Part shown: positions 1 to 64,000 of the stretch, one piece after another
Numbering within the stretch: position 1 is the first letter of the stretch
Layout of the letters: every line of letters starts with the position of its first letter
Assembly: GCA_016795385.1 (NCBI GenBank)
Contig: JAEUHI010000041.1
Coordinates: 1 to 64,000 of the forward strand
Direction of reading: 5' to 3'
Length of the DNA: 64,000 nt
Source: Verrucomicrobiales bacterium
GTDB taxonomy: Bacteria > Verrucomicrobiota > Verrucomicrobiia > Verrucomicrobiales > DEV007
The notes under the pieces: model-generated
What the model was told of the DNA's origin: nothing
The model's input: the letters and a program-made list of their open reading frames with translations, nothing else
Database searches by the model: none
Made by a program: the position numbers and the translations under genes

Positions 1-137
1 CGCCTGCTCCAACTCTTCGATGGAGCAATTCTCTACATTCGGAAGCTGGTGGGGGCGTGCGATCCATCACTATTGCAGACACAAACATCCGTACAAGTCA
101 TAATTCGGGTTTCGGCAGAAAATTTTGGCAAAGGGTC
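1..137 (-). mobile_element. Probable insertion-sequence end (partial, IS630-like guess)
   Basis: Sequence on the distal side of a broken glutaminase gene. Glutaminase similarity stops exactly at a TA dinucleotide (138-139), the target type used by IS630/Tc1/mariner elements. Near the left edge, one minus-strand frame with no stop before the window end reads like the N-terminus of an IS630-type transposase, with short stretches RPHQLPNVEN and SIEELEQA. No ATG opens that frame within the window, and the other end lies outside it. The insertion is inferred from the clean break; the family is a guess from the TA target and a faint protein resemblance. A deletion junction is the alternative. Confidence 0.4.
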
Positions 138-349
138 TAAACGAAGGGTTTCGAGATCGATTGGATCGTAAAGGGAATGTCGGTATCGCCGACCTCGTAG
201 ACCTGCCCGCTCGCGGTGACCAGACAGATGCCGAACCAGTCGGGATCGGTCTTGGCAAGTTCGGGGATGTAGGTGGCGACGTCACCGTCGTGCACGCCCT
301 TCAACTCTTCGTGAAGGGACTGGAGGAAATCAATAATGGGGGAATTCAT
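137..349 (-). pseudogene. glsA: Glutaminase, 5' fragment interrupted after SISKPFV
   Basis: The first 70 residues of a serine-dependent glutaminase (L-glutamine to glutamate plus ammonia). Visible family features are the opening NSPIIDFLQ, the PELAKTDPDWFGI stretch, GQVYEVGD and the catalytic SxxK element in QSISKPFV. Intact members have over 300 residues and continue with Y-G-L-A-L. Here the next codon reads TAG because foreign sequence follows the TA of the expected tyrosine codon. The catalytic Ser/Lys pair is present but the rest of the fold is missing, so the product cannot be active. The remaining part of the gene, if it exists, lies left of the window. The family call is firm; the cause of the break is inferred. 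Confidence 0.75.
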
Positions 350-411
350 AAGACCCGGGAATCCGGCAGGAGTCCCGCCCCATCAGCAAGTGGTGTGCCA
401 AAATAGCGCAA

Positions 412-2640
412 TTACTTGGATTTCATGATGTAGCGGCCATCCCAATCCTCGGTGGGAGGATCGGCCTTCATCTCGGCACACCGACCGATCATCACGAGCG
501 AAGGATTGTCATGCACGCCGGGGAGAAACCCGGGTTGGTAGGGCTCGAGCTTGGCGGATTTTCCAAAGGCGGCGACCGCGGCGTCCCAGTCCCGGGCGAG
601 GTATTTGTCGATCCCGGTCAGGTAGATCTCGATGCAAGCGACCGCCTCCGGCGTGAGTTCGGACGTGAATCCCATCACTTCATACATTTCGACCGGCTGG
701 GTGCGCCCCTTCACCACGATCTTGTCGAGGTAGCGGAAGGCGATGTCATCTTTCTCCAGAAGGGCGGCGGCCCGGGTCTCGCCACTGACCATGGTGTAGA
801 CGCCGTAGCTTTTCGCCCCGCTCTCGCAGCGCGCCGCGAGGTTCACGGTGTCGCCCATCATGGTATAGTTGAAACGACGCGGCGATCCCATGTTGCCGAT
901 CACGGCGGGACCGGTATTCAGCCCGATCCGCGTCTGCATCTGGTAGACGATCTCAGGCCATCCGCCTTCCTTCCGCCATTTCTCGCGGAGTTCCGCCTGC
1001 CGTTTCTGCATTTCGATGGTGGCGGAGCAGGCGCGGTAGGCATGATCCGGGAAATGCAGGGGGGCTCCAAACATCCCCACGATGGCATCGCCGATATATT
1101 TATCGAGGGTGCCGCCACGATACACAAGGATGTCCGTCATCGCCGTGAGATAGTCGATCATGAGGGCGACGAGACGCTCGGCATCGAGCTTTTCCGAAAA
1201 GGTGGAGAAGCTCTGCACGTCGGAGAAAAAAGCAGTGATCTCCGCGGTTTGTCCGCCCAGTTTGGGATCTTCGCCGGAGTTCACCATGCTTTCGACGACT
1301 TCCGGGGAAACGTAGGTGCCGAAGAGGTTCTTGATGCGGCTTTTTGCGCGCATCTCGAGGACGATCCGATCGACGAGAGCGTGCCCGTTGACGACGAGGA
1401 AGCCCGCGACGGGGAGCACCAGGGGCAACTGCCAGTTGCGGTCGCGGAAGAGCCAATAGGCCACCGCTATATAAAGAGCCACGAGCAACACCGGAAGGAT
1501 CGCGCTCCAGGCGACCGTCGTCTTCCGCAGGCAAAAAAGAGTGCCCCAGGCCAGAGGCAACCAAAACACGAGGACCTGCCATAGAGGAATGATCTTGAGA
1601 TAGTCGGCCTGGAGGATGTTGTTGAGCGCGACGGCCTGCACATGGACGAGCGGCTCGAGCGGCGCGAAGGGCGTGGGACCGAAATCCGCAAGACCTTCGG
1701 CCATCTGCCCGACGAGGAGGATTTGTCCTTCCACCGGCGGGAGGGAATCCGGCCATACGGCGGCGGCATTCGACGCCAGATCCTTTTCGTAGGCGTCGAG
1801 GAGTTCCATCAAGCGGACATAGTCGATGGGTTCGAAGGCCTCCCGTCCGCGATAATTCAACGGAATGAATCCTCCACGATCGATCGGAATACGGCGCACC
1901 AATGCCCCGTTTCGTTCGATCGAAATGGACTCACCCAACACGACCTCGACGTCTTCATTCCTCGAGCCATCGACCTGCATCAGGATCTGCAGCACCAGCG
2001 ATGGATAGACGCGTCCGCCAAATCCGACGACGAGCGGCACCTTCCGTCGAATGGGGTCGATGCGGGACGGCGGGGAATTCACGAAACCCGTCCACGAGCT
2101 GCGGGCAATGCCTTCGATCGGCACCATTCCATTCGGAGACTGGAGCAGATCGGCATAATGGCCCGTGAAACGATCGAGCGGCTGGGTCATGCCGATCGAA
2201 GGTTGGTCAAAAGCCGGCGCCTCCGGCTTGGTGGTGTCGGCAACCGCTCCGGTCACGGCGGCGCTGAAGAAATTCTCAAAGGCGGAAATGAAGGCCTCGT
2301 CGTGCACAGGATCGCCGCTCGCCTCGGAAAAGAAGAAGTCGTAGGCGACCACGGCGGGATTCCGCAGATTCACCAACTCCAGAAACTTTCCATGATGGGA
2401 TCGGGTCCAATCCTCCCAGCGGCCGAACTTTTTCAGTGAATACTCCCCGATTCCGACGAGCAGAATCCGCGAATCCGCCGGCGGATCGTAGGGCTCCCGA
2501 GCCTTGAAGCGCCAGTCGACCGTCACGTTCTCAAGCTGTTGCGACAAATCCAGCGGCGACACCGCGAAGAGAAATCCAAGCACACCGACCGGAGCCAACA
2601 GCGGCACCAGAAAACTCCGCGGTGACATTTTTCGTTTCAT
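412..2640 (-). CDS. CHASE2-domain adenylate cyclase (class III)
   Basis: Membrane sensor cyclase of 742 residues. An N-terminal membrane anchor (about 12-32) precedes a large extracytoplasmic CHASE2 sensor (about 35-345). A block of hydrophobic helices follows (about 350-425), then a cytosolic class III cyclase domain (about 460-640). Metal-binding aspartates appear in FFSDVQSF (about 469) and GDAIVGMFG (about 513). DKYIGDA and YTMMGDTVN (about 591) carry the Lys/Asp pair expected for ATP rather than GTP. The tail after residue 660 looks TPR-like. It is transcribed divergently from FecR and the two-partner secretion genes, suggesting cAMP signalling tied to surface display, although no cAMP receptor is seen nearby. 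The ligand is unknown. Confidence 0.9.
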   Translation of the reverse strand: MKRKMSPRSFLVPLLAPVGVLGFLFAVSPLDLSQQLENVTVDWRFKAREPYDPPADSRILLVGIGEYSLKKFGRWEDWTRSHHGKFLELVNLRNPAVVAYDFFFSEASGDPVHDEAFISAFENFFSAAVTGAVADTTKPEAPAFDQPSIGMTQPLDRFTGHYADLLQSPNGMVPIEGIARSSWTGFVNSPPSRIDPIRRKVPLVVGFGGRVYPSLVLQILMQVDGSRNEDVEVVLGESISIERNGALVRRIPIDRGGFIPLNYRGREAFEPIDYVRLMELLDAYEKDLASNAAAVWPDSLPPVEGQILLVGQMAEGLADFGPTPFAPLEPLVHVQAVALNNILQADYLKIIPLWQVLVFWLPLAWGTLFCLRKTTVAWSAILPVLLVALYIAVAYWLFRDRNWQLPLVLPVAGFLVVNGHALVDRIVLEMRAKSRIKNLFGTYVSPEVVESMVNSGEDPKLGGQTAEITAFFSDVQSFSTFSEKLDAERLVALMIDYLTAMTDILVYRGGTLDKYIGDAIVGMFGAPLHFPDHAYRACSATIEMQKRQAELREKWRKEGGWPEIVYQMQTRIGLNTGPAVIGNMGSPRRFNYTMMGDTVNLAARCESGAKSYGVYTMVSGETRAAALLEKDDIAFRYLDKIVVKGRTQPVEMYEVMGFTSELTPEAVACIEIYLTGIDKYLARDWDAAVAAFGKSAKLEPYQPGFLPGVHDNPSLVMIGRCAEMKADPPTEDWDGRYIMKSK

Positions 2641-2811
2641 GCGCAGTGGGACCCGTGCGTCTAAGCTCTGAAAGCCCGGAAATTCAAGAAAAATGCACTA
2701 GTAATGTGGATTCCCTGTAATAATATCGACCAGAAGTGTGATTACCAGAAAGTGAATCGTCTTTCTTACATGACCACTTCCTCCGTCGCCAATCCCGCCA
2801 CTCGTTTCGCG

Positions 2812-3321
2812 ATGAACCGTTCCTTCATTCCCCTCGCCCTGGTCGCCATGCTCATGGCGCTCTTCACCATCCCCATCCCGGCCCAGGACGCCGCGCCTCA
2901 GAGCGGCAAAGTCACCGTCTCGGTCGGTGATGTGAAAGTGACCCCGCCCGGCGGTGCCGCCCAAGCGCTCGCCGCGGGTTCCGTTGTCGCGGTGGGCTCC
3001 ACCGTCACGACCGGAGCCGGAGCTCGCGCCGTCATCGTCATGACGCCGAAATCCGCGATCCGCGTGGGAGAAAACTCCACCGTCGTGATCGAAGAAGTCC
3101 TCGAGACGGCGAGCCCGCCCAAGGTTACCCTCGATCTGAAAGACGGCAGCCTCGGAGCCCTCCTCAAGCCCGGCACGGGAGCCGAGATGGATTTCAAGAT
3201 CAAGACTCCCAGCGGCATCGCCGCCGCCCGCGGCACCTACTACGCCGTGGTGGTGGAGAATGGCAAGGGATTCGCCCAGGTCAAGGAAGGCAAGGTGGAG
3301 ATCATCCCGGCCAAGCCCTGA
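2812..3321 (+). CDS. FecR-domain exported protein
   Basis: A protein of 169 residues from the chosen start. MNRSFIPLAL opens a classic signal peptide ending near PIPAQDA. An in-frame ATG at 2770 would add 14 residues and is the alternative. The body is a FecR-like beta domain: GDVKVTPPGG, then a pattern of charged and small residues leading to IRVGENSTV, then TPSGIAAARGTYY, the family's characteristic G-I-A-x-x-R-G-T strand. Classical FecR proteins transmit signals to ECF sigma factors, but this stand-alone secreted type lacks the cytosolic anti-sigma part. It lies 24 nt upstream of the TpsA gene, so it is probably the first gene of that operon and a periplasmic partner of the secretion system. 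The role is inferred. Confidence 0.8.
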   Translation: MNRSFIPLALVAMLMALFTIPIPAQDAAPQSGKVTVSVGDVKVTPPGGAAQALAAGSVVAVGSTVTTGAGARAVIVMTPKSAIRVGENSTVVIEEVLETASPPKVTLDLKDGSLGALLKPGTGAEMDFKIKTPSGIAAARGTYYAVVVENGKGFAQVKEGKVEIIPAKP

Positions 3322-3345
3322 TCGGCCGCCATCGACCCAAGAAAG

Positions 3346-6300
3346 ATGACCCGAGGCCATTCAGTGCCCCTGCCCTGCCGGATTCTGGCGGGCCTCCTCG
3401 TCTTCATCCTGGCACTACCACCTCATCTCCTCGCGAATCCACAAGGAGGCCAAGTCCGTCAAGGCCAGGTGCGGATCGATGCTTCGCCCGGCCAACTCCG
3501 GATCCATCAGCAAAGCCAGCGCGCCGTGATCGATTGGGAATCCTTCTCGATCGACCGCGGTGAGGTCACCCGCTTTCTCCAGCCAAATGCCAGCGCCGCC
3601 GCCCTCAACCGGGTCCGCGGCGACTCCGCCTCGCGGATCGAGGGCATGCTGCGTGCGAATGGAAACGTGTATCTCATCAATCCGAATGGCATCTTCGTCG
3701 GCCCCTCTGGCACGATCGATGTGGGTGGATTCGTGGGCTCGACTCTCGATACCGCCGACGACGACTTCATGCGGGGAGGCGACCTGCGATTTTCGGGCCA
3801 TGGCGATGCCGCGATCATCAACCTCGGATCGATCAGCGCTCTCGACGGGGATGTCGTGTTGATGGCCGGGTCCGTCCTGAATGCCGGCACGATCCGCGCC
3901 CCGCGCGGCACGGCGGCCTTGGCGGCTGGCAATGATATCCTCCTCGCCGAATCGGGCGAAGAACGTGTCTTTGTACGCGGCTCGGGCGGATCGCGGAAAG
4001 CCGAGGGCGTCACGAACACCGGAGAGATCGAAGCCAACATCGCCGAGCTGAAAGCCCACGGCGGCAACCTTTATGGCATGGCGGTGAAAAACGAAGGCCG
4101 CGTCGCCGCGACCGGCGTGACCCGTAGCGGCGGTCAAATCTTTCTGAGCGCCGGTGGCGGCAAGGTGCGCTCCACTGGATCCTTGAAGGCGAAGAAATCC
4201 GACGGCTCGGGCGGACGAATCAAGGTCGACTCCGGCACGACCGGCGAAACCGAGATCGGAGGCACCGTCGATGCCTCGGGTGAGACGGGATCGGGCGGCG
4301 AGATCGTGATCCTCGGAAACGAGATCGAGGTGTTCGATGGCACCCTGATTTTGAATGACGGCGAGACCGGGGGCGGCCGCACCTTCATCGGCGGAGGTCG
4401 TCACGGTGCGGATGCCTCATTGGCCAATGCGACGAATTTGTCCATCGGCGGTGGTTCGCTCATCTCCGCCAATGCCCGGGGAACCGGCGATGGCGGTGAA
4501 ATCGTCTTGTTCGCCACCGATACGGCGAGCGTCCAGAGTCTCGTTTCAGCGCAGGGCGGCGCCTACGGGGGCGATGGTGGCTTCATCGAGCTGTCGGGGC
4601 AGGGTCGGCTCTACGTGCCGGATCTCGTCGGTCAGGTCCGGCTTTCCGCCCCCCTCGGAGCTTCCGGCACTCTCCTCCTCGACCCCGCGAACATCAATGT
4701 GATCCATGGCACCGGCGGCGGGATCATGGGCACCACGATGACGGACGGAGCCCTCATGGATGTGCTCGCGAATTTCCCGGTCTTGATCTGGACGTCCGAT
4801 TACGGTGTGGGCGGCGATGGCGACATCACCTTCGCGGCCGATGTGAACGTGACCTGGAGCAGTCCCTACAGCCTCACCTTTCAAGCGGACCGGGACCTGA
4901 TCTTCCTCGGAGGTGCCCGCATCAACGCCACGGGCGGCGGTTCGTTCACGGGCACGGCGGAGCGATCCGTCTCAGTGGGAAATGGTGCCTCGATTTCCAC
5001 GGCAAGCGGCACTCTGACCTTGTCCGGCAACGCGGGCGCTTCGACGACCGGTCAGTTCCGCGGGATCCACCTCCAGAACAATTCGACCATCAGCTCCAGC
5101 ACAGGAACCATCACGCTGACGGGTCGCGGCGGCAACAGCATCCTCACCGGCAACCACGGGATCGACATCGAGAGCACCGCGGTGGTCAGTTCGCTGGGAG
5201 GAAACATCTTTCTCGACGGCCGGGCCGGTACGGCGACCGGGGCCGCCCCAACGCAGGAGGGGGCGCTCATCAAGGGGAACATCACCAACACCGGCAATGG
5301 CAACATCACGATCGCCGGCACGGGAGGAAACGGCACCTCCGGCAATCTAGGGGTGCATCTCTTCGACAACGTGCTCATCTCCACGGTGAACGGTGACATC
5401 TCGATCACCGGTGTGTCGGGGCCGGGAACAAACAGCCCCGGCATCCAGGTCGCCGACTTTGGCAGCAGCACCACGATCATCACCAGCACAAGCGGAGACA
5501 TCACCCTCTCCGGTGACGCCGGATCCGGCCCGAGCGAGGCGATCACAATCTTCGGAACCGGGGCCTCGATCGGAGGCGGCTCCGGTGCCGTGGAACTCAA
5601 TGCCACCGGCGATCTCAGGGTCTATTCGAACGCGTCCGTCACCGCAACGGGCGCGGGCACGGTGACCCTCGATGCCACCCGGCGGATTTCCCTTCAAAGC
5701 GGTGCCGCGGTGACCGGGGTCAATGGCGACCTCAGCCTCACCGCGAACAACTCCGGGTCCGCCATCGGCAGTTTCTCGGGCATCGATCTGGATAACGCGT
5801 TGATCCGATCGGACGGAAACGGCTCGATCTTCCTGACGGGGCGCGGCGGCGACTCCGGCGATGAACAGCACGGGGTGAGACTCCGCAACGGTGCCGACAT
5901 CCTGGGAGGCACCGGCGGATTGGTTTCCGTCACCGGTTACGGTGGGTCCTCGAATGGATTGAATCACCAGGGAATCCTCCTGACAGGGATCGGGACGTCT
6001 ATCAGCTCGTCCGGGGCGGATGTGGCACTCGCGGGAACGGGCGGAGCCGGCTCGCTCAGCTCCGGCATCAACATCAATCAGGCATCGGTCACGGCCGGAG
6101 TCGCCGGCAATCTGACACTCCATGGCATCGGCGGCGCCACCACCAATGGTGCCTTCCTCCACGGGGTGTATTTGTATGAAGCTTTCCTTAACACGGTGGG
6201 CGGCAATGTCAGCGTCACCGGAGAAGCGGGTTCCGGATCGTCCGCTTCCGGCGACTACACCGGCGTCCACCTCGATTACTCCACGATATCGGCCGGCGGC

Positions 6301-9300
6301 AGCGGCACGGTGGAAGTTACGGGCACAGCCGGATCCGCCGTCGATTCGCAAACGCTCATCGGGGTCGATGTGCGATTCGATTCCCAAATCAGCTCTTCGG
6401 GCGGAAACGTCACCGTCATCGGAACCGGGGGCAATACCAACCATGTGGGAGTCAGCAACGGGGCGGGCGTCCGCTTGATCGCCGACGGTACCATTACCGC
6501 CGGCGGCACCGGCAGCGTCTCGGTCACCGGCACCGGAGTCGGAGGCACTTCCGCGGGGCACGAAGGCGTCGTCATCAATGGTTCCGGATTCGAGAGCAAT
6601 CTCGCCCGCATCGGTGCCGCCAATGGATTGACAACGATCACCGCCATCTCCGGCAACAGCTCCAGCCACGCGCTTGTGGTGGGCATCAACCATGCCGGAC
6701 GCCTCACCACGGGCACGAACAATCCCATCACGATCCATGCCGACAGCATCAGCATCGGTGGCCAGGGGATCGTCTCCAGCGGTACCGGCGATACAACGAT
6801 CCTGCCCCGGACCGCGGGAACGCGCATCGACCTGGGGGGCGGCGACGTGCTTGGCGGCTCACCCCTCACCCTCGGCCTCACCGATGCGGAACTCGATCGC
6901 ATCACCGCGGGCACCCTTTTTGTCGGGAACGGGTCGTCCGGCCCCCTCACCATCAGCAGCGCCTTGACTCACGGAAATCACCTCACCCTTGCGACTGGCG
7001 GCAGTGTCACGATCAACGCGGGTCTAACCCTGTCGGCTGACAAGAACCTGCTCATCGAAGCCTCCGACTTCTCCGCGGGGACGATCTCGCTCGCGACCGC
7101 CAATGCCGACCTCGGCACGAGCGGCAGCGGCTCCATCACCATCGAGGCGGGGCGGAACCTCGTGCTCAGCCCTGGATCGAGCATCACTTCGGTCAATGGA
7201 GCCATCAGCCTCACAGCCAATCGGGGTCCCTACCCCGCCTCCGGCAGCCTCATCGGCATGGATCTCGAGAGTGCCACGGTCACCACGACCGGCACGGGCT
7301 CGATCACCCTTTCCGGACGCGGCGGGGACGCCACGGCGGATCAAAACGGCATCCGCCTCCGCGGCGGCACATCTCTGGCCACGAATGGAGGCAACCTGAC
7401 CCTCTTGGGTGAGGCATCCGACCCTCTTTCGTCAGGCATCCGGATCGATCTCGCCAGCCTCACCTCAGGTGGCGGGGTGCTGGAACTCGAGGGCACGGGC
7501 GGCAATACCTCGATCGACTCTCCTGACACCAATGCTACGATCGGAGCCCCCGGCGATACCGTGATCGTGAAATCCACATCCGGCGCCGTCGGTCTCTTCA
7601 GCCAGGTCCGCGGCTACCGTCTCCAGTTGCAGGACCTCGGCGGAGCGGACGCGCTGGATTTCACGCTGAACAACTCCAACAACGACATCGATCAGTTCAA
7701 CACCTTGGGGAATGGGCCGAATGGTCGTATCGGCACGCTCGTCTTCCGCGAGGCAAACGGCTTTCACATCACCGACTTCCTCGGCGGCAGCGGGGTCGCC
7801 GCGACGGGATTCCTCGACCTGCGGGCGACGCGGTTTTCGGGCTCGTCGATCGTGATCGATGCGCCGGTGACCTCCCAAGGCGGCAACATCACGATCGTGG
7901 GGCGTGACGTGGTCGTGGATGGCACGGAAATCACCACGATCGGAGGGGGCAGCCTGGAATTGAACGCCGGACGCGCCATTCTCGTGCAAGGCGACTCGCT
8001 CTTGTCCGTAACGGATGGCGAACTTTCGGTCACCGCCCATCAGGACGAGTTTTACACGACCGGCACTTTCACCGGTCTGACCATTCTCGGATCGCGCGTG
8101 CAGAGCCTCGGCACGGGTAAGATCGCCCTTTATGGCAAAGGGGGGAACGGCGGCACGGGATCGGATTTCGCCTACTCCGGGTTCACCAATCCCTCGACGA
8201 ACGGCGTGCGCCTCGACGGCGGCACCGTGATCGCCTCGAGCCACCCTTCCTCCAGCGACTTCACCGTGAGCATCGTTGGTGTGGGTGGTTTGGGAGCCTC
8301 GGACAGTGTCGGCGTCGTTATCGCGAACCCCGATACGATCGTTTCCGCTGCCAGCGGCGCCCTTCTCATCGAAGGATTCGGCGGTGGTCAGTCGACCGGC
8401 CAGCGGAATCGCGGGGTCCTGTTCACCGGTGGACACATCCAGGCGACCAATCTGGCCAATATCACTCTCTACGGCGCAGGCGGGTCGGGGGTGAATGAGA
8501 ACGACGGCATCCAGTTGAACTCGGGTGCACGGATCAGTGCCGCGAACGGCGACATGATCCTCGACGGTTATGCCGGAGAAACGCTCGGGATCGGAGTGAT
8601 GCTCGGCAATACGGCGGGAAATCTCTCCATCACCGGCACGGGCACGGTAACGGTGCAAGGCGAGGGCACCAACGCGGACGGCATCGTGCTCGGAAACGCC
8701 GGTGCCTTCGTCGGCGGGACGAATGCGGGATTCGTGGAACTGCAATCCACCGGGGATCTCCGCGTGCAGCGCGAACTCCTCGCCTCGGGCGGGATCTTCC
8801 TGAACGCCTCCGCCGGAGGCACCATCGTGGACGGCGAAATCCACAGCACCAACGGCAACATCGCCATAGAGGGCGACGATGTCACCATCAACGCGGAGGT
8901 CACCGCGGACGACGGCAACATCGAGATCATCTTTGGTGATCAACCTCTCATCGGGGAGAGCGAGCCCGAGGTGGAAGCCGCCACGTTCAATGGCACCGCC
9001 GCGATCAACGATCTGCTCACCGCCAGTGGATGGGTCCGCTATTATGGCGGAGATGGTGGCGGCGACCTCCTCACCTTTGCCGGCTACACCGCATCCGGAG
9101 TCGATCTCGATTTCGGAACCCTCTTTGACGTCGAGCAAGTGGTCGGCTCGGGGTCGTCGGATGATCGGCTGACCGGTCCCTCGGTCGCCTCCACCTACTC
9201 ATTCACCGGCGCGAACGTATTCCAGGTGGGGGGCGTCGACTTCTCCGCGTTTGAAAACGTCCTTGGGGGAGCGGCGAATGATACCTTTGCCTTCAGTGGG

Positions 9301-11058
9301 AGCGCCACGCTGTCCGGAAGCCTCGACGGGGGTGGTGGCACGAACACGCTCGACTACACCTCCTACGGCACCGGCGTCATCATTGATCTTGAAAACGGCG
9401 CGGCCACCGGGATCATCGGAGGCTTCGAGAACATCGCCACCTTCACCGGGTCGGGGAACATCGATACGATCACGGGACCAGGCTCCGCTTCGACCTACAC
9501 GTTCACCGGACCGGATGCGATGCAGGTGGGATCGGTCAGCGTGTCCGGATTTGAAAATGTCATCGCGGGACCTCTCGAGGATGAGTTCGTCTTCCTGCCC
9601 GGCTCCCGCATCAGCGGCACCCTCGATGGAGGCAGCTCTCCGACCCCCGTCGTGAACCGGCTCAACTACGCGGGCTACGGGGCACCGGTCACCGTCAACC
9701 TTGGCACGGCGCCGCTCTCCGCCACCGGGATCGCCGGAGGCTTTTCGAACGTCAATCAATTCCTCGGCTCCACCCTTGCGACGGATCGTTTCATCGGACC
9801 GCAGGCGGCGACCGCCTACCAGATCACCGGAGCAAACACCTTCTCGTCGGCGGCTTTCACCGCGTCGGGATTTGAGAATCTCACCGGCGGCATCGGATCC
9901 GATACCTTCGCCTTCGCTCCCGGTGCCGCCCTCGGCGGGCGCCTGTCCGGCGGCACGAGCCCGGGGGTTGATACCCTCGACTACTCCGCCTTCGGCCGGG
10001 CCGTGACCGTCAACATCGGCCCCAACACCGCGACCGGCATCGGCGGAGGCTTCCTCGATCTCGAGCGCATCATCGGATCGTCCGGCAACGACCGCTTCAA
10101 TTTCCTCAACCAGGCGACGATTTCGTTCGTCGATGGCGGCGGAGGCACCGACTTGCTCGAGATCAACGACTCGACCTTGCGGGGGGAAAACACCTACGAC
10201 ATCACCGCCAACAGCGTCTCGCGGAATCCGCTTTACACCTTCAACAATTTCGAATCACTCCGTCTCTTCCTGGGCTCGGGGAACAACACGGTCAACAGCG
10301 ATTTCTTCGGATACACCCAGTTCATCCACGGCGGAGCGGGCTACAACACGCTGAATCTGCCCGGCATCTCATCTCTGAACCAGGGGAACCCGATCCGCAA
10401 CGTCTACCACTACGGCATCGATGCCCCGCGCCCTGACGGCAACGACACCGGAGGCCTGCTGCAGCTCGAGGTGAACCAGCAAAACCGGGGGCCCAACACC
10501 GGACAGGGCTTCGATACCGAAAACCGCTTCTCCATCGTCGATCCCGGCACCCTCTCGCAGCAGATCGGCGCACTCTCCGGGGCTTTTGCCGCGGCGATCA
10601 CGGCTCAAGCCTCGCTCATCGTCGTCGATGGCAATCCCTATCTCGTTTTCCGCCCCTTCTCGCTCGACGGCAGCGGCATCACCCCCTCGAATCTGGCGAT
10701 CGGAGCCCTGAACGAAAGTCTCGGTGTCGATGCCAATCTCGAGCTCGCCGCCGCGATCGGCTACACCGGTCCCCTCTTTCTCTTCAATCCCGACGGACCT
10801 CTCGGGCTCGACCTATCGGGTGACCCGATCGATCCCGCGATTCTCACCGTGTTGCAGGAAAGCCTCGCCATCGCCGCAGCCTCCGAATTGTCCGCGGCGA
10901 TCGGCCTGAATCTGGTCGTCAGCATCGTCCCCACGGATGGCATAAGCCCGATCGCCCTCGATGGATCAGCGCCCGGACAATCGATCGTGCTCCTTCTCTC
11001 CGACCAGCTCGGGGATGCCGCCCAAAATGAACTCCAAGCCGCAATCGGAACGAACTGA
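3346..11058 (+). CDS. Giant TpsA exoprotein (filamentous haemagglutinin type)
   Basis: A 2570-residue secreted adhesin-like protein. A signal peptide (about 1-30) is followed by the TPS secretion domain (about 30-150) with RIDASPGQLRIHQQSQ, RVRGDSASRIEG and the family hallmark NPNGI at about 116. Residues 150-1880 are Gly/Ser/Thr-rich strands of the type ISSSGGNVTVIGTGG, expected to form a long beta-helix. Residues about 1880-2315 carry several repeats of roughly 100 residues built on GFENV, DTFAF and NTLDY. The last 120 residues contain three units with a conserved ELxAAIG ending, about 47 residues apart. TpsB follows 18 nt downstream and should export it. Cysteines are essentially absent. 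The bound partner is unknown; adhesion is the usual role of the family. Confidence 0.9.
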   Translation: MTRGHSVPLPCRILAGLLVFILALPPHLLANPQGGQVRQGQVRIDASPGQLRIHQQSQRAVIDWESFSIDRGEVTRFLQPNASAAALNRVRGDSASRIEGMLRANGNVYLINPNGIFVGPSGTIDVGGFVGSTLDTADDDFMRGGDLRFSGHGDAAIINLGSISALDGDVVLMAGSVLNAGTIRAPRGTAALAAGNDILLAESGEERVFVRGSGGSRKAEGVTNTGEIEANIAELKAHGGNLYGMAVKNEGRVAATGVTRSGGQIFLSAGGGKVRSTGSLKAKKSDGSGGRIKVDSGTTGETEIGGTVDASGETGSGGEIVILGNEIEVFDGTLILNDGETGGGRTFIGGGRHGADASLANATNLSIGGGSLISANARGTGDGGEIVLFATDTASVQSLVSAQGGAYGGDGGFIELSGQGRLYVPDLVGQVRLSAPLGASGTLLLDPANINVIHGTGGGIMGTTMTDGALMDVLANFPVLIWTSDYGVGGDGDITFAADVNVTWSSPYSLTFQADRDLIFLGGARINATGGGSFTGTAERSVSVGNGASISTASGTLTLSGNAGASTTGQFRGIHLQNNSTISSSTGTITLTGRGGNSILTGNHGIDIESTAVVSSLGGNIFLDGRAGTATGAAPTQEGALIKGNITNTGNGNITIAGTGGNGTSGNLGVHLFDNVLISTVNGDISITGVSGPGTNSPGIQVADFGSSTTIITSTSGDITLSGDAGSGPSEAITIFGTGASIGGGSGAVELNATGDLRVYSNASVTATGAGTVTLDATRRISLQSGAAVTGVNGDLSLTANNSGSAIGSFSGIDLDNALIRSDGNGSIFLTGRGGDSGDEQHGVRLRNGADILGGTGGLVSVTGYGGSSNGLNHQGILLTGIGTSISSSGADVALAGTGGAGSLSSGININQASVTAGVAGNLTLHGIGGATTNGAFLHGVYLYEAFLNTVGGNVSVTGEAGSGSSASGDYTGVHLDYSTISAGGSGTVEVTGTAGSAVDSQTLIGVDVRFDSQISSSGGNVTVIGTGGNTNHVGVSNGAGVRLIADGTITAGGTGSVSVTGTGVGGTSAGHEGVVINGSGFESNLARIGAANGLTTITAISGNSSSHALVVGINHAGRLTTGTNNPITIHADSISIGGQGIVSSGTGDTTILPRTAGTRIDLGGGDVLGGSPLTLGLTDAELDRITAGTLFVGNGSSGPLTISSALTHGNHLTLATGGSVTINAGLTLSADKNLLIEASDFSAGTISLATANADLGTSGSGSITIEAGRNLVLSPGSSITSVNGAISLTANRGPYPASGSLIGMDLESATVTTTGTGSITLSGRGGDATADQNGIRLRGGTSLATNGGNLTLLGEASDPLSSGIRIDLASLTSGGGVLELEGTGGNTSIDSPDTNATIGAPGDTVIVKSTSGAVGLFSQVRGYRLQLQDLGGADALDFTLNNSNNDIDQFNTLGNGPNGRIGTLVFREANGFHITDFLGGSGVAATGFLDLRATRFSGSSIVIDAPVTSQGGNITIVGRDVVVDGTEITTIGGGSLELNAGRAILVQGDSLLSVTDGELSVTAHQDEFYTTGTFTGLTILGSRVQSLGTGKIALYGKGGNGGTGSDFAYSGFTNPSTNGVRLDGGTVIASSHPSSSDFTVSIVGVGGLGASDSVGVVIANPDTIVSAASGALLIEGFGGGQSTGQRNRGVLFTGGHIQATNLANITLYGAGGSGVNENDGIQLNSGARISAANGDMILDGYAGETLGIGVMLGNTAGNLSITGTGTVTVQGEGTNADGIVLGNAGAFVGGTNAGFVELQSTGDLRVQRELLASGGIFLNASAGGTIVDGEIHSTNGNIAIEGDDVTINAEVTADDGNIEIIFGDQPLIGESEPEVEAATFNGTAAINDLLTASGWVRYYGGDGGGDLLTFAGYTASGVDLDFGTLFDVEQVVGSGSSDDRLTGPSVASTYSFTGANVFQVGGVDFSAFENVLGGAANDTFAFSGSATLSGSLDGGGGTNTLDYTSYGTGVIIDLENGAATGIIGGFENIATFTGSGNIDTITGPGSASTYTFTGPDAMQVGSVSVSGFENVIAGPLEDEFVFLPGSRISGTLDGGSSPTPVVNRLNYAGYGAPVTVNLGTAPLSATGIAGGFSNVNQFLGSTLATDRFIGPQAATAYQITGANTFSSAAFTASGFENLTGGIGSDTFAFAPGAALGGRLSGGTSPGVDTLDYSAFGRAVTVNIGPNTATGIGGGFLDLERIIGSSGNDRFNFLNQATISFVDGGGGTDLLEINDSTLRGENTYDITANSVSRNPLYTFNNFESLRLFLGSGNNTVNSDFFGYTQFIHGGAGYNTLNLPGISSLNQGNPIRNVYHYGIDAPRPDGNDTGGLLQLEVNQQNRGPNTGQGFDTENRFSIVDPGTLSQQIGALSGAFAAAITAQASLIVVDGNPYLVFRPFSLDGSGITPSNLAIGALNESLGVDANLELAAAIGYTGPLFLFNPDGPLGLDLSGDPIDPAILTVLQESLAIAAASELSAAIGLNLVVSIVPTDGISPIALDGSAPGQSIVLLLSDQLGDAAQNELQAAIGTN

Positions 11059-11076
11059 ATCGTTGCCCTTTCGCAG

Positions 11077-12855
11077 ATGATGTTGTCTCCGACCAGATCC
11101 CTGTTGATCGCCTCTTTGTTGGGGATCCTTTTCACGTGGACCACCAGCGTCCACGCCCAAAGCCGCGTTCCCGACAAGGCGAGGAGCGAGCGGGCCGAAG
11201 TGCTGCCGCAGGCTCCGCCTCCCTCACCTCCCCGCGAGGAAGAGGCCGACTCCGATGAGATGGCGGCCGACGATACCCCGCTCGGAGTCGATCTCCGGGC
11301 GCTCCGACTCATCCCGCACCAGGATCAGACCGATGCCGGATCCGCGGCCGGTCCCGAGCCCATCGTGATCGAGTCCGGCATCCTCGCCCCCGCCGGGCTC
11401 GAGGAGTCGCTCCGCCCTTTCCTCGATCGCCCCCTTTCCATGGCCTTGTTGGCGGAATTGGCGAAAACGATCATCCACGCCTGGCGCGACGAGGATTTCC
11501 CCATTGTCGACGTCTATTTCCCCGAACAAAACATCACCGGCGGCCGCGTCCAGATCGTGGTGCGCGAAGCCCTCCTCGGCCAGGTCGTGATCAATGACGT
11601 CGTGCACAGCGACGCCGCTTACCTCAAGAGCCACATCCGTCTCGCTCCCGGCGACCGCATTGACCGGCGTGTTCTCGAGTCCGATCTCGACTGGCTGAAC
11701 CGCAACCCCATCCGCCAGGTCAACCTGATCTACGACAAGGGCGAGAGCGATGGCACCTCCGACATCACCCTCGACACGATCGAGGAAAACCCGCTCACCG
11801 CCTACGTCGGCATCGCCAACACGGGAGTTCCTTCCACGGGAGAGAATGAATGGTCGGCGGGATTCAACTGGGCCAATCCCTTCCGCACCGAACAATCCAT
11901 CGGTTACCACTACGGAGCGGATCTCGAGTTCGAGACCCTCGATTCCCACACCGTCTTCTACCGCAACTTCCTCCCCTGGAGACATGAACTCCGATTTCTC
12001 GGCGCGGCCGTCTTCTCGGACGTGCCCGGTGATCCTGGCGATCCCGTCCCCGTCGATCTCGGCGGCGAGAATCTCCAGGCCACCCTCGATTATCACATTC
12101 CCCTCGCCCGCCCCCGCTTTCTGCGCGGACTCCGACACGACTTCATCGCCGGGATCGATTGGAAAAGCACGAATACCGACCTCATTTTCGGCGGACTCAA
12201 TGCCCTCGCCTCGAGCGCGGAGATCCTCCAATTCCGCCTCGGCTACGAAGGCGTCTGGAAAGACTCGCTCGGCTACAACGCCCTCTCGCTCGGCTCCGTC
12301 TGGTCGCCGGGCAATGTCCTGAATCACAACGACGATCCCAGCTTCGACGCCCTCCGCCAGGGAGCCACGTCCGATTACTGGTATGGTTTCGTCGAAATCG
12401 AAAAAGGCATCGACCTGCCCGCCGATTTCACCCTCGTGATGCGCGGCCGCGGCCAGGCCACCTCCGACCGTCTCCTCTCCACCGAACAACTCCTCGCCGG
12501 TGGCTACCTCACCGTCCGCGGCTTCGATGAAAACCTCGTGCGAGGCGACTCCGGCGGCATCGTCAATGTGGAGATCCATTCACCGGCCTTTTCCCTCGCC
12601 AACCGCTTGGATCTGAAAGCCGATGACGAATGGAAGACCTTCGTCTTTTACGACGGAGCCTACCTCGACAACTCCGATCCGATCCCCGGAGAGGTCTCCC
12701 CTTCCCTGCAGAGTGCGGGACTTGGTTTCACCTGCAAAGTCGGCGAGACCGCCCATCTTCGCGCCGCCTACGGATGGGCGCTCGACACCCATGGTGTCAT
12801 CGGTGGAGAACTGCCCGACGGGCGCCTTCATTTCGGCCTGACGATGAGCTATTGA
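11077..12855 (+). CDS. TpsB outer-membrane transporter (ShlB/FhaC family)
   Basis: A 592-residue partner that threads the upstream exoprotein through the outer membrane. A signal peptide ending near VHAQ is followed by a Pro/Glu-rich linker (about 30-75). Two POTRA domains follow (about 90-235), recognisable by FPIVDVYFPEQN, GRVQIVVREA and the second-POTRA signature LDWLNRNPIRQV. The remainder is a 16-strand beta-barrel with the family's VRGF motif near residue 480, on the loop that folds back into the pore, and a C-terminal strand ending in LTMSY with an aromatic last residue, as needed for BAM recognition. Gene order exoprotein then transporter, with an 18-nt gap, indicates co-transcription. 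Two ATGs start the frame; either may be used. Confidence 0.92.
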   Translation: MMLSPTRSLLIASLLGILFTWTTSVHAQSRVPDKARSERAEVLPQAPPPSPPREEEADSDEMAADDTPLGVDLRALRLIPHQDQTDAGSAAGPEPIVIESGILAPAGLEESLRPFLDRPLSMALLAELAKTIIHAWRDEDFPIVDVYFPEQNITGGRVQIVVREALLGQVVINDVVHSDAAYLKSHIRLAPGDRIDRRVLESDLDWLNRNPIRQVNLIYDKGESDGTSDITLDTIEENPLTAYVGIANTGVPSTGENEWSAGFNWANPFRTEQSIGYHYGADLEFETLDSHTVFYRNFLPWRHELRFLGAAVFSDVPGDPGDPVPVDLGGENLQATLDYHIPLARPRFLRGLRHDFIAGIDWKSTNTDLIFGGLNALASSAEILQFRLGYEGVWKDSLGYNALSLGSVWSPGNVLNHNDDPSFDALRQGATSDYWYGFVEIEKGIDLPADFTLVMRGRGQATSDRLLSTEQLLAGGYLTVRGFDENLVRGDSGGIVNVEIHSPAFSLANRLDLKADDEWKTFVFYDGAYLDNSDPIPGEVSPSLQSAGLGFTCKVGETAHLRAAYGWALDTHGVIGGELPDGRLHFGLTMSY

Positions 12856-12945
12856 GGCACCCGGTCGGGCCGCGGGACTTGTTCTTTTTCCTTGCGAAAG
12901 CGGGAGATGCCTCCATCTTGGCCGTCCGCGGAATTTCCGTCAAAA

Positions 12946-13035
12946 GGACAGGTGTCTGAGCGGTCTAAGGAGCACGCTTGGAAAGCGTGTGTAGGGGAAA
13001 CTCTACCGTGGGTTCGAATCCCACCCTGTCCGCCA
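12946..13035 (+). tRNA. tRNA-Ser (anticodon GGA)
   Basis: A class II tRNA of 90 nt. The acceptor stem GGACAGG pairs with CCTGTCC. The D-arm carries GAGCGGTC. The anticodon loop TTGGAAA in a CACGC/GCGTG stem gives anticodon GGA, decoding UCC and UCU. A long variable arm around GTAGGGGAAACTCTAC and the T-arm GTGGG-TTCGAAT-CCCAC follow. The 3' CCA is encoded, unlike the tRNA-Ala at 32103. Confidence 0.97.
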
Positions 13036-13038
13036 TCG

Positions 13039-13078
13039 AAAGGCCCGGACTCATGCGCAGCGTGAGTCCGGGCCTTTT
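13039..13078 (+). terminator. Rho-independent terminator behind tRNA-Ser
   Basis: A perfect 15-bp inverted repeat, AAAGGCCCGGACTCA against TGAGTCCGGGCCTTT, around a 9-nt loop and ending in TTTT. It starts 4 nt after the tRNA 3' end and should stop tRNA transcription; the A-rich left side means it could also act on the opposite strand. Confidence 0.85.
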
Positions 13079-13128
13079 GATTTGACGGACCGGATTCGAA
13101 CATCGGTTCGATTTTGACGGGTTGGAAC

Positions 13129-13194
13129 GGAGCGCGGACACTCTTGTCCGCCTCTTCCGGGAATCACCGTTGCGGGCAGTAGTGCCCGCGCTCC
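13129..13194. repeat. Composite inverted-repeat element with GGAGCGCGG ends
   Basis: A 66-nt element with outer ends GGAGCGCGG and CCGCGCTCC. Each end contains an inner hairpin: GCGGACA-CTCT-TGTCCGC on the left and GCGGGCA-GTAG-TGCCCGC on the right. It lies between the tRNA-Ser terminator and the 3' end of the ABC permease gene and codes for nothing recognisable. The form is that of a dispersed extragenic element. From memory, similar GCGGACA/TGTCCGC elements occur in many verrucomicrobial genomes; this could not be checked. Confidence 0.7.
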
Positions 13195-13213
13195 ATTCGC
13201 TTGCTATCTCCAA

Positions 13214-14527
13214 TCATTCCGCCCGCCTCGCCCGATCGATCCAGACCGCGCCGAGGATCACGGCACCGAGCACGATCTTCTGGGTGTAGCTCTCGACGTT
13301 CATCAGGTTCATCCCGTTCTGGATCACCGCGATGGTGAAGGCGCCGAGGAGGGTGCCGATCATGCTGCCTCGTCCTCCGCTCAGGCTCGTACCGCCCACG
13401 ACGACAGCGGCGATCACGTAGAGTTCATACATTTCACCATAGGTCGGAGAGCCGCTCTTCAATTGCGAGGCCATCACGACGCCGCCGAGTCCGGCAAAGA
13501 GGGCGCTCAGGACGTAGGCCGACATCACCACGCGCTCCACGGGCACGCCGGAGAGACGGGCCGCGGTCCGGTTGCCACCCACCGCGTAGAGATAACGCCC
13601 GAACACCGTCCGGGTCATCATGAGGTGGGCGACGGCATAGAGCCCCAGCATCAACACCACGGCGTTCGGCAATCCGAGGCTCGTGCCGCGACCGAGTGTC
13701 GTGAAGGATTCCGGCACCTGATAGACCGACTCGCCCGAGGTCAGGCGATAGGCCGCTCCGCTCGCCATCAGCATCAGCGCCAGGGTCACGAGAAAGGGCG
13801 CGATGCGATGTCGGGTCACCATCCAACCGGTCGCCAGCCCCAGCACTCCGGAGACCACGATGCCTCCCGCGCAGGAGAGAGCCATGCCCATCGCGCCCGC
13901 CTCGACGCCTCCGGCCACCTCGCGGATGAGCCAGGTCGCGACGACCGCGGCCAGCGCCAGCAGGCTGCCCACCGACAGATCGATCCCGCCGGTGAGGATC
14001 ACCAGCGTCATGCCGATCGCCATGATCGCAATCACCGCGATCTGGTTGGCGATGTTCAGCAGGTTCTCCCGCTTGAGGAAATTCGAACCACGCTGCCGCT
14101 GTGGCGTCACCAGAACCGGATCGCCGAGAGCGGGAAAATCCGCCTTCAATTCATCAAAGATCAGCCATCCGGATGCGAATGCGGAGACGGCGATGGCCTC
14201 GAGCGGACCGCCCTGCTTGGCCAGATCCTCGAGCGCCACCCGGGCGTCCCGAGGTTCGCCCGTGACGACGGACGCCACCTCGCGCCCGTCGTTTTCCAAG
14301 CCTTCAGCGACCGCTTCAGCAAAGGCCTTTTCCTCCGGCAGGGCTCCCGCGACCACGAGCACCTTCGCCCCCGGCCCGGCCCCCGCGACGATCCGCGCCA
14401 CCACGGACGGAGCCGCCGCCGCTCCGGTGGACGGTTGTTCGCTCCAGGTGGCGAGGCTGAAAAAGACGGCCAGCGCGAGCAGCACCAGCCCCATCCCCGC
14501 CTCCGCCGGCAATCCACGAAGTTTCAT
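13214..14527 (-). CDS. Sugar ABC transporter permease (RbsC family) with N-terminal extra domain
   Basis: A membrane permease of 437 residues in the BPD_transp_2 family. The start was chosen at an ATG preceded by an excellent Shine-Dalgarno AAGGAGG (4 nt spacing); an ATG 21 nt earlier would place that site inside the gene. One N-terminal helix is followed by an unusual soluble segment of about 110 residues (about 35-145) with alternating beta/alpha character, then the usual block of about eight helices. The family hallmark TGGIDLSVGS(L) lies in the second core helix. It is 27 nt downstream of the binding-protein gene, so they form an operon. No ATPase gene is nearby. The N-terminal insert is atypical and may contact the binding protein. 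Confidence 0.88.
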   Translation of the reverse strand: MKLRGLPAEAGMGLVLLALAVFFSLATWSEQPSTGAAAAPSVVARIVAGAGPGAKVLVVAGALPEEKAFAEAVAEGLENDGREVASVVTGEPRDARVALEDLAKQGGPLEAIAVSAFASGWLIFDELKADFPALGDPVLVTPQRQRGSNFLKRENLLNIANQIAVIAIMAIGMTLVILTGGIDLSVGSLLALAAVVATWLIREVAGGVEAGAMGMALSCAGGIVVSGVLGLATGWMVTRHRIAPFLVTLALMLMASGAAYRLTSGESVYQVPESFTTLGRGTSLGLPNAVVLMLGLYAVAHLMMTRTVFGRYLYAVGGNRTAARLSGVPVERVVMSAYVLSALFAGLGGVVMASQLKSGSPTYGEMYELYVIAAVVVGGTSLSGGRGSMIGTLLGAFTIAVIQNGMNLMNVESYTQKIVLGAVILGAVWIDRARRAE

Positions 14528-14554
14528 CAAACCTCCTTCATTCGTCATTCCCGC

Positions 14555-15514
14555 TTACCGTAGTTCGGCTTCCGCATCCGCCTTCCGATACAGCTGGGTT
14601 GGAATCAGGATTTGGGGTGGCAGCTCCTCGCCCTTCGAATGCCGCACGATGGCATCGACCACTTTCACCCCCATCTGATCGGGAAACTGGATCGGATCCG
14701 CATAGATCTTGCCTTCCTTGATCGCCTGTTTGCCCTCGGGCTGTCCGTCGAATCCGACGATCACGATCTGCTCCGCCTTGCCCGCCTTTTCCAAGGCCGC
14801 CCTCGCCCCCAGCGCGGCCGGATCGTTGATCGCGAAGATCCCCCGAAGATCGGGATGCGCCTGCAGTGCATCCTCGGCCGCGCGGAAACCGATGTCCTTC
14901 GCTCCGCCACTCTCGAGTTCCGCGACGATCTCAAGTTTACCGGCCGCAGTCGCATTGTGCTCCTCGACCACCGCGCGAAAACCCTTCACCCGCAAGATGC
15001 AGGACTCGGCCTGTTTCAGGTGCAGGATCGCCACCTTGCCTCCGGCCTCTCCGAGCGCTTCGATCATCGCCTTCGCCGCCTCGCGACCGCCGCCCTCGTT
15101 GTCGGTCGCGATCTGAGTAACGATTTTCACCCCCGGTTCATTGCAGGGAATGTCCACGGTGAAAACGGGGATGCCCGCGGCATTCGCCTCCGCGATCACC
15201 GGAAGGATCGATTTCGAATCGCACGGACTCAACACGATCGCCGCCGCGCCTTTCACGATGAAGTCCTTGATCTGGTTGCTCTGTTTCGCCACGTCCTTGT
15301 CGCCGCTCACGACGAGGGTCTCGTAGCCATGCTTCGCGCCCTCCGCGGTGATGGTGTCGCCGATCACCTTGAAAAAGGGATTTTCCAAGGTGAGGAGCGA
15401 GACGCCAATGAGCCCGCGGTCTCCGCCTCCCGCGGGAGGGGGTGCCTCTGGATCGCCGCAGCCGCTAAGCACCAATGCGAAAAGGGCGGAAAAAAGAGGG
15501 AAACGTCGTTTCAT
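14555..15514 (-). CDS. Sugar-binding lipoprotein of ABC transporter (RbsB-like)
   Basis: A periplasmic substrate-binding protein of 319 residues in the Peripla_BP_4 family. The start is at MKRRFPLF, giving a lipoprotein signal with lipobox L-S-G-C (Cys19); the frame stays open upstream but without signal-like sequence. The mature protein begins with GVSLLTLENPFF, the family's first strand and loop. It continues with KDFIVKGAAAIVLSP, GIPVFTVD, FAINDPAALGA and VGFDGQPEG, all characteristic of pentose/hexose binders. It is the first gene of an operon with the permease downstream and is divergent from the sulfatase gene, so the two may share control. The actual sugar cannot be read from sequence; a product of sulfated glycan degradation is a reasonable guess. 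Confidence 0.88.
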   Translation of the reverse strand: MKRRFPLFSALFALVLSGCGDPEAPPPAGGGDRGLIGVSLLTLENPFFKVIGDTITAEGAKHGYETLVVSGDKDVAKQSNQIKDFIVKGAAAIVLSPCDSKSILPVIAEANAAGIPVFTVDIPCNEPGVKIVTQIATDNEGGGREAAKAMIEALGEAGGKVAILHLKQAESCILRVKGFRAVVEEHNATAAGKLEIVAELESGGAKDIGFRAAEDALQAHPDLRGIFAINDPAALGARAALEKAGKAEQIVIVGFDGQPEGKQAIKEGKIYADPIQFPDQMGVKVVDAIVRHSKGEELPPQILIPTQLYRKADAEAELR

Positions 15515-15634
15515 GGCGGGGGTTGGATGGACCGCGATTCTGGCCGCCTGTTCTCCATCCGGCAAGCCAGATCCGACAGAAATCACGCCATCCTGCTCGA
15601 CAATGCCCCGCGCTCCGCGCCAAAATCCCTCTTG

Positions 15635-17305
15635 ATGAATCCCCGTCTCCTTTGCCTGCTTGCCTTTCTCCCTCTCGCAATCGCGACGGCGGCCGAGAAG
15701 CCGAATGTCCTTCTCATCTGCGTCGATGATCTCAAGCCCGTCCTCGGCTGTTACGGCGATGCCCACGCCAAAACCCCGAATCTCGACGGGCTCGCGGCAC
15801 GCGGGCTGCGGCTCGACCGCGCCTACTGCAACCAGGCCGTCTGCTCGCCTTCGCGCAACGCCCTCATGACCGGTCTCCGCCCGCAGACCCTCGGCATCTA
15901 CGAGCTTTCGACGAACTTCCGCAAGGCGCGTCCCGATGCCATCACCGTGGCGCAGCATTTCCGCGCGAACGGCTACCGCACCGAGGCCCTCGGCAAGATC
16001 TTCCATGTCGGACATGGAAACTCCGAAGACGAGGCGTCCTGGACGGTGCCCCACTTCAAACCGAAAGGCCCGCAATACCTCGACCCCGAAAACAACGCGC
16101 CGAACACCCCCGAGGCCAAGGCAAAAGAGCTACGCGGCGCGCCCACCGAATCCGCCGACGTGCCCGACGAAGCCTATCCCGATGGCCAGATCGCCCTCGA
16201 AGCCGTGAAGCGGATCGAGGCCGCGAAAGGCAAGGACGAGCCCTTTTTCCTCGCCGTGGGATTTCTCAAACCGCACCTGCCCTTTGTCGCGCCGAAGAAA
16301 TACTGGGATCTCCACGATCCCGCTTCGCTGCCCATGCCCGGACGCGACACGCCGCCCGATGGCGCGCCGGAGTTCGCGCCCCAGTTCGGTGGAGAGTTGC
16401 GCCGTTACAAGGACATCCCCGGCGGTCGCGAGCCCCTCGGTGAAGATCTCACCCGTCATCTCATCCATGGCTATTATGCCGCGACCAGCTACATGGACGC
16501 CTGCGCCGGAAAGGTGCTGGATGCGCTCGAGGCCAACGGTCTCGCCGACAACACCATCGTCGTGCTCTGGGGCGACCATGGCTGGCACCTCGGCGATCAC
16601 GGCATGTGGTGCAAACACACCAACTACGAGCAGGCCGCGCGCATTCCTCTGATCGTCGCCTTGCCCGGAAAAAGCGGCAACGCCTCGACCGCCCTCGTCG
16701 AGACCGTCGACCTCTATCCCACCCTCGCCGAGCTCGCCGGATTACCCGCACCCGAAGGACTCGATGGCAAGAGCTTCGCCGCCTTGCTGGAGAATCCCGA
16801 GGCTCCCCATCGCGACCATGCCATCCATGTCTATCCGCGGAACCATCTCCTCGGCCGCGCCATCCGCACCGACCGCTACCGTCTCGTCGAATGGAAAAAG
16901 CCCGGCGACGCGCCCGACACGGCCGTCTTCGAACTCTACGACTACGACTCCGATCCTGACGAAACCAAAAACCTCGCCCCGGAGCAAGGTCCCGTCGTCG
17001 CGGAATTGAAGCAATTCCTCGCCACCCATCCCGAAGCCGTGCCGCAGATCCGGGCGAAAGCCGCTGCCGCCGCGAAGCCTGCGGCCCAGCCCGATTCCAA
17101 ATCCAAAGGCAAATCAAAGGACCGCTCCGCCATGTTCCGCCAGCGCGACAAGGACCAGGATGGCAAACTCACCCGCGAGGAATTTCTCCTCAATCAACCC
17201 GACCCCGACGAGGCTCCGAAACGCTTCCCCGTTTTCGACGCAAACAGCGATGGTTTTCTCTCCGAAGAGGAGTTCGTGAAAAGCGGCAAAGTCGCCAAAC
17301 CCTGA
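15635..17305 (+). CDS. Iduronate-2-sulfatase-like sulfatase with C-terminal EF-hands
   Basis: A secreted family S1 sulfatase of 556 residues. The start MNPRLLCLLAF opens a signal peptide cleaved near ATAAEKP. NVLLICVDDLKPVLGCYGD is the first metal-binding strand. CSPSRNALMTG holds the CxPxR formylglycine site (Cys70). HLGDHGMW carries late metal and sulfate ligands. The VDDLKPxLGCYGD pattern is that of the iduronate-2-sulfatase branch. After a linker rich in Lys and Ala, two EF-hand-like calcium loops follow, D-K-D-Q-D-G-K (about 506) and D-A-N-S-D-G-F (about 535), which most sulfatases lack. A formylglycine-generating enzyme is not seen nearby. It probably removes 2-O-sulfate from glycosaminoglycan-like polymers; the substrate is inferred. 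Confidence 0.9.
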   Translation: MNPRLLCLLAFLPLAIATAAEKPNVLLICVDDLKPVLGCYGDAHAKTPNLDGLAARGLRLDRAYCNQAVCSPSRNALMTGLRPQTLGIYELSTNFRKARPDAITVAQHFRANGYRTEALGKIFHVGHGNSEDEASWTVPHFKPKGPQYLDPENNAPNTPEAKAKELRGAPTESADVPDEAYPDGQIALEAVKRIEAAKGKDEPFFLAVGFLKPHLPFVAPKKYWDLHDPASLPMPGRDTPPDGAPEFAPQFGGELRRYKDIPGGREPLGEDLTRHLIHGYYAATSYMDACAGKVLDALEANGLADNTIVVLWGDHGWHLGDHGMWCKHTNYEQAARIPLIVALPGKSGNASTALVETVDLYPTLAELAGLPAPEGLDGKSFAALLENPEAPHRDHAIHVYPRNHLLGRAIRTDRYRLVEWKKPGDAPDTAVFELYDYDSDPDETKNLAPEQGPVVAELKQFLATHPEAVPQIRAKAAAAAKPAAQPDSKSKGKSKDRSAMFRQRDKDQDGKLTREEFLLNQPDPDEAPKRFPVFDANSDGFLSEEEFVKSGKVAKP

Positions 17306-17318
17306 CACACTCACACCC

Positions 17319-17684
17319 ATGAGCGAACGAGTCGTCATCCTCGGCGCGAGCGACCAGCCCGACCGGTACGCCCACCGCGCCTTCCGCATGCTGCGCGAGC
17401 ACGGGCATGAAGCCGTCCCGGTCCATCCGACCTTGGCGGAGATCGAAAGCGTGGCCGTCGTTCCGGATTTGCCGAGTGTAGAGGGTCAGATCGACACCTT
17501 GACCCTCTATGTTCGCCCCTCGATCTCCGAATCCATCACTGATGACATCGTCGCCCTGAAGCCGGCCCGCGTGATTTTCAATCCCGGCACCGAATCCACG
17601 GTCGTGCAGGCACGGCTCGATGAGGCCGGGATTCCCTGGGAGGAAGCCTGCACGCTGGTGCTGTTGGGGACGGGGATGTTTTAG
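17319..17684 (+). CDS. CoA-binding (Rossmann) domain protein, YccU type
   Basis: A 121-residue single-domain protein. It opens with RVVILGASDQPDRYAHRA, the G-A-S nucleotide-binding turn of the CoA_binding family, then GHEAVPVHPT, TLYVRP and the closing NPGTES and GTGMF. These short proteins share the domain of succinyl-CoA ligase alpha and bind CoA, but their physiological role is largely undefined. The gene follows the sulfatase by 14 nt on the same strand and may simply be carried by its transcript. Length is normal for the family. Identification is good; the function is not known. Confidence 0.85.
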   Translation: MSERVVILGASDQPDRYAHRAFRMLREHGHEAVPVHPTLAEIESVAVVPDLPSVEGQIDTLTLYVRPSISESITDDIVALKPARVIFNPGTESTVVQARLDEAGIPWEEACTLVLLGTGMF

Positions 17685-17688
17685 AGAA

Positions 17689-17916
17689 ATGCATCCAGGC
17701 CCTCCCCTCCCCCGACTATTCTGGACCACCGCCTGGGTGTCGCTGGGAGCGTTGATCCTGCTCTTTATACCGCTGGCTCTCGCTGGCATCGAGTCTCTGA
17801 CCACCGAGACCCATCATGTCGAGAATTGGTGCCGTACCGTTGGGATACACGGGTTCCTCGATCAGGTTTATGAATCCGTTTTTGGTCTCTTTTCAAACCG
17901 ATTCCGTAAACCATGA
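17689..17916 (+). CDS. Small single-helix membrane protein, unknown
   Basis: A 75-residue protein starting at MHPGPPLPRL, 5 nt after the previous stop. One transmembrane helix (about 13-35: WVSLGALILLFIPLALAGI) is followed by a short polar tail. The stop overlaps the ATG of the next gene by 4 nt, so translation is probably coupled. No family was recognised. Support comes from tight packing and the clear hydrophobic helix, not from homology. Confidence 0.5.
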   Translation: MHPGPPLPRLFWTTAWVSLGALILLFIPLALAGIESLTTETHHVENWCRTVGIHGFLDQVYESVFGLFSNRFRKP

Positions 17917-18815
17917 ATCCATCGTCGCAAACGGCCGAAAGGATCGCTGCCTCTACCCCAGTGCCACTTCCTTCTTTCCGATTTTGCGTGGCGGCGGGGC
18001 TCTACCTGATTGTCGGACTCAATGCCCTCATCGGGATGGCCGGGGGTCTGTTTCTCGATAGGTTCAAGCTCGACTTTTCATTCGTGGGCATCCCCATTGG
18101 ATTCGGCATCCTTATCGGGAGAACCTCTTCGCGGATCTTTGGGGGCCTTCTTTCCGCCGCTCCAGTGATCGTCCTCGCGATCGTCATCCTCTGGAACTTC
18201 TCGCGTGGAACGACGGCACTACGCACCATCCTGCCAATCGAACATCCTGCCGAAGTGGCATCGATGGTTGTGCTCCTGGCGACATCGATCTATGTCTTCT
18301 GCGTTCTGGCCGGACCGCGCCAACCGAGGTGGAAAACCTCACCAGATATCGACTATCGACCTGCGAGGCGCCTTGCCTCGATGATCTGCATCATTGCTGC
18401 CGTCCCGCTGATTCTTTCACACCTCACTCAAATTTCGATCCGGGAGAGATCCGGTCAACTCTTTCCCATTCAGGTGACCATCACCGCGTATGATTTTGAA
18501 TCCAATCAGCAACTCGGGCGAATTGACGTCACGGGGGATGCCTTCTCCGCTCCTGGGAATCGCACCATCCTCACTCCGCAACTCCGTCATACAAGCAGCC
18601 CCGGAGAGAGAGGAATCGAGGCATTGATACGAGGGGTGTCCCACCGTCCCGTGGAAATCGCCATCGGATCCGAGGGCTATCGTGATCAGTTACTGATCCT
18701 CGATCAAAACACCCCATCGCATCTCCATCTGGGATTCGAGAGGGTCGGACCCATTCCTTTCAAACAAGCGACCCCGCAACAAGCGATCCCGGCAGTTCGC
18801 GACCCTGCGCCCTGA
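17913..18815 (+). CDS. Membrane protein with C-terminal extracytoplasmic domain, unknown
   Basis: A 300-residue protein whose start overlaps the preceding stop by 4 nt. It has about five hydrophobic helices in the first 180 residues (for example GLYLIVGLNALIGMAGGLF and AAPVIVLAIVILW). The soluble tail resembles a carboxypeptidase-regulatory-like beta domain: PIQVTITAYDFESN, GRIDVTGDAFSAPG and VEIAIGSEGYRDQ. Such domains often bind or display at the cell surface. No enzyme motif was seen. It forms a two-gene unit with the small membrane protein before it. Codon use is slightly less GC-rich than in the neighbours. The function is unknown. Confidence 0.6.
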   Translation: MNPSSQTAERIAASTPVPLPSFRFCVAAGLYLIVGLNALIGMAGGLFLDRFKLDFSFVGIPIGFGILIGRTSSRIFGGLLSAAPVIVLAIVILWNFSRGTTALRTILPIEHPAEVASMVVLLATSIYVFCVLAGPRQPRWKTSPDIDYRPARRLASMICIIAAVPLILSHLTQISIRERSGQLFPIQVTITAYDFESNQQLGRIDVTGDAFSAPGNRTILTPQLRHTSSPGERGIEALIRGVSHRPVEIAIGSEGYRDQLLILDQNTPSHLHLGFERVGPIPFKQATPQQAIPAVRDPAP

Positions 18816-18938
18816 ATTTTCCGCCCGGGATCCTTTCAGCCGCGCGACGATCGACCATTTGAGCTCGCCTGATGAGCTGTTCCCAAACAGAACCGCTTGC
18901 ACACCCTCCCGCCCTCCGCCACGATGGCGGCAAACGCC

Positions 18939-19862
18939 ATGCTCTCCTACCCTATCACCGGACTCGTCGCCGCCACCCATACGCCCTTTCACACCGACGG
19001 CAGCCTCCACCTCGATGTCGTCGAAAAACAAGCTGCCCACCTTGCTGCCACCGGCGTGAAACGCGCCTTCATCGGCGGCACGACCGGCGAAAGCCATTCC
19101 CTGAGTCTCACCGAACGCCGCGCTCTCACGGAGCGCTGGATGGAGGTCACCCAAGGCACGGATCTGAGAGTGATCGTCCACGTCGGCGCCAACTGTCTCG
19201 GCGATGTGCGCGACCTCGCCGCCCAGGCCCAGGCGCTCGGGGCGGAGGCGATCAGCGCGTTGGCTCCGAGCTACTTCAAGCCGCGCGACATCACCTCGCT
19301 CGTCGCCTGCTGCGCGGAGATCGCCGCCGCGGCTCCGGACCTGCCGTTTTTCTTCTACGACATTCCCGGATTCACCGGCGTGTCGCTGTCGATGCCCCAA
19401 TTCCTCGAACAGGCCGCGGACCGCATCCCGAATCTCTCCGGCATCAAGTTCACCAATCCCGACGGCATGATGTTCCAGCAGTGTCTGCATCATCAAGGCG
19501 GCGCCTTCTCCATTCTCTGGGGAACGGACGAGTGCCTTCTCGCCGGTCTTGCCCTCGGGGCCACCGGGGCGGTCGGCAGCACTTACAATTTCGCCGCGCC
19601 GATCTATCACCGCATCATCACCGCTTTCAACGCAAACGATTTTGCGGCGGCCCGTGCGGAGCAAAAGCGCTCCGTCGATCTCGTCGCCCGACTCGCCTCG
19701 ATCGGTTACATGGGCGCGGCCAAGGCGGTGATGGAGCTGCTCGGCGTACCGGTCGGTCCGGCGCGACTACCGCATGCGAATCCCGATGCCTCGCAGATCA
19801 AGGCCTTGAAGACCGACCTGGAGCAGATGGGATTCTTCGATTGGGTGAAGCCCGGCTTTTGA
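18939..19862 (+). CDS. nanA: N-acetylneuraminate lyase-type aldolase (DHDPS/NAL family)
   Basis: A cytosolic class I aldolase of 307 residues expected to split N-acetylneuraminate into pyruvate and N-acetylmannosamine. The chosen start MLSYPITGLV fits family alignment; in-frame ATGs at 18897 and 18924 would add 14 and 5 residues without helping. The carboxylate-binding GTTGE lies at 47-51, the catalytic Tyr140 in FFYDIPGFTG, and the Schiff-base Lys170 in SGIKFTNPD. The GTTGE followed by LSLTERR, and the GIKFT context, favour the sialate lyase branch over dihydrodipicolinate synthase. Its regulator follows 26 nt downstream and a sialidase-fold gene lies at 21798. Kinase and epimerase genes for ManNAc are not in the window, so other 2-keto sugar acids remain possible. 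Confidence 0.78.
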   Translation: MLSYPITGLVAATHTPFHTDGSLHLDVVEKQAAHLAATGVKRAFIGGTTGESHSLSLTERRALTERWMEVTQGTDLRVIVHVGANCLGDVRDLAAQAQALGAEAISALAPSYFKPRDITSLVACCAEIAAAAPDLPFFFYDIPGFTGVSLSMPQFLEQAADRIPNLSGIKFTNPDGMMFQQCLHHQGGAFSILWGTDECLLAGLALGATGAVGSTYNFAAPIYHRIITAFNANDFAAARAEQKRSVDLVARLASIGYMGAAKAVMELLGVPVGPARLPHANPDASQIKALKTDLEQMGFFDWVKPGF

Positions 19863-19888
19863 TCGGGAGAACCCACCCCACCGCTTCC

Positions 19889-20968
19889 ATGTCGAAGATC
19901 CCACGCCGTCTCTCCCTCATCACCGAGACGGCCTTGGTGCTGCGCCAGCGCATCCAGGACGGGGATTGGAGACTGCACCTCCCGGGCGAGCTGGAACTCT
20001 CGGCGCAGCTCCAGGTCGGACGCAACACGATCCGCTCCGCCCTGAAGATCCTTGAGCAAGAAGGTTTGGTCGTGACCCGCAACGGGCAGCGTCGCGAGAT
20101 CGCCGATCGTCCGGCTTCCGCCCGAGGCACGAGACGCGCCGTGTTGCTGATGGCCAAACCGGCGAACGAATACCCGCCCTCCACCTCCGAATGGATCCGC
20201 GAGGCGCAAAACCGGCTTGAGGTCCAAGGTTGGGACTTTCGTACGCTCGTCGAGCCCGACCTTTATCGCGGCAATCCGGTATCGGCGCTCCGTTCCTTGA
20301 CGGGTGGATCGCCCGATACCATCTGGATCCTCCATCGTTCGACTCAGGCGATGCAGCGATGGTTTCAGGAAAGCCGCTTTCCGGCGGTTCTCGCAGGATC
20401 ACGACATGAAGGCATCGCCCTGCCCCAGGTGGAGATCGATCTCCGGGCGGTCTCACGTCACGCGGCGGGAGCCTTCCTCGCCCGTGGTCATCAACGGCTC
20501 GCGCTCCTCCGTCCCGATGCCCCCTTTGCCGGCGACAGTGAATGTGTCGCGGCCTTCCGCGAGGCCGCAACTCGAGCCGAGGTCGTGGAACTGCGCTGCA
20601 AAGGCGGCCCTGCAGGTGTCGTCTCCGCCCTCCGACAACACCTGCGAGTCCGCGATCGGGCCACGGCTCTCTACATCCTGCATCCCGATCACTGCGTCAC
20701 CGCGATCGGTTTCCTCATGAGCGCAGGCCTTTCCGTTCCGGGAGACCTTTCCGTGATCTGTCGCGACGACGAGCCCTATCTCGCCTTGCTCCATCCGGAG
20801 CCCACCCGCTATCGTCACAGCCCCCGCACCTTCGGCAGCAAACTCGCCGCGCTCGTCCTACGCTCCGCCGCCCACCTCGGAACAGGGGAGCGCGCGCTCG
20901 TGGTGCCGCGCCTCGTGGCCGGAGCAACCCTCGCCGCAGCGCCACCTGTCCCGAAAAGGAACAGATAG
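19889..20968 (+). CDS. GntR-type regulator with LacI-like sensor domain
   Basis: A 359-residue transcription factor. Residues about 8-75 form a GntR winged helix: LRQRIQDGDW, then LSAQLQVGRNTIRSALKILEQ, then EGLVVTRNGQRR. Residues about 85-345 resemble the periplasmic-binding-like sensor of LacI proteins: VLLMAKPA, GHQRLALLRP, ALYILHPDHCVTAIGFL and LSVICRDD. This GntR-plus-sensor layout is common in Verrucomicrobiota sugar operons. It lies between the aldolase and the RraA-like gene and probably controls the surrounding catabolic genes in response to a sugar or sugar acid. The operator was not identified. The start is the first ATG that includes the DNA-binding domain. Confidence 0.85.
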   Translation: MSKIPRRLSLITETALVLRQRIQDGDWRLHLPGELELSAQLQVGRNTIRSALKILEQEGLVVTRNGQRREIADRPASARGTRRAVLLMAKPANEYPPSTSEWIREAQNRLEVQGWDFRTLVEPDLYRGNPVSALRSLTGGSPDTIWILHRSTQAMQRWFQESRFPAVLAGSRHEGIALPQVEIDLRAVSRHAAGAFLARGHQRLALLRPDAPFAGDSECVAAFREAATRAEVVELRCKGGPAGVVSALRQHLRVRDRATALYILHPDHCVTAIGFLMSAGLSVPGDLSVICRDDEPYLALLHPEPTRYRHSPRTFGSKLAALVLRSAAHLGTGERALVVPRLVAGATLAAAPPVPKRNR

Positions 20969-21027
20969 ATCCGTCTCGCCTCCGGTGAGATCGCGGGATT
21001 ACTCTTTCCCTGTTCATCCTCCGCGCC

Positions 21028-21771
21028 ATGCTCTCCCATGCCGACCTGCTGCAACTGAAACGCTGGAACACCCCGACGATCTACAACGGTTGGGAACAGA
21101 TCACCCGACGTGATCCGGCCGCCGACGCCTTCAATCCGGAGGAAACGCGCGACTACATGCCGCAGATGGGACCGATGGTGGGCTACGCCGTTACCGTGGT
21201 GATCGAGCCTTCCAACCGGGCCCATCGTGAGGCGAATCCCGATGCCTGGAACGAATACCGCCGTTATATCGCCGATCAGCCCGGACCGAAGATCGTCTGC
21301 GTGCAGGATCTCGACAAGCCTTGCGTCATCGGATCTTTCTGGGGCGAGGTCAACAGCAACGCCCACCGTGCCCGCGGTTGTGTCGGCACGATCGTCGATG
21401 GTGCGATCCGTGACGTCGATGAGATGACCAATGCCGGCTTCAAAGCCCTCGCCCGTCGCCTCTGCGTCGGTCATGCCCACGTCCATCCGGTGCGGTGGGG
21501 CTGCGAGGTCGAGGTCTTCGGGCGGCGCATCTCGCCGGGAGATCTCATTCACGCGGACAAGCACGGCTTTCTCGTCATCGCTCCCGATGAGCAGGAGTCG
21601 CTCCTCGAGGCCGCCCGTTTCATGGACGCGAACGAATGCGAGACCGTCATCCCCGCCGCACGTGGAGCGAGCGGCCTTGCCTACGAAGAAATCCTCGAAC
21701 GCCTCGCGGCCGCGGGAAAACAGTTCGGCGAAAGCGCCCGTGCCCGCTTCCATCGCGACGGCGAATGGTGA
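21028..21771 (+). CDS. RraA-family protein (HMG aldolase / oxaloacetate decarboxylase-like)
   Basis: A 247-residue member of the RraA/class II 4-hydroxy-4-methyl-2-oxoglutarate aldolase family. The signature is present: GEVNSNAHRARGCVGTIVDG followed directly by AIRDVDEM, the G...R-D set that binds the metal and keto acid. DLIHADKHGFLVIAP is the conserved later strand. Members cleave or decarboxylate 2-keto acids, while others only modulate RNase E, so naming it a menaquinone methyltransferase would be wrong. Its position next to the sialate lyase and sialidase-like genes suggests catabolism of keto sugar acids or of the pyruvate/oxaloacetate released. The substrate is inferred only. Confidence 0.82.
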   Translation: MLSHADLLQLKRWNTPTIYNGWEQITRRDPAADAFNPEETRDYMPQMGPMVGYAVTVVIEPSNRAHREANPDAWNEYRRYIADQPGPKIVCVQDLDKPCVIGSFWGEVNSNAHRARGCVGTIVDGAIRDVDEMTNAGFKALARRLCVGHAHVHPVRWGCEVEVFGRRISPGDLIHADKHGFLVIAPDEQESLLEAARFMDANECETVIPAARGASGLAYEEILERLAAAGKQFGESARARFHRDGEW

Positions 21772-21797
21772 CCTCGAACAGCCCCCCCTTCTTTCCC

Positions 21798-22991
21798 ATG
21801 AAAACCACCCTTCTTTCCCTCCTCCTCCTCGGTCTCCTCTGTGGCATCACCCGGGCTGAGCCCTTCCTCGAAAAACAGGATCTCTTCACCGTCGGCGAGA
21901 ATCCCGCCTTCAAGATCTACCACATCCCCGGCATCGTCGTCACCGCCAAGGGCACCGCGCTCGCCTGGTGCGAGGCACGACGCGACGGCAGCGATTGGGA
22001 CGACATTAAAATCCTCCTCCGGCGCAGCACCGACGAAGGCAAAACCTGGAGCGCCCCGAAAGGCATCGTTGACGTCCCCGGTCCCAAACAGAAGAACGCC
22101 TTCGCCCTGAAACTGAACCACACCGATCCATCGACGGTCACCTACAACAATCCCGTCCTCATCGCCGATCGTGATGGCACCGTGCATATGCTCTTCTGCC
22201 TCGAATACGAGCGTGCCTTCTACCAGCGGAGCGACGACGACGGGCTCACCTGGAGCGCGCCCACCGAGATCACGGCGACCTTCGGGGCGTTCAAGAAGGA
22301 CTACGACTGGAAGGTTCTCGCCACCGGCCCGAACCACGGCATCCAGTTGAGAAACGGACGCCTCATCGTTCCCGTCTGGCTTTCCACCGGCACCGGCGGC
22401 AACGCGCACCGTCCCAGTGTCACCGCGACGATCTTCAGCGATGATGGCGGCAAAACCTGGCAGGCTGGTGAGATCGCCGTGCCGAATACCGAAGAGTGGA
22501 TCAATCCGAATGAAACCGTCGCGGTCGAGCTGCAGGATGGCCGCGTCATGCTCAACGTCCGCAGCGAGTCGAAGGCCCACCGACGCCTCGTCGTCACCAG
22601 TCCGGACGGAAGCACCGCTTGGTCGACGCCGCGGTTCGACGAGGCCCTCCTTGAACCGATCTGCATGGCCGGTCTGGTCCGCTACGATCATGGCGGCAAA
22701 AGCCTGTTGCTCTTCTCCAATCCCCACAATCTCGAAGGCGGCCGCGAAGGTGAGCCCGAACCCGGCAAAAGCCGCGCGCGGAAGAATCTCAGCATCAAAC
22801 TCAGCCGCGACGAGGGACAAACCTGGCCGGTAAACAAGCTCCTCGAGGACGGTCCGGGCGCCTACTCCGATCTCGCGGTGACCCACTCCGGGATGATCTT
22901 GTGTTTTTACGGCAGAGGCACCAAACTCGGCTTCGCGGGCTCGTCACTCCGCCTCGCCCGCTTCAACCTCGATTGGCTGCTCACCCCGTGA
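21798..22991 (+). CDS. Secreted sialidase-fold (BNR/Asp-box) glycosidase
   Basis: A 397-residue exported six-bladed propeller. The signal peptide starts MKTTLLSLLLL and ends at TRA. Four Asp-boxes are visible: STDEGKTW, SDDDGLTW, SDDGGKTW and SRDEGQTW. The catalytic Asp region CEARRDGSDWDDI is present. The expected F/Y-R-I-P motif reads Y-H-I-P here, so the first arginine of the carboxylate-binding triad is a histidine. That casts doubt on strict sialidase action; a related exo-glycosidase is possible. The stop overlaps the GTG of the next gene and this starts a three-gene operon. The nearby lyase-type aldolase supports sialic acid use. The fold is certain, the specificity is not. Confidence 0.85.
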   Translation: MKTTLLSLLLLGLLCGITRAEPFLEKQDLFTVGENPAFKIYHIPGIVVTAKGTALAWCEARRDGSDWDDIKILLRRSTDEGKTWSAPKGIVDVPGPKQKNAFALKLNHTDPSTVTYNNPVLIADRDGTVHMLFCLEYERAFYQRSDDDGLTWSAPTEITATFGAFKKDYDWKVLATGPNHGIQLRNGRLIVPVWLSTGTGGNAHRPSVTATIFSDDGGKTWQAGEIAVPNTEEWINPNETVAVELQDGRVMLNVRSESKAHRRLVVTSPDGSTAWSTPRFDEALLEPICMAGLVRYDHGGKSLLLFSNPHNLEGGREGEPEPGKSRARKNLSIKLSRDEGQTWPVNKLLEDGPGAYSDLAVTHSGMILCFYGRGTKLGFAGSSLRLARFNLDWLLTP

Positions 22992-23410
22992 ATTCCTCCG
23001 CTTCTTCGTCCTCCCGGGCCCGGACCGTGCAACGCTGGGTCATCCGCTTCTGCGCTTTCGTGCTGTTCACCGGCTTGCCCGCGATCATCCTCCCGGGCGT
23101 CGCGCTTGAGAAATTCGCCTGGCTGATGAAGATGCCGCGGCCCACGCTCGAGCCCCTCACGGTGTATCTGTCAGGGAACACGGGATTCATCTATGTCGCC
23201 CTCGGGGTCGTCTTCTGGATGGTCTCGAACGACGTCGTCCGGCATCAGGCCTTCGTGAAGGCGTTCGGCTGGATCCTCCTCCTCGGGGGGCCGATCTATT
23301 TCTCCATCGACCTCCAGGCCAAGCTCCCGATGTGGTGGGTGCTGCTCGACGCGATCAGTTGTTTTGTCATGGGCCTGACCCTGCTGCTCACTTCGCGGAG
23401 GATCCAATGA
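22988..23410 (+). CDS. Small four-helix membrane protein, unknown
   Basis: A 140-residue protein read from a GTG that overlaps the sialidase stop (GTGA); its own stop overlaps the next ATG (ATGA). It therefore lies translationally coupled between two secreted catabolic enzymes. Four hydrophobic helices are visible, including WVIRFCAFVLFTGLPAIILPG, FIYVALGVVFWMV, FGWILLLGGPIYFSI and the C-terminal ISCFVMGLTLLL. No signature residues were recognised. Similar small membrane proteins are usually annotated only as hypothetical. No ATG gives a sensible start, which supports the GTG. Confidence 0.65.
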   Translation: MNSSASSSSRARTVQRWVIRFCAFVLFTGLPAIILPGVALEKFAWLMKMPRPTLEPLTVYLSGNTGFIYVALGVVFWMVSNDVVRHQAFVKAFGWILLLGGPIYFSIDLQAKLPMWWVLLDAISCFVMGLTLLLTSRRIQ

Positions 23411-25098
23411 AAGCCCGCCTCCTGCTCTTCTCCGTGTCCCTCTGTGCCCTCGGTGGTTCTCCTCTCCGAGCCGCCACCTTCGAAGCGGATATCTGCGTGT
23501 TCGGGGGCACCAGCGGTGGCGTCATCGCCGCGGTGCAGGTCGCCCGCATGGGCAAACGCGTGATCCTTCTCGAGCCCGGGCGCCATCTCGGCGGCATGAC
23601 CTCGGGCGGTCTCAGCGCCGTCGACATCGGCGATCCCCGCAGCGTCGGCGGACTCGCCCGCGAATACTTCACGAGGCTCGCTGCCACCACCGGCACCGTC
23701 CTCGCCTGGGACAAACCTTTTGCCAGCAAGGGCGGCGGTCCGGCCACGGGCGGAGCCTACGCCATCGAGCCCCACGAGGCGGAGCGGCTTTTCATTGAGA
23801 TGGCGAAGGAAGCGGGCGTGCAGGTCCGCTTCGAGGCTCGCCTCACCTCGGCCGTGAAAAGCGAAGCCCGCATCACGGAACTCCGCCTCGACAACGGGGA
23901 TTCGGTCAGGGCGAAGGTCTTTCTCGACACCACCTACGAAGGCGACCTCATGGCCAAGTCGGGCGTTTCCTACACCCTCGAACGCGAGGGCAACGCGAAA
24001 TACGGCGAGACCTACAACGGCATCCACTATGCCGAAAAATACCAGCCTCGCACCGGCCATCTCATGCCCGGCGAGAACGGACGCGTCAAAGGCGGACAGG
24101 GAGTCTGGGACCGTGACTTTCCGCTCGACCCGTACGTGGTGAAGGGCGATCCCGCGAGCGGACTCCTGCCGCTCGTCGATACGGGCGAACCGGGCACTCC
24201 AGGGGATCCCGCGCCCGGGGTGCAGGCCTACTGCTACCGCCTTTGCTTGACCACCGATCCCGCCAACTCCCGCCCCATCGAGCCGCCCGCCGACTACGAT
24301 CCGAAACGCTACGAACTGGTCGTGCGCTTCATCGAGGCCTGCCTCGCCAACGGCGACGACATGGACCTGCGCTGGTTTTCCAAGCACGATCCCCTGCCCA
24401 ACGACAAATGGGATTTCAACACCGCGACCTTCGGCGGCAACCTGCCGGGTGCGAGTTGGGCCTGGCCCGAGGCAGCTTACACCGAGCGCGGACGCATCGC
24501 GAAGGCCCACGAGGACTACCATCGCGGCCTCCTCCATTTCCTCGCCACCGATCCGCGCGTGCCCGAGAAAGTGAGGAACGACATGAAACGTTTCGGCCTG
24601 CCGAAGGACGAATTCCCCGACACGGGCGGCTGGCCGCACCAGATCTACGTGCGGGAGGCCCGGCGCATGATCGGACCGCTCGTCCTGACCGAACACCACA
24701 CCTTCGGCCGCGAGGTCGCGCCGAAGTCCGTCGGGCTCGGCAGCTACGGCACGGACATCCACGAGATCCGGCGCATCGTGAAGGATGGCGTCGTCATCCG
24801 CGAGGGCAAGGTCGCGGGCGGGCGCGGCGGGGCCGGTCCCTACCCGATCGGCTATGAGGCGATCGTTCCACGGACAGAGGAATGCGAAAATCTCTTCGTC
24901 ACCTTCGCCCTCAGCGCGAGCCACAGCGCCTTCGCGAGCCTGCGGATGGAGCCCGTTTTCATGATCACGAGCCAGAGCGCCGCCACCGCCGCCTGTCTCG
25001 CGATCGACGCCGGAGTATCGGTGCAGGCGGTCGATTACGAATCGCTGCGCCGTCGACTCGAGGCCGATGGCCAGGTCCTGGAGTGGAAGTCCAAGTAG
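23407..25098 (+). CDS. Secreted FAD-dependent oxidoreductase (FAD_oxidored family)
   Basis: A 563-residue exported flavoprotein. A signal peptide ends near LRAATF. The nucleotide-binding strand DICVFGGTSGGVIAAVQVAR and the acidic E of VILLEPG bind the FAD ribose. HLGGMTSGGLSAVD is the family's next conserved block, and the C-terminal part (SHSAFASLRMEP, SQSAATAACLAIDAG) completes the domain. Members are abundant in Planctomycetes and Verrucomicrobia near glycan-degradation genes; their substrates, perhaps sugar acids or hydroxy compounds, are mostly unknown. It is coupled by a 4-nt overlap to the membrane protein before it. The signal-peptide codons coincide with a 9-nt-period repeat (see 23429). 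Confidence 0.88.
   Translation: MKARLLLFSVSLCALGGSPLRAATFEADICVFGGTSGGVIAAVQVARMGKRVILLEPGRHLGGMTSGGLSAVDIGDPRSVGGLAREYFTRLAATTGTVLAWDKPFASKGGGPATGGAYAIEPHEAERLFIEMAKEAGVQVRFEARLTSAVKSEARITELRLDNGDSVRAKVFLDTTYEGDLMAKSGVSYTLEREGNAKYGETYNGIHYAEKYQPRTGHLMPGENGRVKGGQGVWDRDFPLDPYVVKGDPASGLLPLVDTGEPGTPGDPAPGVQAYCYRLCLTTDPANSRPIEPPADYDPKRYELVVRFIEACLANGDDMDLRWFSKHDPLPNDKWDFNTATFGGNLPGASWAWPEAAYTERGRIAKAHEDYHRGLLHFLATDPRVPEKVRNDMKRFGLPKDEFPDTGGWPHQIYVREARRMIGPLVLTEHHTFGREVAPKSVGLGSYGTDIHEIRRIVKDGVVIREGKVAGGRGGAGPYPIGYEAIVPRTEECENLFVTFALSASHSAFASLRMEPVFMITSQSAATAACLAIDAGVSVQAVDYESLRRRLEADGQVLEWKSK
23429..23457. repeat. 9-nt-period repeat inside a signal-peptide coding region (copy 1)
   Basis: A 29-nt stretch whose minus strand reads as degenerate units of GGCACAGAG. 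It matches a second copy at 25574-25602 in 27 of 29 positions and lies in the same reading frame, giving S-V-S-L-C-A-L in the signal peptide of the FAD oxidoreductase. Flanking codons also match in part. Confidence 0.7.
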
Positions 25099-25137
25099 AT
25101 CTCCCATCAACCACGTGCAGACGCCCTTCCTATCACA

Positions 25138-25527
25138 ATGAAAACGCCACCGCGCCAGGTCGAATGCACCATCCCCATCCTGCCGGTGTCCGATCTGCGG
25201 AACGCGCTGCGCTTTTACACCGGTCCTCTTGGCTTCTCACTGGATTGGGGCGGAGAACCAGCCAGTAGGATCGCCTCGGTGTCCCGCGACGGCTGCGCCC
25301 TGATGCTTTCGGAAACCGGCCCCGACCCGTCGCGCGCTTGGGTTTGGATCGGATTGGAAGACGAGACCCTCTTTCACGAGTTTCGAAACGCCGGGGTGAT
25401 GATCCGTCAGGAACCACGGAACTTTACCTGGGCCTACGAAATGAAATTCGAAGATCCCGATGGCAATGTCCTCTGGCTCGGGACAGAGCCGAGACAAGAC
25501 CTGCCGTTCGAGGATTCGGCTTCTTGA
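25138..25527 (+). CDS. Glyoxalase/bleomycin-resistance (VOC) family protein
   Basis: A 129-residue cytosolic VOC-fold protein. It begins VECTIPILPVSDLRNALRFY, the first beta-alpha unit of the fold, and ends with FEDPDGNVLWLG, the usual last strand with a metal-side acidic residue. The arrangement resembles bleomycin-binding or glyoxalase-like proteins that bind small ligands without clear catalysis. It follows the FAD oxidoreductase by 39 nt and precedes the nucleoside hydrolase; no functional link is evident. Length is normal. A precise function cannot be given from sequence. Confidence 0.82.
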   Translation: MKTPPRQVECTIPILPVSDLRNALRFYTGPLGFSLDWGGEPASRIASVSRDGCALMLSETGPDPSRAWVWIGLEDETLFHEFRNAGVMIRQEPRNFTWAYEMKFEDPDGNVLWLGTEPRQDLPFEDSAS

Positions 25528-25548
25528 TGCAACGCCCTCTCTCGGATC

Positions 25549-26536
25549 ATGATTGCTCGGCTCCTCCTCATTCTCTCCGTGTCCCTCAGTGCCCTCTGTG
25601 GTGTCTCCCTCCGCGCCGCCGAGCCGGTGAAGATCCTCTTCGACACCGACATGACCACCGACTGCGATGACGCCGGAGCCATGGCCGTGCTCCACGCCCT
25701 CGCGGACCGGGGTGAATGCGAGATTCTTGCCACGGTCACGAGCGTTCCCGATCCGAACGCCCTCGCCACCGTCGATGCCATCAATCGTTACCGCGGGCGC
25801 CCCGATCTGCCGCTCGGTCTCGTCAAGGAGGGCGGCGTGAAGATGCCGTCGAAGTTCACCGGCCGTATCGCCAGGGAATTCCCCCATCGGGTCGTGTCGG
25901 GCTCGGACTTCCCCGACGCGGTCGAGGTTTATCGGGAAATCCTCACCCACCAACCGGACCGCTCCGTCGTCCTCGTCACGGTCGGCTACCTCACCAACGT
26001 GAGCCGCTTTCTCCAGTCACCCGGCGGCATGGAACTCGCACGGGCCAAGGTCACCCGATGGGTCTGCATGGGCGGCAATTTCATCGGCGATCCGCCGAAG
26101 GACGATCTCTCGCTCGGCAACGTCAACTTCCAGCGCGACGCCGCGTCGGCCCATCACGCGATCCACCACTGGCCCGGGGGAAATCGTCTTCGCCGGACGC
26201 GAGGTCTGCTCGGTGCCGAGCGGGCTCGCGATCGGTTCCGCCCTGGCCGGGACGCCGGCTGACAATCCCGTGCGCCGCGCCTACGAGCACTACTTCGACG
26301 GCACCGCCCGCGACCGTCATGTCGCCGACCTCGCCGCGGTGCTGGTTGCCGTGCGCGGCCTCACCGACTGCTGGGATGTGTCCGGCCCCGGACGCATGGA
26401 CCTGCGCGAGGACATGACCTTCGCGTGGGTGCCCGATCCAGCGGGGAAGCAACGATATCTTTTAAAGAAGCCCGTCAATGACCGGCACGTCGAGCGCGTG
26501 CTGGAGGCGTTGCTGGTGGCACCCCCGAAGGAATGA
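25549..26536 (+). pseudogene. Secreted nucleoside hydrolase, frameshifted
   Basis: Two reading frames together make one nucleoside hydrolase of about 328 residues. The first part has a signal peptide, then the family's calcium-binding N-terminus LFDTDMTTDCDDAGAM and the central VTVGYLTNVSRFL and CMGGNF. The frame breaks at a run of five G (26176-26180). Removing one G restores GEIVFAGREVCSVPSGLAIG and the remaining conserved C-terminal part, which ends with FAWVPDP. Without correction the first frame stops at 26262. This is either a true frameshift mutation, a sequencing or assembly error at a homopolymer, or (less likely) slippage. Intact members hydrolyse the N-glycosidic bond of nucleosides; the exported form suggests scavenging. 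Confidence 0.82.
25574..25602. repeat. 9-nt-period repeat inside a signal-peptide coding region (copy 2)
   Basis: Second copy of the element at 23429-23457, again in the signal peptide and again read in the same frame (S-V-S-L-S-A-L). The two differ at two of 29 positions. The encoded proteins are otherwise unrelated, so common ancestry of the repeat rather than of the genes explains the match. Confidence 0.7.
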
Positions 26537-26594
26537 CGTGAGTTGATTCCTCGGAATCGAAGCCAAAGACTACCCTGCCGCCAGATCGATCCCC

Positions 26595-27368
26595 ATGAAA
26601 TCCCTATTTTCCTTCCTCGCCCTTCTCTTTCTCCTCATCCCACCCGCGCAATCGGCTCACATCGTCTGCCTCACGATCGAGGAGCCGAACAACTACGACT
26701 CGGTCAACGCCTGCCGCGGCTTTGCCGAAAAGGAATGGAAGATGCTCGGCCACCGCGTCACGATCATCGAGGGCAATCACGAGTTTCCGACCCATTTCGA
26801 GGGCTTCCTCGAGGCGATGAAATCGGCCGATCTCCTCGTCGTCTTCGTCCGCCGCGCCACCCCGACGCGCGAGCAACTCGACGCGATCCGCGCCCACCTC
26901 GCCGCCGGCAAGCCGCTCCTCGGAATCCGCACTGCGAACCACGCCTTCATTCCGCCGGCAAACAAGCCCGTGACCGATCCGACCCTCGCGACCTGGCCGG
27001 AATTCGTGCCCGAGGTGCTCGGCTGCGACAACACCGGCTACGAGACCAAGGGGCTGCCCTACACGGTGAGCCGCCACCCGCAGGCCCCGGCGGACAGCCC
27101 CTTGCTCGAGGGCGTCGATCCCGCGTCCATTCAGGGTCACGTCTCGATGTACCGCGTGTTGCCCCTCGCCGCGGATGCCACGCCGCTGTTGTTGGGCAAA
27201 GCCAAAGACATCGAGCCGGCCCAACCGCTTGCGTGGTCGCGTCTTTATGGTCCGAAGAAAGCCCGAGTTTTCTACACCAGCCTCGGCGCGCCGGAAGACG
27301 TCATCCAGGCGGCCGTGCGTCGCCTGATCACGAACGCGGTGCGATGGACGTTGGAAAAGAGCGATTAA
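26595..27368 (+). CDS. Secreted ThuA-like (class I glutamine amidotransferase fold) protein
   Basis: A 257-residue protein with an N-terminal signal peptide (MKSLFSFLALLFLL to PAQSAH). The ThuA-like fold is seen in NACRGFAEKEWKMLGHRVTI, the strand SADLLVVFVRRATP, KPLLGIRTANHAF (the place of the amidotransferase nucleophile elbow, without a catalytic Cys), and the closing RVFYTSLGAPEDV. Family members in this group are exported and linked to sugar or glycoside degradation, but the reaction is poorly defined. It is surrounded by other secreted catabolic enzymes. Length and domain order are normal. Confidence 0.82.
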   Translation: MKSLFSFLALLFLLIPPAQSAHIVCLTIEEPNNYDSVNACRGFAEKEWKMLGHRVTIIEGNHEFPTHFEGFLEAMKSADLLVVFVRRATPTREQLDAIRAHLAAGKPLLGIRTANHAFIPPANKPVTDPTLATWPEFVPEVLGCDNTGYETKGLPYTVSRHPQAPADSPLLEGVDPASIQGHVSMYRVLPLAADATPLLLGKAKDIEPAQPLAWSRLYGPKKARVFYTSLGAPEDVIQAAVRRLITNAVRWTLEKSD

Positions 27369-27387
27369 GACGACCAAGGAAAGGGGA

Positions 27388-27548
27388 CCTACGGAACACG
27401 CTGAATACGCAGAAGCGGGAGGAATTGAAAGCGTCCGCCATGGTAACCTCCTTCTGGTTTTCTCCCGTCCGTGTCTTCTGCGTATTTTGATGCCTTCGGC
27501 ATCTATCTCGGTCTCTTGTATTTCCGCTTCTTCCGCGTGTTCCGTAGG
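27388..27548. repeat. Nested inverted-repeat element with CCTACGGAACACGC arms
   Basis: Most of the 281-nt gap between two catabolic genes is an ordered element. Outer arms CCTACGGAACACGC (27388-27401) and GCGTGTTCCGTAGG (27535-27548) are perfect 14-nt inverted copies. Inner arms AATACGCAGAAG (27404-27415) and CTTCTGCGTATT (27475-27486) are perfect 12-nt inverted copies. A small hairpin GATGCC-TTC-GGCATC lies between the two right arms (27489-27503). No coding potential was found. Confidence 0.75.
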
Positions 27549-27649
27549 CCGCCTCTTGTTCGCTCGATTGTCGGCAGCCCCTCCTACTCCTTTGAAAGAC
27601 GCGCTCGCGTCCTTGCCGCCGGGGGCAAAACCTGATTGCCTCGGGGGGG

Positions 27650-29263
27650 ATGACTCCCCGTCTCTATCTCGTGCTCGCGGCCTTCTTCGCCGCGTTTTCT
27701 CCGAACCTCCCGGCCGAGGAGATCCGCTGGCTGCTCCACTACGATGGCAGAAGCCTGCCCGCCTCGCCCTGGACCACGACGGGCGAGCCGAAGGCGGCGA
27801 TCGAGGCCGAGGGACTGCGCCTCACCGACGACTCGGCGGAGTTCGCCCATTTCCAGGCTCCGTGGACCGCGGAACCCGGCACCGAGGTCATCGTCGAGGC
27901 CGTCGTGAAAGTCTCGGCCACGACCGGTTCGCAGAAGAACAAGAGTTCGCTCTCCCTCTGGCCGTGGCGCGACGGCGCTCCGGTCTCCATCCTCGTCAGC
28001 GACGGGATCCATCAGGAAGGACTCGTCCTTTTCGCCAATCAGGCGACGAGCCACACCGACCGTTTTGTCCCGATGGACACGACAAACCGATTTCACACCT
28101 ACCAACTCGTCATCCGCGGGCGCGACATGGAAATCCGGGTCGATGGCGAACGCAAAGTCACCGGCCAGGGTGCCTTTTGGAAAGCGGCGGACTCGAGCGA
28201 GCCCTTCCTCCGCTTCGGCTCGACCGCCAAAACCGCAACCGGTGAAGCCGTTTGGCAATCCGTGAGGCTCGGGGTGAGGAAGATGAGTGATCCACCGGCC
28301 CCCGATCCGGTCAAGATCACGATCGCTGATCAATGGGAAATCCCCCGCGAGGACGTCCGCCAGACGCGGCCCTACCTCTACGACCTCGGCGAGGGCCTCC
28401 TCCTCATGAGTGTCGCCCAGGGACCCGATGCCTTTTACGAACCCTACGGCCTCCTCCGCTCGACCGATCAGGGCAAAACCTGGACACCCATCCTCGGTCT
28501 CGACCAGGTCGACACCACTCCCCTGCCCGTCGTTCGCCGTCCCGACGGCAGCATCCTCGCGATGTCGCGCTGGACGCGAACCCAGCCCGACGGCAGCGTC
28601 GTCGGAAAGACCACCTATCTCGACAAGGAAGCCAAAACCTTCACCCAGGTCGACAACCGCATCATCCTGCCGAAGGAATTCACCAACGAATCCGAAGGCG
28701 ACCAGATCATCTGCGAGCGCCACCTCTGGAACGATCCTGACGGCGGCCTGACCATGGTGGTGTGGAGCCGCAAGGCCGTGCCCCTGCCCGACGGCCGCAT
28801 GAACACCGTGCGCATGTCCCATCTTGTCCGGAGCACCGACGAGGGCAAAACCTGGAACTACTTCTCGACGATCGGCCCCGGCGGCGAGCCGGCCGTGGTG
28901 CGTTTGTCAGGGACCGAGCAGACCGCCGTGACCCGCGGCGACCGCAATTCGCGGATGAAGCAGATGTTCTCCCACGACGGTGGCAAGACCTGGTCGAAGC
29001 CCGTCGAACTGGAGGTCGGGAAGGTCCTGCCCGATCTCGTCCTCATGAGCAACGGCGTCCTCGCCTGCAGCTATGGCCGTCCCGCGAGCTGTCTCATGTT
29101 CAGCACCGACCTCGGCAAAACCTGGACCTCGCACCATGTCATCTCCGAGAAGGTCGGTTTCAACTACACCGCCATCCGCGAGATCTCACCCGGCCGGCTT
29201 CTTTACATCCACGACGCGCCGAAGATGAACGGGCTGTTCATCGATGTGGAACTCGCGAAGTAA
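27650..29263 (+). CDS. Secreted Asp-box (sialidase-like) protein with N-terminal lectin-like domain
   Basis: A 537-residue exported protein. The signal peptide is followed by a jelly-roll region (about 25-215) with strands such as WTAEPGTEVIVEAVVKV and FHTYQLVIRGRDMEIRVDG, resembling a LamG/concanavalin-type carbohydrate-binding domain. Residues about 230-537 form a sialidase-type propeller with four Asp-boxes: STDQGKTW, STDEGKTW, SHDGGKTW and STDLGKTW. A clear Y-R-I-P motif is not visible, so it is a distant family member and true sialidase activity is uncertain. It starts a run of secreted genes and is not closely similar to the propeller at 21798. The ATG chosen gives the signal peptide directly. 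Confidence 0.82.
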   Translation: MTPRLYLVLAAFFAAFSPNLPAEEIRWLLHYDGRSLPASPWTTTGEPKAAIEAEGLRLTDDSAEFAHFQAPWTAEPGTEVIVEAVVKVSATTGSQKNKSSLSLWPWRDGAPVSILVSDGIHQEGLVLFANQATSHTDRFVPMDTTNRFHTYQLVIRGRDMEIRVDGERKVTGQGAFWKAADSSEPFLRFGSTAKTATGEAVWQSVRLGVRKMSDPPAPDPVKITIADQWEIPREDVRQTRPYLYDLGEGLLLMSVAQGPDAFYEPYGLLRSTDQGKTWTPILGLDQVDTTPLPVVRRPDGSILAMSRWTRTQPDGSVVGKTTYLDKEAKTFTQVDNRIILPKEFTNESEGDQIICERHLWNDPDGGLTMVVWSRKAVPLPDGRMNTVRMSHLVRSTDEGKTWNYFSTIGPGGEPAVVRLSGTEQTAVTRGDRNSRMKQMFSHDGGKTWSKPVELEVGKVLPDLVLMSNGVLACSYGRPASCLMFSTDLGKTWTSHHVISEKVGFNYTAIREISPGRLLYIHDAPKMNGLFIDVELAK

Positions 29264-29289
29264 CCCTCTTCAGTCTCCAACCCAACCCT

Positions 29290-30159
29290 ATGAAATCACT
29301 CCTCATCGCCGCCGGTGTCCTTTCTTTCGCGCTCCCGGCATTCTCCCAAGTGTCTCCGAAAACCGTTCCCTACGTCGAAAACGGCCACGCTCGCCACGTT
29401 CTCGACATTTACGCGCCCACCGGAGCCAAGAACCTGCCCGTCGTGTTCTGGATCCACGGTGGAGGCTGGCAGACGGGCGACAAGGCGAATGTGCAGGAAA
29501 AGCCGCGCTACTTCCTGGAGAAAGGGTTCATTTTCGTCTCGATCAATCACCGCCTCCTCCCCGAAGTCGTGATGGAGGACCTCGTCGGCGATGTCGCGAA
29601 GGCCTTTGCGTGGGTGCAGCACCACATCGCCGAATACGGAGGCGATCCCTCGCGGGTGCTCGTCGGCGGCCATTCTTCGGGCGCCCAGCTCGCCGCTTTG
29701 ATTTGCACGGACGATCGCTGGCTGAAGAAGGAAGGTATCTCCTTCGACGTCCTCATCGGTTGTGTCCCGGTTGACGGCGACACCTACGACATTCCCGCCA
29801 TCATCGAGGTCGCCGAGACACGTCGCCGCGTCCATCACGAACCGCAGGCCACCTTCGGCCATCGGCAGAAATTCGGCAACGATCCGGCGAAGCATGTCGA
29901 TTTCTCCACCGTCACCCACGTCGCGAAGGACAAGGGCATTCCCCCTTTCCTCATCCTCCACGTCGCCGATCACCCTGACAATGCCGCCCAAGCCCGGAGA
30001 TTTGGCGCGGTCCTGAAGGAGGCCGGCATTCCCGTGACGGTGCACGGCCAGAAGGAAACGAATCACACCCGCATCAACGCCGAGATTGGCACCGAGGGCG
30101 ATCCGGTGACTCCAGCGCTGTCGAAGTTTGTCGAACAATGCCTCGCGGCGGCCCCTTGA
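29290..30159 (+). CDS. Secreted alpha/beta-hydrolase (esterase)
   Basis: A 289-residue exported hydrolase of the BD-FAE/carboxylesterase type. The signal peptide ends near PAFSQ. The oxyanion hole WIHGGGWQTGDK is followed by the nucleophile elbow GGHSSGAQL (Ser). The acid lies near LHVADHPDN, and the likely catalytic histidine is in KETNHTRIN. These are the features of the subgroup that removes acetyl or feruloyl groups from glycans. It lies 26 nt after the Asp-box protein and 51 nt before the DUF1080 gene; de-acetylation of sugars, possibly O-acetyl sialic acids, would fit the setting but is inferred. The start matches a normal signal peptide. Confidence 0.85.
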   Translation: MKSLLIAAGVLSFALPAFSQVSPKTVPYVENGHARHVLDIYAPTGAKNLPVVFWIHGGGWQTGDKANVQEKPRYFLEKGFIFVSINHRLLPEVVMEDLVGDVAKAFAWVQHHIAEYGGDPSRVLVGGHSSGAQLAALICTDDRWLKKEGISFDVLIGCVPVDGDTYDIPAIIEVAETRRRVHHEPQATFGHRQKFGNDPAKHVDFSTVTHVAKDKGIPPFLILHVADHPDNAAQARRFGAVLKEAGIPVTVHGQKETNHTRINAEIGTEGDPVTPALSKFVEQCLAAAP

Positions 30160-30210
30160 GCGCCCGCTTTCGCCCTTGCATCCCGTCCGCTCCACCGCGA
30201 ATCTCCCGCC

Positions 30211-30882
30211 ATGAAACACCCCCGCCTTGTTGTCGCGGCTCTGGCCGCCGCCGCTCTCCCGTTCCTCCTTCACGCCGCCGAAGAAGGCTTCACGCCCCTT
30301 TTCAACGGCAAGGACCTCAGCGGATGGAAGAACCCTTACGAATGGGGCAAGGCCGAGATCGTCGGTGACGAGATCCACCTCACCGCGGACAAGAAGTTCT
30401 TTCTCGTGACCGAGGCCCAATACGCCGATTTCATCTTCGAGGGCGAAGTGCATCTGCCCGAAGGTCAGGCGAATTCCGGCTTCATGTTCCGTTGCCACGT
30501 CGAGCCGAACAAGGTCTACGGCTACCAGTGCGAGATTGATGGATCGGACCGCCGCTGGTCGGGCGGACTCTACGACGAAGGCCGCAACCAGTGGCTCTGG
30601 CCCAGCCAGAAGGGCCGCACCAAGGTCGAGGCCGCCCTCGCCCACGAAGCCGAGTCCCAGGCCCATTTCAAAAAGCCGGAGATCCAGAATGCGCTCAAAC
30701 GCAACGACTGGAACCACGTCCGCATCACCGCGAAAGGCAACCAGCTCAAAATCGAGCTCAACGGCGTGCTCATCACCGAATACACGGACGACACCGACGC
30801 CAAAGGTCACCTCGGCATCCAGCACCACGGGGAAAAGGGCCAGACCTACCGCTTCCGCAATCTGAAGATCAAGACCCTCTGA
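30211..30882 (+). CDS. Secreted DUF1080 (3-keto-disaccharide hydrolase family) protein
   Basis: A 223-residue exported single-domain protein. After the signal peptide it shows the family's opening FTPLFNGKDLSGWK, then FEGEVHLPEGQANSGFMFR, YQCEIDG and RWSGGLYDEG, and the last strands HVRITAKGNQLKIELNG and GHLGIQHH. This concanavalin-like jelly-roll is very common in Planctomycetes and Verrucomicrobia; some members hydrolyse 3-keto glycosides made by FAD or NAD oxidoreductases. A secreted FAD oxidoreductase in the same region (23407) makes an oxidation-then-cleavage route conceivable, but the two are 5 kb apart. The family call is certain, the reaction is by analogy. Confidence 0.88.
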   Translation: MKHPRLVVAALAAAALPFLLHAAEEGFTPLFNGKDLSGWKNPYEWGKAEIVGDEIHLTADKKFFLVTEAQYADFIFEGEVHLPEGQANSGFMFRCHVEPNKVYGYQCEIDGSDRRWSGGLYDEGRNQWLWPSQKGRTKVEAALAHEAESQAHFKKPEIQNALKRNDWNHVRITAKGNQLKIELNGVLITEYTDDTDAKGHLGIQHHGEKGQTYRFRNLKIKTL

Positions 30883-30904
30883 TCCTTCCCTCTCCCTTGC
30901 CGCC

Positions 30905-32008
30905 ATGCGACTGACGCTGCCGAAGTGGTTCGACCTGCACACCCATTTCCGCCAGGGAGCGAACGTCGCCCGCTACGTCGCCGACCACCACGCGATGGGC
31001 TGTGCCGGAGCTCTGGCCATGCCGAACACGAAGCCCCCGGTCGCCGCGGTCTCGGGTCCGAAAACGGAGACGGCTTGGTCGATCGAGGCTTACCGGGCCG
31101 ACCTCCTCGCGGCCGGGGCGGATGCCTTCGAACAACTCATCGTGCCCCTCTACCTCACCCGCGAGACGACCGCGGCCATGATCTCCGGGGGCGCGGCCTC
31201 AGGACTTCTCCAAGCCTGCAAATATTACCCTCCCCACGGCACGACGAACTCCGAGCACGGCGTGCCCATGGCCGAGTGGATCGGGGGCGACGTCCTACGC
31301 GCCATGGAGGATCACGGCATCGTCCTCTGTATCCACGGCGAACAACACGCCCTCGCCGGACCGGCCTATTTTGATGAAAAACAAACGGCCGAATCGGTTT
31401 TTTACACCGAAACGATGCCGAGGCTCCGCGAGGCCCATCCGCGTCTCCGCATCGTCTGCGAGCACATCACCACCGCCGCCGCGGCACGATTCGTCGCATC
31501 CGCCGGGGACAATGTCGGTGCGACGATCACGCCGCAGCATCTTCTCTACACCGTCGGTCACCTCGTGCAGGGCTTGAAGTATCACCTCTACTGCCTGCCC
31601 CTCGTGAAATTCGAAGCCGACCGCGCCGCCCTGCGCGCGGCCGTGCTTTCACCCGGTCAGACGCGCTTTTTCGCCGGCACCGACAGCGCCCCGCACACCA
31701 CCAAAGCGACCGAGTGTGGCTGCGCCGCCGGCTGCTACACCGGAGGCTGTGCCCCCCAGCTCTACGCGATGGCCTTCGAAGAAGCCGGAGCCGATCTCGG
31801 ATCCGAGGCCGGTCGGGACGCTTTCGAACGATTCCTCTGCACGAACGGCCCCGCCTTCTATGGATTCCCCGCGTCCAAGGAGACCTTCACCCTTGAACGA
31901 ATCCCGTCGACGACCGCGCCACAAGTGACCGACGAAGGCCCCGTCGTTCCCCTACCCTACGGGATGGGCTTGACGCTGGATTGGAGTCTGGGGAGCGGGG
32001 AAGGGTGA
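30905..32008 (+). CDS. pyrC: Dihydroorotase, PyrC (class II) type
   Basis: A cytosolic zinc amidohydrolase of 367 residues closing N-carbamoyl-aspartate to dihydroorotate in pyrimidine synthesis. The metal site is complete: FDLHTHFRQG (HxH), the carboxylated lysine in CKYYPPHGTTNSEHG, the histidines of LCIHGEQH and CEHITT, and the aspartate in GTDSAPHTTKATE. GCAAGCYTGG and TNGPAFYGFPASKETFTL are further PyrC landmarks. It follows the DUF1080 gene by 22 nt but is a housekeeping function; co-transcription may be incidental. Start and length agree with the family. Confidence 0.93.
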   Translation: MRLTLPKWFDLHTHFRQGANVARYVADHHAMGCAGALAMPNTKPPVAAVSGPKTETAWSIEAYRADLLAAGADAFEQLIVPLYLTRETTAAMISGGAASGLLQACKYYPPHGTTNSEHGVPMAEWIGGDVLRAMEDHGIVLCIHGEQHALAGPAYFDEKQTAESVFYTETMPRLREAHPRLRIVCEHITTAAAARFVASAGDNVGATITPQHLLYTVGHLVQGLKYHLYCLPLVKFEADRAALRAAVLSPGQTRFFAGTDSAPHTTKATECGCAAGCYTGGCAPQLYAMAFEEAGADLGSEAGRDAFERFLCTNGPAFYGFPASKETFTLERIPSTTAPQVTDEGPVVPLPYGMGLTLDWSLGSGEG

Positions 32009-32102
32009 AGACCCCGATCCTTCGTTTCCTCTGATTTTCCGTTTGCCTAACCGGGGATTCTGTAGCAAAGTCCCCGCCCGTCCCGAAAGGGACTCCGGAA
32101 AC

Positions 32103-32175
32103 GGGGCATTAGCTCAGTTGGTAGAGCACTTGCATGGCATGCAAGGGGTCAGCGGTTCGAATCCGCTATGCTCCA
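32103..32175 (+). tRNA. tRNA-Ala (anticodon GGC)
   Basis: A 73-nt tRNA. The acceptor stem GGGGCAT pairs with ATGCTCC (one G-U), with discriminator A. D-arm GCTC-AGTTGGTA-GAGC, anticodon stem CTTGC/GCAAG with loop ATGGCAT giving anticodon GGC (GCC and GCU codons), T-arm AGCGG-TTCGAAT-CCGCT. The 3' CCA is not encoded (ACTCCC follows), so it must be added. Confidence 0.97.
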
Positions 32176-32177
32176 CT

Positions 32178-32196
32178 CCCCGACCGGTCGTCGGGG
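32178..32196 (+). terminator. Likely terminator hairpin after tRNA-Ala
   Basis: CCCCGAC and GTCGGGG form a perfect 7-bp stem around a 5-nt loop, starting 3 nt after the tRNA. It stands between convergent transcripts. Only a short T-containing tail (CTGTTG) follows, so termination is probable, not certain. Confidence 0.5.
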
Positions 32197-32204
32197 CTGT
32201 TGCC

Positions 32205-32657
32205 TCAGAAGTCATACTTGAGGACACCCGTGCCACGGATGCGCTGACGTCCGATTTTCTTCGGATCGATCGCACGCACCAGCTTCACCGAACCGTACTC
32301 GCCGAAGGTGATGGAACGGCGGCGGATCGTGATGTCGGTGGTGAAGGAGTCGGAGACGTTCACGCCGGACTTGCTGACCTTGAGGACGATTTCGACCGGG
32401 TATCTGCCGGTGAGCCGGCTTTCCGGGACCCGGGTGCCGACTTCGCTCGTCATGGTGCCGCGCAGTTCGACTTCGAGATTGAGCTTCCCGTATTCGCCGT
32501 TGCCACCGACGGTGCCAGTGATGGCCTGACGGGCCTTGTTGTTGTAGATCGATCCGATGAAGCCGATGTTCGCCACCAGATCGTCCGCACCCGCATTCGC
32601 AACACCCGCCAGCAGCATGGCCGCCAGCCCGATCTTCGTCATCCAGAGTTTTTTCAT
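32205..32657 (-). CDS. Small secreted protein, unknown
   Basis: A 150-residue exported protein. MKKLWMTKIGLAAMLLAG opens a signal peptide ending near ANAGADD. The mature part is beta-rich and lysine/arginine-rich (LVANIGFIGSIYNNKARQ, LNLEVELRGTMTSEVG, VEIVLKVSKSGVNVSD), likely a beta-sandwich or small barrel. No catalytic motif and no known family was recognised. It faces tRNA-Ala across a hairpin and is separated from the fasciclin gene by a terminator, so it is probably transcribed alone. The in-frame ATG at 32690 lies before the signal and is unlikely. Confidence 0.65.
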   Translation of the reverse strand: MKKLWMTKIGLAAMLLAGVANAGADDLVANIGFIGSIYNNKARQAITGTVGGNGEYGKLNLEVELRGTMTSEVGTRVPESRLTGRYPVEIVLKVSKSGVNVSDSFTTDITIRRRSITFGEYGSVKLVRAIDPKKIGRQRIRGTGVLKYDF

Positions 32658-32751
32658 TTGAGAGAGTCCCCGGGTTGAGTGGGGAAACACCGCGAACGAT
32701 ACGGGCGCGGAGAGACCCCGTCAAACCGCCTCGACGGACTCTTTCGGGCAA

Positions 32752-32787
32752 CAAAAAACGGCCGCCCTTTTCCAAGGACGGCCGTTG
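32752..32787 (-). terminator. Rho-independent terminator of the fasciclin gene
   Basis: On the minus strand AACGGCCG and CGGCCG bracket a loop and are followed directly by TTTTTTGT. It lies about 50 nt after the stop of the fasciclin gene and has the standard stem plus T-run form. Confidence 0.8.
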
Positions 32788-32838
32788 CATAACCAGAGGG
32801 CGGATGGAGGAGGGAATCCGCCGCTCCAGCAGCCCATC

Positions 32839-33330
32839 TCATTCAGGGAGAATCACGCTGTCGATGACGTGGATGACGCCGTTTTTGCCGACGAGATCGG
32901 TTTTGACGACCTTGGCTCCATCGATCATCACGGCACCGTCCTTGACCTCGATGGTGGCTTCCTTGCCATTCACGGTCGCGACCTTGCCGGCTTTCACATC
33001 GGCGGCCATGACTTTGCCGGCGACGACGTGGTAGGTGAGAATGCCGGTGAGCTTCTCCTTGTTCTCGGGCTTGAGAAGCGTCTCGACGGTGCCCTCGGGC
33101 AGCTTCGCGAAGGCTTCGTTGGTGGGGGCGAAGATGGTGAAGGGACCATCGCCCGAGAGGGTCTCGACGAGACCGGCCGCCTTCACCGCAGCGACGAGAG
33201 TGGAGAAATCCTCGGCTCCAGCGGCGATTTCGACGACCGTTTTGGAGGCGGGTTCGGCGCGGAGCGCGGGGGTCGCAAGTCCGGCGACAAGGGCGAGAGA
33301 GGCAAGGGAGAGGAAACAGCGTTTTTTCAT
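32839..33330 (-). CDS. Secreted fasciclin (FAS1) domain protein
   Basis: A 163-residue protein: signal peptide ([17 protein letters not shown] to LRAEP) plus one FAS1 domain. The H1 box reads [17 protein letters not shown], the middle Y-H motif TYHVVAGKV, and the H2 box [13 protein letters not shown]. Single-domain secreted FAS1 proteins mediate weak adhesion or matrix contacts in bacteria. The start MKKR gives a proper signal peptide; a longer frame upstream has none. The gene stands alone, with a terminator behind it and an AT-rich stretch in front. Confidence 0.93.
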
Positions 33331-33419
33331 ATCAAGAGGAGGTTGGTTGGATTTGCAGGCACCACACCCACCCGGGTGGAGCTTGCCTGTCCCCTCGTTA
33401 CGGGTGCCCTTCCCGGATG

Positions 33420-33485
33420 GCCGCTTTTTTATTCGACATTTATTAGACAATATTTAAACAAATATTTGAACAGATTCTCTCAATA
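33420..33485. promoter_or_regulatory. AT-rich intergenic stretch, likely promoter region
   Basis: In contrast to the GC-rich surroundings this segment is strongly AT-rich and contains AATATTT-AAAC-AAATATT, a near palindrome (33449-33467). It lies between the divergent fasciclin and SFPD-repeat genes, so it may carry promoters for both. No confident -35/-10 pair could be assigned. Confidence 0.4.
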
Positions 33486-33537
33486 ACGGTCGCGGGGCTT
33501 GCTTGCCTGAAAAGCCGGGTTCATTCGTCCTTCGCGC

Positions 33538-33870
33538 ATGAACCGTCCCACCCTCCGCGATTTCGCACTGCTCTTCTTTGGCTCCGCCTTGTTCCTCGCC
33601 CTGCCGCTTTCGGCGAACAATCCCCTCTCCTCCTCGGCCATTGCCAAGGTCTATGGGAAGATCCAGTTCGTCTCGAGCTTTCCCGATTACAAAGTGCAGG
33701 TCGTCACCTCGTTTCCGGATTTGAAGGTCCAGAAAGTCAGCTCGTTTCCTGATGCCGTCGGCAAATGGCAGATCGTGGAAAGCTTCCCCGACTTCAAAAT
33801 TCAGATTGTGGAGAGCTTCCCGGATTTTAAGGTCCAGTATGTCGAGAGTTTCCCCGGACTCGCCCGCTAG
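33538..33870 (+). CDS. Small exported protein of six SFPD-type repeats
   Basis: A 110-residue protein. After a hydrophobic leader (about 8-26) the whole mature part consists of six units of about 10-13 residues with consensus hydrophobic-Q/K-x-V-x-SFPD-x-K: IQFVSSFPDYK, VQVVTSFPDLK, VQKVSSFPDAVGK, WQIVESFPDFK, IQIVESFPDFK and VQYVESFPGLA. Alternating hydrophobic residues predict a small beta-solenoid or stacked hairpins. The family was not recognised with certainty, although similar tiny repeat proteins seem widespread. Its end overlaps the start of the nuclease gene by 32 nt in another frame, suggesting coupled expression. The function is unknown. Confidence 0.75.
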   Translation: MNRPTLRDFALLFFGSALFLALPLSANNPLSSSAIAKVYGKIQFVSSFPDYKVQVVTSFPDLKVQKVSSFPDAVGKWQIVESFPDFKIQIVESFPDFKVQYVESFPGLAR

Positions 33871-34759
33871 GCGCTGCCTCCCCTTCCACCGCTTTTTCAC
33901 CGGCTGCCTCGTCCTCGCCTGCTCCCTCGCCCGGGCCCAGGAGCCTTTGCAAGAGATCCCGGGTTGCTCCTATGTCGCGACCGACTGGGCCGACGGCGAT
34001 TCCTTTCTCGTCCGCCTGCCCGATGGGAAGGAAACGGTGCTGCGTCTGTATTTCGTCGATTGCCTTGAAACGGATGTGGCTGACGTCACCGGAAAACGCC
34101 GCCTCCGCGAACAAGCCCGCTATTTCGGCGTGGAGGATTTCGCGCTCGCCCACCAGTTCGGCACGGAAGCCAAGCGCTGGGTGGCGGAGACCCTCGCGGA
34201 GCCCTTCACCGTGCACACGGCTTTCTCCAAGGCCCCGGGCCGCTCGGGCACGCCACGGCATTACGCCTTCATCACGACCCAAAGCGGGCGCGACCTCGGG
34301 GAGTGGCTCGTTGAAAAGGGATTCGCACGCGCCTTCGGCTTCGGCCGATCGCTGCCCAACGGCACGAGGCGCGACGACTGGCAGGCCGAGCTGGAGGATG
34401 CCGAACTTTCCGCCGCGCTCCGGGGCCGGGGCCTTTGGAAACACTGCGATCCCGACAAGCTCGTCGCAATGCGCCGGGAGCAACGCGAGGAACTGCGCGC
34501 CCTCGAGGCCATCGACGACGCCCTCACCACGGCCCCGCCGGAAGAGCCGGTCGATTTGAATTCCGCCTCGCTGGAAGAGCTCGTGCGGACGGGGCTCCGC
34601 GAATCTCTGGCGGACGAGGTCATCAAACATCGTCCCTTTTCCAGCCTCGACGAACTCACCGAGGTGCGCGGGATCGGACCGGCCACCTTGGCGAAGGTGC
34701 GTCCTTATCTGAAAATTGTCTCCGGATCGAACGAATCGCCCGACAAACCCGCACCTTGA
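33839..34759 (+). CDS. Secreted nuclease: SNase-like domain plus helix-hairpin-helix
   Basis: A 306-residue protein. The N-terminus has a signal-like stretch (FFTGCLVLACSLARAQ). Residues about 40-200 resemble a thermonuclease (SNase) domain: DWADGDSFLVRLPDGK, TVLRLYFVDCLETD (Arg and Asp positions), and GRDLGEWLVEKGFARAFG. Residues about 240-295 form a ComEA-type helix-hairpin-helix DNA-binding unit: VDLNSASLEELVR, ADEVIKHRPFSSLDELTEVRGIG, then PATLAKVRPYL. The combination suggests a secreted or periplasmic DNase, perhaps for DNA uptake or nutrient release. The start lies inside the preceding gene; no later ATG keeps the signal. Catalytic residues are only partly clear. Confidence 0.78.
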   Translation: MSRVSPDSPARRCLPFHRFFTGCLVLACSLARAQEPLQEIPGCSYVATDWADGDSFLVRLPDGKETVLRLYFVDCLETDVADVTGKRRLREQARYFGVEDFALAHQFGTEAKRWVAETLAEPFTVHTAFSKAPGRSGTPRHYAFITTQSGRDLGEWLVEKGFARAFGFGRSLPNGTRRDDWQAELEDAELSAALRGRGLWKHCDPDKLVAMRREQREELRALEAIDDALTTAPPEEPVDLNSASLEELVRTGLRESLADEVIKHRPFSSLDELTEVRGIGPATLAKVRPYLKIVSGSNESPDKPAP

Positions 34760-34792
34760 TTCTTGGTCCGTTCGCGTCTCCCTTTACGGGAC

Positions 34793-35581
34793 ATGGATCG
34801 TGATCAAAACCTCTCCCGCTTTCTCCAATCCGACGGACGCACCGTCATCCTCCCCATCGACCACGGCACCGCCATCCCCGTGCCCGGTCTCGAAGACCCG
34901 ATAGGGTTGATCGAGCAACTGAACCCTGTTGTGGATGGCTACGTCGTGAATCTCGGTCTCGCCTTTGCCGCCGCCGAGGTCCTCGAGGGTAAGGGCGTCT
35001 GCCTGCGCACCGACTGCTACAAGCCCCGCTACGGCGACAATCTCGACGAGGGCAGCTACCGCCTCTACGGAGCCGACGAGGCCCTCACCTGCGGGGCCCA
35101 CGCGATGATGAACATGCTTTACACCCATCACTCGAACGAGACGGGGATTTTCCGTGAAGCGGCCGAGCTCATCGCCGAGAGTCTCGACGCGGACGTGCCA
35201 GTGATCCTCGAGGCGCTGCCCTTCGGGATCGGACGTCCGAACGATTACACCCTGGAAAACATCGGCTACACCGTGCGTGCCGCCGCCGAGCTGGGATCGG
35301 ACATCGTCAAGACCGCCTTCCCCACCGGCGCGAGCGCGGAGGAGTTCGGGGCCATCGTCGAAGCCTGCTTCGTGCCCGTGATCGTGCTGGGCGGAGCCGC
35401 CATGGGCGATGATCGCGCCCTGCTCGAGATGGTGAAAAAGGCCATCGACGGGGGGGCCGCCGGCATCGCCGTGGGACGTAACGTCTGGCAGCATCCCAGC
35501 CCCGCCAAAATCGCCAAAGCCCTCCACGCCATCGTGCATGACGAGGCCACGGTCGATTCGGCGCTGAAGTGCCTTTCTTGA
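34793..35581 (+). CDS. Class I aldolase (DeoC/LacD/FbaB superfamily)
   Basis: A 262-residue cytosolic TIM-barrel aldolase. VILPIDHGTAIPVPGLE is the family's opening strand and loop. GSDIVKTAFPTGAS holds the Schiff-base lysine. VPVIVLGGAAMGDDRALLEMVKKAIDGGAAGIAVGRNVWQ is split over the phosphate-binding GG and GR loops of the closing strands, as in FbaB and LsrF. It may cleave fructose-1,6-bisphosphate or a related phosphorylated sugar such as tagatose or 2-keto-3-deoxy products. The neighbouring genes do not settle the substrate. The start at MDRDQNL was preferred over an ATG 30 nt earlier, which adds a basic stretch not normal for the family. Confidence 0.82.
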   Translation: MDRDQNLSRFLQSDGRTVILPIDHGTAIPVPGLEDPIGLIEQLNPVVDGYVVNLGLAFAAAEVLEGKGVCLRTDCYKPRYGDNLDEGSYRLYGADEALTCGAHAMMNMLYTHHSNETGIFREAAELIAESLDADVPVILEALPFGIGRPNDYTLENIGYTVRAAAELGSDIVKTAFPTGASAEEFGAIVEACFVPVIVLGGAAMGDDRALLEMVKKAIDGGAAGIAVGRNVWQHPSPAKIAKALHAIVHDEATVDSALKCLS

Positions 35582-35600
35582 ACGAAACCTGTTACTGTTG

Positions 35601-35705
35601 CCTCTTACTCTTACTCTTACCTCATACTCATACTCTTACTCAAAACCGAGCGTCCCCAGTAGATCGCTTTTGAGTATGAGTATGAGGTAAGAGTAGGAGT
35701 ATGAG
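35601..35705. repeat. CATACT/CTTACT hairpin element before the radical SAM gene
   Basis: The left arm (35601-35645) is tandem CTTACT/CATACT hexamers; the right arm (about 35667-35705) is the inverted copy built of GAGTAT/GTAAGA units. The shared core CTCTTACCTCATACTCATAC is matched by its complement. The loop is about 20 nt. The element ends exactly 9 nt (ATTTTTACC) before the ATG of the radical SAM gene. A second copy is at 60411-60503. Confidence 0.85.
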
Positions 35706-35714
35706 ATTTTTACC

Positions 35715-36941
35715 ATGATCCTTCCCAGCCTCCAATACGCCGGCCGCATTCTCCGCACCGCGGACAAACGGCACCTCGCCAAGTTCATGTGGAACTTCGG
35801 GGTCAAGGGCATCCGCTCGGTCAACCTCTACAAGGAGCGGATGCGGGACGGGATCTACTTTCCACCCTTCCTCTACCTCTCCATCCTCAACAGTTGCAAC
35901 CTGCGCTGCCAGGGCTGCTGGGTCGACGTCGACAAACCGCAGGTGAAGCTGGATCTCGACGACCTCAACAAGATCGTCAACGAGGCCAAGGAGCACGGCA
36001 ATTCCTTCTTCGGCATTCTCGGGGGCGAACCCTTCATGCACCCGGGGCTTCTCGATTTCCTCGCCGAGCATCCCGATTGTTTCTTCCAGGTCTTCACGAA
36101 CGGCCAGATGATCACGGAGAAAAAGGCGAAGCAGCTCCGCCATCTCGGCAATGCCACGCCCTTGATCTCGATCGAGGGCACCGAGCTCGTCGCCAACGAA
36201 CGACGGGGCGGCAAGGATGTCCTCAACCGCACCCTCAAAGGGCTCGACCACTGCCTCGAAAACCGCCTTCTCACCGGCGTGGCCACGAGTCTTTGCCGGA
36301 CGAACATCGACGAGCTCCTCACCGAGGAATGGTTGCGCAAGCTGATCGATCGCGGCGTCCACTATGCCTGGTATCACACCTACCGTCCGGTGGGGCCGAA
36401 GCCCAACGAGGATCTCGCCCTGACGCCCGAGCAAGCGCGCCGCGTGCGTCAATTCGTCGTCGACATGCGCGTGAAACTGCCCCTCGGCATCATCGACGCC
36501 TACTACGACGGCGAAGGTCGTGCCCTTTGCCCCATGGCCAACGGGATCTCGCACCACATCTCGCCCACCGGTGCGGTCGAGCCCTGCCCCATCATCCAGT
36601 TCGCGACGGAAAACGTGCGCGACGGCTCGATCTACGACATCCTGACCAAGTCCGAATTCCTCCGCGACTTCCGCGAAACGGCGGCGCAGCACACCCGCGG
36701 CTGCATCGTCCTCGAGCGGCCTGATCTGGTGAAGGCCTTGGCCGAGAAACACCACGCCACCGACACGACGATCCGTAAGACGGCCATCGCCGAGCTCGAG
36801 GCGATGACGCCGCGCAACAGCCAGTGGCTGCCCACCGGTGAGGAGATCCCGGAGAAACATCCCGTCTACCGCTGGGCGAAGCGGATCTGGTTCAACGATT
36901 TCGGGGTCTACGACGGGCTCGAGCGACAGGGCCGTGCCTGA
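35715..36941 (+). CDS. Radical SAM protein with C-terminal SPASM-like cysteines
   Basis: A 408-residue iron-sulfur enzyme. FLYLSILNSCNLRCQGCWVD carries the CxxxCxxC cluster that binds the SAM-cleaving 4Fe-4S centre. GGEPFMHPGLLDFL is the GGE motif contacting SAM. A second set of cysteines (ALCPMANGIS, VEPCPIIQF and HTRGCIVL) indicates an extra cluster of the SPASM type. The N-terminal 40 residues are an additional helical part found in this Verrucomicrobia/Deltaproteobacteria group. The modified substrate is not known. It overlaps the glycosylase gene by 1 nt (TGATG), and a hairpin repeat forms most of its 5' leader, so transcript or translation control through that hairpin is conceivable. 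Confidence 0.85.
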   Translation: MILPSLQYAGRILRTADKRHLAKFMWNFGVKGIRSVNLYKERMRDGIYFPPFLYLSILNSCNLRCQGCWVDVDKPQVKLDLDDLNKIVNEAKEHGNSFFGILGGEPFMHPGLLDFLAEHPDCFFQVFTNGQMITEKKAKQLRHLGNATPLISIEGTELVANERRGGKDVLNRTLKGLDHCLENRLLTGVATSLCRTNIDELLTEEWLRKLIDRGVHYAWYHTYRPVGPKPNEDLALTPEQARRVRQFVVDMRVKLPLGIIDAYYDGEGRALCPMANGISHHISPTGAVEPCPIIQFATENVRDGSIYDILTKSEFLRDFRETAAQHTRGCIVLERPDLVKALAEKHHATDTTIRKTAIAELEAMTPRNSQWLPTGEEIPEKHPVYRWAKRIWFNDFGVYDGLERQGRA

Positions 36942-37555
36942 TGCGCCGGGCGAGGTCCTTTGAAATGCGACCCTTTTCACCGGATTTCTTCGCCCGCGAT
37001 CCCCTTGCCTGCGCCCGGGAATTGATCGGTGCGGAACTCGTTCATGAGGGATGTGTCGGCCTCATCCTCGAGACCGAGGCCTACCACGAGGTCGATGATC
37101 CCGCCTGTCATCTCTTCACCCGCCCCTCGGCCCGTGCCTTCGCCCGGAATCATCCTCCCGGCACGGCCTACGTGTATCTGAATTACGGCGTCCATTGGCT
37201 CGTGAACGTGCTCTGTCTCGACGAGCGCAGCGGTCACGCTGGCTTCGTTCTTTTCCGCGCGCTCGATCCTCTCACCGGCATCGATCGGATGCAGGAGCGT
37301 CGGGGCACCACCGAACTCCGGCGTCTGTGTTCGGGGCCCGGAAAACTGACGGCCGCCCTCGGCATCCATGGCGGGCATCACGAGCAGTCCCTCGTGAGCG
37401 ATACGGCCTTCTGCCTGCGTCCGTCCCGGTCGGCACCGAGCCTGGCGATCACGACCGATCGCCGCATCGGCATCTCCGCGGGACAGGATCTGCCGTGGCG
37501 CTTCCTCGCGAAAGATCACCCCGGCGTCTCCGTCCCCGTGGGCAAAGCGCGGTGA
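36941..37555 (+). CDS. DNA-3-methyladenine glycosylase (AAG/MPG type)
   Basis: A 204-residue base-excision repair enzyme flipping out alkylated adenine or hypoxanthine. Family features: FFARDPLACARELIGAEL, LETEAYHEVDDPACH with the catalytic Glu, PPGTAYVYLNYGVHWLVNV with the intercalating Tyr region, LFRALDPLTG and LCSGPGKLTAALGI. Length is normal. The start overlaps the radical SAM stop by one base; a later ATG at 36965 (MRPFSPDFF) aligns better with family N-termini and may be the real start. The pairing with a radical SAM gene is unusual and may be only positional. Confidence 0.9.
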   Translation: MRRARSFEMRPFSPDFFARDPLACARELIGAELVHEGCVGLILETEAYHEVDDPACHLFTRPSARAFARNHPPGTAYVYLNYGVHWLVNVLCLDERSGHAGFVLFRALDPLTGIDRMQERRGTTELRRLCSGPGKLTAALGIHGGHHEQSLVSDTAFCLRPSRSAPSLAITTDRRIGISAGQDLPWRFLAKDHPGVSVPVGKAR

Positions 37556-37573
37556 TCGGTGGTGGAAAGCCGA

Positions 37574-37939
37574 TCAGATCGACTTGTAACGCACCCGCTG
37601 GCCATCCTTGCCACGGGGCCGGTCATCGACCCGGGCCATCGTGCCTTCGGTGACATCGTCCTCTTCATGACGGCGTGGACGCACCGGGGTGAACCCGCGG
37701 CGATCTTCCGCCTCGTTCACCTTCAGCTCACGGCCCCCGAGGGATTTGTTGTTCAAGGCTTCGATCGCCGCCATTCCCTTTTCCTCATCGGCAAGGGTGA
37801 CGAAAGCAAACCCACGGGGCTTCCCCGTCTCGCGATCCTGCGGACGATGGAACTCGAGGACGGGCTCGAACTCGGCGAAAGCGGCGCGCAGCTCGCTGTC
37901 GCTGACGTCGTAGGACAGGTTTCCAACAAATAACTTCAT
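37574..37939 (-). CDS. RNA-binding protein with one RRM
   Basis: A 121-residue protein: one RNA-recognition motif (about 1-80) and a charged, Arg/Asp-rich tail. RNP2 is KLFVGNLSYD and RNP1 is KPRGFAFVTL, both complete with their aromatic contacts. Such Rbp-type proteins, known from cyanobacteria and Verrucomicrobia, bind single-stranded RNA and often respond to cold. It ends 18 nt from the convergent glycosylase gene. The region before its start (37940-38149) is shared with the divergent dehydrogenase gene and includes a small GC hairpin; no promoter was assigned. Confidence 0.93.
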   Translation of the reverse strand: MKLFVGNLSYDVSDSELRAAFAEFEPVLEFHRPQDRETGKPRGFAFVTLADEEKGMAAIEALNNKSLGGRELKVNEAEDRRGFTPVRPRRHEEDDVTEGTMARVDDRPRGKDGQRVRYKSI

Positions 37940-38149
37940 GCTTCACAATGCTTTTCCGGAAGGTCCGCCCGCAGAAGGCGGGCTTCGAGCCGGAACCGGA
38001 TCCTGGAAGCGACGAACCTGACAGATGCCCGATGCAAACAGGGCTTGTTTCTTTCTCCATACGCCACGATCCCGGCTTTGGCGAGGAGCGATTTCATTTT
38101 CCACTTGTCGCCGCGTCCGGCCTCCGTTCCTTTGTCTGCTGCATCCCCC

Positions 38150-39106
38150 ATGACCGCTCCCCTTCCCCGCGTTTTTGTCACCGTCCACATTCCCCTCGAA
38201 CATCTCTCGCCACTCGAAGGGATCGCCGAAATCCTCGTGCCCGACAACGGCGTGAAAGCTGCTCCGCGCGCCCAGGTGCTCGAGCAGATCGGAGATTGCG
38301 TGGCGGTCCTTTCCCAGGGAGAACTGCGCGTCGATGCGGAGTTTCTCGATGCCGCGAAGTCGCTGCGCTTCGTTGCCAATGCCGCCATGGGGATCGACAA
38401 TCTCGACCTCGCCGAGCTGCGCCGGCGCGGCGTCGCCGCGAGCAACACGCCCGCGGCCTTCGCCGAGTCGACCGCCGACCACACCCTCGGGCTGATGCTT
38501 TCCCTCACCCGCCGCCTCGCCGAGGGTGATCGCTTCGTCCGCACCGGTGACTGGGCCCGGCGCGGGATGGAGCCGCTCCGCTGGGAGGGCACCCTGCTCG
38601 GCGGCAAGACCCTCGGCATCATCGGCTACGGCCGCATCGCAAAAATGGTCGAGGCCCGCGCCCGCGCTTTCGACATGGAGGTGATCCACACGAAATCGAC
38701 GCCGCACGATCACGCGGGCTATCGTCCGCTCGAAACCCTCCTCCGCGAATCGGATCTCGTCGTCGTGCTGGTGCCGCTCACTGCCGAGAGCCGCCATCTC
38801 ATCAACGCGGAGCGTCTCTCGTTGATGAAGCCCGGATCGTTCTTCATCAACGTCGCCCGCGGCAAGGTGATGGACGAAGCCGCCCTCGTCGCCGCGCTTC
38901 AATCAGGACATCTCGCCGGTGCCGCGCTCGATGTCTACGAGGAAGAGCCGGTCGTAAACGAGGCGCTATTGTCGATGGAGAACGTCGTCCTGACCCCTCA
39001 CACCGGCGGTGCCACGAAAGAGCAACGCCGCCGCGGCCGCCTCGAGGCCTCGGGGGAAATCGCGAGGTTCCTGCGCGGCGAGGAACGGCTCTTTCCGGTG
39101 GTGTGA
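38150..39106 (+). CDS. D-2-hydroxyacid dehydrogenase (NAD-dependent)
   Basis: A 318-residue two-domain dehydrogenase. The NAD-binding turn is TLGIIGYGRIAKMVEARA. Catalytic residues of the family are visible: Arg in FFINVARGKVMDEAAL, Glu in LDVYEEEPV, and His in VVLTPHTGGAT. The N-terminal part contains SLRFVANAAMGIDNLD and NTPAAFAESTADHTLGLML, the usual substrate-side blocks. It is likely a glyoxylate/hydroxypyruvate reductase or a related enzyme; the substrate is not fixed by sequence. MTAPLPRVFV was chosen as start since it aligns with the family; the longer frame adds an unrelated tail. It converges on the alcohol dehydrogenase gene. Confidence 0.88.
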   Translation: MTAPLPRVFVTVHIPLEHLSPLEGIAEILVPDNGVKAAPRAQVLEQIGDCVAVLSQGELRVDAEFLDAAKSLRFVANAAMGIDNLDLAELRRRGVAASNTPAAFAESTADHTLGLMLSLTRRLAEGDRFVRTGDWARRGMEPLRWEGTLLGGKTLGIIGYGRIAKMVEARARAFDMEVIHTKSTPHDHAGYRPLETLLRESDLVVVLVPLTAESRHLINAERLSLMKPGSFFINVARGKVMDEAALVAALQSGHLAGAALDVYEEEPVVNEALLSMENVVLTPHTGGATKEQRRRGRLEASGEIARFLRGEERLFPVV

Positions 39107-39127
39107 AAAAGACGAAAGTTCGGCAAC

Positions 39128-40150
39128 CTACACAACGATCACCGCCTTGCGCAGCGTGGGATCGGCGATCACCTCGCCGAAACGGCGGGGCACTTCGTCG
39201 AAAGCGATCCGGTGGGTGATCCACGGGCTCGTATCGACCGTCCCGCTCTCCATCGCGGCGATGACCTGGCCGAACTCGGGTGAAGTGGCGTTGCGGCTCG
39301 ACATCACGGTCAACTCGCGCCGATGGAAATTCGGGTCGTTGAAGGTCACCTCGCCCTGAAACAATCCGACGAAAACAATGCGCCCGCCATGGGCCGCGAG
39401 GTCGAAGGTCGAAAGCATGGAGGCGCGGCTGCCGGTCGCGTCAAACACGAGGTCCGGCAATCCCCCGCCCAGTGCCTCGCGCAGCCCGGCGACAAGATCT
39501 CCATCCGGCTTTGCGACGAGGGTCGCATCGACACCCATCACCTCGCGGCAAAAGGCGAGACGCGCTTCGCTGAGATCGGCCACGACGAGCCGTTTTCCGC
39601 GTCCTTTGAGAAAGCTGATGACACTCAGGCCGATCGGTCCCGCTCCCAGGACCAGCACCAGATCCTCGCGCGTCACGAGACTGCGGTTCACGGCGTGTTG
39701 TCCGATGCAGAGCATCTCGACGAGGGCGAGCTGATCGAGCGAAGCCGAGGCGGCGCGATGCAGCTTGTGGATCGGCAGGTTGAGTTCGGGACGCATGCCT
39801 CCATCGCAATGCACCCCAAGGACGCGGAGCGACTCACAGCAGTTCGTCTTGCCCCGCATCGAGGCTGGCGAAGACGGGTCGTTCAGATAAGGCTCGACCG
39901 CGACGATTTCGCCCGGCTTCAGATCCGAGTCTCCATGCACCGCGACGACTTCGGCTCCCAACTCGTGCCCCAGGATCCGCGGATACTCGAAAAAGGGTTG
40001 GCGTCCATGATAGGCGTGGATGTCCGTGCCACACAGGCCGATCCGCCGGATGCGGACACGTGCCTCGCCCGGTGCGGGATCGGGCAGAGACCCCATGCGT
40101 CGCTCGAACCGTCCCGGCTCCGCGAGCACGATCTCGGGTTGGGAGATCAT
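39128..40150 (-). CDS. Zinc-type medium-chain alcohol/sugar dehydrogenase
   Basis: A 340-residue MDR-family dehydrogenase. The catalytic zinc site is present (GLCGTDIHAYHG with Cys, GHELGAEVV with His-Glu), and the NAD fold shows VLVLGAGPIGLSVISFLKG. VEPYLNDPSSPASMRGKTNC replaces the usual lobe with four closely spaced cysteines; only one or two remain, so the structural zinc is probably lost. VLGVHCDGGM resembles L-gulonate/galactitol-type oxidoreductases. The 3' neighbour upstream in transcription is the fumarase gene (8 nt away), so the two are likely co-transcribed. A role in sugar or sugar-acid oxidation is likely; the exact substrate is unknown. Confidence 0.85.
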   Translation of the reverse strand: MISQPEIVLAEPGRFERRMGSLPDPAPGEARVRIRRIGLCGTDIHAYHGRQPFFEYPRILGHELGAEVVAVHGDSDLKPGEIVAVEPYLNDPSSPASMRGKTNCCESLRVLGVHCDGGMRPELNLPIHKLHRAASASLDQLALVEMLCIGQHAVNRSLVTREDLVLVLGAGPIGLSVISFLKGRGKRLVVADLSEARLAFCREVMGVDATLVAKPDGDLVAGLREALGGGLPDLVFDATGSRASMLSTFDLAAHGGRIVFVGLFQGEVTFNDPNFHRRELTVMSSRNATSPEFGQVIAAMESGTVDTSPWITHRIAFDEVPRRFGEVIADPTLRKAVIVV

Positions 40151-40158
40151 TCACCGCC

Positions 40159-41784
40159 TCACGCCACCGGGCACTGGTTGATCGCCTTGAAGAAATCGTT
40201 GCCCTTGTTGTCCACGAGAATGAAGGCGGGGAATTTCTCCACTTCGATCTTCCAGACCGCCTCCATGCCGAGTTCGGCGAAGTCGAGGACCTCGACCTTC
40301 TTGATGTGGTTCTGCGCGAGGATCGCGGCAGGACCTCCGATCGAGCCCAGATAAAAGCCCCCGTGTTTCTTGCAGGCGTCGGTGACCTGCTGGCTACGGT
40401 TGCCCTTCGCGATCATCACCATCGAGGCTCCCTTGGACTGGAACAGATCGACGTAGGGATCCATCCGCCCCGCCGTGGTCGGGCCGAAAGATCCGCTCGG
40501 CATGCCTTCGGGGGTTTTGGCGGGACCAGCGTAATAGACGGGGAAATCCTTGAAATACTGGGGCAGTTCTTCGCCCCGTTCCACCATCTCGCGGAGCTTT
40601 GCATGGGCGATGTCGCGGGCCACAATGATCGTGCCGGTGAGCTCGAGGGCGGTGGTGACGGGATACTTCGAGAGGGTCTTCAGCGTCTCGGCCATTCCGA
40701 GATTCAAATCGACCGGCACGCCGTGGAACTGGTGGTCACGCCACTTCTCCGGGATGTATTGGCCGGGATTGGTCTCGAGCTGCTCGAGAAAGACCCCATC
40801 CTTCGTGATCTTGGCCTTGGCCTGACGGTCCGCCGAGCAACTCACTCCGAGTCCGACAGGACAACTCGCGCCATGGCGCGGCAGGCGGATCACCCGCACA
40901 TCAAGGGCGAAGAACTTGCCGCCGAATTGGGCACCGATCCCGATCTCGCGCGCTTTCGCGAGGAGGGTCTTTTCCATCTCGAGATCCCGGAAGGCCTGGG
41001 CCTTTTCGCTGCCTTCGGTGGGGAGGGCATCGAGGTAGCGGGTCGAGGCGAGTTTCACCGTTTTCAGGGTCGCCTCGGCGCTGGTGCCGCCGACGACAAA
41101 GGCGAGGTGATAGGGAGGACAGGCCGAGGTGCCGATCGAGCGCATCTTCTCGATCGCCCAAGGCACGAAGCGGTCTTCGGAAAGGAGCGCCTTGGTCTCC
41201 TGATAGAGGAAGGTCTTGTTGGCTGATCCCCCGCCCTTGGTGATGAAAAGCAATTCATACTCCGCCCCATCCGCCGCGAAGAGATCGATCTGCGCGGGCA
41301 GGTTGTTGCGGGTGTTCTTCTCATCAAAGAGGGTCAAGGGAGCGAGCTGGGAGTATCGGAGATTCTCCTCCTGGAAGGTTTTCCAGATGCCGGCGGCGAG
41401 AGCCTCCTCGTCATGACCACCGGTCCAGACCTGCTGGCCCTTCTTGCCGACGACGATGGCAGTGCCGGTATCCTGACACATCGGCAAAATGCCGCGGGCC
41501 GCGATCTCCGCGTTGCGCAGGAGGGTGAGGGCGACGAGCCGGTCGTTGTCGGTCGCCTCGGGATCATCGAGGATGGCGGCGACCTGCTTCAGGTGCGAGG
41601 GACGCAGCATGAAGGAGATGTCTTTAAGCGCCTCGTTCGCGAGACGGGTGAGCGCCTCGGGCGAGACCTTGAGGACCTCCTTTCCTTCGAATTCCGTGAC
41701 GGAGACGCCCTCGGTGGTGACGAGGCGGTAGGTGGTGGTATCAGGGCCGAGGGGAAAGGGTTTGTGGTAGGAGAAATCGCTCAT
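40159..41784 (-). CDS. Fumarate hydratase, class I (iron-sulfur)
   Basis: A 541-residue single-chain class I fumarase converting fumarate and malate in the TCA cycle. The three cysteines that hold the 4Fe-4S cluster are visible: PMCQDTGTA (Cys103), [12 protein letters not shown] (about 222) and [12 protein letters not shown] (about 308). The C-terminal beta domain contains [26 protein letters not shown] and [13 protein letters not shown]. The start MSDFSYHKP agrees with the family; the frame is open further upstream but without similarity. It is the first gene of a pair with the alcohol dehydrogenase and is divergent from the ABC permease. Identification is firm. Confidence 0.95.
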
Positions 41785-41921
41785 AAAAAGGACAAGACGG
41801 GGCGGAAAGAAAGCATTCCACCGTCCGTCCGGGATTGCAAATGCGGGACGGGGATAGGACATGGCCCTTGCATTCCGGCCGATCCCGCGCTCCTTCCTTT
41901 CACCGCCACGTCCGCTCTCCG

Positions 41922-43616
41922 ATGTCCCGTCCTCTCGCCATCGCCATCTACGCGCTGACCGCGGCGTTTTTCGCCTGCTTCTTCGTGTATCCGATCTGGC
42001 ACACGGTGCGCGAGGCTTTCCTCACGCCGGAGGGCGGAGTCACCTTCGCCTATGTGGCGGAGCTCTTCCGCAATCCGATCTACCTCGAAGGGCTCGTGAA
42101 TTCGTTCTGGATGGGACTCTTCACGACGATCCTCGCGATCCTCATCGCCCTGCCTCTCGCCCTCGTGAATCATGCCTGGAAGTTCCCGGGACGCGAACTT
42201 CTCAATGCCCTCGTCCTCGTGCCGCTGATCCTCCCTCCCTTCGTCGGAGCGCTGGGAATCCGTCAGTTCCTGGGTCAGGCGGGCGTCTTCAATGCCTTCC
42301 TCATCGATCTCGGCCTCATGGACGCGTCGGCGCCCTACGACTGGCTCGGCGAAGGACGACTCGTCGGGATCGTCCTGATGAACGCTCTGCACCTCTATCC
42401 GATCGCCTACCTGAATCTCTCGGCCGCCCTCGCCAACCTCGATCCGGCGCTCGAGGAAGCGGCGGAAAATCTCGGTTGCCACGGCTGGCGGCGTTTTGTC
42501 CGGGTCACCCTGCCCCTGATCCGTCCGGGCCTCTTCGCGGGAGGCACGATCATCTTCATCTGGGCCTTCACCGAACTGGGAGTGCCCCTCGTCTTCGATT
42601 TCGACCGGGTCACCTCGGTGCAGATCTTCGAGGGGATCAAGGATCTCAGCGGCAATCCCTTCCCCTACGCCCTCGTCGTCGTGATGCTGGTGGCGACGAC
42701 GCTCTTCTATCTGCTGGGCAAACTTTTCTTTGGCCGCGACAATTTCGCCGGATCGGGCCGGGCCTCGACGGGGCGGACGCTGCGACCGGCCTCGCGCGGG
42801 ATGGCGGCACTCTCGATTGGACTGTTCTCCGCGATCACCGCGATCGCGATCCTGCCGCATCTCGGTGTCGTCCTCCTTTCGCTGTCGAATGATTGGTATG
42901 GCACGATCCTGCCGACCGCCCTGACAGGACAACACTACACCGACGCTCTCGGCCATCCCCTCACCCTCTCCTCGATCGGGAATTCGCTGAAATACGCCTC
43001 GCTCGCGACCCTGCTCGATCTCGTCCTCGGCATCGGTATTGCCTACGTCGTGGTGCGGACGAAGCTGGCGGGGCGCGAGCTGCTCGATGCGATGGCGATG
43101 CTGCCGCTCGCGGTGCCGGGCCTCGTCCTCGCCTTCGGATATCTCGCGATGACCCGTGAGGGACAAGCCTTCGACTTCCTCATCCGGGCGGAAGATCCGC
43201 TGCTGATCCTCGTGATCGCCTACGCGGTGCGGCGTCTGCCCTACGTGGTGCGCTCCGCCGCGGCCGGTTTCCAACAGACCAGCGTCAGCCTCGAGGAAGC
43301 CGCGCAAAACCTCGGCTGTCCGCCTCTCAAGGCGATGCGTCGCATCACCCTACCCCTGATCTCGGCGAATCTCATCGCGGGATGCCTCCTCGCCTTTTCC
43401 TTCGCGATGCTGGAGGTCTCCGACTCGCTCATCCTCGCCGAGCAACAGCAGCATTTCCCCATCACCAAGGCGATCTACGCTCTCGTCACCTCACTTGGCA
43501 CAGGGCCCAACCTTGCCTCGGCTCTCGGGGTCTGGGCAATGGTCTTTCTCGCCGTGACCATCGTCGGAGCCGGGTTGATCCTCGGGAAAAAGCTCGGGGC
43601 CCTCTTCCGCGTTTGA
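41922..43616 (+). CDS. Double-domain ABC permease (ferric iron FbpB/SfuB type)
   Basis: A 564-residue inner-membrane protein made of two fused permease units of about six helices each. Both carry the EAA loop that docks the ATPase: [17 protein letters not shown] in the first half and [19 protein letters not shown] in the second. This duplicated layout is typical of Fe(3+) importers and related thiamine or spermidine systems. No binding protein or ATPase gene is adjacent, so its partners must be encoded elsewhere. It begins at an ATG 40 nt after the last leader purine run; the upstream frame has no membrane character. The transported substrate is inferred from layout only. Confidence 0.87.
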
Positions 43617-43622
43617 AGCGAT

Positions 43623-44099
43623 TCACATCCCCAGTCCCGTCTGCGGGGTGGTGAAGGCATTCTCGATCACCTGAATCTTCGGGGCCTTCCCCTGGTGCAG
43701 AAGCACCTCGATGATGTCGAACCGGAACAGCACCTCGGGGTAGTTCAGCTCGCGCAGCCATCCATTCGCGCCGCGGATGACGAGCTTCTCCTTCGCCCGA
43801 TCGACGACCTTCGAGGGATCGCCGAATTCGCCCCGGGTGCGCGACTTCACCTCGCCGAAGACGAGGGTGTCGCCCTCGCGATAGACGATATCGACCTCGC
43901 CACCACCTTTCGGACGGTAGTTGTGATAGAGCACCTTGCGACCCGTGCGCCAGAGATACTTCGCGGCAAGACGTTCGCCGGTGCAGCCGACGAGGGCATT
44001 CCAGGGCCCAGGATCGAACGAATCGCGGGGCGGAAGATCCACGGGGCGATCGAGTTCCCGATCAATCCACCAATACCACGCCTGGACGATCGGTCTCAC
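43623..44099 (-). CDS. UPF0102/YraN family endonuclease-like protein
   Basis: A 158-residue protein of the YraN family, a Holliday-junction-resolvase/PD-(D/E)XK fold. NALVGCTGERLAAKYL holds the GExxA motif. GEVDIVYREGDTLVFGEVKSR carries the D...E-x-K catalytic-type residues. The family role is uncertain; some link it to DNA processing or cell division. It is read from GTG that overlaps the RNase HII stop (GTGA), so the two are translationally coupled, the order often seen in bacteria. The N-terminal tryptophan-rich start (QAWYWWIDRELD) is an extra not found in all members. Confidence 0.85.
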   Translation of the reverse strand: MRPIVQAWYWWIDRELDRPVDLPPRDSFDPGPWNALVGCTGERLAAKYLWRTGRKVLYHNYRPKGGGEVDIVYREGDTLVFGEVKSRTRGEFGDPSKVVDRAKEKLVIRGANGWLRELNYPEVLFRFDIIEVLLHQGKAPKIQVIENAFTTPQTGLGM

Positions 44100-44719
44100 T
44101 GGATGCCGAAATCGAGTTCCAACTGGGACACGGGCGCAAAGCTGCGGCGGTGCAGCGGGCAAGCCCCGAGTCGGCGCAAGGCTTCCAGGTGACCAGCGGT
44201 CCCGTAACCCTTGTGCTGTTCGAATCCGTAGCCGGGATATCGCGCGGCGCATTCGATCATGCGGCGGTCGCGCTGCACCTTCGCAATGATACTGGCCGCC
44301 GCGATGGAGAGGGAGAGACTGTCGCCTTTGACGATCGCCCGATGCTCTCCAGGGAAGGATTTGACGGGCAGCCCATCGATGAGCGCGAGGTCCGCCCGTG
44401 GAGACAGAAGCTCGAAAGCCCTCGCCATCGCGAGATGCGTCGCCCGGAGGATGTTGATCCGGTCGATCTCCTCGACCTCGACGTGGACGCAGGCCCAGAC
44501 GATGCGGGGATCGCCCGTGATCTCTTCATAGAGCGTGTCACGGCGTTTCTCGCTGAGCTGCTTCGAGTCATTCAGCAAGGGATGCTCGTAATCCTCTGGC
44601 AAGATCACCGCCGCCGTCGTGACCGGACCGGCAAGGGGTCCGCGCCCCGCCTCATCGATCCCGGCGATCCGCAGGTATCCCTCGGCCCGCCAGAGTCGTT
44701 CGTGGGAGAGATCCGGCAT
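44096..44719 (-). CDS. rnhB: Ribonuclease HII
   Basis: A 207-residue enzyme nicking RNA in RNA-DNA hybrids and at single ribonucleotides. RIAGIDEAGRGPLAGPV holds the first two catalytic acids, LALIDGLPVK the third Asp, and IAAASIIAKVQRDR and GYGTAGHLEALRRLG the remaining conserved blocks. It overlaps the YraN gene by 4 nt and follows the LOG gene by 11 nt, so LOG, rnhB and yraN probably form one operon on the minus strand. Start and length are normal. Confidence 0.95.
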   Translation of the reverse strand: MPDLSHERLWRAEGYLRIAGIDEAGRGPLAGPVTTAAVILPEDYEHPLLNDSKQLSEKRRDTLYEEITGDPRIVWACVHVEVEEIDRINILRATHLAMARAFELLSPRADLALIDGLPVKSFPGEHRAIVKGDSLSLSIAAASIIAKVQRDRRMIECAARYPGYGFEQHKGYGTAGHLEALRRLGACPLHRRSFAPVSQLELDFGIQ

Positions 44720-44730
44720 GGGAAAGACGC

Positions 44731-45828
44731 TCAGTTTTCGTTGAGGCAGTCGATGAGCTGACGGAAGCGGCCCGAGAGACCCCGCTTTTTCGTGCAGATG
44801 AGGCGCGGTAAATCGTGCAGATGCGGCTCGTCCTCATCCTCGGCGGGCAGGGCCTCGCTCGTGTGATAGGCCCCCTCCTCGATCAGATCGATGAACTCGG
44901 CGTTCAAGAGCCCGAGCAACTCGGGCGTCACGGGACGCTGCAAACGAATCACGAGCCGTTTTCCCACATACCGGTAACTGTGGAAGTTGCGATAGAATTT
45001 CACGATTTCCTCAACGGCAAAGTCCAGATCATCGGTGACCTTGAAGAGATGGAAATCGTCGTCGGAGATCAGCCCGAGACGGTGGAGGTGATCTTTCACA
45101 AAGCGGAACCAGGTCTTCCAATAGGTCCCGCCCTTGGCATCGATCAGGACGATGGGCACGACCTGGGCTTTTCCGGTCTGGATGAGGGTGAGCACTTCGA
45201 ACAGCTCGTCCATCGTCCCGAAGCCGCCGGGAAAGGCGGCGATGGCATCGCTCTCCTTCACGAAGGCGAGCTTGCGGGTGAAGAAGTAATTGAAATTGAT
45301 CAGCTTCTCATCGCCGTGGATGTGGGGATTGGCGCTCTGCTCGAAGGGCAGCTTGATGTTCAGACCAAAACTCCCGTCACGGCCTGCGCCTTCCTGTGCG
45401 GCCTCCATGATGCCGGGGCCCGCGCCCGTGATCGTCATGAAACCCGCGTCACGCATCATTTTGGCAAACGCGACCGCCGCCTTGAATTCGGGCTCGCTCG
45501 GTTTCGTGCGGGCGCTCCCGAAGATGGAGAGCTTGCGTTCGTCCTCGTAGGGACCGAACACGAGGCTGGCCCGGCGCATTTCCTTGAGAGAGCGGCTGTA
45601 GAGCTTCATGTCGCCCTCGGCGAGGCAATCACGACCCATCTTCAGCGCGGTGACGATCATCTCCCGCACGAGACCGTTCGCCCGGCCGCAGGCCCAGTCA
45701 TCAACGAGGTCCTTGATCCGGTCATCAAAGAGGGCATCGCCGGTGGTGCCGGGACTTCCCGGGAGTCCGAAGATACCTCCACCGGTGAAATCACGGGGGT
45801 CTTTGCGGAGATGGGCACGTTTGCTCAT
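44731..45828 (-). CDS. LOG-family (TIGR00730-like) protein, long form
   Basis: A 365-residue Rossmann-fold protein. The core (about 85-260) has LSIFGSARTKPSE, GFMTITGAGPGIMEAAQEGAG and the hallmark AFPGGFGTMDELFEVLTL (PGGxGTxxE), as in cytokinin-activating phosphoribohydrolases and nucleotide 5'-monophosphate hydrolases. It is about twice the usual length: N-terminal (about 1-80) and C-terminal (about 265-365) extensions are specific to this long subgroup, whose substrate is undefined. It starts the operon with rnhB and yraN. The name lysine decarboxylase used in older annotations is wrong for this family. Confidence 0.88.
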   Translation of the reverse strand: MSKRAHLRKDPRDFTGGGIFGLPGSPGTTGDALFDDRIKDLVDDWACGRANGLVREMIVTALKMGRDCLAEGDMKLYSRSLKEMRRASLVFGPYEDERKLSIFGSARTKPSEPEFKAAVAFAKMMRDAGFMTITGAGPGIMEAAQEGAGRDGSFGLNIKLPFEQSANPHIHGDEKLINFNYFFTRKLAFVKESDAIAAFPGGFGTMDELFEVLTLIQTGKAQVVPIVLIDAKGGTYWKTWFRFVKDHLHRLGLISDDDFHLFKVTDDLDFAVEEIVKFYRNFHSYRYVGKRLVIRLQRPVTPELLGLLNAEFIDLIEEGAYHTSEALPAEDEDEPHLHDLPRLICTKKRGLSGRFRQLIDCLNEN

Positions 45829-45972
45829 GTGGGGGCGAGGTTAGTGGAGGTTACGGGTTTGCTCAATCCCGGAACGACGTTTTTCGACCGCTTTTCAAGG
45901 GGACGGAATCGCCGGAAAAGATCAGAATTTCCCCTTTCGCGCCCCCGCAATCGGTTGTTCATTCCCCGCCCC

Positions 45973-47046
45973 ATGTCCATCCCCCTCGACGATCTTCGTA
46001 TTGCCAGCACCCGCCAGTTGATCCCTCCGGTCATCCTGATGGAAGAGTTGCCCGTCTCCCCGGCCGCCGAAGCGACCGTGGCCAAGGCGCGTGAGGAGGT
46101 GGCTGACATCCTCGGAGGAAAGGACGACCGCGTCCTCGCCATCGTGGGTCCCTGTTCGATCCACGATCCCAAGGCGGCTCTGGAATATGCCGACCGGCTC
46201 GCGGAATTGAAAGCCGAGGTCGCCGACGACGTGCTGCTCGTGATGCGCGTCTATTTTGAAAAACCCCGGACCACGGTGGGCTGGAAGGGACTCATCAACG
46301 ATCCGCACCTCGACGAGTCCTACGACATCAACGAAGGCCTCGCCATCGCCCGGAAGCTGCTCCTCCAGATTGCGGAGAAAGGTGTCGCGGCCGGCACGGA
46401 GTTTCTCGACACGATCAGCCCGCAATTCTACGCCGACCTCATCGCCTGGGGGGCGATCGGGGCCCGCACCACCGAGTGCCAGCTCCATCGCGAACTCGCC
46501 TCGGGCCTGAGCATGCCGGTCGGATTCAAGAACGGCACGAGCGGGAATTTCCAGATCGCGATCGACGCGATCCAGGCCGCGGAGAAACCCCACCGTTTTC
46601 TGTCCGTGACGAAGGCCGGGGACAGCGCCATCATTTCCACGCGTGGCAACGAGACCTGCCACATCATTCTCCGCGGCGGCAGCGCCGTCGGCACCAACTA
46701 CGATCACGAAAGCATCCGCGAAGTGCGCCGGGCGCTCGAGGCGAAGGGACTCGAGCCGGCCATCATGGTCGACTGCAGCCACGCCAACAGCGAAAAGGAT
46801 TACCGCAACCAGCCCAAAGTCTGTGCCTCGCTCTGCCAGCAGATCTCCGGCGGCGACTCGTCGATCCGGGCGATCATGATCGAAAGCCATCTCAAGGAAG
46901 GCGCCCAGAAGATCGACTCCGACCTCTCGAAGCTCGAGTACGGCGTCAGCGTCACCGATTCCTGCGTCGGCTGGGAGACCACCGTCGAGATGGTGAAGGA
47001 ACTCGCCACCGCCGTGCGCAAGCGCCGCGCCACCTTCCTCGCCTGA
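45973..47046 (+). CDS. 3-deoxy-7-phosphoheptulonate synthase (AroG-type DAHP synthase)
   Basis: A 357-residue type I alpha DAHP synthase joining phosphoenolpyruvate and erythrose-4-phosphate at the entry of the shikimate pathway. Features: LAIVGPCSIHDPKAALEYA, MRVYFEKPRTTVGWKGLIND, GARTTECQLHRELASGL, GFKNGTSGNFQIAIDAIQAA and MVDCSHANSEKDY (metal ligands and phosphate contacts). The start MSIPLDDLRI matches enterobacterial homologues. The N-terminal extension that holds feedback inhibition by an aromatic amino acid is present, but which one cannot be told. Its stop abuts the convergent purT stop with no spacer, so transcription from both sides must overlap or terminate inside genes. Confidence 0.95.
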   Translation: MSIPLDDLRIASTRQLIPPVILMEELPVSPAAEATVAKAREEVADILGGKDDRVLAIVGPCSIHDPKAALEYADRLAELKAEVADDVLLVMRVYFEKPRTTVGWKGLINDPHLDESYDINEGLAIARKLLLQIAEKGVAAGTEFLDTISPQFYADLIAWGAIGARTTECQLHRELASGLSMPVGFKNGTSGNFQIAIDAIQAAEKPHRFLSVTKAGDSAIISTRGNETCHIILRGGSAVGTNYDHESIREVRRALEAKGLEPAIMVDCSHANSEKDYRNQPKVCASLCQQISGGDSSIRAIMIESHLKEGAQKIDSDLSKLEYGVSVTDSCVGWETTVEMVKELATAVRKRRATFLA

Positions 47047-48231
47047 TCAGAGGCTCACCTCGATCGCGGCACTCGCGGCGCGCGCCTTTTCCCGGGCCGC
47101 GTCGACGTCGTTCGCCCGGGCCAGCGCGACCCCCATGCGGCGTTTTCCGGCGACACGGGGTTTGCCGAAGAGGCGGATCTGGGTATCGGGCTCGGCCAAG
47201 GCCTTTTCGAGACCGCCGTAGGTGATCGCCTGCGACTCCCCTTCCACCAGCAGCACGGCCGAAGCCGAGGGCCCCTGCAAACGGATCTCCGGGATGGGCA
47301 GTCCGAGAATGGCGCGGGCATGCAGGGCGAACTGCGAGAGATCCTGCGAGATCATCGTGACCATCCCCGTGTCGTGGGGACGCGGTGAGACTTCCGAGAA
47401 GATGATCTCGTCGCCCTTCACAAACAGTTCAACGCCGAAAATGCCGCGCCCTCCGAGGGCTTCGGTGATGGCCCGGGCATACTCGCGGGACCGTTCCCGG
47501 GCAAGATCGCTCATCGGCTGCGGTTGCCAGCTTTCACGGTAGTCGCCGTCGATCTGGATGTGGCCGATCGGCTCGCAGAAGGAGGTCCCGCCGACATGAC
47601 GCACGGTCAACTGGGTGATCTCGTAGTCAAAATCGACGAATCCTTCCACGATCACCTTCCCCTTCCCGGCGCGACCGCCCTTCTGGGCGTAGTCCCAGGC
47701 GGCCTGGACGTCTTCGGGATGCTTCACCGTGCTCTGCCCTTTGCCGGAGGAGCTCATGATCGGCTTCACGACACAGGGCAAACCGATCTCGGCGACGGCG
47801 GCGTGGTATTCTTCCTCCGTCGCGGCAAAACGATAAGGCGAGGTCCGGAGGCCAAGTTCCTCCGCGGCGAGGCGGCGGATCCCTTCGCGGTTCATCGTCA
47901 ATTGCGTCGCCCGGGCCGTCGGGATGACCGTGGCAAGCCCCTCGGCCTCGATCGCCGCGAGCGTATCGGTGGCGATCGCTTCGACCTCGGGGACGATGAG
48001 ATGCGGGCGCTCGGTCTCGATCACCGTGCGCAGGGCCTCCCCATCGAGCATCGACACCACATGCGAGCGATCCGCCACCTGCATCGCCGGTGCGTTTTCG
48101 TAGCTGTCGACCGCGATGACCTCGACCCCGTAGCGCTGCAGCTCGATGACGACCTCTTTCCCGAGCTCGCCCGATCCACAAAGCATCACGCGCGTCGCGC
48201 CATCCGTGAAAGGTGTGCCTATGCTTGCCAT
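47047..48231 (-). CDS. purT: Formate-dependent GAR transformylase
   Basis: A 394-residue ATP-grasp enzyme of purine synthesis, formylating glycinamide ribonucleotide with formate and [22 protein letters not shown] opens the preATP-grasp domain; [15 protein letters not shown] is the nucleotide loop. [34 protein letters not shown] and [16 protein letters not shown] complete the active site. The chosen ATG (MASIGTPF) matches homologues; a GTG 9 nt earlier is the alternative. Convergent with the DAHP synthase gene and divergent from the exporter gene at 48297. Confidence 0.95.
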
Positions 48232-48296
48232 GCGGGCCACCTTAGAGATAAAATGCGATTTCCAAAGGGAAAAATCGGATTCCCTCCCCCTCCCGC

Positions 48297-50039
48297 ATGT
48301 CGACCTTTTCCCAATGGCTCCTCCTCCTCCGCGTCCACTGGCGGATGCTGCGGGTGAAGGCCGCCGACGCCGCGGTGCGGTCGCGTCTCATGACCGCGAC
48401 GATCGCGACCTTTCTCATCGGCTACATGGGGGCCGCCTACTGGCTCTTCAGCGAGGGTCTCCGCTACATCGCCGCCCTCCCCGCTGCCGGAGCGCTTCTC
48501 GGCGACCGTCTCATCCACGTGCTGTTCTTCTGCTTCTTCATGATGCTGGTCTTCTCCGTGGCGGTGACCTCCTACATCTCGCTCTATCGCGCCCGCGACA
48601 CCAGATGGCTCCTCACCCTGCCCATCTCCCATCGTGCTCTGTTCTTGTGGAAATGCTCGGAGTCGGCGGCTTTTTCGAGCTGGGGTCTCGCCTTCATCCT
48701 CGCGCCCTTGCTCGTCGCTTTCGCCCGGATGCGGGATGTGCCGCCCGACTTTTTTCTGAAGACCGCGCTCGTCCTCTTGCTCTTCCTCATCGTCGCCAGC
48801 GCTCTCGGCGCGCTCCTCCTCCTCACCGCGGTGAGATGGCTGGATCGAAAACAGATTCTCGCAGGAGTCATCGTCATCGCGCTTCTGCTCGTCGGTTCCG
48901 CGATCCACACCGGCCTCAAGGACCAACGCATCGTCGAAGAGTCCGGGCTCGGTTCGGCTCTCACCTTCCAACGTGTCCTCCATCACACCGGCATCGCCGT
49001 GAACCGTGCCGTCCCGAGCACCTGGCTCGCCGGTTCGGTCGTCGATTGGACCCGGCCTTTCCGGCACACCACCTCCCTGCTTTATCCGACCCTGCTCGCC
49101 AGTCATTCCCTGTTCGCCGTGCTCCTTCTCATCATCGCAGGGGATCGATGGTTTTATCGATCGTGGAACTTGTCGCTCCAACATTCCGCCGTCTCGGCCC
49201 TGCGCCGCGACCGGAACCGGGTTTCCGACCGCGAACGACTCACCCGGCTCTACCCGCGCCCGTCCCCGCTCGCCCGGATGATCGGACGACCTCTCGCGGC
49301 GATCTCGCGAAAGGATTTCCTCACCTTTTTCCGCGAACCGGCCCAATGGGTGCAGTTCTCTGTGGTCTTCGGCCTGCTCGCCCTCTATTCAACGGGGCTC
49401 CGCAAGATGAACGGCGATCTTGGCCAGCCCCGCGATCTCTATCTCGTCGCCTTTTTAAATCTCTCGGTCTGCGCGCTCGCCCTTTCCACCCTGACGACCC
49501 GCTTCGTCTTCCCGCAGTTCAGCCTTGAGGGACGCCGTCTCTGGATCCTCGCGATGTCTCCCCTGAAACTGCCCTCGATTGTTTTGCAAAAATTTGTCAC
49601 CAGCACGCTCTGCAGCGGACTGATCGTCATCGGTATTCTCTTCATCGGCGGCTACAATCTGCGCCTTGGATTCGCCGACACGACCTTCTTTGCCGCCTCC
49701 ATCGCCCTGCTCGCGATCGGTCTCAACGGCCTCGCCGTCGGTCTCGGAGTGATCTTCCCGAATCTCCGCGAGTCCAACGCCGCCAAGATCGTGAGCGGCT
49801 TCGGAGGCACGTTTTGTCTCGTCGGAAGCTTCATCTACATCCTCACCTTCATCCTCCTGCTCGCCTGGCTGCGTTGGGATGTCTTCCGCGACAATGCCGT
49901 CGATCCCTTGTGGTATCTCGCGCCGACCGCCCGTTGGGGCATCGCCGCGATCCTCACTCTCACCCTCGTCGTCACCCTCACTCCGCTCTTTTTTTCTCAA
50001 AAGAAGCTGAAAAGACTGGAAATTCTAACCAATTCATAA
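48297..50039 (+). CDS. Putative ABC exporter membrane subunit (PF16949-like)
   Basis: A 580-residue polytopic membrane protein with about twelve hydrophobic helices in two groups separated by a basic cytosolic segment (about 300-345, [20 protein letters not shown]). The first group includes [19 protein letters not shown] and the family's R-A-R-D-T-x-x-L-L-x-L-P-I pattern after SYISLYR; the second contains [18 protein letters not shown]. These are traits of putative ABC-2-like exporters. The ATPase partner is not adjacent. Downstream lie two membrane-anchored coiled or basic proteins on the same strand. The exported substrate is unknown. Confidence 0.72.
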
Positions 50040-50079
50040 TATTAATAGAGGTTAATTTTAACAATTCACCTCTCACACC

Positions 50080-50748
50080 ATGTCCGCAGCAGCCGAACTC
50101 AAACCTTTTTTCTTCGACGAAGACGGTGACCGGGATCTCGATCTCCAGTTCGATCCCCAGCAGTTCAAGGCCGTCACTCCCTACACCGACGACCTCGACG
50201 ACGAGTATCAGGCTGCCCAGGACAAGCTCCGCGAACTCCGCCAGCAGGAAGAGCAGATCAAACGTCAGGCCGCCGAACTGGAAGAACTCACCAAAAAAGA
50301 GCAGCTCTTCAAAACCGGCCGCACCGAAGTCTGCGAAGAGCTGAACCGCTACCTTTCCATCCTTGAGCGCGAGACCACCGAAGCCCAGCGCATCGCCGAG
50401 GACTGCCAGGCCGCCCACGAAAAGCTCGAGGCCCATCTCGCGAACATCAACGCCCTCCGTCCCGAACTCTGGAGCCGTGCCGACCGCAAGGCGGAACTCG
50501 CCCGCGCCCTCGGCTACATCGAATCGGCCGAAGACGAGATCGACAGTCTCCTCCCCATGATCAATTCCTTCGGGAAGAAAGGCGGCTTCTTCGGTGCGAA
50601 GGTCACCGCGATGCCCCGGCCGGCCGGATCCCCGAACTACGGCGGCGATCGTGGCGACTTCACCTATTGGTTGAAAAGCGGCTTTGCTTTCTCCCTGCCT
50701 TTTGTCGGCTTCGCCGTCATCGCCGTGATCTGCATCCTCTTTTTCTGA
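50080..50748 (+). CDS. Coiled-coil protein with C-terminal membrane anchor, unknown
   Basis: A 222-residue protein. An acidic N-terminus (FFFDEDGDRDLDLQFD) leads to a long helical coiled coil (about 42-150) rich in Glu, Gln and Leu heptads (KLRELRQQEEQIKRQAAELE). A Gly/Pro-rich linker precedes one C-terminal transmembrane helix (about 200-222, FVGFAVIAVICILFF). The anchor at the very end means the coiled coil faces the cytosol. No known family was recognised. It follows the exporter gene by 40 nt, an AT-rich gap, and precedes another tail-anchored protein gene, so the three could belong together. Confidence 0.6.
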   Translation: MSAAAELKPFFFDEDGDRDLDLQFDPQQFKAVTPYTDDLDDEYQAAQDKLRELRQQEEQIKRQAAELEELTKKEQLFKTGRTEVCEELNRYLSILERETTEAQRIAEDCQAAHEKLEAHLANINALRPELWSRADRKAELARALGYIESAEDEIDSLLPMINSFGKKGGFFGAKVTAMPRPAGSPNYGGDRGDFTYWLKSGFAFSLPFVGFAVIAVICILFF

Positions 50749-50837
50749 GGATCTTCCGATCCACGTCCGCCTGCCCGGGCATGTCCCATCCCGGGTGAAC
50801 CGTCGTTTTTTCTCTGCGCAGCCCAGCCCTCTCTGAA

Positions 50838-51245
50838 ATGAGCCTCTTTTCCCGGAAGCCGAAAAACCGTCGCCGCCGCCCTGCTCCTTCCAAGAAGAAT
50901 GACATTTTGGATTCTCCCGAACTGAAGTCGGCCAAGCCGAAGAAGCGGGCCAAGAGCGAAGATCTCGTGGGACAGGTTTATCAACTCAATGCCCAGATCG
51001 GTGCCATTGAGAACTTCCTCGCGAAGAAAACCGCCGAACAGCTCCAGCGCGAGCGGATGAAGCACGAGGGCGTCCTCCCTCCACCGGATCGTTCCGGCAC
51101 GAAGCGTAGCGTGAAAAAGAAAAACCTCTCCCACGCGGAGCGTCGACGTTATCACGCTGAACGCAGCAAAAACGGACTCAACTTCCTGATATTGTTCTGT
51201 CTCGCCCTCGCGATCAGTTGGTGGCTGATCTTCTCAGGAGTCTGA
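50838..51245 (+). CDS. Basic protein with C-terminal membrane anchor, unknown
   Basis: A 135-residue protein with a very basic N-terminus (RKPKNRRRRPAPSKK), a short amphipathic helix (DLVGQVYQLNAQIGAIENFLA), a second basic zone (about 85-112) and a single C-terminal transmembrane helix ending at WWLIFSGV. Like the previous gene product it is tail-anchored with its body in the cytosol; the high positive charge suits contact with nucleic acid, ribosome or acidic partners such as the acidic coiled-coil neighbour. Not recognised; the pairing is inferred from order and shared topology. Confidence 0.55.
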   Translation: MSLFSRKPKNRRRRPAPSKKNDILDSPELKSAKPKKRAKSEDLVGQVYQLNAQIGAIENFLAKKTAEQLQRERMKHEGVLPPPDRSGTKRSVKKKNLSHAERRRYHAERSKNGLNFLILFCLALAISWWLIFSGV

Positions 51246-51248
51246 GAT

Positions 51249-51307
51249 TGTGGCTTCGGCTTCAGCCGAAGAGACGAGCGGGAAAGGTGGCTGAAACCGC
51301 GACCACA
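51249..51307. repeat. Inverted-repeat element with TGTGG...TCAGCC arms
   Basis: Arms of 19 nt (51249-51267 and 51289-51307) are inverted copies agreeing at 15 of 19 positions; the left arm also opens a short hairpin CTTCGGCT-TC-AGCCGAAG. It fills the gap between two convergent genes. Possibly a dispersed extragenic palindrome acting as a bidirectional stop. Confidence 0.65.
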
Positions 51308-51317
51308 CTCCCCCGTT

Positions 51318-52736
51318 TTATGCCAGGATTTGCCTCGCGACCTCACCACCGGTCTCGGTGAGCCGGAAATCGCGGCCACCGTAGTTGTAGGTGAGCCGTT
51401 TGTGATCGAGTCCTAACAAATGCAGAATGGTGGCGTGCCAGTCGCGGATGTGCATCGGATTCTCCACCGCCTCGTAACCGATCTCGTCGGTGGCGCCGTG
51501 GTTGATTCCGCCCTTCACCCCGCCCCCGGCCATCCAGAGGGAGAACCCCTTGTGGTTGTGATCGCGTCCGTCGAGACCGGGCGCATAGGGCGTGCGGCCG
51601 AACTCCCCGCCCCAGATCACGAGCGTGTCCTGGAGCAGTCCGCGCCGCTTCAGGTCGGTCAGCAGCCCCCCGACCGCCGTGTCGACAGTGGCGCAGGCCT
51701 TGGGAAGTTGCTGGGAAATGAGGGCGTGGTGATCCCAGCCTTCCGGCGAGGCGATCTCGACGAATCGCACCCCGGCCTCGACGAGACGCCGGGCGAGGAG
51801 ACACTGGCGCGCGAACAGATCCTCGCCCTTGCCGATCCCGTAGAGCGCCATCGTTTCGGCGGACTCTTCCTTCAGATCGAGCACCCCGGGCACCTCGCTC
51901 TGCATGCGGAAGGCAAGTTCGAACGACTCGATCATGCCCTCGACCTCGGGCTGGTGCGGTTCGCGGGCGAGGCGTCGTTCGTTCAATCCGCGGAGGAGAT
52001 CGAGCTGGCGGCGCTGTTCCGCGGGGCTTCGGTCGGGGTTGGCGATGTTGCGCATCGGCGGACCGGGCGCCTCCTGTTGTTTGAGAAAGGCGGCGTAAAG
52101 TCCCGGCAACTGGCCGCCGCCGAGGCGCGTGCCTTGGCAGACGCTGGGGAGGAAGGCGCTGCCGTAGTTCCGCGCTCCCCCATCGCCGGCCGGGGGATTC
52201 AGCGTGACGAAGCCGGGCAGGTTCTCGTTCCCGCTGCCGAGCCCGTAGACCGTCCAGGCGCCCAGCGAGGGACGCACAAACTGGAAGCTGCCCGTGTGCA
52301 TCTGCACGAAGGCGGGCGAGTGGTTCGGCACGTCGGTGTGAAGGGAATTGAGCACGCAAAGGTCGTCGGCATGCGCGCCGATGCGGGGAAGCAGGCTCGT
52401 CAGGCGCAGGCCGGACTTGCCGTAGCTCGCGAAGGGATGCACCGGCCCGAGCAGCTTCGCCCCGGCCGAGTCGCGTCCCGTCGTCGAGGTTTTGCCCGAG
52501 TGTTTGATGAGCGCCGGCTTCTCGTCGAGCAGGTCGACGTGAGAGGGGCCGCCCCGCATCGTCAGGAAAATGACATGCTTCGCCCGCGCCGGAAAATGCG
52601 GATCGCGCGGAGCGAGCCCGCTCGCGTTGACCGAGGCCATCGTGCGCTTCGCGGCCAGGGCCGAAAACGCCAGCCAACCCGCGCCGAGCGCGGATTGCTC
52701 GAGAAAGGAGCGTCGGGAGAATGGGTCACGGGTCAT
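51318..52736 (-). CDS. Tat-exported DUF1501 (sulfatase-fold) protein
   Basis: A 472-residue protein of the DUF1501 family, an alkaline-phosphatase/sulfatase-like fold without CxPxR. The N-terminus shows a twin-arginine signal (SRRSFLEQSALGAGWLAF). Landmarks: HVIFLTMRGGPSHVDLLDEK, NSLHTDVPNHSPAF, GVRFVEIASPEGWDHH, VIWGGEFGRTPY and GRDHNHKGFSLWMAGGGVKGG. Members occur directly after PSD1 proteins throughout Planctomycetes and Verrucomicrobia; the joint function is unknown. It is the last gene of the ECF-sigma operon. Its start codon and first codons (M-T-R-D-P) are supplied by a GGGTCAY repeat, so an internal start is worth considering, though the Tat signal begins right after. Confidence 0.9.
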   Translation of the reverse strand: MTRDPFSRRSFLEQSALGAGWLAFSALAAKRTMASVNASGLAPRDPHFPARAKHVIFLTMRGGPSHVDLLDEKPALIKHSGKTSTTGRDSAGAKLLGPVHPFASYGKSGLRLTSLLPRIGAHADDLCVLNSLHTDVPNHSPAFVQMHTGSFQFVRPSLGAWTVYGLGSGNENLPGFVTLNPPAGDGGARNYGSAFLPSVCQGTRLGGGQLPGLYAAFLKQQEAPGPPMRNIANPDRSPAEQRRQLDLLRGLNERRLAREPHQPEVEGMIESFELAFRMQSEVPGVLDLKEESAETMALYGIGKGEDLFARQCLLARRLVEAGVRFVEIASPEGWDHHALISQQLPKACATVDTAVGGLLTDLKRRGLLQDTLVIWGGEFGRTPYAPGLDGRDHNHKGFSLWMAGGGVKGGINHGATDEIGYEAVENPMHIRDWHATILHLLGLDHKRLTYNYGGRDFRLTETGGEVARQILA

Positions 52737-52747
52737 GGGTCACGGGT
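52723..52747. repeat. Heptamer repeat GGGTCAY over the DUF1501 start codon
   Basis: Three tandem units GGGTCAC, GGGTCAT, GGGTCAC followed by GGGT. The middle unit contains, on the minus strand, the ATG of the DUF1501 gene. It forms part of the 37-nt gap to the PSD1 gene. Confidence 0.75.
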
Positions 52748-52773
52748 GGGTGAGAAAAGGTTCGTTCGCGCCA

Positions 52774-55269
52774 TCAATCGATCATCCGGAAATCCGCACT
52801 GGCGAGCAAGGTCTGACAGAGATCCTGCCAGCGTTTTTCCTCTTCATTCAAGCGATCGGTGCCGTCCGGCAGCGGTGCGTTCAGGAACGCTTTCACGAGT
52901 CGGGATTCCTCCTCATCCGGGGCGCGATGGAGGCAGCGTTGATACGCTTCGCCGATTCTCGCTTCCTCCGGCACCTCCCTCACCCGCTTCGCCAACGCCG
53001 CGGCCCTCGCCCTGACAAAGTCGCTGTTCATCAGGTAGAGCGCCTGGGGTGGGACGTTGGTGCTGTCGCGTTTTCCGGTGACGAGGCTGGGCTCGGCAAA
53101 GTCGAATTGCCTCAGCACGTCGGGCAACTGGTCGCGCATCACGGGCAGGTAGATGGATCGATGGGTCGATCCGTCGAGGTCTTCGGGGATCTTCTGGTTG
53201 AAAGGGATCATCGCGGCGGATTGCACGTCCAGCTCCGCGACGAGCGATCCGGGTCGTGGCGAAGGATCGAGCTCGCCCGAGGCCGCGAGCATGGCGTCGC
53301 GCATCGCTTCGGCATCAAGGCGCCGTTTCGACTGGCGCCAGAGGAGCCGGTTGTCGGGATCCTTCAGGAAGGCCTCCTCCCGCCAGGTCGAGGCCTGTTG
53401 ATAGGTGCGCGAACTGACGATCTCGCGGATGAGCGCCTTCACCGACCAACCCTCCGCGACGAAACGCGCCGCGAGATGATCGAGCAACTCGGGATGACTC
53501 GGCGCGGCCCCGGTACGCCCGAAGTCATCAACCGTCTCGGCGAGTCCGGCTCCGAAGAGATGCGACCACACACGGTTCACCATCACGCGCGCGGTCAGCG
53601 GATGCTCCGGATCGGTGATCCACTTCGCGAGTTCGAGGCGCCCGCTCGCTTCGGCGGGCACGCCCCCTTCGCTCGCAATGCCGAAGATCGCCGGCACGGC
53701 GCGGGGCACGATTTCGGCGGGATGGGCGAGTTCGCCGCGCTCGTAGCGGGGGGAATCGACCTTCGTCCCCGCCTCGAGCACACCCATCGCGAGGGGCAGG
53801 GCGCGACCTTCCTCGTCGACGGTCTCGAGTTTGCCCACGATGGGACCGCGCGTCCAGAGGATGCGCAAGGCTTCGCGCAGCATGTCGTTGAACTGCGACT
53901 GCATGTCGACGCCCTCGCGACGCATCGTTTCACCCTTTTCGCGTCCGGCCTTCTCATCCGCCTCGAGCTGGGAGAGTTGGCTCTTCAGTTTTTCCAACTC
54001 GGCCGGCGGGATCGATCGGTTCGGGATGAGTTGTCCGGGCAACTCGGGCAGGCGGATGAGCTTGCCGCCGCGATTGTTCTCCGAGTCGACCCAGGTGCCG
54101 TAACGCGTGTCGGTGCTCTTGAAAATTCCGGCGAGGGCGTAGTAATCGGTCATCGTCACCGGATCGGCCTTGTGATCATGACAACGCGCGCAGGCGAGCG
54201 AACTGGCGAGGAAGGCTCGGGAGAGCGCGTCGATCTGCTCATCGGCGACATCGGCGGCGAACTGGGCGGGATTCTGTTCGGCGAGATTTTTCGGACCGAG
54301 GGCGAGGAAACCCGTCGCAATGAGAAGCCGGGCGCGTTCGGCATCGTTCTCCGCCGGCAGCAGGTCTCCGGCGAGTTGTTCGGTCAGGAAACGATCGTAG
54401 GGCAAGTCGCGGCCGAAGGCGTCAATGACGTAGTCGCGATACCGCCACGCGTGGGGATAAATCAGGTTCGCCTCCTTGCCGTTCGATTCCGCAAAGCGGA
54501 CCACATCGAGCCAGTGTCTGGCCCAGCGCTGGCCGTAGGCGGGGCTGGCGAGGAGGGAATCGATGGTTTCTGTAATCGGTGATCGGTGATCGGTATTCGG
54601 CGGGGTGGACAGACCGTTTACCGATAACGGATGACGGTTCACCGAAGAGGGCGGCAGCCCGGTGAGGTCGAAGCTCAAGCGTCGCAGCAAGACGCCAGCT
54701 TCCGCATCGGGCGAGGGTTCAAGCCCGTTCTCCTCGAGATTGGCGAGGATGAAACGGTCGATGTCGTTGTACGCCCAATCGGTGCGTTTCGGTTGCGGCA
54801 CTTCGGGAGCGACGACGGGGCGAAAACTCCAGTGCTGTCTGCGGCTTTCAAAATCATCGCCGGTTTTTCCGTCCTTGCCGTTCGAACTCTCCCGCGGATC
54901 GACCGCACCATCGGCGATCCATTGTTCGAAGTCATTTATGATCGCGTCGGAAAGCCGATCTTTCCGCGGCGGCATTTCGAGATCGGGATCGCTGTGACGG
55001 ATCGCGGCGAGGAGGAGGCTTTCCTCCGGCTTGCCGGGCACCAAGGCCGGCCCCGAGTCGCCCCCGCGCAGGACGGCTTCCCGATCGTCGAGCCGCAGAC
55101 CGCCCTTGGCCTTGCCCGATTCGATCGAGTGGCATTCATAGCAATGCTCGATCAACACGGGACGGATGTTCGATTCGAAATGAGCGAGCACCTTAGGTTC
55201 CTCCGCCCAAACAAAGCCACAGCTCGTCGCCCAGAAAACGATCACCCCCTTCATCAAACAAGCTTTCAT
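52774..55269 (-). CDS. PSD1-type secreted protein (PSCyt1, DUF1549, DUF1553)
   Basis: An 831-residue exported protein. The signal peptide is followed by a cytochrome-like PSCyt1 domain with a haem c motif C-Y-E-C-H (about residue 42) and MPPRKDRLSD as distal ligand region. DUF1549 follows (about 125-370) with DIDRFILANLEENGL, LLRRLSFDLTGLPP, YGQRWARHWLDVVRFAES and a second CxxCH (CARCHDHK). DUF1553 is C-terminal (about 530-800) with ARVMVNRVWSHLFGAGL and RSIYLPVMRDQLPDVL. The start overlaps the propeller gene stop (ATGA). The linker at residues about 209-233 is encoded by a 7-nt repeat. Members probably carry out haem-dependent redox steps on glycans; this is unproven. Confidence 0.9.
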   Translation of the reverse strand: MKACLMKGVIVFWATSCGFVWAEEPKVLAHFESNIRPVLIEHCYECHSIESGKAKGGLRLDDREAVLRGGDSGPALVPGKPEESLLLAAIRHSDPDLEMPPRKDRLSDAIINDFEQWIADGAVDPRESSNGKDGKTGDDFESRRQHWSFRPVVAPEVPQPKRTDWAYNDIDRFILANLEENGLEPSPDAEAGVLLRRLSFDLTGLPPSSVNRHPLSVNGLSTPPNTDHRSPITETIDSLLASPAYGQRWARHWLDVVRFAESNGKEANLIYPHAWRYRDYVIDAFGRDLPYDRFLTEQLAGDLLPAENDAERARLLIATGFLALGPKNLAEQNPAQFAADVADEQIDALSRAFLASSLACARCHDHKADPVTMTDYYALAGIFKSTDTRYGTWVDSENNRGGKLIRLPELPGQLIPNRSIPPAELEKLKSQLSQLEADEKAGREKGETMRREGVDMQSQFNDMLREALRILWTRGPIVGKLETVDEEGRALPLAMGVLEAGTKVDSPRYERGELAHPAEIVPRAVPAIFGIASEGGVPAEASGRLELAKWITDPEHPLTARVMVNRVWSHLFGAGLAETVDDFGRTGAAPSHPELLDHLAARFVAEGWSVKALIREIVSSRTYQQASTWREEAFLKDPDNRLLWRQSKRRLDAEAMRDAMLAASGELDPSPRPGSLVAELDVQSAAMIPFNQKIPEDLDGSTHRSIYLPVMRDQLPDVLRQFDFAEPSLVTGKRDSTNVPPQALYLMNSDFVRARAAALAKRVREVPEEARIGEAYQRCLHRAPDEEESRLVKAFLNAPLPDGTDRLNEEEKRWQDLCQTLLASADFRMID
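54571..54644. repeat. CGGTGAT/CGGTAAY repeat inside the PSD1 gene
   Basis: Tandem 7-nt units (AATCGGTGATCGGTGATCGG form) at 54573-54600 are followed by inverted, looser copies ending near 54644 (TTTACCGATAACGG). Read in frame on the minus strand they give N-T-D-H-R-S-P-I-T and H-P-L-S-V-N-G-L, in place of the usual linker between LTGLPP and the next helix. Confidence 0.7.
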
Positions 55270-56681
55270 GGGTTTGCCTTTCTCGATTCCATCCATCCTT
55301 GGGTGATCTTCTCCGGCCATTGCTTGGCGAGGTCGCGGGATTCACCATCCTTCCAAAGCATCCACCGGACGCGCCCCGTCTCCTCATCTCCGGTGGCGTA
55401 GGTGAATTCCTCCGCATTCCGCCACGACGGGAGCACCCTCGACTTCCATCCCGGATGCGGTCCGGAAACCAGCTCGCTTTTTCCGCTCTCGAGATCGACC
55501 ACGGCCACCGCGTCCGTCCCGCTCTCGACCACCGCGACGCGCCTGCCATCCGGCGACGGAACAAAATACCCGAGATCCATCGGCAAGGCCCCTTCCTCGG
55601 TCGGCACGGCGACAGGAGCTCCGCCGTCGGCGGGTAATCGGTAAAGGCGGGGATTCTCCCCAAGATCCTCCGCGGCCGCCGGCAAGGGCGCGGGGTGGCT
55701 CGCAAAGAGGATCGCGCCATCCGGCAGCACGGCGAGACGCGGCGCGAAAGCGACGATTGCATAGGCGAGCTCGCCATCTCCCTCGGCCCCGGGCAGGGCT
55801 TCTCCGACCTTGCCGCTTTCATTCAGCACGCGGCGACGCTCGATCTCGACAAGTCCTCCATTGCCTTCGGTGATCGACGACAAATACACAAGCGAGCCAC
55901 CGTCCGGCGTCCAGTCGTAGGCACGGCTCGTCTTGCTGGCTACCGAGAGCGGAGCCCCACCCTTGAACGACAAGACCTGGAGATCGTATTGGTTTTCCAC
56001 CTCGGTTTCAAACGCTGCGGCCACGACCTCATGCTTCGGCGAGACACGCAGCGACGGCACGCCGCGCAGCCCTCGCCAGATCACCTCCGAGGGTCTGCCT
56101 TGATCCGGACGGAGTACCGCGATCTCGTGCAGGAGAAATCCCAGCGATTCGCGATCGCCGTTGATCGAGGCGAGCACGCCCGGAGCATTGGACAGCGCCG
56201 CGCGCACGGCTCCGGCATCGCGGGCCAGAGCGAGGCGCAGCGCGTTGCCCATCGCGAGCGATTCGCCGGGGGCCATCTTGCCGAGGAGCTGGTCCGCCCG
56301 GTCCGAGTCTCCATGAATCGCGACGGCCGCCCTCAGCAGCTCCGGCACCCGAGCCGCGAGCGCCTCGACCCGGTCCGATTCCGCGGGCGCGAGCAGCGGC
56401 GCGAGGTCCTCCCACTTCGGCGTCAGCCGCACCCGGTGCACGACGAGTCCTGAGCTGTCCGGGAGCCAGTCGAAGGCATCGACGAGGAAACGCCCCGGTC
56501 CATCGTCCTCATCAGCGACCGCCTCGGAGAGTCCGCCTTCCCCGTCGGAAAAATAGAGGCGCTGCTCCGCCAGGACCGCGGCACGCGTCCCATCGGGCGA
56601 CCATTCAGCCCTTTCCCGCGGCTCACAGGCGGCAAGGCAAACGCAGGCACCCGTCAGGAGAATCTGAAATGTCGCCTTCAC
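55266..56681 (-). CDS. Beta-propeller lipoprotein (TolB/WD40-like)
   Basis: A 471-residue exported protein. A lipoprotein-type signal ends at L-A-A-C (Cys19), followed by repeated strands of propeller type: EWSPDGTRAAVLAEQRLYF, DWTPDGGSLVYLSS, VPSPDGRRVAVVESGTDAV and VLPSWRNAEEFTYATGD. The S-P-D-G and T-P-D-G turns are those of TolB/PD40 repeats. A helical stretch (about 105-180) interrupts the propeller. It is likely a sensor or scaffold at the outer membrane for the operon product. It is 9 nt after the anti-sigma-like gene and overlaps the PSD1 start by 4 nt, so it belongs to the ECF operon. Confidence 0.8.
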   Translation of the reverse strand: MKATFQILLTGACVCLAACEPRERAEWSPDGTRAAVLAEQRLYFSDGEGGLSEAVADEDDGPGRFLVDAFDWLPDSSGLVVHRVRLTPKWEDLAPLLAPAESDRVEALAARVPELLRAAVAIHGDSDRADQLLGKMAPGESLAMGNALRLALARDAGAVRAALSNAPGVLASINGDRESLGFLLHEIAVLRPDQGRPSEVIWRGLRGVPSLRVSPKHEVVAAAFETEVENQYDLQVLSFKGGAPLSVASKTSRAYDWTPDGGSLVYLSSITEGNGGLVEIERRRVLNESGKVGEALPGAEGDGELAYAIVAFAPRLAVLPDGAILFASHPAPLPAAAEDLGENPRLYRLPADGGAPVAVPTEEGALPMDLGYFVPSPDGRRVAVVESGTDAVAVVDLESGKSELVSGPHPGWKSRVLPSWRNAEEFTYATGDEETGRVRWMLWKDGESRDLAKQWPEKITQGWMESRKANP

Positions 56682-56690
56682 GGGTTTTGG

Positions 56691-57131
56691 TCAGGGTTGC
56701 TGCTTGTTCGGCAGGATCATGGCGAGACGCCCCTTGTCATCGACGCGGTATCGGGCCCAGGGGGATGAGGCGGGAGTCTTCTCCGATTTTGCCGCGGTCA
56801 ATCCGTCCATCCTCGGATCATTTCTCCCCTTCCCTGCCAGATATCCCAGACCAAGCGCCACTCCGAGGATGGCAACAGCGGCCGCTATACGCCATCTTTC
56901 ATGGGAACGGACTCGGGGCGTCGGGAACGCGAATATCTCCTCCGTCTCCCATTCGAGTGGACGTGAGGCGACCGCCAATTCCGTGTGCCCCACGGCACGG
57001 CGAATCTCCCCGGCGAGATCCCGATGCTCCGGAGATTTGTCCAACCATGCCTCCAACAGGGCCGCGGTCTCCTCGGACAATTCGCCGAGGGCCTGGTCGA
57101 TAAGAAGCGCCTCCAATTGTTTTGTCGTCAT
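56691..57131 (-). CDS. Anti-sigma factor-like single-pass membrane protein
   Basis: A 146-residue protein encoded directly after the ECF sigma gene with a 4-nt overlap. The N-terminal cytosolic part (about 1-75) is a small helical domain of the anti-sigma type: LIDQALGELSEETAALLEAWLDKSPEHRDLAGEIRR in pieces, without the zinc HxxxCxxC motif. One transmembrane helix (about 82-104, IAAAVAILGVALGLGYLAG) is followed by a short outer tail. Position, size and topology argue that it holds the sigma factor until a signal arrives. Direct sequence similarity is weak, so the role rests mainly on context. Confidence 0.75.
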   Translation of the reverse strand: MTTKQLEALLIDQALGELSEETAALLEAWLDKSPEHRDLAGEIRRAVGHTELAVASRPLEWETEEIFAFPTPRVRSHERWRIAAAVAILGVALGLGYLAGKGRNDPRMDGLTAAKSEKTPASSPWARYRVDDKGRLAMILPNKQQP

Positions 57132-57622
57132 GATTCGGAGTCGTGAATTCGCTCTCGCACCATCGCGATGGCATGGTGCAACCGGGATCGCACCGTTCCC
57201 ACGGGTATTCCGAGAGACTCGGCGATTTCGGCGTAGGAAAGTTGCTGGGTGAAACGCAGCTCAAGGATCTCGCGCTGGAGGGACGGGAGGGATTCAATCA
57301 CCTCGCGCGCCAGCTCCACCCGATCGTCCCCCGCCGGAGCGGCCCCTTCCTCGCCCGCCCCCGATCGACAGACAGACTCGCGATGGCGCCGTTTCCATGC
57401 GGCCAGGCTCACATGCCGGGCGATCCCGAAAAGGTAAGCGCGCAAGGAACCGGGCTTGCCTCCCCGGTCCAATCCCTTGGCCATTTCCAGAAAGGTCTCC
57501 TGCACGAGATCCTGCGGCGCCTCGCCCCCGTCGCCGTGGCGGCGCGCGAAGTAGCGCGTCAAGTCATCCGCCGCGTCCCGGAAGAGGCGCTCGAGATCAG
57601 TGGGCTCTGCGATGGCGTGCAA
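57128..57622 (-). CDS. ECF-type RNA polymerase sigma factor
   Basis: A 164-residue sigma-70 family protein. Region 2 spans about 8-75: DDLTRYFARRHGDGGEAPQDLVQETFLEMAKG in pieces, and LRAYLFGIARHVSLAAWKRR for promoter opening. Region 4 spans about 100-160: LPSLQREILELRFTQQLSYAEIAESLGIPVGTVRSR in pieces, a helix-turn-helix for the -35 box. The frame opens at TTG; no ATG lies before region 2, so TTG or a still earlier start is used. It leads a five-gene operon and is divergent from a sulfatase gene, with a shared 179-nt upstream region (57623-57801) where an autoregulated promoter is likely, though none was assigned. Confidence 0.9.
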   Translation of the reverse strand: MHAIAEPTDLERLFRDAADDLTRYFARRHGDGGEAPQDLVQETFLEMAKGLDRGGKPGSLRAYLFGIARHVSLAAWKRRHRESVCRSGAGEEGAAPAGDDRVELAREVIESLPSLQREILELRFTQQLSYAEIAESLGIPVGTVRSRLHHAIAMVRERIHDSES

Positions 57623-57801
57623 GGGGGCTGGGGGTTCTGCGTCGCTCCGCCGCCGGCGAAAGCGTGGCTTTTCACATACTGACGTGGAGGGGAGCCGCCA
57701 AAAAGTTCACTCAAGCCATCTTTTTCTTTTCGCCACCCTCATTCAAGCTTTTCCGGCCAGCGAAACTTGGCATTTCTTAAAGAATCTGCTTCATTCCGGC
57801 C

Positions 57802-59424
57802 ATGCCGTCCCTGCGTCTCGCCGCCTCGTTTCTGCTGCTCGCTCTCCTCGCGCCCACCTGGGCCGGGGCCCAGCGCAACAAAGGCAAAGGCAAGGAAGAG
57901 CCGCCGCCACCCTCTCCCGAGGAAATCGCCCGTCTCGAGGAGCTGAAAAAGCTACCGAACATCGTCCTCATCCTCGCGGATGATCTGGCTTGGGACGATC
58001 TCTCGCCCTTTGGTCATGAGTCGATCATGACCCCGAATCTCCAGCGTCTCGCCGATGGTGGCATGCGCTTCGAGCAGGCGTTTCTCACCACTTCCTCCTG
58101 CAGCCCGACCCGGGCCAGCCTCATCACCGGTCGATACCCCCACCAGACCGATGCCGAGCAGCTTCATTGGCCTTTGCCAAAAGGCCAGGTCACCTTCGTC
58201 GAGAAACTGAAGGAGAAAGGTTACTGGACCGGAGCCGCGGGCAAATGGCACCTCGGCGATGCCGTGCGCGACCGCTTCGACAAAATCATCGAAGCCGACG
58301 AATCGGGATTCCAATTGCCCGCCGGCGAAGCAGCGAAGAGCGGCGAATTCGCCGAGACCGCCGCCGGCGACGCCCAGAGCGGATGCGCCGACTGGATCCC
58401 CCTGCTGCAAGCCCGGGCCCCAGATCGCCCCTTCTTTCTCTGGCTCGCCTCGCTCGATCCCCACCGCCCCTACCACGAAGCCATCCTTGAGGACGGTGCC
58501 CGTCCCGAGGAAGTGAAGCTTCCGCCCTATCACCCTGATACCCCTGCCGTCCGGGCCGATTACCAGAGCTACTACGACGAGATCACCCGGCTCGACCGTC
58601 ATGTCGGCGCCGTGCTCGACGAGATCGACTCGCAGGGACTCACTGAAAAGACCGTCATTTTCTTTCTCAGCGACAACGGCCGTCCTTTTCCCCGTGACAA
58701 AACGACCCTTTACGACAGCGGTATCCGCACCCCTCTCATCGTGAAATGGCCCGGCACGATCGCTCCGGGTTCCGTCTGTGAAAGACTCGTCAGCACCGTC
58801 GATCTCGCCAAAACCCTCCTCAACATCGCCAGGATCGAAAAGCCCGGCATCACCTTCGAGGGCAACGATCTCGCGCCCCTTTTCGCGGCCCCCGAGAAGC
58901 CACTGCGCGAATACATCTTTGCGGAGAAGAACTGGCACGATTACGAGGATCGCAGCCGGGCCGTCCGCAACGAGCGCTACAAATACATCCGCAACGACTA
59001 TCCCGATCTCCCCCTCACTCCCCCGGCTGACGTCGTGCGCAGCGCCACCTACGTCGAGTTGCTCCGACTCCTGGAGAAGAACGAACTCACCGGAGAACAG
59101 CAGGTCCATTTTCAAGCTCCTCGCGCCGCCGAGGAGCTCTACGACCTGCGCCTCGATCCCCACGAATTGAACAATCTCGCGGCGGATGGCCGTTACGCTC
59201 CCGTCCTGCGGGCCATGCGCGCTGCACTCACCGATTGGGAGAGCAAGACCGAAGACGAAAAGCCCGAAGAACGCACCCTCGACGAATTCGACCGACTCAC
59301 CGGCCTCCCTACCCCCGCCCGCGTCCGTCCGCGCCCTTCGAAACAGGAAATGGCGGAAGCCCGTGCCGCCAAGGCCAAAGAAGCCGAAAAACCCGCCACG
59401 CCCTCGGCCACCCCCCAGCCATGA
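57802..59424 (+). CDS. Secreted sulfatase (heparan N-sulfatase-like)
   Basis: A 540-residue family S1 sulfatase with a signal peptide ending near WAGAQ and a charged linker (RNKGKGKEEPPPP). Metal and active-site motifs: NIVLILADDLAWDDLSPFGH, SSCSPTRASLITGRYP (CxPxR with the formylglycine Cys), GAAGKWHLGD (Lys and His) and FFLSDNGRPFPRDK. The pattern resembles N-sulfoglucosamine sulfohydrolases. A C-terminal tail of about 45 residues is rich in Lys, Ala and Pro. It overlaps the PmoA-like gene by 4 nt. It and the sulfatase at 15635 belong to different subfamilies, so the organism handles more than one sulfate position. The polymer is not identified. Confidence 0.9.
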   Translation: MPSLRLAASFLLLALLAPTWAGAQRNKGKGKEEPPPPSPEEIARLEELKKLPNIVLILADDLAWDDLSPFGHESIMTPNLQRLADGGMRFEQAFLTTSSCSPTRASLITGRYPHQTDAEQLHWPLPKGQVTFVEKLKEKGYWTGAAGKWHLGDAVRDRFDKIIEADESGFQLPAGEAAKSGEFAETAAGDAQSGCADWIPLLQARAPDRPFFLWLASLDPHRPYHEAILEDGARPEEVKLPPYHPDTPAVRADYQSYYDEITRLDRHVGAVLDEIDSQGLTEKTVIFFLSDNGRPFPRDKTTLYDSGIRTPLIVKWPGTIAPGSVCERLVSTVDLAKTLLNIARIEKPGITFEGNDLAPLFAAPEKPLREYIFAEKNWHDYEDRSRAVRNERYKYIRNDYPDLPLTPPADVVRSATYVELLRLLEKNELTGEQQVHFQAPRAAEELYDLRLDPHELNNLAADGRYAPVLRAMRAALTDWESKTEDEKPEERTLDEFDRLTGLPTPARVRPRPSKQEMAEARAAKAKEAEKPATPSATPQP

Positions 59425-60395
59425 GATCCACCCTCGCTGCCCTCGCTCTCACCGGATTCACATTCGCAGCCCACGCCGACTTTGTCTGGACCGATACACC
59501 GGGCAAACATCTCGAGCTTACGCACGACGACAAACCCGTCGCCCGCTACGTCTACGAGGCCATCGACGAGAGCAGCCCCGAGCGCCGCGACGAGACCTAC
59601 AAGCCCTTCTGCCACCTCTACATGTATCAGTGGGAGCACTACGGAAACCTCCTCACCAAAGGTCCCGGCGGGAAATTCCCCCACCACCGCGGCGTCTACT
59701 ACGGCTTCAACCAGATCTCCTACACCGACGCCGCCGGGAAGAAACACGAGAAAGTCGACGTCTGGCATTGCCGCAAAGCCCATCAGGTCCATCGCCGCTT
59801 CACCCGGCAGGAGGCCTCCGCCGACGCCGCCTCCTTCACCTCCGAGATCGACTGGGTCGGAGACGACGGTGTGCCCTTCGCCACCGAATCCCGCACCATG
59901 AGATTCCGGATCGACGGTCCCGATGTCGTCGTCGATTTCGAGTCCACCCTCACTCCGCAGGTCGCCGAGCTCAAACTCGATGGAGATCCCCAGCACGCCG
60001 GTTTCCACTTCCGCGCCCACAACGACGTGAACGACAAGACCTCGAACGCCACCTACTACATCCGTCCCGTCAGTGGCATCGGCCAGCCCGGCGTCGCCAT
60101 CAACTGGACCGAAAAGACCGACAACGATCAGACCCGCGACCTGCCGTGGAAGGCCATGTGCATCACCCTGCGCGAGACCCAGGTCACCATCGCCTATCTC
60201 GATCATCCCGGAAATCCCAAACCCGCCCGCGCCAGCGAGAGGCAGTATGGCCGCTTTGGCACCTACTTCGCCACCACCGTGAAGAAAGAAGCGCCGCTTA
60301 CCGTCCGCTACCGCCTCGTCGTCCATCCCGGCGAATACAAGGACGCTGCCGAGGTGGAGAAGCTGAGCGAGGCGTTTTTGAAGGAAAAGCCGTGA
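59421..60395 (+). CDS. Secreted PmoA-like (DUF6807) protein
   Basis: A 324-residue exported protein whose start overlaps the sulfatase stop by 4 nt. Signal peptide MRSTLAALAL to AHADF. The family's conserved blocks are present: LELTHDDKPVARYVYEAIDE, KPFCHLYMYQWE, KFPHHRGVYYGFNQI, AGFHFRAHNDVN and WKAMCITLRE. The database name PmoA (methane oxygenase) is historic and does not apply; members are beta-rich proteins near glycan-degradation genes of Planctomycetes and Verrucomicrobia, and their reaction is unknown. The histidine clusters suggest metal binding. Coupling with the sulfatase suggests both act on the same glycan. Confidence 0.85.
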   Translation: MRSTLAALALTGFTFAAHADFVWTDTPGKHLELTHDDKPVARYVYEAIDESSPERRDETYKPFCHLYMYQWEHYGNLLTKGPGGKFPHHRGVYYGFNQISYTDAAGKKHEKVDVWHCRKAHQVHRRFTRQEASADAASFTSEIDWVGDDGVPFATESRTMRFRIDGPDVVVDFESTLTPQVAELKLDGDPQHAGFHFRAHNDVNDKTSNATYYIRPVSGIGQPGVAINWTEKTDNDQTRDLPWKAMCITLRETQVTIAYLDHPGNPKPARASERQYGRFGTYFATTVKKEAPLTVRYRLVVHPGEYKDAAEVEKLSEAFLKEKP

Positions 60396-60410
60396 TGAGC
60401 GGGTCAACAA

Positions 60411-60503
60411 CTCATACTCATACTCATACTCATACTCATACTCATACTCCCCGACCCGCCTGACGAATCGAGTAGGAGTATGAGGTAAGAGTAGGAGTTA
60501 GAG
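60411..60503. repeat. CATACT hairpin element before the DUF58 gene
   Basis: The left arm (60411-60450) is an almost perfect ACTCAT hexamer array; the right arm (60470-60503) is of inverted type, GAGTAGGAGTATGAGGTAAG and onward. The loop is about 19 nt. Exactly 9 nt (ATTGAAACC) separate it from the DUF58 ATG, as in the copy at 35601-35705. Confidence 0.85.
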
Positions 60504-60512
60504 ATTGAAACC

Positions 60513-61436
60513 ATGAAAAAACCCCGCGCCGCGACCTCCGAGGAATCCCGCAGCGAGATCTCCGAGATCCTCCGCAAGGTCCGCAAGATCGAGCTCCGCA
60601 CGCGGGGTCTCGTGCGTGAGAGCTTCGGGGGCGAATACCACAGCTGCTTCAAGGGCGAGGGCATCGATTTCGAGGACTTCCGCGAATACCAGCCTGGTGA
60701 CGAGGTCCGCTCCATCGATTGGAATGTCACCGCCCGCATGGGCCAGCCCTACGTGAAGAAATTCACCGAAGAGCGGGAGATGACCGTCTTCGTCTGCATC
60801 GACATCAGCGCCTCCGGCGACTACGGCAGCCTCGGTCCCAGCAAGCGCGAGATGATGGCCGAGGTCGCCGCTCTTCTCACCTTCAGCGCGCTCCAGAACA
60901 AGGACAAAGTCGGCCTCATCCTATTCACCGACGAAGTTGAGCTTTACCTGCCCCCCAAAAAAGGCACCGCCCACGCGCTCCGACTCATCCGCGAAGTCCT
61001 CCATTTCGAGCCTGCCGGCCATCGCACCTCCCTCACCGCTCCCATCCACCTCCTCAAGAATGCGGTGCGAAAACGCTCTCTCGTCTTCCTCATCTCCGAC
61101 TTCCTTTTCCGCGAAGATCTCGCCAATGATCTCCGCGTCGTGAACCGGAAACACGATCTCGTCGCCATCCAGGTCAGCGACCCGGCCGAGCTTTCCCTGC
61201 CCGCCGTCGGCTACGTGCGCCTCGAGGATCCCGAGACCGGCGAACAGGTCGAGATCAACACCTCCAATCCCCGCGTCCGCGCCGCCTACCTCGCGGAATC
61301 GCGACGCTGGCAGGAAGAGATCGACCGTCAGTTCAAACGCCTCGGCATCGACAAACTTTCCCTCCGCACCGACGAGGAATATCTCCCCGTCCTCCACGGC
61401 TTTTTCAAACGCCGCGTCGCCCGTGCCGTCGCTTGA
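60513..61436 (+). CDS. DUF58 (vWA-like) domain protein
   Basis: A 307-residue cytosolic protein. SFGGEYHSCFKGEGIDFEDFREYQPGDEVRSIDW, in pieces, is the DUF58 core, followed by a von Willebrand-A-like part: VFVCIDISASGDYG resembles a metal-ion-dependent adhesion site (D-x-S-x-S), and VFLISDFLF is a later strand. These proteins act with MoxR-type AAA ATPases as chaperone pairs. The MoxR gene normally in front is missing; the PmoA-like gene and a hairpin repeat precede instead. The next gene is a DUF4381-like partner. The start ATG is 9 nt after the repeat. Confidence 0.9.
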   Translation: MKKPRAATSEESRSEISEILRKVRKIELRTRGLVRESFGGEYHSCFKGEGIDFEDFREYQPGDEVRSIDWNVTARMGQPYVKKFTEEREMTVFVCIDISASGDYGSLGPSKREMMAEVAALLTFSALQNKDKVGLILFTDEVELYLPPKKGTAHALRLIREVLHFEPAGHRTSLTAPIHLLKNAVRKRSLVFLISDFLFREDLANDLRVVNRKHDLVAIQVSDPAELSLPAVGYVRLEDPETGEQVEINTSNPRVRAAYLAESRRWQEEIDRQFKRLGIDKLSLRTDEEYLPVLHGFFKRRVARAVA

Positions 61437-61448
61437 CCCTCTTTGGTG

Positions 61449-62009
61449 ATGCACCATACCCTCTTCATTCTTGCCCAAGCCGCGCCGGCCGAGCCGCCCG
61501 AGGGCATCTACGACATCATCGTGCCCGAGGCCGAGCGTCCCCTCTGGCCGCTCTTCGTCTACCTCGCCATCGCCCTGCTCCTCATCGCGGGGCTCGTCTG
61601 GCTCGTTCTTTTCCTGCTGAAAAGCCGCGATCCACTCACCCAGCCCGGTAGTCCGGCACAAAGTGCCCGCCGCGAACTCGACTCGATCGAGCGCCGCCGC
61701 GATGAACTCACCCCCAACGCCTACGCCCTCGCGGTCTCCGAAGTCTTGAAAGACTATCTCGCCGGTCGTTTCCAAGACCGCGTGCGCTACGAGACCACCG
61801 AGGAATTCCTCGCCCGCCTCTCCGGTGCCGGCACCCGGCTGCCCCCCGCCGCCCAGCAGGCATTGCAGGAATTCCTCCTTTCCGCCGAGGAAGTGAAATT
61901 CGGCCATCGCGCCAACGCCGCGAGCCTGTGCCAGCCCCTCCTGCTGCAGGCCCGGCAACTGGTGGATCAATGTGAAACCTCCGTGGCGACGAACCCGAAA
62001 CCCTCCTGA
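61449..62009 (+). CDS. DUF4381-like membrane protein
   Basis: A 186-residue protein with a short outer N-terminus (EGIYDIIVPEAERPLWP), one transmembrane helix (about 35-60, LFVYLAIALLLIAGLVWLV) and a cytosolic helical domain (SARRELDSIERRRDELTPN, YALAVSEVLKDYLAGRF and TTEEFLARLS). The layout matches DUF4381 proteins of the MoxR-DUF58-BatA clusters. The ATG at 61449 was used; a TTG and a GTG just before it are less likely. It follows DUF58 by 12 nt. BatA/BatB/BatD genes do not follow, so the cluster is incomplete here. Confidence 0.78.
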   Translation: MHHTLFILAQAAPAEPPEGIYDIIVPEAERPLWPLFVYLAIALLLIAGLVWLVLFLLKSRDPLTQPGSPAQSARRELDSIERRRDELTPNAYALAVSEVLKDYLAGRFQDRVRYETTEEFLARLSGAGTRLPPAAQQALQEFLLSAEEVKFGHRANAASLCQPLLLQARQLVDQCETSVATNPKPS

Positions 62010-62081
62010 TCCGGCATTGCCTCACCGCATCCCGCCACTTGCCGCCGCCATTGAACTTGGGCACTTTTCCCCAATCCACGC

Positions 62082-62525
62082 ATGAAAACGCCGTCCCTGC
62101 TCACCCTCATCCTCGCCGGTTTTCTCCTCACCAGTTGTGGCAGCTTTGAACGTGAATGGAAACAGTCCGTCGCCGACTACCGGAGCGGCCAAGTCGCCTC
62201 GCCCGCCGGCCCCTGGACCGGCACCTGGACCACCTCCACCAACGGCCACACCGGCAATCTCCGCGCCATCGTCAGCCCGTCGGAGAAGAAGCCCGGCGAA
62301 TACGACTTCCGCTACCACGCCACCTGGGCGAAGATTTTTTCCGGAGCCTACACCGTCACCTATCCCGTGAAAAAGAGCGGAGCCACCTACCGTGCCGACG
62401 GCGAGGAGAAACTCGGAGTCTTCGGCACCTTCGGCCACAAGGCGACCATCAGCGGAAAACAATTCAAGGCGACCTATTCGAACGACAAGGGCGATCTCGG
62501 GACCTTTGAGATGACGCGGCCTTGA
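62082..62525 (+). CDS. Small lipoprotein, unknown
   Basis: A 147-residue exported lipoprotein: MKTPSLLTLILAGFLLTSC has lipobox L-T-S-C (Cys19). The mature part is beta-rich with GPWTGTWTTSTNGHTG, GEYDFRYHATWAKIF and ISGKQFKATYSND, similar in style to small beta-barrel lipid- or ligand-binding proteins found in Verrucomicrobia and Planctomycetes. No specific family was identified. It starts 72 nt after the DUF4381-like gene and may be transcribed separately. A weak hairpin GAGGCG/CGCCTC lies just past the stop (62524-62545). Confidence 0.65.
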   Translation: MKTPSLLTLILAGFLLTSCGSFEREWKQSVADYRSGQVASPAGPWTGTWTTSTNGHTGNLRAIVSPSEKKPGEYDFRYHATWAKIFSGAYTVTYPVKKSGATYRADGEEKLGVFGTFGHKATISGKQFKATYSNDKGDLGTFEMTRP

Positions 62526-62563
62526 GGCGAATAGGACGACGCCTCGAATTCCATGGACCTTTG

Positions 62564-62806
62564 TTAGTTCGGTGTATCTGAACGTTTCATCACCAGAAGC
62601 GTAACTCCAAATATCACTGAGACGGGTAGAGCCAGAATGATCCCCATGATCAAGCCAGAGCATATGCTCGTAATCCAGCCAGCGATTGCAAGACCTCTCA
62701 GGTTTTTCTTCAATCCCACCAAAAGTGGAAAGAGACCCAATAAAGCACCGACAAGAAACCCTCCAAAAAGGACTCCAATCCAATAGCCAATCTGTTCAGG
62801 TTCCAT
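62564..62806 (-). CDS. Small two- to three-helix membrane protein, unknown
   Basis: An 80-residue protein with hydrophobic helices WIGVLFGGFLVGALLGLFPLL, IAGWITSICSGLIMGIILALP and a short third, VIFGVTLLVM. Its DNA, and the roughly 230 nt behind its start, is clearly more AT-rich than the neighbourhood, with A- and T-ending codons common. That suggests weak codon adaptation or arrival by transfer. No family was recognised and no partner gene is near. Confidence rests on the consistent hydrophobic pattern. Confidence 0.5.
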   Translation of the reverse strand: MEPEQIGYWIGVLFGGFLVGALLGLFPLLVGLKKNLRGLAIAGWITSICSGLIMGIILALPVSVIFGVTLLVMKRSDTPN

Positions 62807-63036
62807 TGTCGGATTCCTTTACCAATAATACACAAAGTTGGCAAGCAACTTGGGGAGGTCGATTTTGTCGCCTACGAATGCAGCCTAGGACGACTTGAAG
62901 ACCGGAATGATCAAGCATTTCCAGAATCAAGGCTTGGACCCGATATCATTCGACCTCGTGTTATCTTCAATCGCCGGATCTGAACCTCTGAAGATTCAGA
63001 AGTGACTGGAAGCCGCGCGGATTTCACGAATCCCCT

Positions 63037-64000
63037 TCACCTCACCCGCACCACCCCCACGCCGGAGTTCCCCTGGGCCTGCCAGATCCCGAGTCCGGCG
63101 CCGCCGACGGCGTTGCCGAGGTCGCCGGGCGTCAGATCGCGGGTATCGACATCGGCGAGATGCCGCAGGCGGTTCGGATCACTGACGTCGTAGAGTTGAG
63201 GGAGACCTTGGCCAAAGGCGACGAGCAAACCGTTCACGCAAGCCACGCTCGAAAACGCAGGCGAGGCGATCCGCCCGACTCTTTCGAATTGTTTCTCCCC
63301 ATCAATCCGCCAGGCGCGGAGGAAGTCGCTCGTGGGATCGCCGTCGGGGTAGGTGCCGATGAGCAAAGTGTCACCATCCATCGCAAAAGGATCCCAGGCG
63401 GACGGGGTGGAGATCTGATCCACCAAGGTGGCAGTGGTGCCATCAAATCGGCTCGAATGGAAGGCGCGCCGGGAAGTGGGCCGACCAAGGGCGTCGAAGC
63501 CGGATCCTACGGTCAAGAGCGTCCCGCCCCCGTGCAACACCGCGAGCAGACGACCCGGCACATTCACCTCGCCGCTCACGACCGGCTCGTCGACATCGGA
63601 GAAATCGATCGTCTTCAGGAAATGCCGGTAGCGACGCGACAACCTTCCGTCCGAAGGGGAGGAGACGCCGTCGTAGGCCATCGAGCTCAAATAGATCTTT
63701 CCGTCCAGCGCGATCGGAGCGCTCCAATCGCCGGTGTTTCCGATCCGGGCATCGACGGTGGCGGTGTAGCGCGGCGCGGCGGAATCGCTGACGTCAAAGA
63801 CGACCATTTCGTGCCCGACACTGGTGCGATACCAAGGAGCGATCAAGCGGTTGGAGACGGCCATGGAGGAGGCCAGTCCGACCGTTCCGGAGGCAGGACG
63901 GGATTGATCGGGCTGTTCCACGGTGGGGGTGATGGTCAGGAGATTGGCGTTTTCCTGCGCCACGGTCCCGGAGCTGGCGAGCGTCACCGCCCGGGGGACG
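63037..64000 (-). CDS. Propeller (choice-of-anchor/LVIVD-like) protein, partial
   Basis: A gene running off the right edge; 321 C-terminal residues are visible. Repeated strands of about 45 residues with VVFDVSDSAAPRYTATVD, TIDFSDVDEPVVSGEVNVP and QLYDVSDPNRLRHLADVD match LVIVD-type beta-propeller repeats, common in large secreted or surface proteins of Verrucomicrobia. The propeller ends close to the C-terminus (GVGVVRVR) without a visible sorting domain. A GTG at 63987 is probably internal because the frame stays open and propeller-like up to the edge. The function is not readable. Confidence 0.75.
   Translation of the reverse strand, partial: VPRAVTLASSGTVAQENANLLTITPTVEQPDQSRPASGTVGLASSMAVSNRLIAPWYRTSVGHEMVVFDVSDSAAPRYTATVDARIGNTGDWSAPIALDGKIYLSSMAYDGVSSPSDGRLSRRYRHFLKTIDFSDVDEPVVSGEVNVPGRLLAVLHGGGTLLTVGSGFDALGRPTSRRAFHSSRFDGTTATLVDQISTPSAWDPFAMDGDTLLIGTYPDGDPTSDFLRAWRIDGEKQFERVGRIASPAFSSVACVNGLLVAFGQGLPQLYDVSDPNRLRHLADVDTRDLTPGDLGNAVGGAGLGIWQAQGNSGVGVVRVR

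Follow-up and report, generated by a model that had tools for sequence, protein, structure and literature searches.

Rickettsia palindromic elements (RPEs) are MITE-like repeats found in frame within protein-coding genes (Ogata 2000, 2002, via PMC10969869); they measure about 150 bp, were found in rickettsiae and have been reported within metabolic genes that are unrelated to one another. This family is the nearest described phenomenon to the repeat considered here. The two have in common a palindromic, hairpin-type structure, copies located between genes and in-frame copies within unrelated genes (here those for an FAD-dependent oxidoreductase, a nucleoside hydrolase, sulfatases and alpha-amylases, as well as the N-terminus of a DAO-family oxidoreductase), with the encoded peptide apparently tolerated by the host protein. 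Unlike the RPEs of Rickettsia, from which it also differs in sequence, the present element is short (arms of about 27–30 nt, roughly 75–90 nt in total) and occurs in other phyla. What is used is a single arm of a cross-phylum element, in one hydrophobic frame, and the in-frame copies are confined to signal-peptide cores, with the exception of one N-terminal insert.

REP/BIME sequences, which are moved by RAYT (Y1_Tnp) proteins, likewise consist of short inverted-repeat pairs in non-coding DNA, and the genome studied here contains Y1_Tnp matches. However, the arms of the present element are composed of three CACNGAG units, and another repeat of the same genome looks more RAYT-substrate-like. 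Many random hydrophobic sequences act as signal peptides. For that reason, a hydrophobic stretch encoded by a repeat can function as one, whereas the source in the present case is a specific mobile repeat that has been used repeatedly.

Two copies of the repeat, and no third, are present in the window (the whole stretch of DNA analysed, 64,000 nt). The relevant features are as follows.

23407–25098, + strand: FAD-dependent oxidoreductase gene with signal peptide MKARLLLFSVSLCALGGSPLRAA (open reading frame; PF12831, FAD_oxidored, E 1.3e-90)
23429–23457, + strand: repeat copy 1, core CTCCGTGTCCCTCTGTGCCCTCGGTGGT, read S-V-S-L-C-A-L-G-G in the signal-peptide hydrophobic core; 0 mismatches to the genome-wide element pattern
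25549–26262, + strand: nucleoside hydrolase gene with signal peptide MIARLLLILSVSLSALCGVSLRAA, frame broken near 26130 (PF01156, E 1.9e-7)
25574–25602, + strand: repeat copy 2, core CTCCGTGTCCCTCAGTGCCCTCTGTGGT, read S-V-S-L-S-A-L-C-G in the signal-peptide hydrophobic core; 0 mismatches to the element pattern

The original prediction held that the two copies match at 27 of 29 bases and are read in the same frame within the signal-peptide cores of two unrelated genes. The identity was reproduced, the translations confirm the common frame, and the genes are unrelated (PF12831 and PF01156). Signal peptides were predicted with a simple heuristic rather than SignalP; by this measure those of the oxidoreductase (MKARLLLF-SVSLCALGG-SPLRA/A, start 23407) and of the nucleoside hydrolase (MIARLLLIL-SVSLSALCG-VSLRA/A, start 25549) both fit Sec features (positive n-region, hydrophobic core, small residues at -1 and -3), with K/R at the start, an SVSLxALxG core and the end LRA/A. 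The PF01156 score is just below the curated cut-off, the scan having covered the first 194 aa of the nucleoside hydrolase only. The remaining protein is readable in another frame past the break (region 26100–26417) and the reading frame is unbroken in the close relative L229/G057; the break would stem from a mutation of recent date or from an error in the assembly.

The repeat unit is CTCNGTG on the + strand and CACNGAG on the complement. It had been described as having a 9-nt period; a short-period repeat is indeed present, but the period is not strictly 9 nt, since the units are spaced by 10 and then 9 nt. Three units make up one arm, CACCACAGAGGGCACNGAGGGNCACNGAGG, and the complete element consists of two inverted arms and a short loop. 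One of the six frames of the arm reads S-V-[SPT]-L-x-A-L-[CG]-G; being uncharged and hydrophobic, it is usable as a signal-peptide core. Inverted arm pairs occur in the window's own genome (G000) at C35, C47 and C75, and hairpins fold at C35 (strongly) and at C75. No inverted second arm was found upstream of either window copy, which counts against the account favoured below. Searches of five copy-bearing loci against Rfam gave nothing above the gathering score; the matches to mir-4504 fell below it, and none of the Rfam families fits.

A search of the whole own genome with the element pattern, which was partly fitted on the window copies themselves, returned 13 copies at up to 3 mismatches, compared to 0 for the reversed pattern. 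Four of these are in signal peptides (the window pair and two sulfatases), one is an in-frame N-terminal insert and eight are non-coding. The copies outside the window include the following.

C34:97622: sulfatase signal peptide with the repeat, MNPRLLSVFLSALCG...
C34:101656: sulfatase signal peptide with the repeat, MNRLLFLLSVSLGILGG...
C35:97887/97938: non-coding inverted pair that can form a hairpin
C47:48982/49024: non-coding inverted pair that can form a hairpin
C40:12280, C35:100208, C75:41606 and C34:17527: other non-coding copies, some adjoining gene starts

The proposal that the repeat also lies between genes is supported by non-coding copies with the same 10/9 spacing in the own genome, and the repeat extends to other phyla as well. 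Within the phylum, 27 of 388 sampled genomes contained matches (counted irrespective of location) as compared to 0 for controls. When 84,980 species genomes were scanned for the exact pattern, 84 copies were retrieved in 75 stretches, which belong to Verrucomicrobia, Planctomycetota, Acidobacteria, Bacteroidales, Hydrogenedentes, Caldilineaceae, one cyanobacterium and Methanosarcinales archaea. The contigs labelled as Methanosarcinales that contain the repeat are L213, L216, L227 and L246; the archaeal copies imply cross-domain spread, very old age or mis-binned contigs.

Repeat-encoded signal peptides are also found beyond the own genome. Within the genus, they occur in relatives of the own sulfatases (two in G010, as well as in G008), in a sulfatase of G031 and in the FAD oxidoreductase orthologue of G028, where a fourth unit is present (MKIRSAPLSTRLLLSVTLGALCALCGSPLHSA). 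In Planctomycetota, the repeat is located in the signal peptides of alpha-amylases (L211 and L233). The L233 gene has retained the inverted arm upstream, so that the hairpin spans the start and the 3' arm encodes the signal peptide. Every repeat-bearing signal peptide reads the same one of the six frames, namely the hydrophobic open one.

We consider it probable (roughly 80%) that each 29-bp segment of the window represents one arm of a palindromic, mobile repeat that is widespread between genes and is tolerated in signal-peptide cores. At the level of sequence, the comparisons demonstrate that the segments are the same repeat as the non-coding copies, that several unrelated signal peptides use it in a single frame and that most orthologues lack it. 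According to the mechanism we propose, the mobile palindrome would insert at the 5' ends of genes for exported proteins. An insertion in the hydrophobic frame would yield a still-working signal-peptide core and survive, while those elsewhere in coding DNA would be lost; the former core would be replaced or extended by the repeat, which would thereafter diverge as coding DNA normally does. In-frame copies would be tolerated because what is constrained in a signal-peptide core is hydrophobicity rather than the precise sequence. The repeat-encoded peptides would probably be functional as predicted export signals, and no specific host benefit would be needed.

The distribution of the copies fits such tolerance without requiring positive selection for the building of export signals. 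The tally of signal-peptide versus intergenic copies that had been suggested as a check was carried out on 1.73 Mb of the 6.49-Mb own genome, a sample in which all copy-bearing contigs were included on purpose; it gave 4 copies in signal-peptide zones (47 kb), 8 in non-coding DNA (169 kb) and only one, at an N-terminus, in the other coding DNA (about 1.5 Mb). The signal-peptide share of 4 in 13 is close to the expectation if such zones tolerate the element about as non-coding DNA does. A more far-reaching reading, in which a cross-domain selfish palindrome with a ready-made core has been repeatedly domesticated as a portable export signal, to the benefit of hosts rich in secreted hydrolases, is unlikely. 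The original prediction suggested recruitment of the repeat to build export signals. This part was not upheld, since orthologues that lack the repeat still have ordinary signal peptides (by the heuristic); export therefore predates the repeat, which replaced or lengthened an existing core.

No repeat is present in the FAD oxidoreductase orthologues from G008, G033 and G016, which are background-like, whereas that of G028 differs from the pattern by 1 mismatch. In the protein tree the own sequence groups with G013, and G033 is the sister of G028, so that at least two changes are required. In G028 the signal peptide exceeds that of G033 by about 10 residues, as insertion predicts. The closest relative of the window gene, that of G013 (91% identical as protein and 89.8% in the DNA of the gene body), also lacks the repeat: it shares 20 of 29 bases of the core in the same register and differs from the pattern at 7 positions, so that an ancestral copy common to both may have decayed there. 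The window signal peptide is only one codon longer than that of G013, which means that a clean insertion footprint is missing and that replacement or later trimming must be assumed. In the nucleoside hydrolase, the core is identical in G057, decayed in G010 (4 mismatches) and absent in G008. The outcome named in advance as counting against a repeat origin, that is, codons common to the relatives together with a lack of intergenic copies, was not seen: most FAD orthologues are free of the repeat and intergenic copies exist. In the close relative G057 (L294, on C61), no FAD oxidoreductase was found ahead of the nucleoside hydrolase despite nearly identical DNA immediately upstream of the latter; the FAD gene seems to have been gained or lost at this locus.

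The repeat might instead have entered coding DNA only once here, with one window signal peptide serving as template for the other in a local gene conversion or duplication. The two genes are 2.1 kb apart, their likeness extends beyond the 29 bp into RLLL and LRAA, and the nucleoside hydrolase copy, being common to G057 and decayed in G010, appears to be older than the FAD copy. However, a non-coding copy in the sister genome G013 matches window copy 1 at 26 of 28 positions and is thus as close to it as window copy 2; the flanking motifs resemble those of other signal peptides of the own genome, and the repeat is found in the G028 orthologue and in unrelated sulfatases. We regard such a transfer as improbable; the repeat is likely to have reached both window genes by insertion and not through gene conversion from a further copy.

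The likeness of the window pair is above chance. In the 1.73-Mb sample, 1298 genes were called by codon usage and 452 signal-peptide-like starts were chosen by the heuristic. Mismatches to the element pattern over the 452 starts were 0 and 0 (the window pair) and 2 (a sulfatase), with all others at 6 or more; the sulfatase at C34:101656 (3 mismatches) is absent from the 452, having been missed by the gene caller because an antisense frame was chosen there. Among all pairs of the 452 genes, the only unrelated ones matching at 27 or more of 29 positions are repeat-bearing (FAD oxidoreductase/nucleoside hydrolase, 27; sulfatase/nucleoside hydrolase, 27), and the other high-scoring pairs are homologous proteins that match in the mature part. 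The best pair in codon-shuffled sets reached 24 of 29. These results bear on convergence, in which codon bias (CTC, GCC, TCC, GTG) in Leu/Ala/Ser-rich cores would have produced the match by chance or through selection on an SVSLCALG motif. Although the repeat does contain the favoured codons CTC (0.50) and GCC (0.47), starts with 3 or fewer mismatches never arose when codon order was shuffled within the signal peptides (30 sets of 452 genes), and arose about 0.2 times per set under synonymous resampling, a null that retains the repeat-derived amino acids. For the window copies, the observed match was equalled in only 0.02–0.08% of synonymous draws, so that the codons fit the repeat more closely than the encoded amino acids and local codon bias can explain (P about 0.0008 and 0.0002). 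Furthermore, the 10/9 spacing and the GGT end are shared with non-coding copies, and SVSLxALxG occurs only in repeat codons in the sample examined. Convergence is thus very improbable.

Mobility of the element is indicated at C75:40288, where the own genome contains roughly 75 bp of extra DNA with no counterpart at the same site in G010 and G001 (the flanks in G010 are 86% identical). The extra DNA begins immediately behind the ATGAGT at the start of a gene for a DAO-family oxidoreductase and leaves the frame open (MSFTTEGTEGHRVRKSGKEMNSKPLRSS-VIILGAG). Of its two arms, one is well preserved and the other, inverted, is degenerate; the alignment thus demonstrates a lineage-specific insertion. 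The opposite direction, with the intergenic repeats being dispersed remains of signal-peptide gene starts, can be considered very improbable: several copies do lie just upstream of genes, but in many phyla and in archaea the non-coding copies are arranged as inverted pairs and tandem sets, most are devoid of an open frame of the signal-peptide type, and the C75:40288 copy is a clean insertion.

Viral contigs gave no exact match to the repeat and plasmids none to one complete element, so that no phage or plasmid carrier was found. The own genome has a large set of Y1_Tnp (RAYT-like transposase) matches, 33 in total, two of which are about 1.3–2.2 kb from the C35:100208 element.

In the literature searched by text, which left out most subscription papers, neither the repeat nor its use in signal peptides is described; no printed instance of the repeat in a prokaryotic context was retrieved, the sole text match being a connexin paper. 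The present case highlights a very widespread intergenic repeat for which no description was found in that literature. It also provides a traceable example of the origin and turnover of a signal-peptide core, from mobile repeat to coding sequence, with sister genomes that lack the repeat, and cautions that similar signal peptides do not necessarily denote homologous proteins.

Another REP-like repeat, unrelated to the present one and about 100 nt long (GGTAGCCGGGGG...CCCCCGG), was observed at L031 (about 2868–2977), corresponding to about 41655–41765 of the own C75. It is multi-copy in G057, G028, G010 and G013 and directly adjoins a CACAGAG element. Elsewhere in the window, positions 60410–60449 are occupied by a perfect ACTCAT tandem repeat of 6.7 copies.

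Follow-up and report, generated by a model that had tools for sequence, protein, structure and literature searches.

The window, a 64,000-nt stretch of a Verrucomicrobiales contig (JAEUHI010000041.1), carries a gene for a small repeat protein (the SFPD gene) whose 3′ end overlaps the start of a gene for a likely secreted nuclease with a staphylococcal nuclease (SNase) domain and a helix-hairpin-helix (HhH) domain. The features considered here are as follows.

32839..33318, minus strand: fasciclin-domain gene, divergent neighbour
33538..33870, plus strand: SFPD mini-protein gene, relative of Q9PR55; 110 aa, ATG start, apparently exported
33538..33615, plus strand: likely Sec signal peptide of the SFPD protein; cleavage near ALPLSA/NN, read by eye; hydrophobic N-terminus in most relatives (rough rule)
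33676..33858, plus strand: six SFP[DG] turns spaced 11 residues apart, except for one step of 13; strands from the model
33839..33870, plus strand: SFPD/nuclease gene overlap; 32 nt, SFPD stop codon included; nuclease ATG within the last-strand codons (YVES)
33839..34759, plus strand: likely secreted SNase-HhH nuclease gene; 306 aa, ATG start
34043..34441, plus strand: SNase domain (Pfam match, residues 69-201)
34544..34711, plus strand: ComEA-like HhH domain (Pfam HHH_3; 2duy match)
34793..35581, plus strand: DeoC/LacD-type aldolase gene, the next gene of the block, which stays when the nuclease is missing

The block runs amidohydrolase, SFPD gene, (SNase), DeoC, radical SAM, and the syntenic neighbours identified comprise the amidohydrolase, fasciclin, DeoC aldolase, and radical SAM genes together with methylpurine-glycosylase-like and RRM-like genes, the last two labelled by eye. 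Because scans for promoters and terminators between 33300 and 35000 recognised none, it is the overlap that points to a shared transcript of the SFPD and nuclease genes. Genes for tRNA-Ala (ggc, 32103-32176) and tRNA-Ser (gga, 12946-13035) also lie in the window, and a listed ORF (32043-32678) that crosses the former is likely spurious.

The SFPD protein and its nuclease neighbour

The SFPD protein begins with a Sec-like N-terminus (MNRPTLRDFALLFFGSALFLALPLSA; cleavage by eye) and would accordingly be exported as a mature chain of 84 residues. Six SFP[DG] units occur in this chain, against a maximum of two in 100,000 shuffles of it. The preliminary description had the mature protein consist wholly of six SFPD units; the sixfold repeat is there, strictly as five SFPD and one SFPG, but the first strand comes after a lead of about a dozen non-repeat residues, and the 11-residue period is interrupted by a two-residue insertion in the GKW region. 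Codons differ among the six units, with both serine codon families used, which argues for an old repeat maintained by selection at the protein level. Comparison with locus L011 gives dN/dS values of 0.085 for the SFPD gene and 0.112 for the nuclease gene, so both evolve under purifying selection.

The assignment of the second gene to an SNase-HhH nuclease is borne out by both domains, which exceed their Pfam cut-offs (HHH_3, PF12836, 52.2 bits vs 27; SNase, PF00565, 23.9 vs 21, above but weak), and by an N-terminus that looks signal-like by eye. Residues D52, D54, R69, D74, E77, and R140, which we take to be of catalytic type and equivalent to those of Staphylococcus aureus nuclease, are conserved in at least 97% of 32 aligned relatives, an alignment that leaves out L110 and the SNase matches without a fetched locus. 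SNase domains cut DNA and HhH domains bind it, and the product is presumably an active nuclease. Its likeness to ComEA holds for the HhH domain, which matches the ComEA-related structure 2duy (E 7.7e-12), but goes no further: the nuclease scores 36.7 bits with the ComEA model TIGR01259 (comE), far below the cut-off of 152.35, and it does not reach the cut-off of the EcnA model.

A predicted knotted fold with many relatives

When PDB sequences were searched by phmmer, the sole clear relative of the SFPD protein was the Ureaplasma protein UU089.1 (Q9PR55; 8iwa, E 1.1e-12), and a 68-row family profile matched the same chain at E 1.3e-16, with no second chain up to E 0.01. The Pfam and NCBIfam collections gave nothing above cut-off, and a Pfam match to BA_2335-like (E 0.031, below cut-off) was dismissed. 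Modelling from the 68-row alignment gave six strands of 4-5 residues at a mean pLDDT of 91.4 for the mature protein, replacing a poor single-sequence AlphaFold model (pLDDT 61.9). Foldseek searches with the alignment-based model returned solely Q9PR55 entries below E 0.001, with TM scores of 0.57-0.64 by query length, and VIA-align superposed model and Q9PR55 with Z 8.2, rmsd 2.5, 68 aligned residues, and 46% identity; VIA-align listed no fold besides Q9PR55 entries, which does not of itself exclude other folds. By homology and by model, the SFPD protein is thus placed in the Q9PR55 family, with the same predicted fold. The homologous core is 38-46% identical to that of Q9PR55 (PDB 8iwa, 8iwb, 8iwc, 8jrm, 8w68; 7_1 knot) in structure alignments, and SFPD turns are common to both, whereas the window protein differs in its likely signal peptide, one extra clean C-terminal SFP unit, and its nuclease neighbour.

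To our knowledge, the 7_1 knot of Q9PR55 is the most intricate protein knot known, and the structure paper is reportedly that of Hsu et al. 2024. The knot was predicted by Brems et al. (PMC9278004) and the crystal structure was later solved (PMC13352647, PMC11223836); no function for the 7_1-knotted family was found in these papers. The preliminary description was right that such repeat proteins lack an assigned job, but their fold was already known. P73136, a 112-aa protein with 48% identity to Q9PR55, is reported in PMC9278004 as a homologue of the same family, predicted to be 5_1-knotted. The SFPD protein is probably knotted as well, and since so close a homologue is reported as 5_1, its knot type is not to be assumed.

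The PHROGs v4 family phrog_6462, itself built from viral proteins, matches residues 35-108 of the SFPD protein over positions 29-102 of its 103 (E 1.8e-27). DUF6150 (PF19647), with a YKNQAD-type repeat, resembles the SFPD protein, in the alignment, in its repeated D-x-K-[VI] strands and central GxW, but has a 13-residue period and a different turn motif; its Pfam model is absent from the matches of the SFPD protein up to E 1, and hhalign of the two families gives a register-consistent alignment at a probability of about 2% from thin profiles. Three exported-looking DUF6150 proteins (L187, L188, L189) have the strand layout and central GxW in common with the SFPD family, at scores too low to call them relatives, and one Bacteroidales genome (G465) carries both families.

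A genome scan returned 395 relatives of the SFPD protein. The 80 best were fetched and fall in Verrucomicrobiota, Planctomycetota, Pseudomonadota (many in Pseudomonas, with several soil members of that genus carrying the gene), Myxococcota, Spirochaetota, and Cyanobacteriota, among others. Identity to the mature SFPD protein is 50-87% in the 67 aligned rows (68 with the window). These were drawn from 86 fetched loci, with some near-identical loci of Pseudomonas and others left out and L084 dropped because the span used for it held a stop. Occurrence was 8/288 genomes in a phylum sample (single-sequence search; one, L008 at E 7e-4, is doubtful and unconfirmed by profile), 32/189 in an order sample (profile search), and 3/299 in a Pseudomonas-phylum sample that includes the starting Pseudomonas. 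Six viral contigs carry a relative. With tblastn, relatives were found in three plasmid records and in no phage record; the low-complexity filter of BLAST may hide such repeats, so that absence from these records weighs little. Judged from these sequences, the Q9PR55 family is widespread, patchy, and highly conserved over many phyla.

All of 15 diverse rows keep an Asp and Val pattern and the central G-x-W unchanged, and the divergent members L007, L009, and L010 have GED or GAD in place of SFPD, so that the SFPD motif itself is not essential. A tree of the family proteins (77 columns) remained unresolved. The small genome G149, from the same class as the window, has three family genes (L005, L009, L010), two of them the divergent GED/GAD forms in similar surroundings, and a rumen bacterium has two at one locus (L046), the second with a degenerate last repeat. 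By a rough N-terminus rule, 69 of 87 copies were called exported, 16 without a signal, and two undecided, with some of the 16 appearing miscalled by eye (e.g., L048, L067). Most relatives look Sec-like; twin-arginine-like N-termini occur in L016 (RRCFLV), L024 (RRRFLI), L031 (RRTLLA), and L067 (RRTFLT).

Overlap, reach, and turnover of the gene pair

The overlap of the two genes in different frames is exactly 32 nt (33839-33870), as first described. Ten distinct loci with an intact pair are available, the window included and two of them near-copies (L011, L012), with nucleases down to 54% identity to that of the window (G357). All ten have a nuclease-frame ATG within the last-strand codons of the SFPD gene, and the overlap measures 32 nt in eight and 29 nt in two. 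Such constancy makes translation from the overlap, and with it coupled translation of the two genes, likely. At L134, the overlap ATG is the sole start from -200 to +150 nt around the SFPD stop, which makes its use at that locus probable. Relatives without any nuclease also commonly have the YV[DE]S motif (codons TAT GTx GA); since the ATG arises from the conserved Tyr-Val codons, its presence alone requires no selection.

The proposed coupling of SFPD gene and nuclease stands within one lineage, with its 10 loci and similar overlaps, where it exceeds chance, but not for the family at large. Checking adjacency, as had been proposed, placed an SNase gene beside 8 of the best 80 of 395 relatives. 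All eight belong to the 18 with a record title naming Verrucomicrobiota or one of its subgroups, against 0/62 of the remaining fetched relatives. No SNase gene was found beside the other 72 of the best 80; for two of these, L031 and L077, the downstream sequence is too short to tell. Within the order, the intact pair occurs in 7/32 SFPD-positive genomes, which all belong to the same genus as the window. Linkage to the nuclease does not extend beyond one verrucomicrobial lineage. Nuclease matches occur in 139/189 genomes of the order (E 1e-10), many spanning the SNase part only, and the SFPD gene is far rarer there. No neighbour family is common to the family loci among 80 downstream and 46 upstream neighbours, where Pfam tallies show solely lineage-specific families such as Peripla_BP_5 (8/80). 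With L024 and L083 omitted, the downstream set covers 80 of 82 ORFs; the upstream set covers 46 of 81, mostly those on the SFPD-gene strand. The ORFs were called by a greedy program, which performs unreliably on G+C-rich sequence and missed the SNase of L021. Searches of the accessible literature found no paper on a pair of SFPD or knotted protein and nuclease, and the repeat motif led solely to unrelated titles among the matches listed.

Within the block, either partner can be missing. Four genomes (G320, G414, G402, G382) have the SFPD gene directly before DeoC and no SNase at the block, and in G428 an intact SFPD gene precedes a nuclease that has lost its catalytic domain, its signal-like N-terminus and HhH being left in different frames. 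Conversely, G374 (L101) keeps the nuclease, whose start overlaps a degenerate scrap of the SFPD C-terminus that the profile matches over 54-78 (E 0.02). G362, which the DeoC tree places as sister to G374 (98/79), is a tentative second case with a possible shorter scrap undetected by profile, and holds another SFPD-family gene elsewhere. In other members of the genus (e.g., L161, L163, L164), DeoC and radical SAM are present, and neither the SFPD gene nor the nuclease gene lies between them or ahead of them. On the DeoC tree, the pair label requires six changes among the labelled rows, a number as low in 391/500 shuffles, so that pair presence is no more clustered than in shuffled labels; G320 and four rows that all have the pair make up a starred clade (97/96). 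Since drafts and MAGs account for most of these genomes, single cases could be assembly errors. SNase-family matches elsewhere in G320, G414, G402 (a full SNase-HhH, E 4.2e-98), and G382 leave room for a partner in trans; in G428, the sole SNase-family match is the leftover fragment at the block.

What the pair may be

The explanation we consider probable is a self-sufficient, exported, knotted envelope protein that shares a transcript with a scavenging nuclease, with no obligate complex between them. The SFPD protein would wind its six short strands, joined by SFPD-type turns, into a torus-type knot and function by itself in the envelope, as a highly stable domain for binding or protection, with the turns forming a conserved surface; this molecular role is a guess. 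A secreted SNase-HhH nuclease would have come to share the SFPD-gene transcript in the verrucomicrobial lineage, its translation beginning at the ATG inside the last repeat and its expression thereby coupled, and would probably scavenge DNA outside the cytoplasm. Homology and fold, stand-alone relatives, the overlap start in 10/10 pairs, and the independent losses support this explanation, and the retention of the same overlap over 10 loci, with nucleases as distant as 54% identity, counts against it, being odd for a purely accidental neighbour. The SNase-family matches elsewhere in four of the five genomes without a whole nuclease at the block, the further SFPD-family gene of G362, and the failure to recognise a promoter or terminator weigh on the same side.

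An earlier proposal, that of a nuclease with a binding partner or inhibitor, is disfavoured as an obligate unit by the independent loss of either gene. Each appears dispensable to the other on evolutionary time, and an obligate pairing is improbable, although the two may be partners briefly or in trans. The broader version, which gives the SFPD protein a dedicated role as inhibitor, chaperone, or specificity partner co-exported with the nuclease in this lineage, draws on the overlap kept in every intact pair, the apparent export of both proteins, and the strong purifying selection on both genes. It is nevertheless unlikely, given the nuclease that persists beside a mere scrap in G374 (and tentatively G362), the SFPD genes that persist beside no nuclease or a gutted one, the unclustered labels on the DeoC tree, the 395 relatives elsewhere, with no SNase neighbour beside the 62 fetched ones whose titles do not name Verrucomicrobiota, and the presence of an SFPD gene at just 7/30 fetched SNase loci.

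Three further readings are less probable still. A pure accident of neighbourhood, with the ATG a by-product of the Y-V-[DE]-S codons and the nuclease inserted behind without functional or expression tie, is helped by a start codon that comes free in nuclease-less relatives and by partners that turn over, but sits poorly with the retained overlap and with L134, where that start is probably used. We hold it equally doubtful that the SFPD protein leaves the cytoplasm unfolded, forms its seven-crossing knot once in the envelope, and acts there on the co-translated DNase, binding it and either shielding or tuning it. A DNA-uptake unit, with the HhH nuclease acting like EndA/ComEA and the SFPD protein as part of the receptor, had been suggested and matches the HhH domain's kinship with 2duy, but is very improbable in view of the comE score and of block neighbours among which no competence gene was seen.

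Returning to the favoured account of a self-sufficient knotted protein, the window adds an apparently exported, operon-like member to a known knotted fold. The breadth of the family means that the Ureaplasma protein is no oddity, and many members seem, from their N-termini, to be secreted. If so, the knot must arise once Sec export is over or, in members whose signals are Tat-like, ahead of export, and may thus be exported ready-tied in some bacteria and unfolded in others. The window also gives the 7_1-knotted family a concrete candidate partner together with natural genomes that lack either gene, which makes the partner hypothesis directly testable; were the DNase-binding reading true, the most complex protein knot would gain its first known partner and function.
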